Assembly (NCBI RefSeq): GCF_018320785.1
Contig: NC_054867.1
Location: 39,296,355-39,360,354 of the forward strand
DNA: 64,000 nucleotides
Reading direction: 5' to 3'
Source of the DNA: Cheilinus undulatus
Taxonomy: Eukaryota > Chordata > Actinopteri > Labriformes > Labridae
Shown here: piece by piece, positions 1 through 64,000 of the stretch
Numbering within the stretch: the first letter of the stretch is position 1
How the letters are laid out: the number at the start of each line of letters is the position of its first letter
The notes under the pieces: generated by a model
The model's input: only the letters and a program-made list of their open reading frames with translations
Databases searched by the model: none
Told to the model about the DNA's origin: nothing
Translations under genes and position numbers: made by a program

Positions 1-1625
1 AACTTGAACTGAACGGACCTAAAAGCCTAAAGTGGAAATGCAGCTGCATAACTGTCTGAATCCCTAAAGCCTGGATGAGTTTGAACATGATTTCCATCAG
101 TGTCTGTCCTCTCAAAAGCTGTAGAAAGGAGGAGAAATCAAAACGATTACGAACTCATCCTGATCGTGGTTCTCAGAAAAGGACAGCGAGTCAGAGCAGG
201 TTAAAGCCCCGGTCGCTTTTGTCCCGCTCTCTAGTCTGGGCCAAACTAAAGTGTTTTTGTTCAACCTGTCAGTGTGCCATTTACAGAGTGCTGTGAACCA
301 CTGCTCCCCCTGTGCCATTTAAATCATGCTGTGAGCTGCCTTCAGGACAAAATTGTCCTTTTTGTAATTGAAAGAGCAAACGGTTCTTTTTAATAACACC
401 TCGGTGGCAACGCCAGCTCTTAAGCTGACTAAAACAAACAGCTGCTTGATTTCTTAAATGTGTTTTCTTTATATTTTTATAAGACAATTTTAGGAAACAC
501 TGACCCCCAGAATCAATTTAAAATTAAATATAGATTTAAACCTTTTGTGTGCATTAAAATCCAATTAAATCTGCCACATTATCATCGTCTTCTCAGCCAA
601 AAACTTACAGCTGCTGTTCAGAAAAATTCAGAATGGTGCATTCAAATGAAGCTGGGTCTTTTCAGCCTTCAGGAAGCAGCAGCTGTAGGAGACAGCAATG
701 ACAGAAAAAAAGTGGAGGAAAGCAAAGGAGACACAGAGAGAGCGAGCTGCTATTAATCTCTCCTTCATTCAGGACTCTACAATGAATTGCAGCTGTGGCT
801 GCAGATAAAAACGCTGCTTTTTATCCCCCTTCTTTCTTCTTGGGTGATTATCTGCAGTCAGGTGCCCGGGTGGAGGTATGATCACAACAGGGCAGAGGGA
901 GAGAGGACACAGACAGCAGGGGAGAGGAGAGCAGGAGGACAGAGAGGAGGAAGAGAGGGGAACAAGGAGAAAACATTTTAAAAAAGAACAAATGTGAAAG
1001 AATTGGAAAAGCAGAGAGGAGATATGGAGGAGACTTTAAAAAAGAAGGAAAGGACATAAAAAACAGCTGTGTGGATGATTCCAGATGAGAGGTTAAAAAT
1101 AAAGAAAAGAAAGCGACTGTTTGTCTAAATCATTTGGTGATTATTTTCCTCTGTCACTAATGAATCATTTGAGCAGTAAAATATCAAGAACTAGTAAAAA
1201 TTTCCAAAAGACAATTCTCAAACCGAATTAGAAAATCAAAAGGGAAGCATATTTTCATATTTAGGAGGCATGACCCCTATACTATTTAGTGTTGTGACTT
1301 AAAAACACAAGAAATCTACAAGCCCGTATCAGATTAATTGCTGTCGATTTTCTTTCAGCTCAGGCATAAAGATGTAAAGTTAAAGACTTGTCAACTGTTA
1401 AGTGAAAAAGCACAAATAAACAATAAAGTGCAGCCTTGATCATGCGAAAAAACATGTTTAAAATGACAATGCTCAATGGAAGAATTGCTTCATACATCTC
1501 TTTCTTAGGACAGACGCGTCGGAGGGCAAACAGTTCAAAGAGAACTCCAAACAGCAGAAAGGAAGGCATTTATTTTCAGCTCTTTGGTTCAAGACCTTCA
1601 TCAGACAAATGGTTTGACTGGTGAA
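1..1625. other. Noncoding, no gene recognised
   Basis: I see no coding exon with conserved protein content. The notable part is a purine-rich + strand stretch from about 700 to 1060, made of GGA, GAGA and AAAG words. Short open frames here do not resemble proteins and end at random stops. Confidence 0.6.
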
Positions 1626-1627
1626 GA

Positions 1628-2200
1628 CAAGACAGTACGATATGAATGATACAAACTTAAACGTAATGATACAAGACAGTATGTTACGATATGAAATGAT
1701 ACGAGACAATACAATAAGGACAATAATAAATGATATAAAACAATGCAATACAAGACAATACTACAAGTAGCAAAAACAATACAAGACAAAACGATAAAAG
1801 CAATATAACACAATAAGACAAGTTATGACATGAGACAATAAGGGAACAAGATGAGACAAGATGAAATGATACAAGAAAATATGAAATAATACAATATAAA
1901 CGGTACAGTATGATAGGAGACAAGATGAGACAATTCAAAACGAAGGATTTGAGACAATAGGGTACAATACGTTACAATATGATACAAGGCAAGGCAATTT
2001 GAGATGAGGCAATACAATATGAGGCAGTACGATACAATACAAGACGATGCAATACGGAAAGAAATGAAACGATACGGAGTGATACAATACAAGACAAGAC
2101 TCAAACAATATGAGACAATACGAGAAAATACGATTCAAGACAATTACGATAAGAGCGATACAATAGGATATGACACGACATGATACATTATGAGATAATA
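1628..2200. repeat. Degenerate pentanucleotide-like tandem repeat
   Basis: About 570 bp are built almost entirely from short words such as GATAC, ACAAT, ACGAT and GACAA, with drifting phase. The + strand is A-rich and almost lacks TTA, CTA and TCA, so the - strand stays open in several overlapping frames. Those frames encode only I, L, V, S, Y and C, so they are compositional artefacts and not genes. The array probably arose by slippage of a 5-bp motif followed by heavy mutation. Confidence 0.75.
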
Positions 2201-4030
2201 AGCAGGGAGAAACAACTAATTACGTTTGCTGAAATGACTGTAACTGGGTGGTGGTTTTGGGTACTTGTACTTTCTCAAATAAATTTTGAAATCAGTACTT
2301 TTAGTTCCAGTTAAGTAGGTTTAAACCAGCTGTACTTTTCCTTGACTACAATATTCATCAATTTTTTCCACTGTAGCACGTAGTAAGACAAAAATTCCAT
2401 ATCACATCCCAAAACAGCTGTTGTTCGACGTCATGCCCTTGGGCAGAGTGTTTAAATGTGTTTAGTTGTGTTTGGATGTTTCCTGTTGTACAGTGATCCC
2501 TGCTGGGGTCTTTTGCCCATGATTCTGGTGGATTGTTGTTTTTTATGTGTGACAAACATTTGCACCATGAGCGAAGTTAGCAACTGAGTAGAGTTAACCC
2601 CTGTGACAGGTGATCCTAAAGGGCGAACAGTAAGGATTCTCCATCAGTATCCAGAGGAAACCCAGCTTGCTACAGAGTTTCAAGAGTTACTGCAGCATTG
2701 TTGTACTGTAAAATATCAAGCATTCCCTTCCCCCATCTCTTTCTCGACCTTTCAGAAAATGTGTGCTGAAATTAACTGTTCGGAGAGTTTTCCCTCATGA
2801 CCTCACGTGGGTAGTCCCCTTACCACATCACAGAGTGTGGCTACAAACAAAGACTTTGAATGTGGAAACACTGAAATCAGGAGCACTACTAGGAGAAACC
2901 ACTACACGCCATGTGCAGGGGGCGGGGGCGCTCTACAGGAGCATAGAGAGAGCTGTGGGATTGAAATGCAATAACCCAGCAAAGAGAGTGAGAAGTGGAT
3001 AGTGTGAGGAGAGAAGAGGTGCAGATACGGAGGTGTTTAATATTGTTTATCTCCTCTAAACACAGGCGCACAATAGAGATGTTATCTGGCTCTCCAAAGG
3101 GAGAGAAACATTTCAGATCAGGGTGGAAGGTGATAAGCTACAGTCCAGATTGAATTAGGGAGAGGTGTGATCTGATAGCTTGACTTCTGTTAGATACAGC
3201 CGCTAAAATATTTACTTATTTCTGCTGGAATTCCTCAACATGGACTAAACGTCAGGCCTATTACTTAAATCATGTTTATGCAAAGTTAGAATTTGCACAC
3301 AAAAAAAAATTTCATGGCTAAAAATCTAAGTCCTTTGTTGCTGGAAACAACTGCTTTTTAAATAAAATGTTCTATGATATGCATCGTGTTTTACATCTGT
3401 GAAAGGGAGATTTTATTTTCTCCTTTAGAGCACACCCACACAAACTAACCTTTAAGCCCAGGTGCCTCATATCAGGCCAAAGCATGATCCTCCTCCACAG
3501 TTCCCCACGCATACACTCAAATTACTCCAGGCTTTGTCATTTTGGTCAGATTATACACTGAAAATTTAATTCAAATAACCCAGTATCACTTCCAACAGGA
3601 CTGCATGTTTGTTTACCATCAGTTCAGCGCCCACAGCAGGCCAAATCACCAGACTGTGATCAGACAGATCTGATTTGTTTTTGTCAGAAACAACAGATGG
3701 AGGCAGAGAAGAAAAATGAGCCTGGAAATGAAGATGTCCTGTTTTGCATATCACAGGTTGCAGTTGTTTTGAGCCTATGATTTAAAGAGACAACAAACAA
3801 ATCTCTAAATAGTGAACATTTTTCAACATCTTCACAATGCTTTCATTTCATCTGGGTGTGGCTGCAGTTTAACTAGTCTGAACCAAAGGTTAACAAAGAA
3901 AATGTTTCTGTCCTAATCGAGATAGATTTTGACTTGCAGTATAAAGCCTGTAAATGCTAATTATTACACTCTTGTTTATTTCATATAGGCTTAGTTCTGG
4001 CCGTTTTCTCAAGATTTACTTATAAAGTGA
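2201..4030. other. Noncoding, no gene recognised
   Basis: AT-rich intergenic DNA. Short frames around 2600-3000 show no known domain and no convincing splice context. I see nothing else in it. Confidence 0.55.
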
Positions 4031-4032
4031 AT

Positions 4033-4418
4033 AGGGATGCACAATATTGTTGGCATGATATCAGCATCAGCAGATATTAGCTTGAAAAGTGAATTATTGG
4101 TATCATTAAATTTTATAAAAATTGTCTACATCAGCTGTAAATACTGAGCATATGAACAAAAAGTTCTTGGAGTTTTATGCTGGACCAACAGAATTATGTC
4201 AGCTAAGTCTTTCTTTATTCATCATCATTCCTTACACTTCAAAGTCTGTTTTAAGGGCTGAAATTGTATTTATTTGTTCATCCTCAAATTTTAAATAGGT
4301 TGTTTTAAGGACTTAAGTTTTGAAGTCAGAACTACACTTAAATATCAATATCAATATCAGCTAAAAATAATTTGCACGTTTCAGCATATTGGATATCGGC
4401 AAAATCCAATACTGTGCA
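4033..4418. mobile_element. MITE-like element, copy 1 of a local family
   Basis: It starts with AGGGATGCACAATATTG and ends with a degenerate reverse complement (CCAATACTGTGCA). The interior is AT-rich, with ATATCAGCA and GATATCGGC words. The same end motif recurs at 32.04 kb and 41.97 kb. There is no coding capacity. Terminal inverted repeats and internal AT-richness fit a nonautonomous DNA transposon; the superfamily is not established. Confidence 0.5.
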
Positions 4419-4419
4419 C

Positions 4420-6255
4420 TTGTAAACTTTAAAATCAAAACCCTACAAAAAAGCTTAAATAGACAGTATACAAATTAAGCTCTCAATTAAAACAATAACA
4501 AAAGTAACAAACTATAACAAAAGCATGCTGCATGTTTCCTGTGTCCAGCGTGCCCTCTCCTGTGTCAGTGTAGTGTTCTACTGTGTTCTGCTTAAACAGA
4601 ACAAGAAGAGATCAGAAAGCAATCAGAGCAGAGATGAAACGAACACAGGCCGAGAGCCTGAGGGCCGCTGTCCACAGGAGTGAGAGGAGTTGAGTTTATT
4701 GACAGGTTTGTATGAGATGTGTTACAGCGGTCTCCCTCAGGGATGCAGCTCACTGTGGCACAAGTCAGGCAGAAAACAGGAGGCTGGATTAGCTTGCAGT
4801 CTGTCAGTGACACTGAATGAGATATGTCTGAGGGAATAAGTTGAACTGAACACTGGTTTTATTTCCAGTAATATTGCAAAAAAGGACCCCCAAGACCCAT
4901 TGTTTTCTTCATTTGTTTTGGTGTTTAGGTCAGTCTTGACAAAGTTTGCTGGCTTTGGATATACTAACCTTGTAGAGCAGATGGATTGGCCAGACTTCGT
5001 GTCTCCAAACTCCGAACTGAAACGATCTGAAACGATCATGCCTGGTCTGAGAATTAGCCTGACCAATCAGCAGTAGCTAAAGGCGGGATTTAGATGCACT
5101 GCAAGCTGGTATACAATGGCTGCCATAAGTTCAGGAGTAGGTATACTATAGCAGCAATTTTCATCAGAACAGGTCAACTTTAGTTTGTCACAAGAGCAAA
5201 GAACTGCACTGAAAGCTGTCTTGGTGGAGATTTTTTGCCTTTCTTCTGACCAGCTCTGGCATGAGTTTGCCAAAGTTACAGGTGGATTTCAGTTGAACTG
5301 TATGCTGGTAAACAAAGGCTACCAACAGAGTGACTAGCTTGGATGTAGCTACAGTGGCAGTTTGATCAGATATACTTCATTTATCAAAAAAAGGAATCAA
5401 ATTGAAAGCTTTTTGAGTATAAATGAAATTTTTGCACCTCCCCTAACTGGCCCTGGCAAGTCTATTTAACGAGCCTGCTCCTTAAATAGTGACTACAGCG
5501 TCTACCGTGGAGAGTACACTCTTGAGCTACACATGCTCACAACATCATATGCTTCAAGAGACACAAAGAACTTTGGTTCCAGGCCCGGACCAAGGTTCAT
5601 GTTTTTGTATATATTTGGTTTGGTTGGTTTTGTTTCATACTGTAATTATTGCAAACAGACCAAGAGTCTTTGCATGACAAATCTGAAGAATCATCATCAT
5701 CATCATCATCTACATGGGTTGGGTGTCTCTGTAGTTTACACTGATTAGTTAGTTAGCCGGCGGCATCTGACAGCATGTTGAACAATGTCCATAGCTTGTA
5801 TGTTGAAAAAACTGAATGAAATTGTGATTTCCACCATCATATTTTTGTTGATTTCCTACTACCAACAACATCAATTTAAAGAGCAGTACATAAGGCTGGC
5901 ACGAGTTCCCCTTCCTCATTAGATGACAACTTTATCGTCACAGACAGGAAATGAGAAGACAGTATGCAATCCTTTGAGCCATGGCAATGCTGACTCAAGA
6001 GAGAAGGTGAGTGGTGTGATTTGTGGAGGCACCGCTTTTTCAAAGAGCATTGCGCATCTTCATATAGAACTGCTGCATCTCATCTCACAACTTCTCTCTT
6101 TCATCCTCTCAGAAAACACTTGAAACGTTTTTTTTGTTTGTTTTTTTTTCTCATAACATCATCAGAACAAATGTCACTACGATATCTAATCTCCTCTTTC
6201 CCGGATGTGCCATTATTTCTTGTCTTTGATACAAAATTTCCGACTTTTCAAATTA
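4420..6255. other. Noncoding; possible old repeats
   Basis: No gene is recognised. The longest open frame (- strand, 4737-5066) has no recognisable domain and no start or splice support. Parts of 4970-5480 read like a decayed dispersed repeat, but I cannot name a family. Confidence 0.45.
5691..5713. repeat. (ATC)n microsatellite
   Basis: A perfect trinucleotide run of about seven units (TCATCATCATC...), in otherwise unremarkable intergenic sequence. Confidence 0.9.
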
Positions 6256-6258
6256 ATG

Positions 6259-6446
6259 TTTTCACACTGGGCACGAACCGGACCATGGTTCAGTTTGGTC
6301 TGGACCGAGACCACCTTTTTTGGTCTAACCAAAGCCTGGCTGTTAGGTCAATACAATGATCCAGGGGAGGTTTCATACCTGTCATTTAGGTTTGGATCAA
6401 ACTGGAAAGTGAGAAAGTCTGGACCAAACAATACAAGTGTGAAAAG
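6259..6446. mobile_element. Short palindromic repeat, possible MITE relic
   Basis: The left side has TTTTCACACTGGGC followed by GAACCGGACC. The right side has GGACCAAACAATACAAGTGTGAAAA, whose reverse complement begins TTTTCACACTTG. The interior repeats GGTCTGGACC and TTGGTCTAACC words. The inverted ends and size of about 190 bp suggest a nonautonomous DNA transposon. The family is uncertain. Confidence 0.4.
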
Positions 6447-6602
6447 CATTTTAATCCAGTTTGAGTCCATGAAAAGTCTGTACATTTTAGTCTTTACTTT
6501 TAGTCACAATGTTCATCTTTTTGGAGCTAATTTAATCAAATTTGTGTTTGGTAGATTATTTCTTAATTGAAACAATGCTTCTTGGCAATAAGTCTTAAAC
6601 TG

Positions 6603-7050
6603 TCAGAAAGCATGTTTACTCCCCTTTAAATGGTGTCACATTTGTAAAGAACATATATTTGTGGGATGAGCAGCAGAGCTGAGTATGTGGGTTGTGCCCA
6701 TGAAAATTTGCCAAATTTTCTTTGCCAAAGCAAAACAGCTTATTTTAGCTGTTAACTCCTGTTTTAAGCTTCTACTACCCCCAGGTGCTGACAATCAGAT
6801 GTCAATAACTTCTCAGCAGTTGATGACCAGGCTGGGTACAAGCATGAGGAGGAGGTGCCAGGCTGTTGTGGTCCTGTAACCAACCAACCATACAACACCA
6901 TACAGGAGCTGATGGCAGAATAAGACGTGAAGATTTGGTAAATTTTCATGGGTGCAACCCACATACTTAGCTCTGCTGCTCATCCCACAAATGCATTCTC
7001 CCTACAAATGTGGTACCATTTTAAAGGGAAATAAACAGGCTTTCCACTGG
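6603..7050. mobile_element. MITE with long terminal inverted repeats
   Basis: The left arm (about 6603-6722) and right arm (about 6930-7050) are imperfect reverse complements. They share GGGATGAGCAGCAGAGCT, then GTATGTGGGTTG, then CCCATGAAAATTT. As a result the two strands encode near-identical nonsense peptides (MWVVPMKICQIF and MWVAPMKIYQIF). The core of about 200 bp is unique. Arm divergence suggests an old insertion. It has no transposase. Confidence 0.65.
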
Positions 7051-9680
7051 TATTAGATATACTGCCCTTGTTACACAAAGTCTGATGATGCAGATAAGCA
7101 TCTGTGAGGACAGTAATGGCTGTGAAAACAGTTGTATATTAGAACATGAATTAAACTTTAGCATGCTTTACCCCGATTACTAACCTGTTCTCTGACATGA
7201 CTTGCAACCAGGTGATGTTTGACACAGAAAAGCATTTTCATTCTTATTCTAATGATGATCATTTATCTACTGGGGTAGCAATTATCAAAGACAAATGAGG
7301 GAGTGGGCTGTGAGAACACTTTCAGAGAAGAGTTGTTCAGGTGAAACTCAGTGTTGCAGTCGTTCCATAGGTGTATTGACCTGCAGTCTAAACATAGAAC
7401 AAGCCATCAGCCTGGTGTTGCAGAACGATTAGAGCTCTCCAAAGACAAAAACACCTTTTGTATCCAGGCTTCTGTATTTGTGCAGCGTCTCGCACATCAG
7501 CCCAGAAATCAATAGTCACATCCATTCTCCTGGTGTGTGTCGTGCATTTTTGTGAGTCCCTGTATGATTGTGTGTGTGGTTCCTGGGGCTGAGCTCATGA
7601 TAAGTGCTGGAGTATTTTTTTCCCTGCTCTTGATTGTGCTGCTGACAATAGCAGTTAATGACAGCCCAGAGTGGCTGCACTGCACGGTTGGACTGTAGTG
7701 GGGGATGGGCAGACGCAGAGGGAAAAACCCATTTTCAAAAGCATACATGGTTTTTATTCATAAACCTGTACGCCACGTGGCCAGCGGTTGCCTTTATTAA
7801 GCTCCGAGCACTCTCAATGAGCGCTGCGACTTTCAATTAAATCAAAGCCGTTTGAAGGCCTGCCGACATCACAGGGCCTGGACAAAAAGCTTTCAGCAGG
7901 TTTTGAATATAGTCAATTGCAAACAAGATGTGCATTTCAATGAATCATTCAGAGTGGATGGGGAGAGAAAATGGATGGGTTAGACTAATAAAAACACAGT
8001 GATACGTTAGAATAAACAAAGCAGCAATGCTAATTTTGAAGGGAAAAAAGGATTCCAGGTATGTCCTGGCTTTATTTGTTTCAGCTCCGCTTTTGATTCA
8101 GCATCATCTTAAATGAAAGAAACAATTTAAATGCTCTTGGAGGAAATGTGTTCAGTAAGGGTAATGTATTTTTAGTGATACAAAGGGATTTAAACATAGG
8201 TGACAAAAGTAAGTTTCATATGGGCAATGCAGGAAATAAAGATGAAAAATTTCCTTCGTTGGCATGCTGCTAAGTTCGGTTATTTTGTTCCGTAAAACAA
8301 AGTTATATTCAGAAATTTAGGCAGAAATGATCTCATGACACAACAGGCTGTCCATGATAACAATAATGTCATAATAAGGGGTACCTTGGTTGATCAGCAG
8401 CCAATCATGATCCCCTTCAATCACTTGGCAATTCCTGTGGCATCCTTGGCTACTGCTGCTGCTGTCGCTGTTACGGCTGCTGCTCAGTCCTCCACCTGAA
8501 ACAGCGGTATTTAATTCCCCCAACCTTGGCAAATGGTAGCCAGGAAGCTAGTGTCAACACTGCTGATACATGAGTTAAAGATTCTACATGTAGAATTTTT
8601 GCACTGAAATATCTATATCAGCTTAAAAAGTGATCATTCCTATGTTATAATTTCAATTAAGGTCTTACAGTATTTCAAATATTTCCTTAAGTTTTCAAAG
8701 ACAGAGAAACGGGACGTGTCTTGATATAAGGGCTGCCATTGGTTGTGAGTTCAACCCAAACTCGCCTCTGCAACATGGAAACCCCCTACACTTGGCATTT
8801 CCAGCGCCACCCCTCTCTGTGGCCTCCCTCTCAACACTATACCTTGTTTTGTATTGAGGACTCTGTTCTACAAAAACGGCACATCATAAGGCATATTTAC
8901 TAAACAGAAAACCAACGTTTTATATTTATTCATACATTTGTAATTATGAGGGAGCAAAGTATTAAAAAGTGAACTTCCGGGTTCACGCTGGAAGTGACGC
9001 CACAGCACATGTGCATTCTAGGACCCCTTCCAACATGGATGTGGAAGCTTCACTTTCAAGTGTAATTCTAAGGTCTTTTAAATCAAAACTCTGCATGTAG
9101 AGGATGCTGAGGGTCTCCCATGATGGCCTTTGCCCTCTAATCGGCCCTCACTCGAAAAACATCGCCAAGATCATTCAAGTCAATGCCAACATTTTTTTGG
9201 CCAAGTTTAACAATGTAAGTTACCAAACCAACATTTCATTGCAAAAGTTAAAATGAACTTAATAAAAGATTAGTAAAATATTTTAGGTGGTGAAGCTTTA
9301 AATTGGTGATAGTCGGGGGCTTGAAATTTTCTGGCACTTTAGCCAGTCAAGATCTTAAATGCCCATTCTGCTTTTTACCACAGGGGGTTACCAAAATAAA
9401 AGCAACAACTTCTTCATATCTGGTTTTAGGAATTAATGAATACTAAAAACCTTATGAGAAATATTCAAAGTCAGTGAATAAATAGATTTATTACTTAACA
9501 GGAAGAGTTTGTAACTAATTCAATAGTGAAGTAAAAGTGCAGTGTTTATCTCCAATATGAATTATTATTACAACTTTGAAGTCAAAGTTAAATACAAATA
9601 GGCCTTTGTAGCTGGTCTGGCCATACACTCCGTTCTAATTTTTGATGTCTGGACCATTAATTCTGTACAAAACATGATGC
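7051..9680. other. Noncoding flank of slc32a1
   Basis: No protein-coding gene is supported. The stretch 7640-7900 has higher complexity and G+C than its surroundings and contains the E-box palindrome CCACGTGG at 7773-7780, so it is a candidate regulatory element. At 8960-9060 there is a GC-richer patch with ACTTCCGGG and GTGACGCCAC words. A 21-codon frame beginning ATGGATGTGG starts there, but nothing supports it as a gene. Confidence 0.45.
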
Positions 9681-9689
9681 TTTAAGTAC

Positions 9690-9755
9690 AGCAACTTGTT
9701 TCTGGGCTTCAATATGCACACTTCTCTCCTCAGTAGCGCATTTGCTATCTGAATA
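9690..9755 (-). pseudogene. Spliced-looking duplicate of the 9.97-10.33 kb exon pair
   Basis: On the - strand this segment reads as exon 1 end plus exon 2 of the neighbouring two-exon candidate, joined without the 255-bp intron. GAGGAGAGAAGTGTGCAT here matches GAGGAGAG joined to ATGTGTGCAT there, with equal spacing. Both then continue GAAGCCCAGAAACRAGTTGC. The frame stays open (..ATEERSVHIEAQKQVAVLK..) until a stop about 10 codons later. Loss of an intron at a canonical GT/AG junction suggests a retrocopy, although a dispersed repeat with both forms is possible. Confidence 0.4.
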
Positions 9756-9973
9756 AATGCATGTTTGCTATTTAACACCTTTACACATTTCAAACAATAA
9801 TGATGAAATTAAATATGTGACGTGTATATTTTATGATGCAAAAAAATGAACTTCAACAGTTCACCTTGTTATGCAATTAGTAAGTTGTAATATGAAGATA
9901 TAACATAAGAAATATGTCATAAAAACTCAATTACAATACATTATTGAAATACAAAGACTTAGGGCTCACATAC

Positions 9974-10334
9974 CTGTGTTAAGTACAGCAACTCGTTTCT
10001 GGGCTTCACCATGCACACATCTAAAAGGGAGACATAAATACAGCATACTGCATGAGAAACTTGACACATGCTTCACAAGCCTAGCTTAAAATCGAGAAAA
10101 TAACATGTGAAACAAAACACTTTACTTTGCATATAAACACTTTAAAATGTTTTGCGAAACATAAATTACATGTAGAAAATATTTGTGAGTGTAACAATAT
10201 ACAGTTTTAACCACTTTTGAGCGCGTTACACCGTGTTTTGACACTGAATAAACAAGGGCTTAAACGTGTACTTACCTCTCCTCGGTAGAGCATGTGCCGT
10301 TTGAGAGTAGCCAACAAACAGGAAGTGCCGGCAT
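9974..10334 (-). CDS. Possible two-exon coding fragment, unknown function
   Basis: Candidate exon 1 is 10276-10334. It starts at ATG in GTGATGCCGG and ends ..GAGGAGAG before gtaagt. Candidate exon 2 is 9974-10020, lying between ..cccttttag and gtatgtg. Joined, they read MPALPVCWLLSNGTCSTEER, then CVHGEAQKRVAVLNT, in one open frame across the junction. Two CACTTCCTG (ETS-like) words lie at and just upstream of the ATG, as in many housekeeping promoters. I do not recognise the peptide, and a third exon was not found. The spliced duplicate at 9690-9755 is the main support. It could instead be an intron-bearing mobile element. Confidence 0.25.
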
Positions 10335-10339
10335 CACAG

Positions 10340-11570
10340 GAAGTCCGCGAAAAACAGACTTCAAAATAAAATACAAATACCCTGAAATTAATACTGAAAC
10401 ATGGAAACTATGTACAGCGAAATGTAAACTGAAGTTGAGGATGGACTTTTGGTGGATTATCTACGAGATATTCTGTCAACTTTGTATCCATCAGTTGTAA
10501 TGTAACATCTACATGATTCTCTGTATGAAACACTTAGCTTATCAGGCAGGTTTGTCCTGGTGGAAAACTCCCCGTCACTGTGTGTATTTGTGTTGTGACT
10601 GTGTGAAGTGCTGCAGGATGAAACACTGTGAACCTTTCAGCTCTGTGAGTCAAAGTGTCAGAGTGATTCAAACGTGAGGGATCCCTGTGAGAGCCGACAA
10701 CACGTCGCTGCTCTCCAGACATCAAAGTTTAATGAGAACAAAACTATTACACAGCGGTTAACCACATGCTGAGGTCTGCTGCTTATTGACTGGGTGACAA
10801 GACCACCTTTCAAGACAACTACACACCAGGCGGTCACACATTTACAGACTTTGAAGGTGGCAAAAACATGCATATAATTAAACATGCATTGTCACCTCCA
10901 CATAAACATCAATATTACTGATGGAAAGAGTCCTTACTGTAGTGGAGTGGATTAGGCGTGATAGACATTGATCATTGTTCATCACTTACAGTCCTGATCA
11001 ATACAGGAGAAGAAATTGTGTCTTCAAAATAAAAGCAGCTGAGATTAAGTGCTTCACATCTCAAGTAGGCCGTTTAAAACAATAATTAGCTTTTAAAAAT
11101 TCTGTGATTTATCTTATTCGCCCTTAGGCAGATGTTAGATGTAGATCAGACACTCTACATCATCAACATGAAAAATGTGCATGTCCATGTCCATGTTTGT
11201 TGATGTTTAAGGGCTTTTTCATTTTTTTTTTTTTTTTTTATCTGGTAGGCTAATGTGTGTGTACGTGTGAGGGAAATCGATGGCATCGCTTTGTGCCAAC
11301 TCTAGCCCCCGGCTTGTGCAGGTCCCTGTGGACTGGCTCAGTTTATTGTGCTCAAAAAAAAGCAATTACAATGTTAATGTGTCGCAGCAGGGGAGGAGAC
11401 CCGACCTGCGCCGGGGAACAGCACGTCAAAGGTTTGATGGAGAGAGCAGAGTCACCGTGGGTTAACTGGCAAACGGCGTCAGGGGAGCGTTTGATATCAA
11501 AGACACGCGGAGGAGACAAAGAAAACCACGTAAAGATACAGTTTAGAGTCTTCCGCGGAAGAAAATAGTC
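10340..11570. other. Noncoding, no gene recognised
   Basis: Intergenic DNA with a T-run near 11222-11240. The GC-richer part from 11250 to 11560 gives overlapping open frames on both strands, but none has recognisable protein content. Confidence 0.45.
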
Positions 11571-11574
11571 CCAC

Positions 11575-11579
11575 GATCG

Positions 11580-11634
<55 letters not shown>
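11575..11634. repeat. (GATA)n microsatellite
   Basis: A tetranucleotide run of about 14 units with one GATAAATA interruption. It produces an antisense open frame of repeated LSIY residues, which is an artefact. Confidence 0.95.
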
Positions 11635-11639
11635 TTTCT

Positions 11640-12589
11640 TCTGTTGTCTGTCACTGTTGTTCAGGCGGACGCCACCGTGCAGGACTAATACAAACCCCTC
11701 TCAGAGGGCGTCTCTGGGGAGGCCATAATAAGCCATTAAACAGGCGCATTAGGAGTAATAAAAAAGGCTCTTAGTGGTTTACCACTGTGGGCCACCTGGA
11801 TTTTTTCTCTCTTTCTCTCGAAGTGGGTGGTGGTTGTGGTTGGCTGGTAACTCTGGTGCCATTGAAAAAACAGTCCAGATAAATCTGTATGATGATAGAC
11901 TCCAAACCGTCTGGGTAGGCTTATTTTAACCCGTGTTTGGACACCTTGCATTGATCCCAGTATGTACAGTTTTTATATGGGATTGACTCATCTGAGAGTG
12001 TGTTGAAATCCTAATTTAGCTTCCATGAAGGGATGCAGCTCACTTACACATTTAATAGTAGAACACCCCCATCCAGAAACTGGCTCTAACATAACAGATG
12101 GATTTGTGACAAAGATGAAATTCTCGTTCTATTGCATGAAATGAATCTTTATATTATGAACATGTTTGCCAATGTTTACTATTGTTCTTCATGTCTGTCT
12201 CTGTTATTGTTTTATTAAGTGACTCTAAGGTGGTTTGTGCGGGATGTTTTAAAGTTACTCACTAGTCATGAAACAGACTGAAATTAATATGAATATCTCT
12301 TCATGAGCTACAAAGGCAAACAATGCCACCAGCAACAAGACCGGTTTGAACTAAATAGGCCTAATGTCTGAGACCTGAATATTGGAGAGTCAGGAATAAT
12401 GAAGCGTACACTGTAGAAACAGCCTTTTTTTCAAATTAAAAAAAAAAAAAGATCCTTCATGGCTGATGCATTTGACTACAAAAAGAAGTTTCTACATGAA
12501 AAGGTAAAATCAGTGAGGACTTTTTCCTTTCCCTAAAAGGTATGGTGGCCTGGAAGTGCAATACAAAATCACAAAGTCTGATAGAAAAT
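11640..12589. other. Noncoding; possible regulatory element at its left end
   Basis: The segment 11650-11800 is complex sequence with several TAAT homeodomain-type cores (ACTAATAC, CCATTAAACAGG, GGAGTAATAA). It has no open frame of note. The rest is AT-rich with no gene. Confidence 0.35.
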
Positions 12590-13562
12590 GACAAAGTTTG
12601 AAACACTTTCAAAACATTTTTATATTTCAAAAATCACTCAAAGTTACAAACAACAGTACCTTAGAAAAAAGAGATGTACCAAATGCCAGAGGTGACCCAA
12701 GTTTAAAGTTTTGTTAAAGTGTACCATCAGAGATGCACAAGCTGGATGGTTCCTCTCCTCTTTAGTCCACTGGACACCGCGTCCATGGTTCCAGAAATAA
12801 TTCAAATCTTGATTTATCTGACCACAGAACAGTTTTCCATTTTGCCTCAGTCTGTTCTAAATGAGCTTGGGCCCAGAGGAGATGATCATGTTTCTGGATT
12901 GTGTTCGCATATGGCCTTTTCTTTGACTGATACAGCTTTAACTTCGATTGTGGACATGACAGCAAACTGTGTTAACAGACAATGATTTCTGGAAGTGTTC
13001 AGGAGCCCATGCAGTGATCTGCAGTACAGAATCATGCTTGTTTTTCATGCACTTCCACCCGAGGGCCTGAAGATCACAAGCATCCAATTCTGACGGTCAG
13101 CCATGTCTGCTGCACGCAGAGATTTTCAGATTCTCTGAATCTCTTGATGATATTATGTACTCTAGATGATGCGATATTGAAAGTCTTCACAATTTTATGC
13201 TAGGGAACATTTTTCGGAAGATGTTCCACAATTTTAGATGCATTTTTTTATGCAGATTGATGAGCCCTCATCCAACTCTGCTTCTGAGACTCTGCCTCTC
13301 TAAAATGCTCCTTTTTTGCCCATCCATGTTATTGAACTATTGCACATTAACCTGATTAGTTGCAAAGTACTCCTCCAGCATTTTTTTTTAAATGTGTGGC
13401 TGTGATCAAATTCAAAATTTTTCTCAACATGAAAAAATATCTCAACTTCAACCTCTGATATGTGGTTTATGTTCCATTGTGAATAAAATACAGGTTTATG
13501 AGATTTGCAAAGAATTGATTTTTGTTTTGATATACTTTTTACACAGCGCCCCAACTTTTTTG
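12590..13562 (-). mobile_element. Tc1/mariner-superfamily transposon relic
   Basis: On the - strand the reading includes WAQAHLEQTEAKWKTVLWSD followed by KSRFELF. This matches the first catalytic-aspartate region (WKTVLWSDES-type) of Tc1/mariner transposases. The right end reads ACACAGCGCCCCAACTTTTTT, a terminal phrase familiar from widespread fish copies. The part encoding the second aspartate and the glutamate is absent, and stops and shifts are frequent, so the copy is old, deleted and inactive. The family name is not certain. Confidence 0.7.
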
Positions 13563-14637
13563 AAATTTTACTTTTGAAATGTTTGTATTTTATACTCTAT
13601 TCTAAATGTTTCCTCTTGTAGCATTTTAAATCTATATAAGCCTGAAAAATACATCCATGCATTTAATTTCACTGTTTTTCTGTGATCAGTCATTGATGGT
13701 TGTTTTCTTGAGATCTAAACTTATTTATGGCTTTCACTCTTACTGACAAAGTTGGTTTTAAATGATAACAGGGTACTTTCTTGATACCTGAAGAAAAAAG
13801 ACTGAAATTAACTCATGACCATGAGAATGCCAGTCCTAATATCCGGAGATAATGGATAAACAAGTGCATGTTATCTCAGGGCTTCCATGCAAATCAAAGT
13901 TTTTCTTGTATTCTCACACAAACTACATAAATTAAAACCATAACTGAACTTTTTAAAGATCAAACTGCCGTTTCCAGGCTCTGTTTAACTTTGAATAAAA
14001 TCTTTTTTTTGGCGGATTTCTTCTTTTAAACGCTGCAAAAACAAACGCTGTCCGTGGCGCTGAAATCCAAATCACGTCTTGCCTGTGAAATGATTTTCCC
14101 CTCTCTGCTTTTTTTAAAAAACGATTTGCACGAATCAGCTCGGCTCAGACGACACATAATCTCGCCGATAACACGGGCAGCGTGCTACCTGTGATTGTGA
14201 TGCAAATGTTAATGGACTCTGAGGTCCTCTGATTAGCCTGATGTGGGCTAATTTCCCCTCCTCTCAGTCCCAGGAGAGGGCAGAGAGCCTTTTCACTGTC
14301 ACTTATTAAGTGAGGAGTGTTGCTGCTGTTTTTCTGCCTCGCTGCGCACACAGACACCGGCCAATGAAGGGTTAAATGACAGATAATGTTGCACAGGACC
14401 GAAGCTGAGGTTTCAAGAGAAAAATATAGATACCTTGTATACCAAATATCGTTTAGCCCTCTCTTTCCGAATCATTCCTTTCTGTTGGCTCAGTCAGGGT
14501 CGTGCGTAAAACCATTCATGTTGCACTCTCCCTTCTCCCTGCACACTCGTCATTACCTTGTCTCTGAAAACATTTAATGGATGAGGTAATGATAGCCTCC
14601 AATGAAAGTCACTGTGGACCTACAGTACATAATTGCC

Positions 14638-14658
14638 TTCAGCACCATGGAAACAAGA
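14638..14658 (+). promoter_or_regulatory. RE1/NRSE-like left half-site
   Basis: TTCAGCACCATGGAAACAAG matches the REST consensus strongly over the first half (TTCAGCACC, then nRGG) and poorly over the last six bases. It lies 4.8 kb upstream of slc32a1, a neuron-specific gene. Function is inferred only. Confidence 0.25.
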
Positions 14659-14895
14659 AACCCAGTTTACCCTGCTTTGCACGGAATGATTATGATAATA
14701 AAAACACATTGCAGCAGCATAAAACATTAAAATCATACACTCACACGCAGATTTTATGACTTATTTTTGTTTAAAATAAAATAATCAGGTTTGAGACCAA
14801 GCTTTCCAGTTCTTTGTTCCTCCAAGGAGAGAGATTTCCCTCCTTCATGACTAAAATGATGCTTTTATTTTGATCATGACGAGAATAAAAAATTA

Positions 14896-14954
14896 TGGGG
14901 GGGGGGGGGGGCTGGGTTGATGTAGTTGGAGGAGGAGGGGGGGGGGGGGGGGTT
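14896..14954 (+). repeat. Poly-G tracts, G-quadruplex potential
   Basis: Two G-runs of about 15 and 20 bases are separated by GCTGGGTTGATGTAGTTGGA-type sequence. A further G7 run follows at about 14960. Such sequence can form G-quadruplexes and is prone to length error in assembly. Confidence 0.8.
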
Positions 14955-15488
14955 AACGGTGGGGGGGAACCTTGTGCCAGCTCACCCATGTGTGTAATGT
15001 GAAAACGGAGAGCCGGGGGTGAAATAGTGAGGAGTGAGAGTAGGAGGAGGAGGGAAAAGTGTGCGTGGGGGTGGGTGTGTACAATGGAGGAAAATGAGTT
15101 TGAGATCACAATGGCCGTTTTTGGATTTTCCTCTCCATCACTGTGCAGGTGAAAGATAAAAAACACTTTGCACAGATAAAGAGCTGTGATTGGCTATTTT
15201 CCGTATCGACAGAGAGCAGGAGCCTCCTGGGACGTGGCACCCTGACCCCCTGATGACTGTCAGGGTGGGTGATAAACGGAGAAAATCACTTTCCTGCTTT
15301 TGGGAGATGAATGATAATGTGCGGTTCCCACAGATCTGAGACACGTGCGTGCTTAGCTTAGACTGTAACAGGATGTTAAATCAAAAGACAATTTAGTGAA
15401 GAATTTGAAGATTTTAAGATTTAATCAGTTTTAGGCTGTTTTTACGTGAATGAGGGAAAATTCATGTTGAACCAAAAGCAACTACAAA

Positions 15489-16967
15489 GCTATTGCTTTG
15501 GGATTCCAGCAAACCACACCGAGAGCCATTACCCACAAATGGGGAAAATTTGAGAAAAGTGGTGAACCTTCCCAAGAGTGGCTGTTCTATCAAAATTACT
15601 TCAAGAGCACATTAACAAGTTATCGAGGAGGTCAGGAAAGCACCCAAAACAGTGTCTGAAAATCCGCAGGCTTCACTTTACCTCATTTGCAAGAATAATA
15701 GGGAAAATTCTACACCAGCGGTTCTCATGTGGAGGAGCCTCAGGATCCACTACCACCTTCTAAGAGAGATTTTTTTTCAAGCAAAATATACTAAGGATTG
15801 TTACAAAGTAAATTTATCTAATGAAAAATATTGCAAGTTGGACCTTAGATGGAATAAAACATACTGTAATAAAATAAAATGCTTTATAACGGAGGCCCTA
15901 AAAGGATGTGCGTGCTTAATGGTATGTTTAGTTTCACTCCAATTTCCTGACATTTTTAGGCTGTTTTCTAAAGATTTTAATAAATAAATCTGACAAAGGA
16001 AATCCTGCTTTACTGTTCCTATTAACAAGGATAAATACATAGGTAGAAATTTAAAGAAAAGATGCAAACTTTACTTATCATAGTAGAGTAATGATAACTA
16101 TCTGGATCATAAATCAGACATTTTGCCTGATTTTCGTTCCAGATTCACATCTGTGACCCCCTAAAAACAGCTCCTCAACCCGCTTTTGGGTCCCGATCCA
16201 CCAGCTGCTTTAAGCCATGTGGCAGAGGCCTGTGACAGTCTGTGAAGGGTTAAAGCCATGTCCTTGTGCTTTGGGACTCAGCTGAAACACCGTGAGAGCC
16301 GTTACCCACAAATGGAGAAAAACTGGAACAGTGGTGAACCTTCCCGGGAGCGGCCGGCTCACCAAAATCACTCCAAGAGTGCATCGATGACTCATCCAGG
16401 GGGTCGGGACAGAACCCAGAACGTCTAAAGACCTGCAGGCCACACTTGATTCATTTTAAAGAACAATAGGGGCGATTCACAGTTTTACACCAGAGGTCCT
16501 CACGTAGGGGAGCCTCAGGATCAAAAAATTTAGAAAAGGTAATTTATGTAATGAAAAATGTTGCAGGTTGGACCTTGGATGGAATTAAAGATATGGACTG
16601 GGCAAAACAAATTAAAACGCATTATTACAAAAGCCCTGAAGGACATGCATGCATATATTTTACTTTACATAAACTTCCTGATAATTTTAGGCTGTTTTCT
16701 AAAGATTTGAAGAAAAAAAACTGATGCAGGAAAATCCTGCTTTGTTTTTCCAGTTAAAGATAAATCAAATTGTTGAAATTTAAAGAAAAGATGACCTGTA
16801 ATGGGAGAAATCATGAATTAAACATATGGATCATTAATGGTAGACTTTTTGTAATATTTTCTTTCCAGGTTCCAGATTTGTGACCCCCTAAAAAAAGCTC
16901 CCTGGCCCACTTTTGGGTCCCAGCCCACCAGCTGAGAACCATTTTTAAGCCAAGTGGCAGAGGCCTA
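15489..16967 (+). mobile_element. Tandemly duplicated Tc1-like plus hAT-like composite
   Basis: Two diverged direct copies, 15489-16230 and 16262-16967. Each begins with a decayed Tc1-like transposase N-terminal region (TTACCCACAAATGG, GTGGTGAACCTTCCC, then AAAATYACT). Each continues into an element whose ends read CAGNGGTTCTCA and TTTTGGGTCC..CCACCAGCTG, typical of hAT-type nonautonomous elements. The simplest history is insertion of the second element into the first, then tandem duplication of the whole. No intact frame remains. Confidence 0.65.
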
Positions 16968-16999
16968 GAACAAGTAGATCCTTCCTGTGATTATTTAAA

Positions 17000-19427
17000 A
17001 AGAACAGTCATGTCGTAGTCTCAGTGGGAATGCCTCCACGGTGCTGACAGGCTGACTGTCCTTTTATTATTGTTATTGTCGTGTGTACAGCAGGTCGCGA
17101 GAGGGTCTGCAGGCTGCCGGTGTCACGGCTGCTCTCTTCATCCTGCAGCAGCCTCCATCAGACAGCGCTGAGCGCAGATCAGAGCAGGGCTGCAGCGCGC
17201 TGATAACAGACTCTGTCATTAACTCTTTCAGTCAGGGCTGAGAGGGGAGAGAGAGCAGCCATTTTCGATCCCACGAATGAAAATTTAAAGAAGCTTTGGA
17301 TGGAGCGATCCGTGTGGTGCGTATTTTTGTTCAAAACAGGCTGGAGATGCGCAGGCCTGATAGGCTACACCTCGGCCTCCATCTGCTTAAAACATTTCAC
17401 TGTGACACAGCTTAGATTCACAAGTTAAAAATCAGGAAATTATGTAAACCTGAAAACCTTAAAATTAAAAAAAAAAATTAAATTTAAGCGGTCCTCTGTG
17501 TGTGTTAAAGGATGGATGCGCACTTGAGGGAAGCGCCAAATGCTGCTCTACATTCTTGAAATATTAGGGCTCTCATCCAGCTTTGGCACTGCTTTAAATC
17601 TCAGAAACTCACTCTTAAGCCTGTTATAAAAATAATAAACCTTTTCATGTGAGGTTGATCTTTCCAGCGTCTCCTATCAGGTTACAGCTCATTGAATAAA
17701 GCATGTTCAGCGCGTTTAAGAGGCCATGTGATTATTTGATCCCAGAGCAAACAGTCTGAGTGTTTGCAGCAGAGCAGGTTACAGTAAAGTGTTAGTGTTG
17801 TAGTTCAGACAGTGTTTGTAGGCCGCGGCTTTGTATCACATGATGGTGCAGTCTGCAGCCTGAGGAAACACTGCGCACGCTGGACATGGAGTACTACTGA
17901 CAGAGCAATGTCAACAAACTGTTTGAGGCTGGTTTAGGCTTACAGTGATGCAAAGCAGAATCACCACTGCTTTATATGAATACAACAAGGAAAACTCAAT
18001 CAAATGGCATTAAAGAAAATGCACCTGTTTTTTTCTTTTTGCATTCAGGCATAAAAGTCTACAAAGATTTTTTTTTCAGGTGTCAAACTGGGAAAATAAT
18101 CCAAATACTCACGATTCCAAAGAATCAAAATCAAACATTTGCGCATTTTCACGAAACAAAACATGACTCACTTCCTCTCCGTCAAGGAAATTTTATTTCA
18201 AAATGCTTTCCCTGAGTTTTGGATGTACAAATGTAAAGGCATGCACATTTTTTCTCAACGGAAACTCCGCCATGTCTCAGACAGCATCTTTACTACCCAC
18301 TGAATGAGTAAATGGATGAATGAGAGTCCTGAATGAAGACTTCACTGAAAACAGAGCCGGAGGGATAAAAGTAGACCCAACTAAATGCGCAATCTTATGT
18401 CAAAAACTGTAAATAATGCATTTCATTATAAAAATAATCCCTGCTGTTTCAAATTAAAACCTTACCATCTTTACGCACAGAAAAAAACGCACGGAAATAT
18501 TTTTCCACAATAAGCGCATCATTTTGAAATCGATCCCTGTAATCCAGAGACAACATGAGGAACTATTTTGATGCTCCGCGTCCTCTCCTTGAATATAAAT
18601 TCGATCGAGGTCAAATAAAAAAAAAGATTGATATTTTTGTTATTTTATAGGTTCCATAGAGTTTGTGTTTTCTCCAAATTCCAGCCCTCTTTTATACGCG
18701 TAAAGTTATGCAAGATTTGAGGCCCCCGGAATGTCATTGGATGTTTGGATGAGGTATTATAGATTATGGGTTGGGGAAGGGGTGGTGGGGGTACTACAAG
18801 CACCTCCCCTAGAAATGCAGCAAATCTCTCCCGTTTTCTCCTGGTGGGGCACTGGGAGGGCTGGAGACGTGCTTTGCATTGGCAGGCTGATGAGGACACG
18901 TGTCTCCTCCCTGCCTCCCCCCCCCCCCCAGGCTCCACGGTACCGCATTGGCATCAGTAAAGGCACCTGAAAGCCGACAACCGACTCCTAGAAACGCCGC
19001 CTGCCACCTTATAACCCGAAAGAAAGCGATCTTATAGCCCCTACAGAAACCTGTGGCTCGCCTTTTTTCGTGCGTAAAGCTTTTGCGCACACCGCCAAAC
19101 TGCCTCAGAGACTGAAAAGGTGCGCTACTTGTCAAGCATCAGAGCGCAGTGCCAAGATGCAGAAACGGAGCAGCGACGTCTGAAGGTGACATGAACCTCG
19201 GGAAAATCAAAAGCAGCAGGCGTTCACTGAGCAAGAAGTGGAGATAGCAACTGAAAACCTTCAGTGTCTTCAAACTCAACTTGTGCTTTTTTTTTCGCCC
19301 CCCCCCCGCGTGGCTTTATCTGATGCAGAGAGTCCAGAGCTGCCACCCAAAGTAGCCTCACATTTCTACTGTCTGGAGGAGAAAAACACTTAATTAAACT
19401 GCGGACAGATCCAGGAGAGGAGCGAAA
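17000..19427 (+). promoter_or_regulatory. slc32a1 upstream and 5' UTR region
   Basis: This stretch precedes the slc32a1 start codon and lacks convincing genes. The part from 17030 to 17350 is GC-rich with CTGCAGCAG and GCGCTGAGCGC words. From about 18950 to 19427 the sequence becomes GC-rich with TGCGTAAAGC and GCGCAC motifs, fitting a CpG-rich neuronal promoter and 5' UTR. I cannot place the transcription start. The homopolymer C-run at 18917-18929 generates spurious proline-rich frames on both strands. Confidence 0.5.
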
Positions 19428-22092
<2,665 letters not shown>

Positions 22093-23142
22093 ATCCAAGC
22101 CATTGCCGGGAATAGATGTTATTTGCAACTCCCCATTTAGTGAGAAAAATTAAGTCACGACTTTGCAGCAAGCGCAGCCCCCACCCCCTTCTGCTTAATC
22201 CATGCGTAAAAGCGCGCACAGACCACATTTACGCACACATACAGTCTTGCATCATTTAAGAAATAATGCGCGCGCACACAGAGAAGTAGACCCGGTGGCA
22301 GCGAGGGAATCTAATGCATCCACAACACACTATATGGACAGTTCATGTTGTATAAATATGCGAACAAACGTACATAGACATACTTTCCAGTGGAGTGAAC
22401 GTTTACAATATCGACCTAAACAAAATTTGGAAGAAGGGCAGATTGTCTCCTCGTCGCTCTTGTGGTGCTTCCCCACATGAGACTTCACTTAGTGTAACGC
22501 TCCAGTTTGTGATGGATGGATATTTGACGACATAATGTGATTGAATGAGGATTAAGATATTTAAAACGGAAAATAAAACTCACAACGAAATGCCACCCTC
22601 TTCTTCTATAGGTTATTTTAAAGTGATTATGGGCAGTGAATGTGGCGTTAGGAGGGAATTAAACAAAACAAAGGCAATAACCAGCAGTTAAACACGTCAG
22701 TGCATCTTGACGTGTGTTAAATAGATAGAAATAAGGAAATTGGACCTTTCCCCGAGCAGTTTAAAATAGTAAAAATGCAAAATATCAAAGTAAACAGCAG
22801 CTATACAAACTATGCATTGAATGTATATTTCAGACACATAAAAGATATAAAAATGGGAAGTAAGAATTCAAGAGAATTTTCGATTCCTCTGTTTTAAAGT
22901 GTCAAAGCTTTGATATTTTTCTTTTTCCAAAGTGAAAATTTAATTTAAATCGGCAATACTGAAATTCACCTCCAAAAGAAACCCCCACATCTTGGCTCAA
23001 ATTCAGCCATAGAGGGGAGGCTATTTGAAATCGTGCACACTCAATTTCCCACAATGCTTTCCGATACTGTAAAAGAAAAACACGGCCTGTTCAGAATTAA
23101 TTTGAAAGACTATTGTGTCGCAATTTTGGTGTCTGAAAATCT

Positions 23143-23159
23143 GGGGGGGGGGGGGGGGG
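23143..23159 (+). repeat. G17 homopolymer
   Basis: A run of 17 G within the inferred slc32a1 3' UTR. Confidence 0.9.
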
Positions 23160-23330
23160 AAAAGATCATTAAAGAGGAAAATGTGCATACAGACATTTTT
23201 CATTCTGTGCAATGCAATGGGTCCTGTGGAAATGTTATAAAACCGTATGTGTAGTGTGTTATTGTGGTTTCAAAAAGATGGAATGTATATCTCAAAGTCG
23301 TTATCATATATCGTGAAATTAATATTAAAG

Positions 23331-23336
23331 AATAAA
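23331..23336 (+). terminator. Candidate polyadenylation signal, slc32a1
   Basis: AATAAA in ATTAAAGAATAAAGAC, with T- and GT-rich sequence downstream (AAATGTGTGTGGTTTTATG). It is 1.24 kb after the stop codon. Sequence evidence only. Confidence 0.45.
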
Positions 23337-23340
23337 GACA

Positions 23341-26200
23341 TAAGTGAAATTATATTGTAAAAATGTGTGTGGTTTTATGTAAAACGACAAACGGTCAGAA
23401 CATGTATTTTTTTTTTCTCTCTATAATAAAAGACAGAAAATGTTGGAGACAATAGTTGCATTCAGATGTATTCTTTTAGTTAGAAACTGAGCTTAACTGA
23501 CATCCTGGAAAGGCCTTGAGGATAAAAAAAAAGACATGAGTGTATGTTGGTGTCTGTGAGAAAGTGATTGGGGTCGATACAGGCCTTTTGTCTGTTCATA
23601 ATCCCATTAGACATCACTCCGCACATTAGTGCAACCATATTGAGTTTTATTTTTAGAGCAAATTTAAGCATGCATATTGTCAGTTGGGCCTTGTGTTTCT
23701 ACATGCTCTAATAAAGAGCACTTGGACAGATTTTCTGCTGCAGGCATGAGGCCTTATGCTCGACCTGTTCATCCACTGTGTTGATTTTTTTTTCATGCGC
23801 AACATCTGGACAATTCTGAGAGGGGCTAATGCAGCTGTTGAATCATCAAACTACACGGTGCGTAGTTAAACATTTCACCAAGAACAGGGTGTAACGAAAT
23901 TATTATTAAGGGTCAGTTCACATGCTACGAAATGCGTTGGTTTCAAAGAGATAACCGGATAAACCGCTGAAAAAAAAAATAATAATAAGGAACTCACTGT
24001 TCGTACATCAATAATTTCGATGTGGCTTAACCCGAGCTTCAAACTAATTCAGTGTTAAAAATGAGTCGTTTTTAATCATACGCATAAAACACACGTATTT
24101 CATTAACAGGAAGTGTTGATAATTCATGCACAAAACGAAGTAAATAAAAAATAACTTACTGTAGGCAAAAATTAAAGTAAATTTATAAAGATACGAACAC
24201 GTAAAAGACGTCTCCATTTAACTGAGCATTTCCCTGCCTGTAGAGCCCCCTAGTGGACAGGGGAATGATTAAAACACATCAGGCCCGCATACAACATAGG
24301 CAAGTTCAGTCATGTTAGTGTTTTTTTTTAATTCAAAATATGATAAGTTTTTGCTGCCTCAATATTGTGATCTCATATGCTATCATATTTGTTTTTGTAA
24401 GACAGATTTGTGCAAATCATGAGGGGATTCAAGTCCCTGCCTTGGGTTCAAACAGGTTTCTTTATCAAATTTGTAGACAGAGTTGCAAATGTCTTAGTTG
24501 TACTACATTATTTACTGAAAGCTCACTCCTGATAGTTCCTGTCCTGATTTGGAAAACCTATAAGCAGAGACAGACAAACCATCTGGACTGTGTGCAAATA
24601 CCAAAAGGGCCACCCAACATTTGGCCACGCATAGTGGCTTACTGCTTCAGTAATTTAAAGACAATCCTGAAAAATACATTTTAAAAGTTGATACTACTAA
24701 TCTTCTCACCAATGCTTGCCAAAAAAGGCATCAGATATTTGTTTCTCAAACAGAAATGTATTAAATGACAAGACAGACAAATAAATACCGCTGTTGAGAC
24801 TGGATGATGTCATAATAGGGAGAGAGAAAAAGATATCTTGAAGAATTTTCTGTAAAATCTAAACAATATAGGGCCGAGGCTTTAACCATAAATTAAGCTA
24901 TTTGCAAAATGCAGGCCATCCAGTTTTGCTTATTCCAAATTTTCAATCCAAATATTTGTTTTTCGATTTTATTTTATTTTATTTATTTTTAGTTGATCCA
25001 GTCTGTCACTGCCTATAAGTATGCTTTCCAGAAAATACCAACAGAAATATAATTTTTGAAAAATAAAAAGCAGCCCTCTGACGGTATCTTGTACATTAGA
25101 AGAGAAACCAAATATTAAGACATAATAACCTTACTGGAGTAACATTAATGTCTTCCATGTGTACCTTATGCAAAGACACACTGTTGCCCTCTATTAAAAC
25201 TACAAATAGGTATCAAATTAAGAGGTTTTAAGGATAGTCCTCCATAGGATGGTTTGTTATATCTTATGACTGTATTCTTCCTATAGAATGCCATCATTAA
25301 AACCTTTAATTTTAAACTAAAACGCAGTTTTGACAAGGACAATGAGGAAGAAGTTATGTAGATCAGGGTGAATACGATGAGAAAGAAGTGGTAAGAAAAA
25401 CCACAAAAATGTCAGCCTACATGTAATATATTTAAAACAAACTTTATAAAGTAGAAATTGTTTCTTTGTACAACACACAAATAAATACTTGTGTTAATTG
25501 AATAAAGTGGATATGTCTTAATACACAGGCTTACTTTGAACAATTTTGTATCTGTTGAGGCAGATGTTGGCAGAGTAGTCTTACTAGATAATTAAACCTT
25601 TTAAAAGTGTGCCAAATGACGTGGTGTTCTTACCATGTGCTGCAAGAATTTGTTTGAACATATAGTACTACTAAAACCGTACAACTAGAAATACTGTAAC
25701 ATGTTAAAGAGGCTATTTTGCGTAGACATCAATATGATGTGCCATGAGATTTTGGCCCGAGCTTAAGTATGCCTTGGGTAAAAGCTTGAAAACCACTGAT
25801 CTAAAGCAGTAACTTGTGAGTTTATACACTTGAATTCCCTCTAAGAGCAACATAACTACTTTCAAATTTTTATTTAAGCAGAAATTGAATTTCATAACAA
25901 TGAACAGAGTAATAATCAGTAACAGCAGGATTAATACTCCCTAAAATCTGCAATATGCTCCCAGCTCAGCTTGAATGGTACACTGGCGCCCCTTAGTGGC
26001 CAAACACCAGAAAGAGCGTCAGACCACAGTGTTCATCTCGCTCATTATTGGACATCAGTGCAAAGTCTCTCTTATCAAGATCATTTATCAATTAAGACAA
26101 AAATGGAGAGCTAAAGATTCAAATTGGACATAACATTAAAACACAACCACTGACAGGAAAACAGCTTGTTTCCAAAGTGACATACTCCACAAATGATAAA
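23341..26200. other. Intergenic, no gene recognised
   Basis: AT-rich spacer between the slc32a1 3' end and the aurka 3' end, so the two genes converge. The 114-codon + frame at 24340-24684 has no recognisable domain or splice context. Short phrases such as CCCCTAGTGGACAG (near 24250) and GCCCCTTAGTGGCC (near 25988) look like fragments of dispersed repeats. Confidence 0.5.
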
Positions 26201-26203
26201 TTA

Positions 26204-26209
26204 TTTATT
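26204..26209 (-). terminator. Candidate polyadenylation signal, aurka
   Basis: AATAAA on the - strand about 330 bp past the aurka stop codon, in an AT-rich context (GAAATAAATAATTT). Confidence 0.4.
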
Positions 26210-26537
26210 TCAAGTAATGGAATATTTGAAAAGTTCAATAAAACTTTCATAATTATACAACACAGTGAAATATTTACAGGCAAGAGACGCCATTGATAAG
26301 AAAAAGTTAAAAAGTAGATTAAGGATGAGAAAAAAAGATATCCAAGTGGCTCAAGATGTCTGCAGACAAGGACATCCTCATGAAGGTTTTTTTAGTCAGC
26401 AAAGTAGCACAAGCAGATTCCAATCTACAGCAGTACACTGATGCTAATGTTTTCACCTTTGAACTGATGGTGCTGTGCATGACTCCACACTCGCATGTAA
26501 AGCCCTCTGATGCAGGGTTGAAGCCAAAGACAAAGGC

Positions 26538-29500
26538 TTATTGGCCTGGCTCTTCGTTGACCAGGGCTGTGGGCGTCTTAGTGGACTTCTCAACCACCCA
26601 GGGGTGGGACAGGACCCCTTGAATGGGCAGTCTTTGCATGGGATTGTGCTTCAGCAGCCTGGCAACCAAGTCTTTGGCTCCATCACTGATATTAGATTGT
26701 GGCGGGTAAGTGTACTCCACCTAGAAGGAAAAGCCAGAAAGCCACTGGAAAGGTTAACCAAAGTCCAGGCTTAAGATCAAAGAACAGGTAACTATTCCTA
26801 CTAAAGAAAACTAATCAGATTCTGCACTATAACATGAAAAAAATCATGACTTTTGAAGCCTAGTTATCCTTCACTTACCCTCGATATCCTACGGTAGGTC
26901 TCTTCATGAGATTTGGCCTCGAATGGAGGTTTTCCAACCAAAAACTCATAGCAAAGGACGCCCAGACTCCAAAGGTCGACCTTTTCATCATGAGTTTTCC
27001 CCTCAATCATCTCAGGAGGCAGGTAGTCTAGAGTTCCACACAGAGTGGATCTCCTGAATCAAATTAGAGAAATATAGGTAATTTTAAAGAAAATTAGAGA
27101 AATAGATGAAAAGACCTGTTAAACCATCAAGTATGATAGATGTCATGAGTGAAGTACATACATGAAAGCCAGACTAGCACAACGAAAATGCTGCCCAAAA
27201 TCTTATTCTCATCAAAACATACCATAAAATCTGATTTACAAGGTACACCTTTTAATAATTTTTTTTGGTATGTTATGTTTTTATTAACTGAGGAGGACAG
27301 TAGATATAAACAATGATGAAAGGGTGAGATATGATATGCTGAAAGGGAGGCACAGGTCAGACCTGAACCCAGGCCCACATACATGGGGTGTGGCCTAACT
27401 GCTAAGCCATCGGTGCCCCAAAGGCTCATTTATACTCTACATTTGAAACACAGTACAGGAATGAAGCTTTCTGTCTGTACTCTGCGTTCCTTCAGTACAC
27501 ACAATTCTGCATTCTCTAAAAACTTACGGATATGGACTAAACGTTGTGATACCACTGCCAATCATGAGGGAAGTGTTGAGCAATGCAGCAAGCAGTTCAA
27601 GGCAAAGCAGCAAAAACTACTTAGAATCTTTTGAACAATGATCTGAGTCAAAGTCTGAGAAAATATGAGTAGATATTATGTGTGTTTCTATAAACTTCAA
27701 AGATAGACCCTTTCCCCACCAAGAAAGTTGCCAAGTCCTATATACTGATGCAGCCAATATTACAGATTAAAATGCAGAGACTTTTATGACCGTAAGTGTT
27801 CAGCTACACACTGTATGAGACCTAATGTGATAGAAAATATACCCCGTTTGTGTATTGCAAGAAGCTGCTTAATGTTCAGGACTTGCTGAAAGATATCACA
27901 ACACTAACCAGACGGGAGGGGGTCGTGCCTCTTTTTCAACCACTTTTCTCCCATGTTCGATTATAATTCTTTACTTCAAGAAAATGGCGGGCATACTATT
28001 AAGTAAATAAAGCTCCTAGAGCACTAGTTTGGCTATAAAGACCCCTCAGAGGAGGACAAAGCAACTTCTGGGCCAGGAGGCACTCTCACAACAATCAGCT
28101 GACAGCTCAACAGCAGCACTAAGGCTTGTAGATATGCAAACTCCATTTGGCAAAAACAAAATGGTGCTATGAGAGCAATACAGCTGCACAGATAACTGCA
28201 TGTTGTGGACTTTGCTGAACAAAATGGAAATTTTCACGCAGGAAGAGAGTTTAAAATGTTTTTCCATTAAAGAAACTCCAATAAACAGACTGTAAATCAT
28301 ATACTGGGGTAGCTTGCATTTCTAATTTTACAGTAATATTAGTCTGTTTCAGGCTCAATAGATAATACTTTACAAAAAAAGACTGGAAGCGACATGCAAT
28401 TAATCAAGCATATGTGCATACCTGGAGGAAGGTGTGTGAACAGACCAGCCAAAATCTGCAATCTTGAGCTCCCCGTTGACCCCCAGTAACAGATTCTCTG
28501 GTTTGATGTCCCTGTGGATCACCTTCTTGGAGTGGCAATAGGTGAGGGCATCTGCCAGCTCCATGATGTACTAGTCAAGCAAATGAATCATCATCATTAC
28601 TTAACACATCATTCATCAAGATTTATTTAAGAGTATCCTCTTCCATTTGAAATTCACCAAAAACTCAGTAAAAGGATTGTAAACCCCAATATGTTTGTGG
28701 AATTAAAACCCAGCTTTCCATCAAACACTTAATTTTAAAGCAAAGTTATAGTTGCAGAGAATCTAAAGCCAGCAGACTTACTGTTGCACTCCTCTCCTCA
28801 GAAAAATGTCCACAGCGCTGCAGCTCACCGTACAATTCACCTTTGGGTGCAAACTCAAGGATGAGATACACACGAGATGCATCGTGGAAGTAACCGTAGA
28901 GACGCAGGATATTGGGGTGCCTGCGGGTTGCCGATGCAGAAGTGTTCTGAGAAATTTTGTCAAAACTTAACTGACATTTAATGACAATAGAAAAGGCTGG
29001 AAACTATATGAACAATGGCACAGGCTAACACATCAGCTGATGTTTGGTACAACAGTCAAAGTCTGTGCATGAAGTTTTAATAACTGCAAAATGTAACCAA
29101 ATTTGAGATTAGCTAAGAGAGGAGACATGCAAAGAACCAAAGATGACTCAAGCATGATTCTGTTGATTTATAAACTGCCTGGTTCAACAAGTTATCAAGA
29201 AACAAATTTTAGGATCTCCAGGCCTTACTGCTACTTGTCATGTGGCACATGAGCACAGCCAAATGAAGATCAAGAAGCATTCACAATTTCTGCCATACAG
29301 GTGAGATAAACTGGGAGAGTCTGACCTTTACTGGTCAGTGTTCTGCTCCATTTGGTATGCACTAAGAACTATATATACTCAATATTTATCCAAGCAGTCT
29401 GTTTTAGTTTGGCAAGCTTTTTTTCTTATTTTTTTTAAACAATTCAAATAATAAACTTCAGCAACAACTAGTTGCTAAAGTTATCCGACTGGTTAATTGA

Positions 29501-32500
29501 ATCTCTTTTCCTGTCCCTTCAAATCAAAGCAACATCAGCTTTGGACTGGCTATCAAAAGTAAGAAGTCTTTTCTTTGGAATATCAGTAAAGAATCGACAG
29601 TAATAGACATCTACCATTCCTTATAACCTAACAATTTTGATGATCACTTTATCAAATCTTCATTTAGTTGATGAAGATAAAGTCAGGGCTTATATCATCT
29701 ATCAGTTATGCAATTTACTTTACCTGAGATGAGACTGGATTTCTACTTCTCTCCTCAGCTGGTGCTCCACCCCAGCCTTCTCCAACTGCTTCTTGAAGAG
29801 CACCTTCAGGGCCAAGATAAATTTACTCTGTCGCTCTCTAGCCAGATACACATTGCCAAATTTACCCTTTCCTAAGGGGCGGCCAATGTCAAAGTTTTCC
29901 AAGCTCCATCGTTTGCTGTGTGAGCAGAAATGTACATGGTTACGAAATATGGCTACAAAGTCTTAAATTTTAAAGCTTATATTAAAGAAATTATTTAGAA
30001 TCAAACAAACCTTGCTGCAGAAGTTTTTGCAGAATCAATCTTGGCTGGTTTGTCTGTAAAAAAAGATGATAGGCGAGGTTAAGCCACCCACTCCACAAAA
30101 GAACCACTTTTTTCATGTATAACTACATATTATTAAGCTTACCCTGTGGCTTGTCCTCCTTTGCTGGTTCTGATGGTGGTTTTGCCATCTCAGAGTTCAC
30201 CTTAGGAACATCTGTCTTTGGCTGGTTTTGCTGTGGAGCACGTTTAGGCTGAGGTGCAGGATTTCCATTCTGAGTAGCAGGGTTCACATTCTGACTGGTG
30301 GGGTTTGAGGGCTTGGCAGTAGCAGAGACATGAGACGCTGATTTCTGATGGCTCACAGGCCGCTGAACGCGCTGCGGTCCATTTGACACACCTAGGACAC
30401 GCTGATGTGCTATTGGTGTAACTACTGCCACCTGGGATTGTTGGGAGACTGGAATCCGTTTTGGCCCATTACTGATCGTCTGCAATTAAAGGAAAACAAA
30501 CACTTAAAAAACAGTCTTTAATACGGTTTACTGATCATCACTGCAACAAGGATGCTGCATCCTTTTGTTTGTGAATGCTTTAGTTCAACAGCCAAACAAT
30601 TTTCTAACCTCAACTCTTAGCTGTATGTTTGGAGTACTACCTGTATGTGCACATCTCCCACCTCAATGGTATGTCAGATATTTATGAAATAAGCATTCAT
30701 CCATTTCTTAGTCCCCATGATAATTTGTGTGAATTCTGGCCTGGGTGTGACTGCAGTTGCCTTTTGTCAAACCTGCGTTTTCCATAAGTAATAAGATGCC
30801 TGATTATCAGAGCAATTCAAAGATTTTTTTTACATTAAACCTTGTCTGTTACACCTCAAACAGTATGATGTTATTATTTCTCTGCTCTTTACTGTTGAGG
30901 AATGAGAGGGCAATATGAAGAAATGACCTCAAATAATGCAGATAGCAAGTATATTAAGCTAACTTTGATAGCCATGCATCAGTATTTGCATTGTAATAAT
31001 AATGATGATTGTGTTTTTTTAAAGGAGGCCTGAGACAACCTCATACTTTAAAGCAGATGCAGTGCCCATTCAGAGTCTTAATATTCCTCCCTTTAGTTTT
31101 TAGTTTATTATTTCACAAACTAGTCCCTCTTTTAGTATGCATTTTCAATAATCTCCATGATTTGCAGGGTCACCTCTTCATGTCTGTAAATCTGAAATTT
31201 GTTTTGAAGAATCCTTGATGCATTTAGACGGTAAACAGCATTTTAAAACACAGCTATTGAGGATACATATTTACCATTATCTGCTTGTTTGTATGACAAA
31301 GAAGAGAGCAACAAGTACCAGAACTCAGACATTTCAGAAAAATACAACGAATACTTGGAACTTTTAACAACTTACGGTTGGTTGTTTGATTCAAAAAAGG
31401 ATGCAGTATTTGCTAAAAAGAGTTGGTATTCCTTTCAAAACAACTGCTGTTGGTGGTTTGCCACTGGGAGAAACATTTATTTATGCGTCCTCTTTATCAC
31501 AGGAAGCTCCACCCATAATGGTATCTATTGTAGAGGCAACAGGAATATGGTGGACAGTGTGCTGTGCAGAGACATTTTGCATTTCTATTAACTCAAAAAT
31601 AAATACATAAAGAAATAAGATGCGTCTGTCATACTGTGACAGCAATGGTTGTGCCATACTATGAGGGACGTGATTGGCAAATGGGGAGAAATAGAAGTTC
31701 CCCTCAACCACTCACACACAGAAGGAAAAAAAAAACAAAAAACAAAGCTACACCACAGATATACTATTAACAAAATAACATTTGACATTCCTGTTGGTCA
31801 ATGCTATCAGATAAATATTTGCCATCTCTTCCTGCAGTCTGCTCAATGCACCATTGTGTGCTTTTCCTGAATCATTTTTATATTTAAAATCTAATCCTTC
31901 AGCCTTCTTTGATTGACCTCAGAGGTTACATTTTTAAACAAAGGTAGGGCTGTGATAAGTTTTATGATTTTGCTTATTTAAGCCCTATAGAATCACTAAA
32001 ACTGCTGCTGAATACAAATAGCCTATGTGTAGTCCATATTAGGCATGCACAATATTAAGATTTTTGTTGATATTTGATATACCAGTATTTCCAAGTTCAT
32101 TTTAGCTGATACTGATATACCTTTTTATTATTCAAAAAATAAAAACACTGTGTGTGCACAGTGTAAAGAGAGGCTGAGCCAAGCTGAGAGAGGAGCAATT
32201 TCTGTCGTTTTATGCTTAGGGATTCATTTAAAATGTTCAGGGCTCACGAAAGGCCACAATGATTGTATAGCACCCTAAGCAACCACCCATACCTGATGGC
32301 ACACTTGTGCTGATCAGGATTGGAAATTAGCACCTGCCACCAGCTGGTGTTTATGTGCGGTGGAGGGTGGCAGGTGCTCAACCTACCAGCCACAGTGGCA
32401 GGTAAATAAAAGTCATGCAGCAGAGTGAAAAATAACAGAAAACCATGCAATTTAAATCCAGGTCTTTGTGGTTGTGGTTGAGGTTTGGTGACAGTATCAA

Positions 32501-33120
32501 CCTTTGTAGACATAGTTGCAATTAAGACTCTAAAAAGCCTCAAATCTATAACACACAAGAAAAATAATGTCTTTTTCATTTTGAGCCAGTATTAGAGGAT
32601 GGATTTCTATTATAGTTAACATTAATAAGATATCTACACTTTAAGCCTTAATTAAAATGTTATACACCATTACATATACAGCCAGTAAAAAATGTGGCTT
32701 GTTAAAACATGTGATTGGCTGATAATTTTTTACACATTCAGCAGCAGCAGTGGCAGGTAGACAAGGTGGTACCATGAACATATAATGTATGCTGTAAATA
32801 TGCATGCCAATATATTGCCAGTAAATATTTGCAGAAATTATATATTGGCCCTACACATTACATTGGAACTAAAATATTCATATCAGTCTATTCCAATATC
32901 GTGCTGATAATGTGGGACATCCTTTGTCTGTTTGAAGTGGCATTACTGGGTTAGGGCTCAGGTTCTGGACTTCTTATGATGGTAAACGATTGGAAAATTC
33001 AAACATAATCCAGTGTAACATGTTCAACTTAATTCTCAGTGTATTATTGTGCATTACCTTTACTTCAGGCTTCTGAGGTTTTATGTCTTTTGTCATCTTG
33101 AGCCTGGCAGCAGAGTCCAT
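26538..33120 (-). CDS. aurka: Aurora kinase A, mitotic Ser/Thr kinase
   Basis: Aurora A phosphorylates centrosome and spindle substrates and is activated by TPX2. The coding exons are 33058-33120, 30143-30479, 30011-30053, 29724-29915, 28782-28920, 28422-28570, 26879-27053 and 26538-26720. All have GT/AG borders and join to 426 residues, against 403 in human. Residues 1-150 are a low-complexity tail containing QRVLGVSN (47-54), like the Cdh1-binding A-box. The kinase domain has GKGKFGNV (163-170), catalytic Lys185 in [14 protein letters not shown] (Asp279), DFG (Asp297) and activation loop [10 protein letters not shown] with Thr311. All are offset +23 from human K162, D256, D274 and T288. The RRST loop and [20 protein letters not shown] mark it as A, not B. 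It has introns with SINE and MITE insertions. The start is the first ATG after an acceptor. Confidence 0.97.
27240..27421 (-). mobile_element. tRNA-derived SINE in an aurka intron
   Basis: Read on the - strand it begins GGGGCACCGATGGCTTAGCA, containing an A-box-like TGGCTTAGCAGTTAGG. A B-box-like GGTTCAGGTC follows about 35 bases on, and the element ends in an A-rich tail with AATAAAAACATAAC. This is the organisation of a fish tRNA-derived SINE. No clear target duplication is seen, so it is moderately old. It lies between aurka exons at 26879-27053 and 28422-28570. Confidence 0.7.
32040..32925. mobile_element. MITE-like element, copy 2, in aurka intron
   Basis: The left end reads TTAGGCATGCACAATATT. 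The right end is CCAATATCGTGCTGATAATG followed by GGGACATCC, the reverse complement of the family end. The interior has GATACTGATATACC words. It lies in the aurka intron between the first two coding exons. A segment of about 400 bp around 32200-32580 differs from the other copies and may be a second insertion. Confidence 0.45.
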
Positions 33121-33123
33121 ACT
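33121..33123 (-). other. aurka 5' UTR remainder and acceptor before the start codon
   Basis: On the - strand ctttctctcag precedes AGT and the ATG, so the start codon lies three bases into the exon. This requires an upstream noncoding exon. Confidence 0.7.
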
Positions 33124-33560
33124 CTGAGAGAAAGAAGAGTGTGAGTCGTTTCTTCAGTATTAACACTGATCAAAGTGTTGGGTCAAAATATAAGCTTCAG
33201 ATCAAATACACCAGCATAAAAAGTGTATAATAGATTTAGCCGCTATTCAAGATGTCTCATCTGACATTGCGTTAAAATCAACATTGGCGCTTCACTCTAA
33301 AAAAGCTGTGTGACTGATCGTGGATGCTTCTTGGATATCTATAACATTTAATAAAAGAAAAAAAGAAGAAGAAACGTCAGACTTCATGCCCGCCAGCCTT
33401 AGAGGCTCAAACGTTAGCAATCTCTGTCGCGTGGATAACGTTGCCGTGGGTAACGTTTTCAACCAAGAGCGTTAAATTTACAACAAATGTTTGCTCCAGG
33501 GAGACCAAAACAGAGAAAATGCAATATACGAATAAAGTTCTGTAAGAAAATGCAACTTAC

Positions 33561-33700
33561 CTTAAACTGTTGCCGGTATTGCACAAAGGCCGAGCGAAAA
33601 CGTATCCCTAATTCAAACCAATATAAGCCCAGAGTCGCTAACGTTAGCTAGCAGCTACGTCGGCCCGTTGACAAGAGCTGGTGTTCGTGGCTAACTACAT
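33561..33700 (-). other. aurka noncoding exon 1 (inferred)
   Basis: On the - strand the sequence ..GGCAACAGTTTAAG is followed by gtaagttg, a strong donor at 33560/33561, and connects to the acceptor next to the ATG. The 5' limit is not visible in sequence, so the upper coordinate is approximate. Confidence 0.5.
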
Positions 33701-33881
33701 GAATATTCGTTATTACTGATGATACAAGACGAGGCTGTCGAAATATAATTCCTCCAAAAGCCGGTCCAATAATTTAAATGCGTAATAGCGCGTGAATGAG
33801 GATAAAAAGAGACCGCAAAGTAATGTAAATTCACAGCTACAATAGTTTCCTCACATTTCCTCCCTTCACTGCTTGTTTGAT

Positions 33882-33965
33882 TTCAAACGTCCCTCCGTTT
33901 AAAACCTTTAAATATACCGTGGACTCCCATTGGCTCACGGGATGCTCGTGCTAGCCCACCATTGG
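33882..33965 (-). promoter_or_regulatory. aurka cell-cycle promoter: two CCAAT boxes and a CHR-like site
   Basis: Reading toward aurka there are CCAAT boxes in GCAGCCAATGG (ATTGG at 33961-33965) and GAGCCAATGGG (ATTGG at 33929-33933), 32 bp apart. A TTTGAA element, reverse complement at 33882-33887, lies about 42 bp further on. Paired CCAAT boxes about three helical turns apart upstream of a CHR (TTTGAA) are the known signature of NF-Y/DREAM/MMB-controlled G2/M genes, to which AURKA belongs. The transcription start itself is inferred. Confidence 0.55.
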
Positions 33966-33969
33966 CTGC

Positions 33970-35990
33970 GGCGAAACAGTGCAACGGCAAAGATAGTCCT
34001 CCTAAACGGTAGAGGGAAGCATCATGGCTGACAGGAGGAAACTCTTTCCGGTCCCAAGATGGGAGGAAGTGATGGGGGGGCATGTAGGCCTAATGCAAAG
34101 GTATAACCCAGAGAATGGATCATTTCTGGGCAAGGATTTACAGTTTAAGATGTAGTTTATACACTAGGACAAAGCGAAATATTTTTTAAAATTGAGAAGA
34201 AATTCGGTGCTCGGACTTCATCTTGCTTATCGAAAACGTTTTGAATTATGAAGGACAAAATAAACCAAAATTGGACAGATAATCCACATTCATATTCTCT
34301 CTGCCAGAGCGTTAGTAAAGAATATTTGGGTGGGTGACATTTTGGGTTGAAATTTTGATTGTTTTTTAAACTTTGAAATTTAGAAATGGAATTTTTGAGA
34401 AGTGTTGTACGAAAGCAGATTTTTTTCTGACAAATACATGAAATTTCCATTGGATTTTGAATTTATTTAGGAATTTGTAACTTAGGTACCCAAATTTGTC
34501 ATGAGGTGTGACATGAATATTTGTGTGTATTAAACGTTATTCAGTTGGGTTTTCTTATTTGACCCATGCTGTCAGAATTATTTGCCATTACTTTCTTTAG
34601 ATACAAAATTTCATTTTTCCATTTTTTTTGCATGATTGCACAAAATCCTGTCACACTACATGATATCTATTTTTGGATCAAATGTTTCTATTTTTTTTTA
34701 TCACAAATGACACAAAATTTAAAGTTTTTTAAAATATCTGTTGTTTTGATATCCTGCACGAGGGAGATTTTTGCACGATTTTTGTTCGTTTAAATTAAGT
34801 TTGACATTTTTGAAACTTGCCTGGGGCAGTCACACTGAATGAGCTTTTCCATGTTTGGCTGAAAACTGTGCAAAAAGGGGTTTAGTAAATGGAGAATACA
34901 TTAGTATACAGCGGCATGTCATGTACAGTTTTAGAACACTTTTGATAGTTGAATTTTTATTATTTTAAGATGGACACATGGAACCAAAAATAGCCATGTC
35001 ACGTCACCCACCCATTTACATGTAAAGAAGTCTTGTTGAAAACACTCAAGGTTAGACCTGGCTGTGATAGACATGTAACATTTAATAAAATCTTGAACAG
35101 TTGTCCTGCACCTCAGATTGCATGTTTGGTGTTTGTCCACAGAGTGGCAGCATGTTGCTCTTGCATTTTAAACGCTCAGCATTCAGTCATAAATGAACAA
35201 TGCAAAAAGAATGCAGCTGAACTAGTGCACGCCTACTGCAGGGGTTTCAGCTATGGAAGACTAAGCTCTCAGATCCACAAGTAAAAGTCATGATAATACT
35301 CGATAACAATTAAAGTCTGGCATTTCATATATATATATTTTTTAAAAGTACAAATATAAAAGCATCTAGAGGTATGTAGGGTACAAAAGAGAAAGCAGAA
35401 ATCACATAGAAGTTTGAAATGATATAATGCAGATCACCTGAAGTGATAAATGATGCAATGCTATGTAAGCACCACCTCTATTGCATGTGGTAAAGATGGA
35501 CCTAATCTATTTTGTATACAGCAGGATGGCTTAGTAATGAGTAAATGTTTTTGTTAATGAACAATAGAATACATTTTTGTGAAATAATGGTAGAGAACAA
35601 GAAATTCAAATCATAGCAGTGTAAGAAAAGAGAAACATTGAAATAAAATCTAAGAGATTAACACCTTCAAAATGTATTCAAATCCATTACTTTAGTAAGT
35701 TAAGTTACATAAAAACCTGTTAAAATATGAAAACTTTGACAGATGTTGAACTTAACCATTAAATGGAGTGAAACAATCTTCATGCCTTTTGAAAATTGCA
35801 AATTTCACATTCTACTCGTGTGTCAAGCAAGCTACTGTTGCATGTATGAATGTACTTCATGATCAGCCCTGTTGCATTTATAAATTATTTGGAGGAGTAT
35901 AACTGTGTGGTAATGGCATTTTTTCTCATAGCTGTCATATTTCAAGAAAATGATGGAGAAGTCTTTTTGGAAGAGGTTAAAACACAAAAC
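33970..35990. other. Intergenic spacer, aurka 5' side to prelid3b 3' side
   Basis: Very AT-rich DNA with no supported gene. Short frames at 34157-34793 are compositional. Confidence 0.55.
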
Positions 35991-35996
35991 TTTATT
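35991..35996 (-). terminator. Candidate polyadenylation signal, prelid3b
   Basis: The - strand reads GGTAATAAAGTTTTGTGTTTT: AATAAA followed at once by a GT-rich downstream element. It would give a 3' UTR of about 1.45 kb (35.99-37.45 kb), in which I see no other gene. Confidence 0.55.
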
Positions 35997-37449
35997 ACCA
36001 CATTCTGCAGTTAGACATTTTTTTAACATAGGCACAAAATTCACAAAATCATATTTATTAACTAAGCATCTGATATCACATTTCTCAAGGGTTAACCAAA
36101 GCCATAACTTACTACTCCAAAACCAACAGTTTCTCTGAATAAATATTTCGTTTACATGTAAAAAAATAAATTAAAGAAACTAAACTTCCACCATCACCAC
36201 GTTGCTGTCTGTTACATGAAGGAAACCTTGTCAAATGCTTAATGTAACTACGTTTTAAGGTCTCAAACAATGCTATCAAAATTTCAAAACTAAAGGCAGT
36301 CTCGACCAGCGCAGTAGCTTATCTTTGTTTGAATATAATTTCTTAAGTGTAAATATAAGCCTCAGCCTTTCATAGAGAGGACAGGTGAGGAGTTTTTGTT
36401 ATAACTGAGGGACTACAGTGCTGTGTATTTTAACAATACTGTTTAAGCTAAGCAGACGTGATCAGGTATCAAGTGTAAAGCCTGATTTGTGTCAAATTTA
36501 TGCAGCAGCAAATCCCATAGGTCCATGAAGTGTGGAGCCTGACATGCACGTCCTTAAGCTGTAAAAGTTCTAACTGGTCTACACATTGGATTGAATGTAA
36601 CAGCATTTGACAAAGTGTCCTTCAAAAACATAAATACGGCATGTACCTTGATCCCTTCATTTCACTTAAATACCTTAATAGCAACATTTTTATCACGTAA
36701 TAACAAAATACAGTTTACATTCAGGCTGACAAACTATGCCTGTTAGAGTGTCTTGTTATTACTGCGGTCCCACAAGAAAACACTGTTGAGGAGACAGCTC
36801 TCTTACAGTTCTGGTGCTAACCCAAGCTTCTACTGTCATCTGACACCACTCCCATGTGCGCTTTAACACGCAGCACATTTTACCCCTGCCTTTACACCAC
36901 ATTGTTGCTGTTAGAACAGAATCAATGTCATTATGTTCCTCTTGCAACGGCTGGTTTTATAACTTTGTTGTTGTTAGCACAAAGTACATGCTAGAGGAGA
37001 CTTACAGGTGCTCTGATGAAAACATATTTGGCATAGGTGCTTGAAAGAGGCTGGATAAGAAGGGCAAGTGCTTTGGCACTTTGTTATTTTCAGTACACCC
37101 AGTGCTTCTGCTACCTTGTGCCAGTGCTACATGTTTCCAAACACACCATTCCAATGGTGTTTAAACTTGTCCCTGAGCTTGCCACCTACTTATCTTTGCC
37201 TCCCCAAGTCTCTTGATCGCTGCACTCCTGCGAGGCAGCATCCACTGAAAACATTCCACAGAATCCTTTTCTGTTGTAGTCTGCTGTTAAAAATATATCT
37301 AATGTAGATAGTAAAGTTTATGAGATGAATGAAGTTTACCCTCAAATAATACAAAAACTCCGGAGCACCAAAACAGCACCAGATTGTCACAAAGGGATGC
37401 TGGTTTAAATGGCGTGTAGTTTCTCTCTGTTTGAAAAGAGAGGTGGCTG

Positions 37450-44184
<6,735 letters not shown>

Positions 44185-44360
44185 GTTTTACGTTGTTGGT
44201 TGACAGAGTTTGGTGATGAGGAGTGGATAAGCCGGTAGGCAGGCACAGTCACACTGAATGAAATCTATGAACCACGTTCAAAGACACCCGTCAGCCTCCT
44301 CCCACAGACTGAAGCACAGCAGTCACATGAGTAGTATTAGTGACGCACTTCCGCTAGTCA
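44185..44360 (-). promoter_or_regulatory. prelid3b 5' UTR and proximal promoter
   Basis: On the - strand AGCGGAAGTG at 44346-44355 is a good ETS/GABPA (NRF-2) site, followed by GTGCGTCAC (CRE-like). They lie about 165 bp upstream of the start codon. GABPA control is common for nuclear genes of mitochondrial proteins. The transcription start is inferred to lie between the site and the ATG. Confidence 0.45.
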
Positions 44361-45824
44361 GTGTGTATGCCGCATGAGTGCTGCTGATACAGATGATAGC
44401 CGAAAAAAGTCATATTTTATTCATTTATCAACTGAAAAATATAACCCGAAATTGCACTATTTCTCACTTACATGTGTTTCCTGCATTCAAGTCAAATTCA
44501 GCTCCACAACCTTCAGTACAGAGATGTCGTTCATTTAACCTTGGTTGCACAATTCTGCTCAGCGAAGGTTGACAGATTTCTGCAACCTTGGCATAATGAG
44601 AGAAGACTCAAAATGAACGATTATGAACTTAGTTATTTATGCATAGTCATCGATATTGCACTTTACTATTTCTGTCTTGATAATTGTTTATTACAGCTAT
44701 AACAGCTTACCAGATGATATGATTTATATTACATAATCAACCCTGGACGACTTTCAAAAAATGGTCTACCACAGGATGAGGCATGAATATGAGAGGCGTT
44801 CAGACGATTAATGCAACAAGAAAAAAAACCCAAACAGGTGTTCCTTTTACAGGTTTTGGCTAAAGTTCCTATTTCTCTTAATAATACAGGCTCCTTTTGA
44901 GTCCTGAAAGAAAGTTGTGATCCTTAGCCTACGACCTCTGGACTCTGGAATTAATTTAGATAAAAATTACCCTTAAGTCATGATATGCACCAACATGTCA
45001 GGTTCACTGTACAGTTTTGCACAACACAATGCTTCTTACAATTTTGGTTCTTTAGACACAAGACTGAAGTCAGCTTATGAATACCTCTAGCAAGTTCTCT
45101 GGCAATACAGTTGCAATACAAAACTTCATTTATTTAAAACGGTTAAAGTATTTTGAAATTTTGAGGTTCTATAGGTATTAACTAGTTAAACATTATTTGC
45201 AGCTGGTATTGCAATGTACACTTTTGTCACATTAATTCATAACGTCCATATCAGTACCAGTTTTGAATTTTGGCATGTTGCTGTGTCTTACCGTTATACT
45301 AAACTGTGCCAAAATGTAGCAGACTGAAAGCACTTCCTTTGTAGGTGAACTTTTGGATCTACTGCTCTACTGAAGTCTGCCTGTTGAGTAAGAGCATGCC
45401 TCTTGCCCTCATTGTGACCTTTGTAACTCTGAGCACATTGGCCTATTAGGCAACACTTCCTCCGCCACAATAACCTATATGCACATATGTGTGACATGTT
45501 TTATCTTCTCTTTTATCCCAGCTCATGAGTGTCTTTTAACTTCTTTGTCATAGTGCAGCTGAGGCAACACCATGTCGTGTGCTTATCTCGGCAAGGGAGC
45601 AGACACTCTGGCCGAGTAAAGTGTAATCTCTATGTCCCAGATTCTTAAGAACAGGAGGAAACTGTGACAGCCTTCAACTGTGTCACTGTGCTGTCAGAGA
45701 TGTGTCCATCACTGCAGCTAAGTTTAGTTTTAGTCCTGTTTAACTTTAAATGATAAAACTGGATGAGAAGGAAGGTATTATTACTTTTATTATGGTGATC
45801 TTACACAAAACTGGCAATACAATA
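44361..45824. other. Intergenic, no gene recognised
   Basis: Spacer between prelid3b and tubb1. In human the small ATP synthase epsilon gene lies between these two genes. I looked for its MVAYWRQAGLSYIRYSQ-type start and did not find it here. Confidence 0.5.
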
Positions 45825-45830
45825 TTTATT
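45825..45830 (-). terminator. Candidate polyadenylation signal, tubb1
   Basis: AATAAA on the - strand about 350 bp past the stop codon, followed within 30 bases by TTTTGTGT, a plausible GT-rich downstream element. Confidence 0.5.
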
Positions 45831-46182
45831 GTTGAAAAAGAGACAGTTTTACCTTCAAACTTTAATTAATATAGCTGTGAATACTTAAAGCTAGCATAAC
45901 AGAACAGTTTTATATTTACATACATTTCCAAAATCTTCAAATACAAACTATAAAACCTCATGATAATCATATTTTAAACAAACATACAAGCCTTCATACT
46001 GAAAAAGAAACACAAAATACAAAAAGCACTTTTTAAAAAGTCACACTCCCTTTTAACAAGTAGAAGCTATTTAAACAGTTAGACATTGATTAAAATAAAA
46101 AAAGTTCCCTTTCTGTGCCATATTTTTCAGCATCCTATAAACTCCGTGCCAAATCAACACATCACTGTGCCTTTACATCCTA

Positions 46183-49100
46183 TTAATCTACAGTTTCTTG
46201 GCTTGTTTCAGTCACTGTTTCCATTGGAACTCCCACCCTAGACTCCACCTTCGTTGTCACTTTTGATGAGGGTCCCTCCTCTTCTTCTTCCTCTACATCC
46301 CATTCTTGTTCAGCTGTGGCGTCTTGGTACTGCTGGTACTCCGAAACCAGGTCGTTAAGGTTGCTTTCGGCCTCTGTGAACTCCATTTCATCCATACCCT
46401 CGCCTGTGTACCAGTGGAGAAAAGCCTTTCGTCTGAACATCAATGAGAACTGCTCCCCTACACGGCGGAATATTTCCTGAATGGCTGTGTTATTGCCGAT
46501 GAAGGTGGAGGCCATTTTCAGGCCTCGGGGTGGGATGTCGCACACAGCGACCTTGACATTATGAGGGATCCAGTCGACAAAGTAGTTGGTGTTTCTTTTC
46601 TGGATTGCAAGCATTTGCTCATCTACTTCTTTGGTGGACATCCGCCCACGGAAGATGCCAGCAACAGTGAGGTATCGCCCCCGTCTTGGGTCGCATGCCG
46701 TCATCATGTTGCGGGCATCAAACATCTGCTGGGTGAGCTCCGGCACTGTCAGGGCTCTATACTGTGTGCTTCTACGGGGCGTTAGAGGGGCAAAGCCTGG
46801 CATGAAGAAGTGTAGGCGAGGGAAAGGCACCATGTTGACAGCAAGCTTCCTCAGGTCTGCGTTGAGCTGTCCAGGGAATCTCAGGGAGGTCGTGACCCCG
46901 CTCATAGTCATGGAGACTAAGTGGTTGAGGTCCCCATAAGTTGGCGTGGTCAGTTTAAGAGTGCGGAAACAGATGTCGTAGAGGGCCTCATTGTCAATGC
47001 AGAAAGTCTCATCTGTGTTCTCCAGGAGCTGGTGGACTGACAGGGTGGCGTTGTACGGCTCCACCACAGTGTCAGAGACTTTAGGGGAGGGCATGATGCT
47101 GAAGCTGTTTATGATGCGGTCAGGGTACTCCTCCCGGATCTTGTTTATGAGGAGGGTTCCCATGCCAGAACCAGTGCCACCTCCTAAGGAGTGAACAAAC
47201 TGGAAGCCCTGGAGGCAGTCACAGCTTTCACTCTCATTCCTCACTCGATCTATAACCTGCTCCACCAGTTCTGCTCCCTCCGTGTAGTGGCCCTTCGCCC
47301 AGTTATTACCAGCGCCTGAGTTACCTGGAACACCAAAATAAAACTATGTAGGTCAATCTAATTCTATAAGTTGACTGCAGAATAAGTGGGGGAGCCATAC
47401 AAACACTGTTACAATGAAACAGCTCAACAGTTTTAGCATCACTTTACAGAGGGAACAATGAATTACATTCAGATTCTTAATAAGTAGTGCTAAGTATATT
47501 CATTTTGAAATGTTTTGACCTTTCTCTAGTTTCCTCTGCCAAGGAGGTTATGTGATCGGCAGGGTTTGTTAGTTAGTTAGTTAGTTTGTTAGCAACATAA
47601 CTCAAAAAGTTCTGGACAGATTTTGATGAAATTTTCAGGAAATGTCAGAAATGGCATAAGGAAGAACTGATTAGATTTTGGGAGTGATCCAGATCACCGT
47701 CTGGATCCAGGAATTTTCTAAAAGATTCTGTACTATTGGGAGATATAGCTAATGGTGGAGGTCTGTGCTCTCCGAGTGCTTTTCTAGTTTTCTCATGCAA
47801 CAAAGCCAGAGAACCACTGACAGGCACCCAAATTTGAAATATAAATACCCAACAGTAGTTGCTCATCACCTCATCATAACTCACATTATTGTAACATTTC
47901 TCCAGGCCTGATGTAACTTAAGAGGATATATGCAAACTATTGATGAAATATCACAAATAATATATATATATTTTAAAATATTTGTCTGCCATTTTAACTC
48001 ATAGAAATCCACTGACTCATAGTTGAAATTCAATATTTCTATTGCGATCCAACTGTAATTTGCTTGATGTAAAGACATTTGGGCTTGGAGTTGGGCTCTA
48101 TTTCATTCACTCCTGGCAACTCATTTGTATTCATAATACATGTTTTAATCACTGAAAGTAATTGTTGACGTTTACCTCATGTTCAGTGCAAATCTACAGA
48201 AAAAGGACTATGTATTAAGACTCCTTGGTGTAAATACAACTATTTCTTTTAACTTAAAGGCTGTAATTTACAACTTTTTCAAAGTATACTGCCATGATTC
48301 AACTTAAACCAGGGATTTATTCATACAGCAACTGGGTGCAGTTAGTAGCCAAAGCAAAGGTTATGTAGCTTTAACAATGGAATTATCAAGAACCTGCCTT
48401 ACTAGCTGTGACAAATTTACCTGATTTATGTCAAACCAATCACAACCATTTATCTAAAACAGTGGTTTCCAACCCTTTTGCCTTAGAGTCCCCCTTACTT
48501 GTATCTAACCAAAGCTAAGCCCACCCAAGACCCACAGAAAAATAACATAGACATTGCCATCAAAAATGATAGTCAAAACTTAAAATTTTATCGATTATTT
48601 ATTAAGATAAACTTTCTGTGCAAAAACTTTTGTTTCAACTAGCCACTAAATCTGCCACTAGTATTAGGAAGGCTAATGTGCAAATATAATTTCGACAACC
48701 TCAGACCAGACAAAGCCTCCAACCCCCCTGAGATTTCTGACATGACCCCAAGGGGCCCAGACCCCAGATTTGGTTGATATAAGAAGAAGCTTTTATTGCA
48801 TCAGTTTTAAACAAACTGGATTGTAATTCTTGCAAGGTAAAAATGCAAGCATTTTTCCAAATGTTACGTTTTTAATGTCAAATGTGTTGAAAAAGAAGCC
48901 AGAATAAGTGGTTGTTAATCATTTGCCCATATATGAAGCCTACAGTTAAACCTTAAATCACCACCTGTTGATTACGCCTCTTGGATTCACATGTGTGAAT
49001 TGGTCTGATGATTTCCTACTAATTGTTATTGCAGTGCCAGGTATGATTACAGTTTAAAAGTGTATAAATGACTCTAATTTTACCATAAAGAGGCAGGAAA

Positions 49101-50384
49101 ACCATAGCAATTATTTTCTGATACAGCTCCTACGTCATCTGTCTCACCATGGATGAAGTTGTCCGGTCTGAAAAGAGGCCCAATGCGACTTCCTCTGACA
49201 CTGTCCATCGTACCAGGCTCCAAGTCAACAAGCAGGGCCCTCGGGACATATTTACCACCTACACACAATAAAAATGTAACAATATGATAGATGCAAACAG
49301 CCATAACAAACATTTGAAAGCATTCAAACACTGTGAATGTGTTTGCAGTCAGTGCATTTTTACCATGTGCCTCATTGAAGTAGACGTTGACCCTCTCCAG
49401 TTGGAGGGCGCTGTCTCCTTCATAGAGGCCTGTTGCGTTGAGTCCATGTTCTTCACTGATCACTTCCCAAAACTTAGAGGAGAAAGACATTAACAAGACA
49501 GCAGGTGTTCACTGACAGATACATTGCAAACACTTCAAGAGTATATTTGTAGAAATGCAAGAATTCCTCTGAAAATGAAGACTCCAGCAGTTTTTCCATG
49601 TTCTTTTTGTCTTTCACATTAATGGGCACTTTCTTCATGGACATATCTGTGCGGAGTTTTCATGCAGTCTGATTGTTCATCCCTACTTATTCAGTTGTCT
49701 GATGGTCACCAGATAATAAATCTCTGCTATTAAAGATTAATTGGCAAAGATTATTAGGGGAATAGTCACTTAAATAAATGCTTGATTCATAAATAGATGT
49801 GTTTCTGGTGTCAAAAAAGCAACATTTGGCTTGATTATCTTGTAGCCGTCCTCGCTTGTTTTGTGGTTGCCATGATAAAAAAGACCCACCCATGCCAGTC
49901 TTGCTTTTGCGCCTTATCTTTTCCCTGAACACTTGACAGGGAACACCCTGAGTCACTCAACTGTCATTGGCACCATACAAATGAACAGAATGTGTCAAAC
50001 TTTGCATCATTATTAAGAAAAAAAACAAACTTGAACAGAGTAGATGACTCATTTTCAGTCTAAACAATAACACTTAAAATGATTTGTCCAAACATTTCTC
50101 TATTTTACTCAAGTGAGTGGGACACAATTTGTTTTAAAAATCCCTTACATTATTCAGCAGATATGAGACAACTTGAACATATTTCTATAACTTCTCAAAA
50201 AACAATTGATTGGGACTAGGTGCAGGCAAAGAGAGAGGGTTATATCACATGTCACATAATATTTTCAAATGACTAAGTCCTAAAATGCCCAGATATTGAC
50301 CAGAGGAAAAGGATTTTAATTGATTACCTTTGAGCCGATCTGGTTGCCACATTGTCCAATTTGCAGATGCACAATTTCACGCAT
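46183..50384 (-). CDS. tubb1: Beta-tubulin, class VI (tubulin beta-1)
   Basis: Four exons have the canonical beta-tubulin sizes: 50328-50384 (57 bp), 49364-49472 (109 bp), 49148-49258 (111 bp) and 46183-47324. They join to 472 residues. The N-terminus is [19 protein letters not shown], carrying the MREI autoregulation tetrapeptide. The GTP loop GGGTGSGMG follows FVHSL. The beta-type C-terminal domain has [20 protein letters not shown], then [13 protein letters not shown]. The assignment to class VI rests on gene order next to prelid3b, as for human TUBB1, and on a divergent tail. The tail runs about 20 residues longer than human's 451-residue protein and has an EEEEEE cluster followed by a Ser/Thr/Val-rich end. 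In mammals this isotype builds the platelet marginal band; a thrombocyte role here is inferred. Confidence 0.93.
47520..47792. repeat. Dispersed repeat in tubb1 intron 3
   Basis: It begins near CTAGTTTCCTCTGCCAAGGA and runs through GTTAGTTAGTTAGTTTGTTA and TTTTGATGAAATTTTCAGG. It ends GTGCTCTCCGAGTGCTTTTC followed by TAGTT. These phrases are familiar from a very widespread fish interspersed repeat with inverted CTAG-type ends. The class is not certain; a MITE is likely. Confidence 0.5.
48460..48780. mobile_element. hAT-like nonautonomous element relic in tubb1 intron 3
   Basis: It starts CAGTGGTTTCCAACCCTTTT and contains AGTCCCCC and AAGACCCAC phrases. It ends with GACCCCAAGGGGCCCAGACC, which suits the reversed GGGTC end of such elements. 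Diverged, with no coding capacity. Confidence 0.4.
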
Positions 50385-50620
50385 GATGACCGTGGCTACA
50401 GTACACAGAGCAGCTGGGGGTCTCTGATAGGCTTCACTGTCCAGCTTGTCTTTTATACAGTGACAGAAATGATGTCATCAGTGATGTCAGGGAGTCATTA
50501 AGACAGAGTACACAAGGGCGGCCTAATACACCATGTCAAGGGTTGTTCAGACATAGACCAAAAAGATGTAAATATACCTGTCATCTAAATTTATAAAGAC
50601 GACAGGGATGCTTTATATTC
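50385..50620. other. tubb1 upstream flank
   Basis: Just upstream of the tubb1 ATG. It includes TGATGTCATCAGTGATGTCA-type words near 50470-50490 (CRE/AP-1-like) in the expected promoter position. No TATA box is obvious. Confidence 0.35.
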
Positions 50621-51730
50621 ACAGTAAATTTGCCCGAGCAAATTCTACTCAAATTGAATAAAATTTGACTCTAAAAACTATAACATTTGGTCTCAGTCTA
50701 TTTGGTGTAAAACTGACTCTGCTTGCAGAGTAATGTTTTCAGAGTTGTTTTTACTCTAAAAAGTGTTTTTATTTAACTCTAAATGACGATTATGTGCTCC
50801 ATGATGAACAAAATAAAAACAACTCTGCAGCAACTGTACTCACTCCAGAGTAATACAGACCTTAGTTTACTCATTATAGAGCTTTTTTCTCAATATAAAG
50901 TGATATTTAGTCCTTTCAGAGTTGTTTTTCATTCCTTTTAGAAATGTTCTCCCCTCCTTATGGTACAATTTCTCCTCTATTTACAATCGGGTAACACTAA
51001 TGTAGAACTGTATCTTATTCTAAACAAACTGATCTTCCTCTTTATAAAGAGCTACATTTTCCTCTTAATAGATCATTCTTCCTTTCCACCTATAAAGGGC
51101 ATGACACAAAAGAGGGTTTTTTTGCTTATACATATTAGACATAATCTAATATTACAGAAACAACTGTGATGAACATATGACAAGGACCCAGGAGCAGAGC
51201 ACAAGCTGAGGTAGTCAGGTTAAAGAAGTTTATTTGACAACAACATTGCAAATGATGGTGAGCTGGCTGGTGGTTGGTGGAATCACTGGCAGTGAGATGG
51301 AGACACTGCAAAAAAAAAAAAAAAAGAGGACAAAATGGAATTAGACAAGGCAAAAACTCACCTAAAATCACTAGATTATCAAAGGTTGAAGAGGAGCCAC
51401 GTTACCTGATTAGAAGCTGTAGTACACAGGTGTCTGAAAGTTCATCACCAGGTGAGGAGGTCTTGATTGCAAAGGATTAGCTGCAGCAGGGACAGCTAAC
51501 GAGCTGCAGCCGTGACCGGCCATGAGTGACACCAGGTGAGCTGGAACTTAAGTGGGTGTGGTTAAAGTTTTACTCCAGCAGAATTTACTCTGTGTTTTTT
51601 CTCCAACTCTGGCAGTGGCTGGTAATAAATACACTCAAAAAAGAGTAAATTTTTACTACTTTTGAGTAAAACATTTGTTACCCTGGGAAAGTTACTCCCC
51701 AGATTTTCCTGTGTAACTCATCCTTAGTGA
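50620..51730. repeat. Repeat region rich in ACTCT/GAGTAA words, with a nested segment
   Basis: From 50640 to 51060 and again from 51570 to 51700 the sequence repeats TTACTCT, GAGTTGTTTTT and GAGTAAAT words. This suggests the two ends of one dispersed element. A different segment (about 51165-51565) lies between them, with AGGACCCAGGAGCAGAG and GAAGTTTATTTGACAAC phrases and an A15 run, and looks like a later insertion. Families are not assigned. It has no intact coding frame. Confidence 0.4.
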
Positions 51731-52084
51731 TCTGAAGATGGTAAAAACAATACAACTCAAGAGATATTCTAAGTTATTGAATAGAACAGCCAACATCAGT
51801 GTTTCTCATTAATATAAGATGAGGCAAATTGCCATTCATTTGGGGTGGTCAATCAGTCTGGGGGGGTTGGCTTTTGGGAGTTTTAATGCTTGAATGCTTT
51901 TAATGAGTTTTAATGTTTACTCCTAATGTTATATGCTATGTAAACTGGACCTTGAGGCAGAGCAGGTAGAAACAGATGATGCAATTCTTGTGCTGTTGTT
52001 CCTGTAATCGTTTTGTCTTGACTATCAGAGTATTATAAATTGAGATATCTTTATGATTTTGGTTGTCAGTCGTCCCTGTTTATA

Positions 52085-52110
52085 TCCATCCATCCATCCA
52101 TCCATCCATC
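52085..52110. repeat. (ATCC)n microsatellite
   Basis: About six CCAT units, adjacent to a dispersed-repeat fragment (GGTGCCTAGGAAGAATCC). Confidence 0.9.
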
Positions 52111-52137
52111 TCCAAAAGAGGGTGCCTAGGAAGAATC

Positions 52138-52231
52138 CTAATAAGATGCCTGAACCACCTCAAGTGGCTTGTTTTGATGTGAAGGAGCAGCGACTCTACT
52201 GCTAGTTGAGGTGGTTCAGGCATCTTATTAG
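52138..52231. repeat. Perfect 26-bp inverted repeat (hairpin)
   Basis: 52138-52163 and 52206-52231 are exact reverse complements (CTAATAAGATGCCTGAACCA...). They are separated by 42 bp containing GTGAAGGAGCAGCGACTCTA, a phrase known from fish dispersed repeats. It can fold as a long perfect stem and probably arose by an inverted duplication of part of that repeat. Confidence 0.85.
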
Positions 52232-52571
52232 TGTCCTTAGTATCCTGTATCCTTTATGTTCTGCAAAGAAAGTCGTTTAATTGCCTTATAAATTAATTGG
52301 TAATGGTGGGAAAGTCACTTATCACAAGGCACTCATACCTAAACTTATTAACTTCTGTTTAATTGTAAATGTATTGAAGAATTCAACAGTTACATAATAA
52401 AACATCTAAAAAGATTACATTTTATAATTGCTCTGGAGTTATTCTATTCGATGATCTTAAGCAACAGTTTTAGGTGATCTGCGATGTGAAGTCAAACTTA
52501 ATGGTCGTCTGCAAAAGAATACTGCAAGGATCCATTTCATTCTGGACCATTTAAGTTACAATACACATAAG

Positions 52572-53019
52572 CAGGGGCGTAGCCAGGGATTTAGGGCCCC
52601 CAGAAAGAATATTACACAGGGCCCCCCGTACCCGCTAGCCAAGCAACAAATGTGTCATTTTTTTTTTTACAAATATCTGTGCATTCTAATGTATTTTCAA
52701 GCCGTTATTTCTTATGAGCAATATTTTTACTATGGTTGAATTAAATTCACTTGCATTATTTCGCAGGTGTGGACTACAACATTTGGACATTTTGAAGGGA
52801 GGAGCAGGGGCCCCCCAGTATTTTATTTTATTCTATTTGATACAAATTTCAGTCTGTTGACTGATTCATTTAGTCGCTTTTGATCCAATTATGACACTAG
52901 TTACTCAGAAAACAAATAAAAACACTCTTTTCATTGCAGGCTTCTCAACGGCCCCTCCCTACTGTGGGCCTGGGTAATCAGTACCCCCCCCCCCCCCCCC
53001 CCCGTGTTACACCCATGCA
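52572..53019. mobile_element. MITE-like element with CAGGGGCGTAGC ends
   Basis: It starts CAGGGGCGTAGCCAGGGA and ends GTGTTACACCCATGC, a diverged inverted match. Inside are GGGCCCCC tracts typical of a common fish nonautonomous DNA element. A C-run of about 19 bases at 52985-53003 lies near its right end. Confidence 0.5.
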
Positions 53020-53029
53020 CATAAGTTAG

Positions 53030-55175
53030 ACTGACACAACACAAAGTTATCAAAATGGCTCTTGATGCCTTTAAACTCTGCTGTAAGTCTTACCACCAAC
53101 CACAAACAGAAAGGACATGTTGAGGAGATGAATGGAAGACATGTTTTTCTGTTCAGTGTCAGATAACAATACAATAGGATGATAAAGTTTTAATTTCATT
53201 CTTATGTAAACACACAAAACAGGCAATAAAAAAAAAACAAGGCATGTTAACATGCAAGAAAATATTGTTTTTAATATATTGCCTCAAAAGACCGAACTGC
53301 AGAGTTCTCACAACATATTCTAATTACACTGTTCTGAATGTGAAGATATTAAGAACTTAAATGTTTCTATCTCCAGCCTCAGTCATTGTGTTTGTAATAA
53401 TAATTGTATTTGTAGTAATTCAGTAAAATGTGCAGCAGTGATGAGAGTCTGCATGACCGATGCTACCATCTAGAGGGCTTTAACAGACATAGCATGATAT
53501 CTCTGAGGCAGCCATTGTTGTAGACCAGCAAGCTCATTGGATACTAGTAGTTATTTACCCCATATGAACTTAAAGCCTCTTATAAAAGCATGTGAAATAA
53601 CAACATATAAACCTGTATAATAATAATCTTTTACTTTCATTGCACCAAATATCATGTTTAGTTGATGGGTTGTACTTTTAAGTTTTCGCTTAGTTTGATG
53701 ATATCAGAGAAACCAAAAAATTCTAAAATTACATGCAGATTATTATCATTTTCCTTTTTACAACTTTTGATCCAGAAACTACATAAATACAGATCTTTTT
53801 GAATAACAAGCTGTTATGTGATTTTGCTTGACAAAAACAGACAAAATTCTGTTTTCCCAGCCACCAGCAGTGTGACAAAAAGGCAAACAAAAAACCATGA
53901 AGCAGTGATGGACTGATTATCTGGAATTTGGGCGAATCCCTAAGAGCCAACTATGGGCTGTTTGGACCGCTCAGAATTGCTCATAATTCCACTGATAAAA
54001 AGACATGAATAACATGTATAAAAATACCAAAATACAAATTGTATCAGTTTTTTTTTTAGTTAGAAAGTGTTATTGATGAAGCCAAAAACACAGACCCAAC
54101 CTGCTGTCTTAACAATATTCTCACATCTTCTCCTCACAGTAGTGAGAGTGAAAAGGTCAAAATGTTTAAAGGAACAACAGAAAGCGAATGTTAACACGCA
54201 GAAAAAGATGCCAGTGGTATTAAGAGCAAAGACAAAAAAATCAAATAAAAATTGTGGTCATTAGGATAGCTGTTGCAGAAGAACTGGTGTAAACAGTGTT
54301 TTTAAGAAGGTGTCGCAAAGGTAATGAGAACTGAAAATGATCTTCTCATGTGTTGTTTGTGCTGAAGGTTTCCCTTTATGGGACCATAACACGTCATGTC
54401 TCCTTATTCTCTCTGATTGTGTTAAATCCTTGTCGGCATAGATCAACCACTGTAGTGATTATACTATATTTGATGTAATTTTTGTGTTCTTTGTCAGGCA
54501 TTTTGTCTTTTTTGGTTAATTTTTAGGTTGGTGTTGGTTTTGAAAAAAACAGGACCCATCTATTGCAAATGCTAGGGCCTCTTTATGACCTCAGTCCATC
54601 AGTGCGACTAAGGAATTAAACCAAATTTGTCTGACACACCTATTTGACATTGTGGCCAATCTTTTCAATATGTTTAATATAGAGAGACCTCAGTAAAAGG
54701 TTGGTAAACAGAAGTTGAAAGAGAAGAAACTGTTTTCGAAAGCATGATGTCCCAGCAGAGAACGCCAAACCTACTGTGCCAAAATCAGTGGGTCATGTTT
54801 CACCGAGTCTTTTGACATTGTGGACATTGCAAATAATTCACTGTGAACCCCTTGGTAGCCTTATTCTAGATCATGAGGTCCTAAGTGTTCAGTTTGCTGA
54901 TACGCTATATTAAAATGGCTGATTCCCACCGGTTCATTCTCAAGGTGGGAAATATGTTTTACTTCGGTGTGTTATAATTTAGCTGCTTCTAAAATGATCA
55001 AAAGACATGTGAAGATCATGCCATATTTTGAGCTAAATAACTTCTCTTATTCTTTAAAAGCTTCCAAAAGCTCGCAAAATTTGCACACCAGAGCACACCC
55101 CTGTTAAGAACTGCACATTTCTGCAAGGCCATCCATACAAGTGAAAAAAGTAAAGGCTTTCTGGGGCTCAGAATC
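53030..55175. other. Intergenic, no gene recognised
   Basis: AT-rich spacer. The short open frames do not resemble known proteins. Confidence 0.5.
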
Positions 55176-55577
55176 ATGGAGGTTAGCAATGGCATGTTCC
55201 ATCCTGAATGCAAACAATAATTACATTTTATTTACTCCTAAATACCCAATTTACTTATTAAAGCAACAAAAATATACATTTTATATATTATTGCCTGTTT
55301 CAAAATGTTATCCCCCTCCTATTCATATAATATATTCTTTTGTACTATGAAAGCAATGGGTGGGCCCACCGGACTAGGACAACAGTGAAAGTGTGGGCCC
55401 ATTTACAGAGTCTTTCAAGGATCCAGCCATTGTTTCTGGCAGGCCTGCATTTCTGTTGGCTTGATAACATCACTCCTAGATTGCTAAACTCACCGCTAGC
55501 TAGCTAAATCATGCTGATAGCAAGATAAGACTTAATGCTTATACTAACTGTTGTCTAGAACAGGTCAAGAATAAATA

Positions 55578-55782
55578 CAGTCGCTAGAAAAAGTATGTGA
55601 ACCCTTTGAGATTTCTTGGATTTCTGCATAAATTGGTCATCAAATGTGCTCCGATCTTCATCTAATTCACAACAATAGACAAACACAGTCTGCTTAAACT
55701 AATACTGCACAAAAAATGATATGTTTTCATGTTTTTATTGAACAAAACATGTAAACTTTCACAGTGCAGGGTGGAAAAAGTA
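55578..55782 (+). repeat. Left terminal inverted repeat
   Basis: 205 bp, identical to the reverse complement of the right arm. The direct-repeat motif GAAAAAGTATGTGAACCC occurs near 55587 and near 55774. Confidence 0.95.
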
Positions 55783-55957
55783 TGTGAACCCCTAGGCTAA
55801 TGACTTCTCCAAGAGCTAATTGGAGCCAGGAGTCAGCCAACCTGGAGTCCAATCAATGTGATGAGATTGGATGTGTCGGTTAAAGCTGCCCTACCCTATA
55901 AAAACACACACCAGTTTTGAGTTTGCTGTTCTCAAGAAGCATTGCCTGATGTGAACC

Positions 55958-57000
55958 ATGCCTGGCACAAAAGAGCTCAGAAGACCTACGATCAAGAATT
56001 GTTGATTCGCATGAAGTTGGAAAGGGTTACAAAAGTATCTCTAAAAGCCTTGATGTTCATGTGTCCACAGTAAGACAGACTGTCTACAAATGGAGAAGGT
56101 TCAGCACTGTTGCTACTCCCCCCAGGCGTGGTTGTCCTGTAAAGACGGCTGCAAGAACACAGCACAGAAAGCTCAGTGAGGCGAAGAAGAATCCTAGAGT
56201 GTCAGCTAAAGACTTACAGAAGTCTCTGGCACATGCCAACATTTGTGTTGACAAATCTACAATAAGTAAAACATTAAACAAGAATGGCGTTAATGGGAGG
56301 ACACCACGGAGGAAGCCACTGCTGTCCAAAAAAAACATTGCTGCACATTTGAAGTTTACAAAAGAGCACCTGGATGTTCCACAGCACTACTGGCAAAATA
56401 TTCTGTCCATAGATGAAACCAAAATTGAGTTGTTTGGAAGGAACACACAACGCTATGTGTGGAGAAAAAAAAGGCACAGCACACCAACATCAAAACCTCA
56501 TCCCAACTGTGAAATATGGTGGAGGGGCCATCATGGTTTGGGGCTACTTTGCTGCCTCAGGGCCTGGACGGATTGCTGTCATTGATGGAAAAATGAATTC
56601 CGAATTTTATCAAAACATTTTACAGGAAGACTTAAGACCATCTGTCCGCCAACTGAAGCCCAACAGAGGATGGGTGATGCAACAGGACAACGACCCAAAG
56701 CATAGATGTAAATCAACAACAGAATGGCCTCAACAGAAGAAAATACGCCTTCTAGAGTGGCCCAGTCAGAGTCCTGACCTCAACTTGATTGAGATGCTGT
56801 GGCATGACCTCAAGAGAGCGATGCACACCAGACATCGGAATAATATTGCTGAACTGGAACAGTTTTGTAAAGAGGAATGGTCCAAAATTCCTCCTGACTG
56901 TTGTGCAGGTCTGATCTACAACTACAGGAAACGTTTGGTTGAGGTTATTGCTGCCAAAGGAGGGTCAACCCGTTATTACTTTTTCCACCCTGCACTGTGA
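55958..57000 (+). pseudogene. Broken Tc1-like transposase
   Basis: The start ATG at 55958 opens MPGTKEL, then the frame shifts after GAGCTC; two bases appear missing relative to related fish copies. The main frame resumes upstream of [13 protein letters not shown] (helix-turn-helix region). The first catalytic Asp is in LSIDETKIELFG. At an A-run near 56463-56471 the frame shifts again by one base. The second frame carries QQDNDPKH and LNLIEMLW, giving a DD34E spacing, and ends RYYFFHPAL with a stop at 57000. All three catalytic residues are present, but no single frame makes the enzyme, so this copy is nonautonomous. Confidence 0.9.
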
Positions 57001-57181
57001 AAGTTTACATGTTTTGTTCAATAAAAACATGAAAACATATCATTTTTTGTGCAGTATTAGTTTAAGCAGACTGTGTTTGTCTATTGTTGTGAATTAGATG
57101 AAGATCGGAGCACATTTGATGACCAATTTATGCAGAAATCCAAGAAATCTCAAAGGGTTCACATACTTTTTCTAGCGACTG
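56977..57181 (-). repeat. Right terminal inverted repeat
   Basis: 205 bp, an exact reverse complement of the left arm. It overlaps the last coding bases of the transposase. Confidence 0.95.
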
Positions 57182-58112
57182 TATGTCATTATTTCTTTAG
57201 AGGGGCAATGTTTCCTTTATTAGAGTTTTAGCATGACTTAACTGTTTGATAAAATTAACTTTTTTATCATTATAAGACAGTAGATTATCAGAAATAGGTG
57301 TACTGCCTTGTTATCCATACAGTGCTGTGGAAAATTTTGCCCTCTCCTTGTTTTTTTTTTTTTTTTTTTCATATTTGTTTGCATGATAATCAAAGTAAAT
57401 ACAAAATGCAGTTTTTAAACAGTTATTTCATTTATTAAGGGAAACAGTCATGCAAACCTACCTGGTCCTAAAAAAGTAATTACCCCTCAACCTAATAACT
57501 GGTTTGTGGAATTGCAGAACTGCTTTCATTTAGCCACATAAGAGGATTTTTGAGCATGAACAGCCTGTTTCAGCTCATGCCATATCATCTCAATCAAATC
57601 TAAGTCCAGACTTTGACTAGGCCACTCCAAAAATGTTATTTTCTTCTTCTTCTTCTTCTTCTTATTATTATTATTAAATTCATTCAGAGGTGGACTTGCT
57701 GTGGTGTTTTGGCTCAATGTCCCGCTGCGCTTAAGCTTGAGGCCACAAACTGATGGCCAGGCATCCTCCTTCAGGATTTTCTGGTAGAGAGCAGATTTCA
57801 TGATTCCATCAATCACAGTGGTTTTGGCCTTGGAAATCTCTTATGGATGGCATTGTTGCCCAGTCTCTATTTTTTTTTAATTGTTGTATCATGAACACAG
57901 ACCTTAACTGAGTTATGTAAGGCCTGCAGGTCTTGAGATGTTCTGGGTTCACCACTTTCCCAAGTCTCCCCCATTTGTGGTTAATGGCTCTCACAGTGGA
58001 GTCCTAAAGCCTCAGAAATGGCTTTGTAACCCTTTCCAAACTGATAGATGTCACTGACTTTCACATTGGTTCTTAAATTTCTTTAGATCGCTGCATGATG
58101 TGTTGCTTTTTG

Positions 58113-58418
58113 TTTTTGAAGATATATTTATGGGCTTTTTTAAAAGTTTATTAATGGGTTTTTTCATGCCTTTTATTCTATAGAGGAGGACAACAGAGTT
58201 TGAAACATAAGAGAGTGGGGAGAGACATGCGGCAAAGGGCCACAGGCAGTATTCGAACCCAGGGTGCCCGTGTACATGGGTAGCACCTTAGACTGCTAGG
58301 CTATCTGTATGCCTTTATTCGTAGAGTGACATGCTGGAAAGTAGCCACATGTTGGACTTGAACCCGGGCCACCTGCATACATGGGACGCGCCTCTAACCA
58401 TGCGGCCATCTGCACCCA
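58113..58418 (-). mobile_element. Two-headed tRNA-derived SINE with 16-bp target duplication
   Basis: It is flanked by perfect copies of GATGTGTTGCTTTTTG (58097-58112 and 58419-58434). On the - strand the first head reads GGGTGCAGATGGCCGCATGG, then GGGTTCAAGTCC (B box). The second head reads GGCATACAGATAGCCTAGCA, then GGGTTCGAATAC. Both are tRNA-like. The tail is T-rich on the + strand. It interrupts the Tc1-like relic, so it inserted later. Confidence 0.8.
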
Positions 58419-58502
58419 GATGTGTTGCTTTTTGAGCTCTTTCAGCCTACCTCACTTTGTCAGACAAGTTCTATTCAAATAATTTCTTGATTCAACATGC
58501 CT

Positions 58503-58517
58503 GGGGGGGGGGGGGGG
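58503..58517 (+). repeat. G15 homopolymer
   Basis: A run of about 15 G inside the older Tc1-like relic. Confidence 0.9.
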
Positions 58518-58625
58518 TGACTGTCTAATATTAAAACTTGTTTGATGATCTGAAACATTTAAATGTAACAAATATACACAAAATAAGAAATCAGGAAGGA
58601 AGAGAACACTTTTTCCCAGAACTGT

Positions 58626-59630
58626 AAATGTAAATGTAAATGTACATTTTAAGGACAAGTAGAAGATGGCTCTTTGCCTCAGCACTAAATATCCTGTTCA
58701 TTTTCATAAAAGTAAGGTAAGGGCAGACTAACTTCCTCATCTGTGACCAAATAACCCCACAGTTTTAGATGCTCATTTGTTAATCAGAGAGATTTAAACA
58801 TCACCTTTAACCTGCCTTTTAGATTTCAATCATTACATCTTCCACTCATTCAGTTGTCTATTTGAGTTCATTAGAGAGTCACAGTAGCATTTAGTTGTCG
58901 TTGATGACCTTTACGTGTTTTGCCCCGAGCTTCTTTCCCCTGCCTTATGACGTATTTGTGGAGGAAGGTGTTTCCTTCTTTGTGTGTGTATGATTTTTCA
59001 TGCACACAGTGTTTCTGTGCAGGCATGTAAGAGCTACAGTATAGGGTGAAAAGGCAGGGGGGCATTTCAAAATTCAGATCACCAGCTGATGAGTTACAGA
59101 ACAAGCAGGTTGCATTGCATATATTCCCAAAATGATGGTGATCAGTGTAGCAATGTATTGAGTAAAATGGGATGAAAAGGGAATCAAAAGAGACACTTCT
59201 GCTTTTCAAAGGCAAACTAATATATTGTGCTATTATAAGAAAAAATAAAGGTTTACTATCTTTGAACCCAGGGGTCATCAACTACATTTTGGCAGAATGT
59301 TGATGCGTAAAAGCATAGGTTTAATCAAGTATGTACTAATAAGCATGTGTTTATCATGCCAGACTAATGAAATGTTAAACCTGTTTGCCTTGTTTGATAA
59401 GTTTGATAACCTGAAGGTTGTCATTTTGCCTTTATAAAAAAGTTTAACAATGCCATGATTAAAACAGTGCTAAATAGCAACAGCATGGGAAACTGAGAAA
59501 AATATATCAGAAAAGAATTGCCAGTTTATCTTCATTCTAGAGAGGATAAAGTACAAGCATTATTTCAGTCATAAAAGAGGAGGGTTTTTTAGCTTTACAG
59601 ATTCTCTACTACTATTCACTGCACAATCGG
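58626..59630. other. Spacer between the two duplication copies, no gene recognised
   Basis: It includes (AAATGT)n-like slippage at 58624-58645. The 136-codon - strand frame at 58871-59281 has no recognisable domain and a compositional look. Confidence 0.45.
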
Positions 59631-59633
59631 CGC

Positions 59634-60265
59634 CCTGGAGGTTAGCAATGACACACTCATCCTAAATTCAAACAATTTAGTTTATGCCTAATATCCATTT
59701 TGCTTATCAAATCAACATAAATATAACTCTAATATATTATTGCCTGTTTCAAAATTTAAACCACCTCCTCTTTAACATAATATAAGCTTTTATTTTTGCA
59801 ATATTAAGGGAGTGGGTGGGCCCACTGGACTAGGACAGTAATGTCCGTATTTTTTGTTTTTCCGATTCGTTCCTAAACTGTATGGAGCTAGGCCCAGGAT
59901 GCTAATGTCAAACGGGGCTAGTGCTAACGCTTTCCAATGTTCATGCATTGATATTATTAAATAGTATCTAGGGAGAGCCCATTTACAGAGTCTTTTAGGG
60001 GTCCAGCCGTTGTTTCTGGCAGGGTTTCTGTACGCTTGATGACATCACTCCTAGCTAAACTTAAAGTGCTAGCTAGCCAAACATGCTGATAGCAGGATAA
60101 GATTTAATGGTTTTGTTAAAGGTTGTCTTCAGTTGGTCAAGAAAAAATATGTCACTGTTTCTTCAGAGGGGCAAAATTTCCTTCAGTGAAGTTTTAGCAT
60201 GACCTGATTGTTTGATAAAATGCCAATTCTTTGTAATCCATACAGTGCTGTGATAAAAAGTATTC
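59634..60265. repeat. Diverged duplication, copy B (empty-site copy)
   Basis: Colinear with copy A at 55178-57345 but without the 1604-bp Tc1-like element. At the matching point it reads GTCAAGAAAAAATATGTCAC (TA at 60148-60149). It has about 100 bp of extra sequence around 59845-59960. It ends in the left end of another Tc1-like relic. Confidence 0.7.
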
Positions 60266-60310
60266 ACCCCCTTTTTGTTTTTCTTTTGCTTATTGTTTGC
60301 ATAATCAAGC
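60243..60310 (+). mobile_element. Tc1-like left-end fragment
   Basis: CAGTGCTGTGATAAAAAGTA followed by TTCACCCCC matches the left end of the older relic at 57320, but here the rest is missing. Confidence 0.6.
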
Positions 60311-60489
60311 CAGCAACTCTTTTTTGAGAGTGGTAGCTCACAGTCCTTGCTGAATAGTCACTAATAATAACTAATGAATTCTGTAAAAAACATGAAATGT
60401 CAAATCAATTGAATTGACTGATTAAACTGTTCCAATCTTAATGGGTTTTGCAGGTGCACACCTGAATGGGGCTTTATTTTACTGTGCAA

Positions 60490-61400
60490 CAAGTGGATTT
60501 TGTTAGTACATTTTATTTTTATAGCATGACAGAATGTCACAAAGTGCTTCACAATAGTTAAAATCACTACAAATCAACAGCATCAAAAATATGAAACACC
60601 ACAGATAAACTTGCAAATATCCATATTGATGTTCTAGATGTTCAAAAGCCAGTGTAAAAAGAGGTGTCTAAAGCATCTGCTGATGCAGCTGATCACAACT
60701 GAAGTGGAAGAGATTTCCAAAGAGTTGGCGCCACAAATTCAAAAGCAAGGTCACCTAAACGAACTCGAGGGACCTTAAGAAGATTCTGTTCAGAAGACCT
60801 GAGGGATCGACCAGGGATGTAGGGATGGAGCAGGCCTAAGATTTAACCAGGCTCCTGCCCATGAAGAGCTTTATAGACATAAACAAGGATCTTAAAATTA
60901 ATTCAGATGTTAACTGGGAGCCAGTGTAAGGACAATAAAATTGGAGTGGTGTGAGTTGTCCAACAGGGATCCCAAACATTTTACAACATGAGAGGATATG
61001 TTCTTGGAGGCAATGATACGAGTCATATCAGTATTTAACTGAAGAAAGTTATCGCTCATCCAATCTTTAATGGCGGTCAAAAAAAATCAAGTAACATAAT
61101 AATATATACAGATATATACAGTTGAATGTCATAGGCATACAAGTGGTATGACACTCTTTTGAAATTACCTGTAACACTGCTCAGGGGAAGCATGGAAAGG
61201 GAAAATAAAAAAAGGCCCCAAGACAGATCCTTGGGTTGGAGCACACCACAAGACAAGGCAGCACATTTGGATAAATATGGACCAACTGATAGAGAGAAGC
61301 TCCTATTTGACACGTAGCTGGAGAACCAGCACTGAACAGTGCTCCAGTGCTGTACAACAGTTTAACAAATTTGTTTTTAGATTTTAAAAATACCCTAAAC
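60490..61400. repeat. Dispersed-repeat relic, class uncertain
   Basis: It contains TCACAAAGTGCTTCACA, TTTCCAAAGAGTTGGCG and AAGGTCACCTAAACGAACTC. It also has GAAGAGCTTTATAGACATAA and GGGAGCCAGTGTAAGGACA. I recognise these phrases from a family repeated widely in teleost genomes. It holds no intact frame. Whether it is a LINE 3' end or another class I cannot tell. Confidence 0.5.
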
Positions 61401-61962
61401 CACATCATATTTTTTCCTCCTCACATATTTTGAATTTGATCACCTTTTAAGGGCCAGATGGGAAGCTGTTGCTGCCCTGATGTGGCATGCAGGCCGCTAA
61501 TTGATGACCACTCTCATATGCGATATATGGCCCATGATGATATCACAGGACAACTATTCTGTAAATACTGGTATATTGCAAGACAATCATATTACGTTTA
61601 GGGCTGTCAAGATTGATCACAACTAGTTGAGATCCACAGTTAGTGGATTATTTCTTTTAAATCAGAATTGATTACATGCTTTCCCTTTCAGCCCACTTTG
61701 GTTAGGCTACTGCAGTGTCTTCCAGCAGTCACAGTGATGTAAAAGAAGTCATCCTGCTCCTTGTCTCATTTCACTCAGTGGACAAGTCAAAAGTCATAAA
61801 ACATTTATAGTTTTACTGTAAGCTTATTTGCTTTTAATCCATGACAAGTTCTATTTTCCATGGGTAAGTTCATGTCATTATCTTTAATCTTTAAATAAAT
61901 ACAGGACTGTATCAAAAGAAATTTAAAAAAATGAAGTTTAGGATGAATGTATGTAGGCCTAC

Positions 61963-62139
61963 CTGCACTTTGCTGTCAGTTTCATCATCCTCTAGCTCCC
62001 CCTCACAGTTATCTAAGATTACCCCACTGTCCTCTTCATCTTCTACTTTTATCCTACATCTTCTTCCTTGACTGTTCAAATCCGTTGCACTGCCTTGATT
62101 CATATCAGAAGTGCCACTACTGGGAGTCATGAAACCAGC
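61963..62139 (-). CDS. First coding exon of an unidentified acidic protein
   Basis: On the - strand a good acceptor (..ctgcaaactag) precedes GCTGGTTTC and an ATG at 62130. The exon codes 56 residues, beginning MTPSSGTSDMNQGSATDLNS. It includes RRCRIKVEDEEDSGVILDN and the acidic GELEDDETDSK, then ends ..KVQ before gtaggc (phase 0). The acidic, Ser/Thr-rich composition, the well-formed splice sites and the frame suggest a real gene, with a noncoding exon upstream near 62.85-63.0 kb. I did not find the next exon between here and tubb1 and do not recognise the protein. It may belong to a nuclear or regulatory factor, but that is a guess. Confidence 0.4.
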
Positions 62140-63540
62140 CTAGTTTGCAGGGAAATCTGTTTAGAGAGTTATAAAGATATTTTTAATTAAATTGCAGACA
62201 TTTGGCACTAGCAATATAATTATTGTATCACAATAGTCAGGGTGAGAGCATATTGTTGTTGAGTCAGTATTTTGTCAACCTTCTATTATTGGTTGTTTTC
62301 CATCTCATTCAAACAAAGCTGAAGATACAGTGGGTGTGATTTGTTTCCCCATAAAGGCCAAAGAGCTGAGACCCCACTCTAAAATAAGTCATAAATCTAC
62401 AAAATAATCATTCCCATGTAATATGAAACACCCACATTAATGGAGTAAAGGCAGGGTAACAAAATAACCTTGGTGGAAGATAGACTGCATGAAAACACCA
62501 GAAATTGGCCTTGATTTGGTAGGACTTAGAAAGAACACAGTAACATTTTGGACTTAAAACACAGAGTTTGTTCCTCAACTTGGGACCAGCCCGGAGTCCT
62601 GACCTGAGACAAAGCAATGACTTTTTTCCATCTGTACCTGGCCCTCATCACCTGCATGGAACAACAAGACTGAAGAGGTTCACTGAAGAAGGCATCCTTC
62701 ACTTTGTAATGTCACAAGTTTGAGTCTATGATTGCAGCTGAACGAATGTGCATCAACTGTGTGAGCATATGGGTACGGATAACTTCAGATAAATGTGCTC
62801 AGCGTTATTGATTAATGCTTTTCTTTGACGATCGGTTGATTACCATTTTGCTTCAAAGAGGGCGCCTCTCCCCTTCTGTACCTCTGCTTCATGACGCTCC
62901 GGGCAATCATGTGATCCGAGCCTGCTTCAGTCCAGATCAGTAAAGCGTCAGCAAAAAGGAAACCGGGAGTACAGTGCTCTGCACTTCAAAATAAAAGCAC
63001 GACGTTATTCCGTCTTCACAGGTGGAAACACCTCGAAAGGCCTATTGTCTTGATATTCGTTGAATCATTCATTTTTGCAATACATTTTGTTCTGTTTATA
63101 TGAACATGGGGATGTTCAAGCTTGACTCAGCTATGCTATGTAGGATATGGTGTCTTTTAAGGACGGTTTTGCTTTCATTTTTGTTGTAATGTTTTCTAAC
63201 ACCTGATGTAGCTATTCCATTGTTTCTTGTTGCTGAGTTTGTGTGATTGTGCTTCTATGTTTTATAGTTTTACCTGTCTGTGAAGGTGGTTGAGAATTTC
63301 CCTCAGGGGTTGTCGACAAAGTTGAAGCTATATATTATTATCAATTATGTCTGTGATGTCAGTGAACAGTTGATACATTTAAAATAGCTGTTAGCACAAA
63401 ATAGCACAAAAGTGTCCTTTTTAATGCCATTTTGGCAGATACAAATGATGAAATAAAGTCTGGTGCCCTCTGAGTAGACAAAAGTTAATTAAGTGTCCTC
63501 TAAATAGAAAAAAAAATCGAAAAGTGTCCTTTTTGGTGTC
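62140..63540. other. Upstream flank of the unidentified gene
   Basis: The GC-richer patch 62860-63010 (GAGGGCGCCTCTCC, ATGACGCTCCGGGC, AAACCGGGAG) could be its promoter and noncoding exon. The rest is AT-rich with no gene seen. Confidence 0.35.
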
Positions 63541-63548
63541 CTATAAAT

Positions 63549-64000
63549 CAGTGTTTCTGAACTGGTTGGACTCTAGGACCCACCACAACCTCCTTAAGAG
63601 AAATTGTGGCCCATTTTTTGAAAATATTCAACCACTCAAATGTATTTAATAATAATAGTTTGGAACTTAAATGATAAAAAAACACATATTGAACAAAGAG
63701 ACGGGACAAAACAAACATGTTTAAAAGGGACATCATTACAAAAGGACACGCAAACAACTTACTTTACTCCATTTTCCTGAGACAGTGTGGCAATTTGGTA
63801 ACTTTATTTGGATTAACTCAGTATCTTAGGGAAACCAGCTATTTCCAAAGAAAATGAGATACATAAGTAGACAGCTTGACAATAACTGAAATTTACTCAG
63901 AACCATAGGAAAAGCCCAAAGAATACTTGCATGAATTTACTGTATGTCCACTTAGGGCTTCCATACAGATCCTTTTCATCACATTGTTTTTTCCTGAACA
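63549..64000. repeat. Possible hAT-like repeat fragment at the window edge
   Basis: It starts CAGTGTTTCTGAACTGG followed by GGACTCTAGGACCCACCAC, reminiscent of CAGTGGTTCTCA-type ends seen at 15.7 and 48.5 kb. The right end is not visible in the window. Confidence 0.35.

Follow-up and report, generated by a model that had tools for sequence, protein, structure and literature searches.

The element and its insertion site

The coordinates of all the features are collected in Table 1, counted from the first letter of the window, i.e. the whole stretch of 64,000 nucleotides of Cheilinus undulatus DNA that was analysed. A Tc1-like element of the Sleeping Beauty type (DD34E) extends from 55578 to 57181 (1604 bp). 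The copy is inactive, belongs to a Tc1-like family (DD34E, IR/DR) with many copies, and lies within another repeat. A paralogue of that repeat without an element is located further downstream (59636–60221), and this aligns across the joined flanks of the element with one TA at the junction. Insertion of the element at TA with duplication of the target can therefore be read directly from the empty site. TA flanks both of the BLAST-defined ends in 38 of the 59 other copies of the family that were aligned with this one (see below), and does not do so in the other 21.

Starting from the left end, the element comprises an arm of 205 bp, the transposase gene and a right arm that is the exact reverse complement of the left. 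The original prediction had noted that the arms are identical over this length, and that is correct; the match becomes 208 bp if the TA and one further matching base are counted. The homologous arm is ~228 bp in many of the other copies (alignment rows 1–228).

The left arm contains two copies of a direct repeat, 187 bp apart, in the IR/DR arrangement. The inner copy of the right arm is present in the relatives inspected, and is mostly deleted here. Most of it has been removed by a 17 bp deletion at 56976/56977 that has a 2 bp TA microhomology, and the identity of the right arm stops at this point. The deletion, which did not figure in the original prediction, is carried by none of the 59 other copies, and the substitution at 56971 is found in none of 28 others. 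All four direct repeats are reported to be necessary in Sleeping Beauty, according to the available text of one source (PMC7827188). Remobilisation of the present copy, even in trans, would now appear unlikely because the right inner transposase-binding site is largely deleted, and if the four-repeat requirement applies here then the copy could not have been mobilised, even in trans, at any time after the deletion.

Table 1. Features of the element, its target repeat and the empty site (window coordinates)
Feature	Position	Strand	Remarks
Target repeat, left part	55177..55575	+	Second copy within the window; two aligned blocks
TA target-site duplication, left	55576..55577	.	Single TA in the empty paralogous repeat
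Left arm, 205 bp	55578..55782	+	Exact reverse complement of right arm
Left outer direct repeat, putative transposase-binding site	55587..55604	+	Role by analogy with Sleeping Beauty (PMC7827188, available text)
Stretch with minority variants in both arms	55649..55757	+	55649, 55652, 55757; mirrored at 57110, 57107, 57002
Left inner direct repeat, intact	55774..55791	+	Pairs with the left outer copy
Transposase, N-terminal part (HTH domains, first catalytic Asp)	55950..56464	+	Frame broken near 55975 by 2-bp loss
Second frame break, an added base in an A-run	56465..56472	+	Same break in 10/59 other copies
Transposase, C-terminal portion with the second Asp and the Glu at DD34E spacing	56473..57000	+	Domain and structure matches
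Right inner direct repeat, remnant	56970..56990	-	17-bp deletion at 56976/56977; substitution at 56971
Right arm, 205 bp	56977..57181	-	No base differs from left arm; may have been the arm copied onto
Right outer direct repeat, intact	57155..57172	-	Inverted match to left outer copy
TA target-site duplication, right	57182..57183	.	Single TA in the empty paralogous repeat
Target repeat, right part	57184..57255	+	Continues the repeat of 55177..55575
Paralogous repeat without element (empty site)	59636..60221	+	~140 bp extra in the middle

The transposase

The transposase is divided between two overlapping frames, 55950–56585 and 56413–57000. The two pieces match the Pfam domains HTH_SB, HTH_Tnp_Tc3_2 and DDE_3, together with the Sleeping Beauty structures PDB 5cr4 (E = 4e-55) and 2m8e. 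The second Asp and the Glu are separated by 34 residues (counted by eye in the translation), i.e. the D-34-E spacing. Both of the frame breaks described in the original prediction are present, one near the start and the other in an A-run. The first is a loss of 2 bp that occurs in none of the 59 other copies, and the second is an extra base. With no readable transposase, and with one of its four transposase-binding sites largely lost, the 1604 bp element is most probably a fossil. Five of the 59 other copies keep a frame of 330 or more amino acids, which would encode a putative transposase.

The A-run break was tested as the mark of a clade mobilised in trans, and this is not supported. Its carriers (this copy and the ten others) are no closer to one another than are randomly chosen sets; their mean distance is 0.0573 compared with 0.0524 for the random sets, 1862 of 2000 of which are as close or closer. 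The extra A is therefore mostly the result of recurrent slippage. Two of the carriers (L022 and L028) rank fourth and seventh in closeness to this copy, and L028 is grouped with it in the tree. Within the pair of L028 and the present copy the break is possibly inherited, and that would mean past movement in trans.

The family in the genome

The genome (1.17 Gb, 46 contigs) was searched with the element, giving 2551 candidates; the best 40, made up of this copy and 39 others, were scored. A second search used another copy (L013) as the query, and gave 2753 candidates of which again the best 40 were scored (39 others). Seventy-one other copies were fetched and 59 near-full-length ones were aligned with the present copy, making 60 in total. 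The copies left out of the alignment were L033, which has an insert, L038–L047, which are incomplete or internally deleted, and L077, which is short. The alignment was drawn from the highest-ranking matches to this copy and to L013, and is thus a non-random sample that favours the less diverged copies. The body was taken as element positions 229–1376.

The long matches to this copy among the best 40 of the 2551 candidates lie at 91–96% (rounded), and none of the 39 others scored reaches 98%. With L013 as the query none of the 39 others (best 40 of 2753) has a long match above 96%. The bodies of the 60 aligned copies differ pairwise by a median of 5.1% and a minimum of 2.4%, with none of the 1770 pairs under 2%. 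The tree is star-like, with terminal branches that sum to 1.44 and internal branches to 0.13. The family appears to stem from an old burst at a depth of ~2.6% per lineage, taken as half the median and expressed in units of divergence. No relatives outside this genome were found in viral contigs, genome contigs and phage records, and of three pattern matches in genome contigs none is a relative by tblastn. The terminal sequence of the family is of two kinds, starting CAGTCGCTAG or CAGTTGCAAG (e.g. in L022, L023, L026, L027, L031 and L036), and some copies are mixed.

The body of the present copy is of ordinary age within the family. It has 38 differences from the majority (43rd lowest of the 60), where the others have a mean of 34 and a range of 22–64, and 10 singletons where the mean is 11.2. 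Its terminal branch is 0.024 in length (34th of 60; median 0.023), and the nearest body among the 59 (L010) is 4.0% away. The original prediction had taken the identical arms as a sign of very recent movement; this is not supported, as the body is as diverged as those of the other copies and no long match reaches 98% among the 39 others scored (best 40 of 2551). It had also proposed that the family may still be active. Copies with an uninterrupted frame were indeed found, being the five of 59 noted above, and against this there are no copies at 98% or above among those scored and no pairs of bodies under 2%. On these comparisons current activity of the family is unsupported but possible, and younger copies may exist among the candidates beyond the best 40 of 2551.

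An old body could nevertheless have been inserted recently if the transposase of an intact relative had acted in trans on a donor with identical arms. The predicted frames of the five relatives might provide such an enzyme, the outer ends are intact with TA duplicated, and the nearest relative in the tree (L028) has the A-run break in common with this copy, so that an ancestor of this copy may already have been mobile while its frame was broken. However, homogenisation of the donor arms would be needed beforehand anyway, a long match of at least 98% is absent from the 39 other copies scored in each search, and the 17 bp deletion is carried by none of the 59 others and has taken most of a direct repeat of the kind that Sleeping Beauty is reported to need (PMC7827188, available text). 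Recent insertion in trans is regarded as decidedly unlikely. The claim of mobilisation in trans is thus unsupported for a recent event, with the right inner site mostly gone, while an earlier movement could have occurred, as the break common to L028 would allow.

The arms

The two arms of this copy differ at none of 205 positions. In the 60-copy alignment the arms of each of the 59 others differ from one another at 5–24 positions, with a mean of 10.6 (5.3%) that is close to the pairwise value of the bodies, and the longest identical arm-to-arm stretch among them is 100 bp. The probability of zero differences is 2.4e-5 from a Poisson distribution and 2.7e-4 from a negative binomial fitted to the other copies; the latter becomes 0.016 when multiplied by the 60 copies. 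Zero differences place an upper bound of ~1.5% (95%) on the divergence of the arms since they were equalised, i.e. 28% of the mean of the others. As the body is of ordinary age, the arms seem to be younger than it is. Arms free of singletons are, however, also found in five other copies.

Could the identity be an artefact of the assembly? Assembly and short-read polishing have difficulty with long inverted repeats, and the reads or the polishing of one arm might have been applied to the other, erasing real differences; here it is the assembly alone that was examined. However, 5–24 arm differences survive in 59 copies of the same assembly, and the adjoining 17 bp deletion has not been erased. 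An artefact is considered unlikely.

Each arm differs from the joint arm majority at just three positions, as few as in 12 of the 118 other arms (median 7), and the arm that survived would therefore have been a little-changed one. No arm among the 59 other copies is identical to those of this copy, the nearest having three differences. This bears on the possibility that both arms were overwritten from the arm of another copy in the genome. Fischer et al. 2003 reportedly deals with exchange among Tc1 copies dispersed in the genome of C. elegans, and the 59 copies compared come from ~2500 candidates. Yet the nearest arm is still three differences away and two events would be required, making such ectopic conversion very improbable.

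Probable arm-to-arm copying

In cut-and-paste transposition the two arms travel as separate sequences and are not equalised. Because it does not copy one arm onto the other, the identity of the arms cannot date the jump. The element would have been inserted at TA inside another repeat during the old burst of the family. After the copy had aged, one arm may have been overwritten from the other, with gene conversion or template switching taking place between the two inverted arms of the element. That an old inactive copy had one arm later copied over the other within the element in either of these ways is the best explanation, and is held to be probable. Gene conversion was given in parentheses in the original prediction as an alternative to recent movement, and of the two it is the better supported, by zero arm differences where the others have 5–24 and a body of ordinary age.

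Transfer between arms has also occurred elsewhere in the family. There are 58 variants that exactly two arms have in common, and for 11 of these both arms belong to a single copy where 0.49 would be expected (P = 2e-12). None of the 11 belongs to the present copy. Repeated mutation of CpG is a poor explanation since nine of the 11 are transversions, and a variant inherited from a small unsampled subfamily would still need to have been transferred between arms at some time. The arms within a copy are closer than in shuffled pairings (627 compared with 809 ± 17; none of 10,000 shuffles), and this similarity is partly due to inherited subfamily variants.

The minority variants common to both arms of this copy are located at element positions 72, 75 and 180, of which that at 75 is frequent in the family. 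At position 180 both arms here have T, while 111 of the 120 arms have A; the copy grouped with this one (L028, support 0.78) has T in the left arm only. This hints that the left arm was copied onto the right, which would be the likelier direction. L028 is also left-only at position 72, but two other copies (L009 and L010) have that variant in both arms, and a third (L076) has T in both arms at position 180. The right arm of L028 is closer to the arm of this copy (three differences, with 31 gapped columns) than is its left (nine). Across the family there are no positions at which the frequencies in left and right arms differ by 25% or more.

The 17 bp deletion may stem from the same repair event as the copying of the arm. 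For such elements, excision followed by strand-annealing repair with frequent deletions has been described in the available part of one account (PMC3878927), and a single event giving both the copied arm and the deletion is plausible. The adjacency of the deletion to the end of the identity is not independent evidence for this, because nearly all of the homology beyond the deletion is gone and the identity had to end there.

More generally, the arms of Tc1-like elements of this kind in fish may evolve in concert, with inactive copies in which sequence continues to pass from one inverted arm to the other, and such exchange might sometimes span a whole arm with a deletion at the end of the tract. 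Taken together these two propositions are judged to be evenly poised between true and false. If they hold, the identity of the arms records repair and not the time of insertion. A search of the literature, judged from titles and abstracts, gave no account of arm-to-arm conversion inside Tc1 elements. Four longer strings from the arm sequence occurred nowhere in the text searched, and matches to a 10-base piece, present in 14 papers, were judged from titles and the openings of abstracts to be chance.

Comparison with other systems

The element has the general organization of Sleeping Beauty and related Tc1-like elements of fish, being ~1.6 kb in length with a TA target and IR/DR arms of ~205–228 bp; the arms of Sleeping Beauty are given as ~220 bp in the available text (PMC7827188). 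Like elements of the Sleeping Beauty type it has outer and inner direct repeats, HTH domains and a DD34E catalytic domain. Unlike Sleeping Beauty it is a decayed native copy with two frame breaks, a right inner direct repeat that is mostly lost and arms that are identical. ZB of zebrafish is also a Tc1/mariner element of fish, and the TIRs of its full-length copies are given as 100% identical; in the portion of the source available its copies are above 99% alike and 19 are intact (PMC7913693). ZB is a young family, whereas here none of the 1770 pairs of bodies is under 2%. Inverted arms that are kept alike by gene conversion are known from chromosomal palindromes (PMC8981503, in the part available). 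Those are large and lie on sex chromosomes, while here the arms are the 205 bp ends of a transposon.

The element itself is an ordinary fossil. With its 59 relatives in the same genome as the control, it shows that the age of a DNA transposon cannot be read from identical inverted arms in the way that the age of a retrotransposon is read from identical LTRs. Should reads confirm this, conversion between the arms of short inverted repeats could be counted in the record that the family provides.

Other features of the window

An older relic of a Tc1-like element lies just downstream on the opposite strand (57514–58061, -), with a piece that is 43% identical to the transposase over 105 residues together with a weaker N-terminal piece; its frame at 57529–57840 has no Pfam match. 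A weak match to the N-terminal part of the transposase at 16238–16447 (+; 34%, E = 5e-5) is possibly another. There are no Rfam or tRNA matches in the window. Two segments of ~700 bp (15494–16231 and 16267–16966) form a nearly tandem direct repeat with 69% identity, and an inverted repeat of ~115 bp (6606–6720 and 6929–7044; 85%) is possibly MITE-like. Pfam matches to pieces of genes comprise an amino-acid transporter at 20905–22089 (+), presumably slc32a1-like, tubulin at 46186–47343 (-), and two pieces of a protein kinase at 28749–29003 and 29723–29962 (-), one of them below the cut-off, which we take to be aurora-like.
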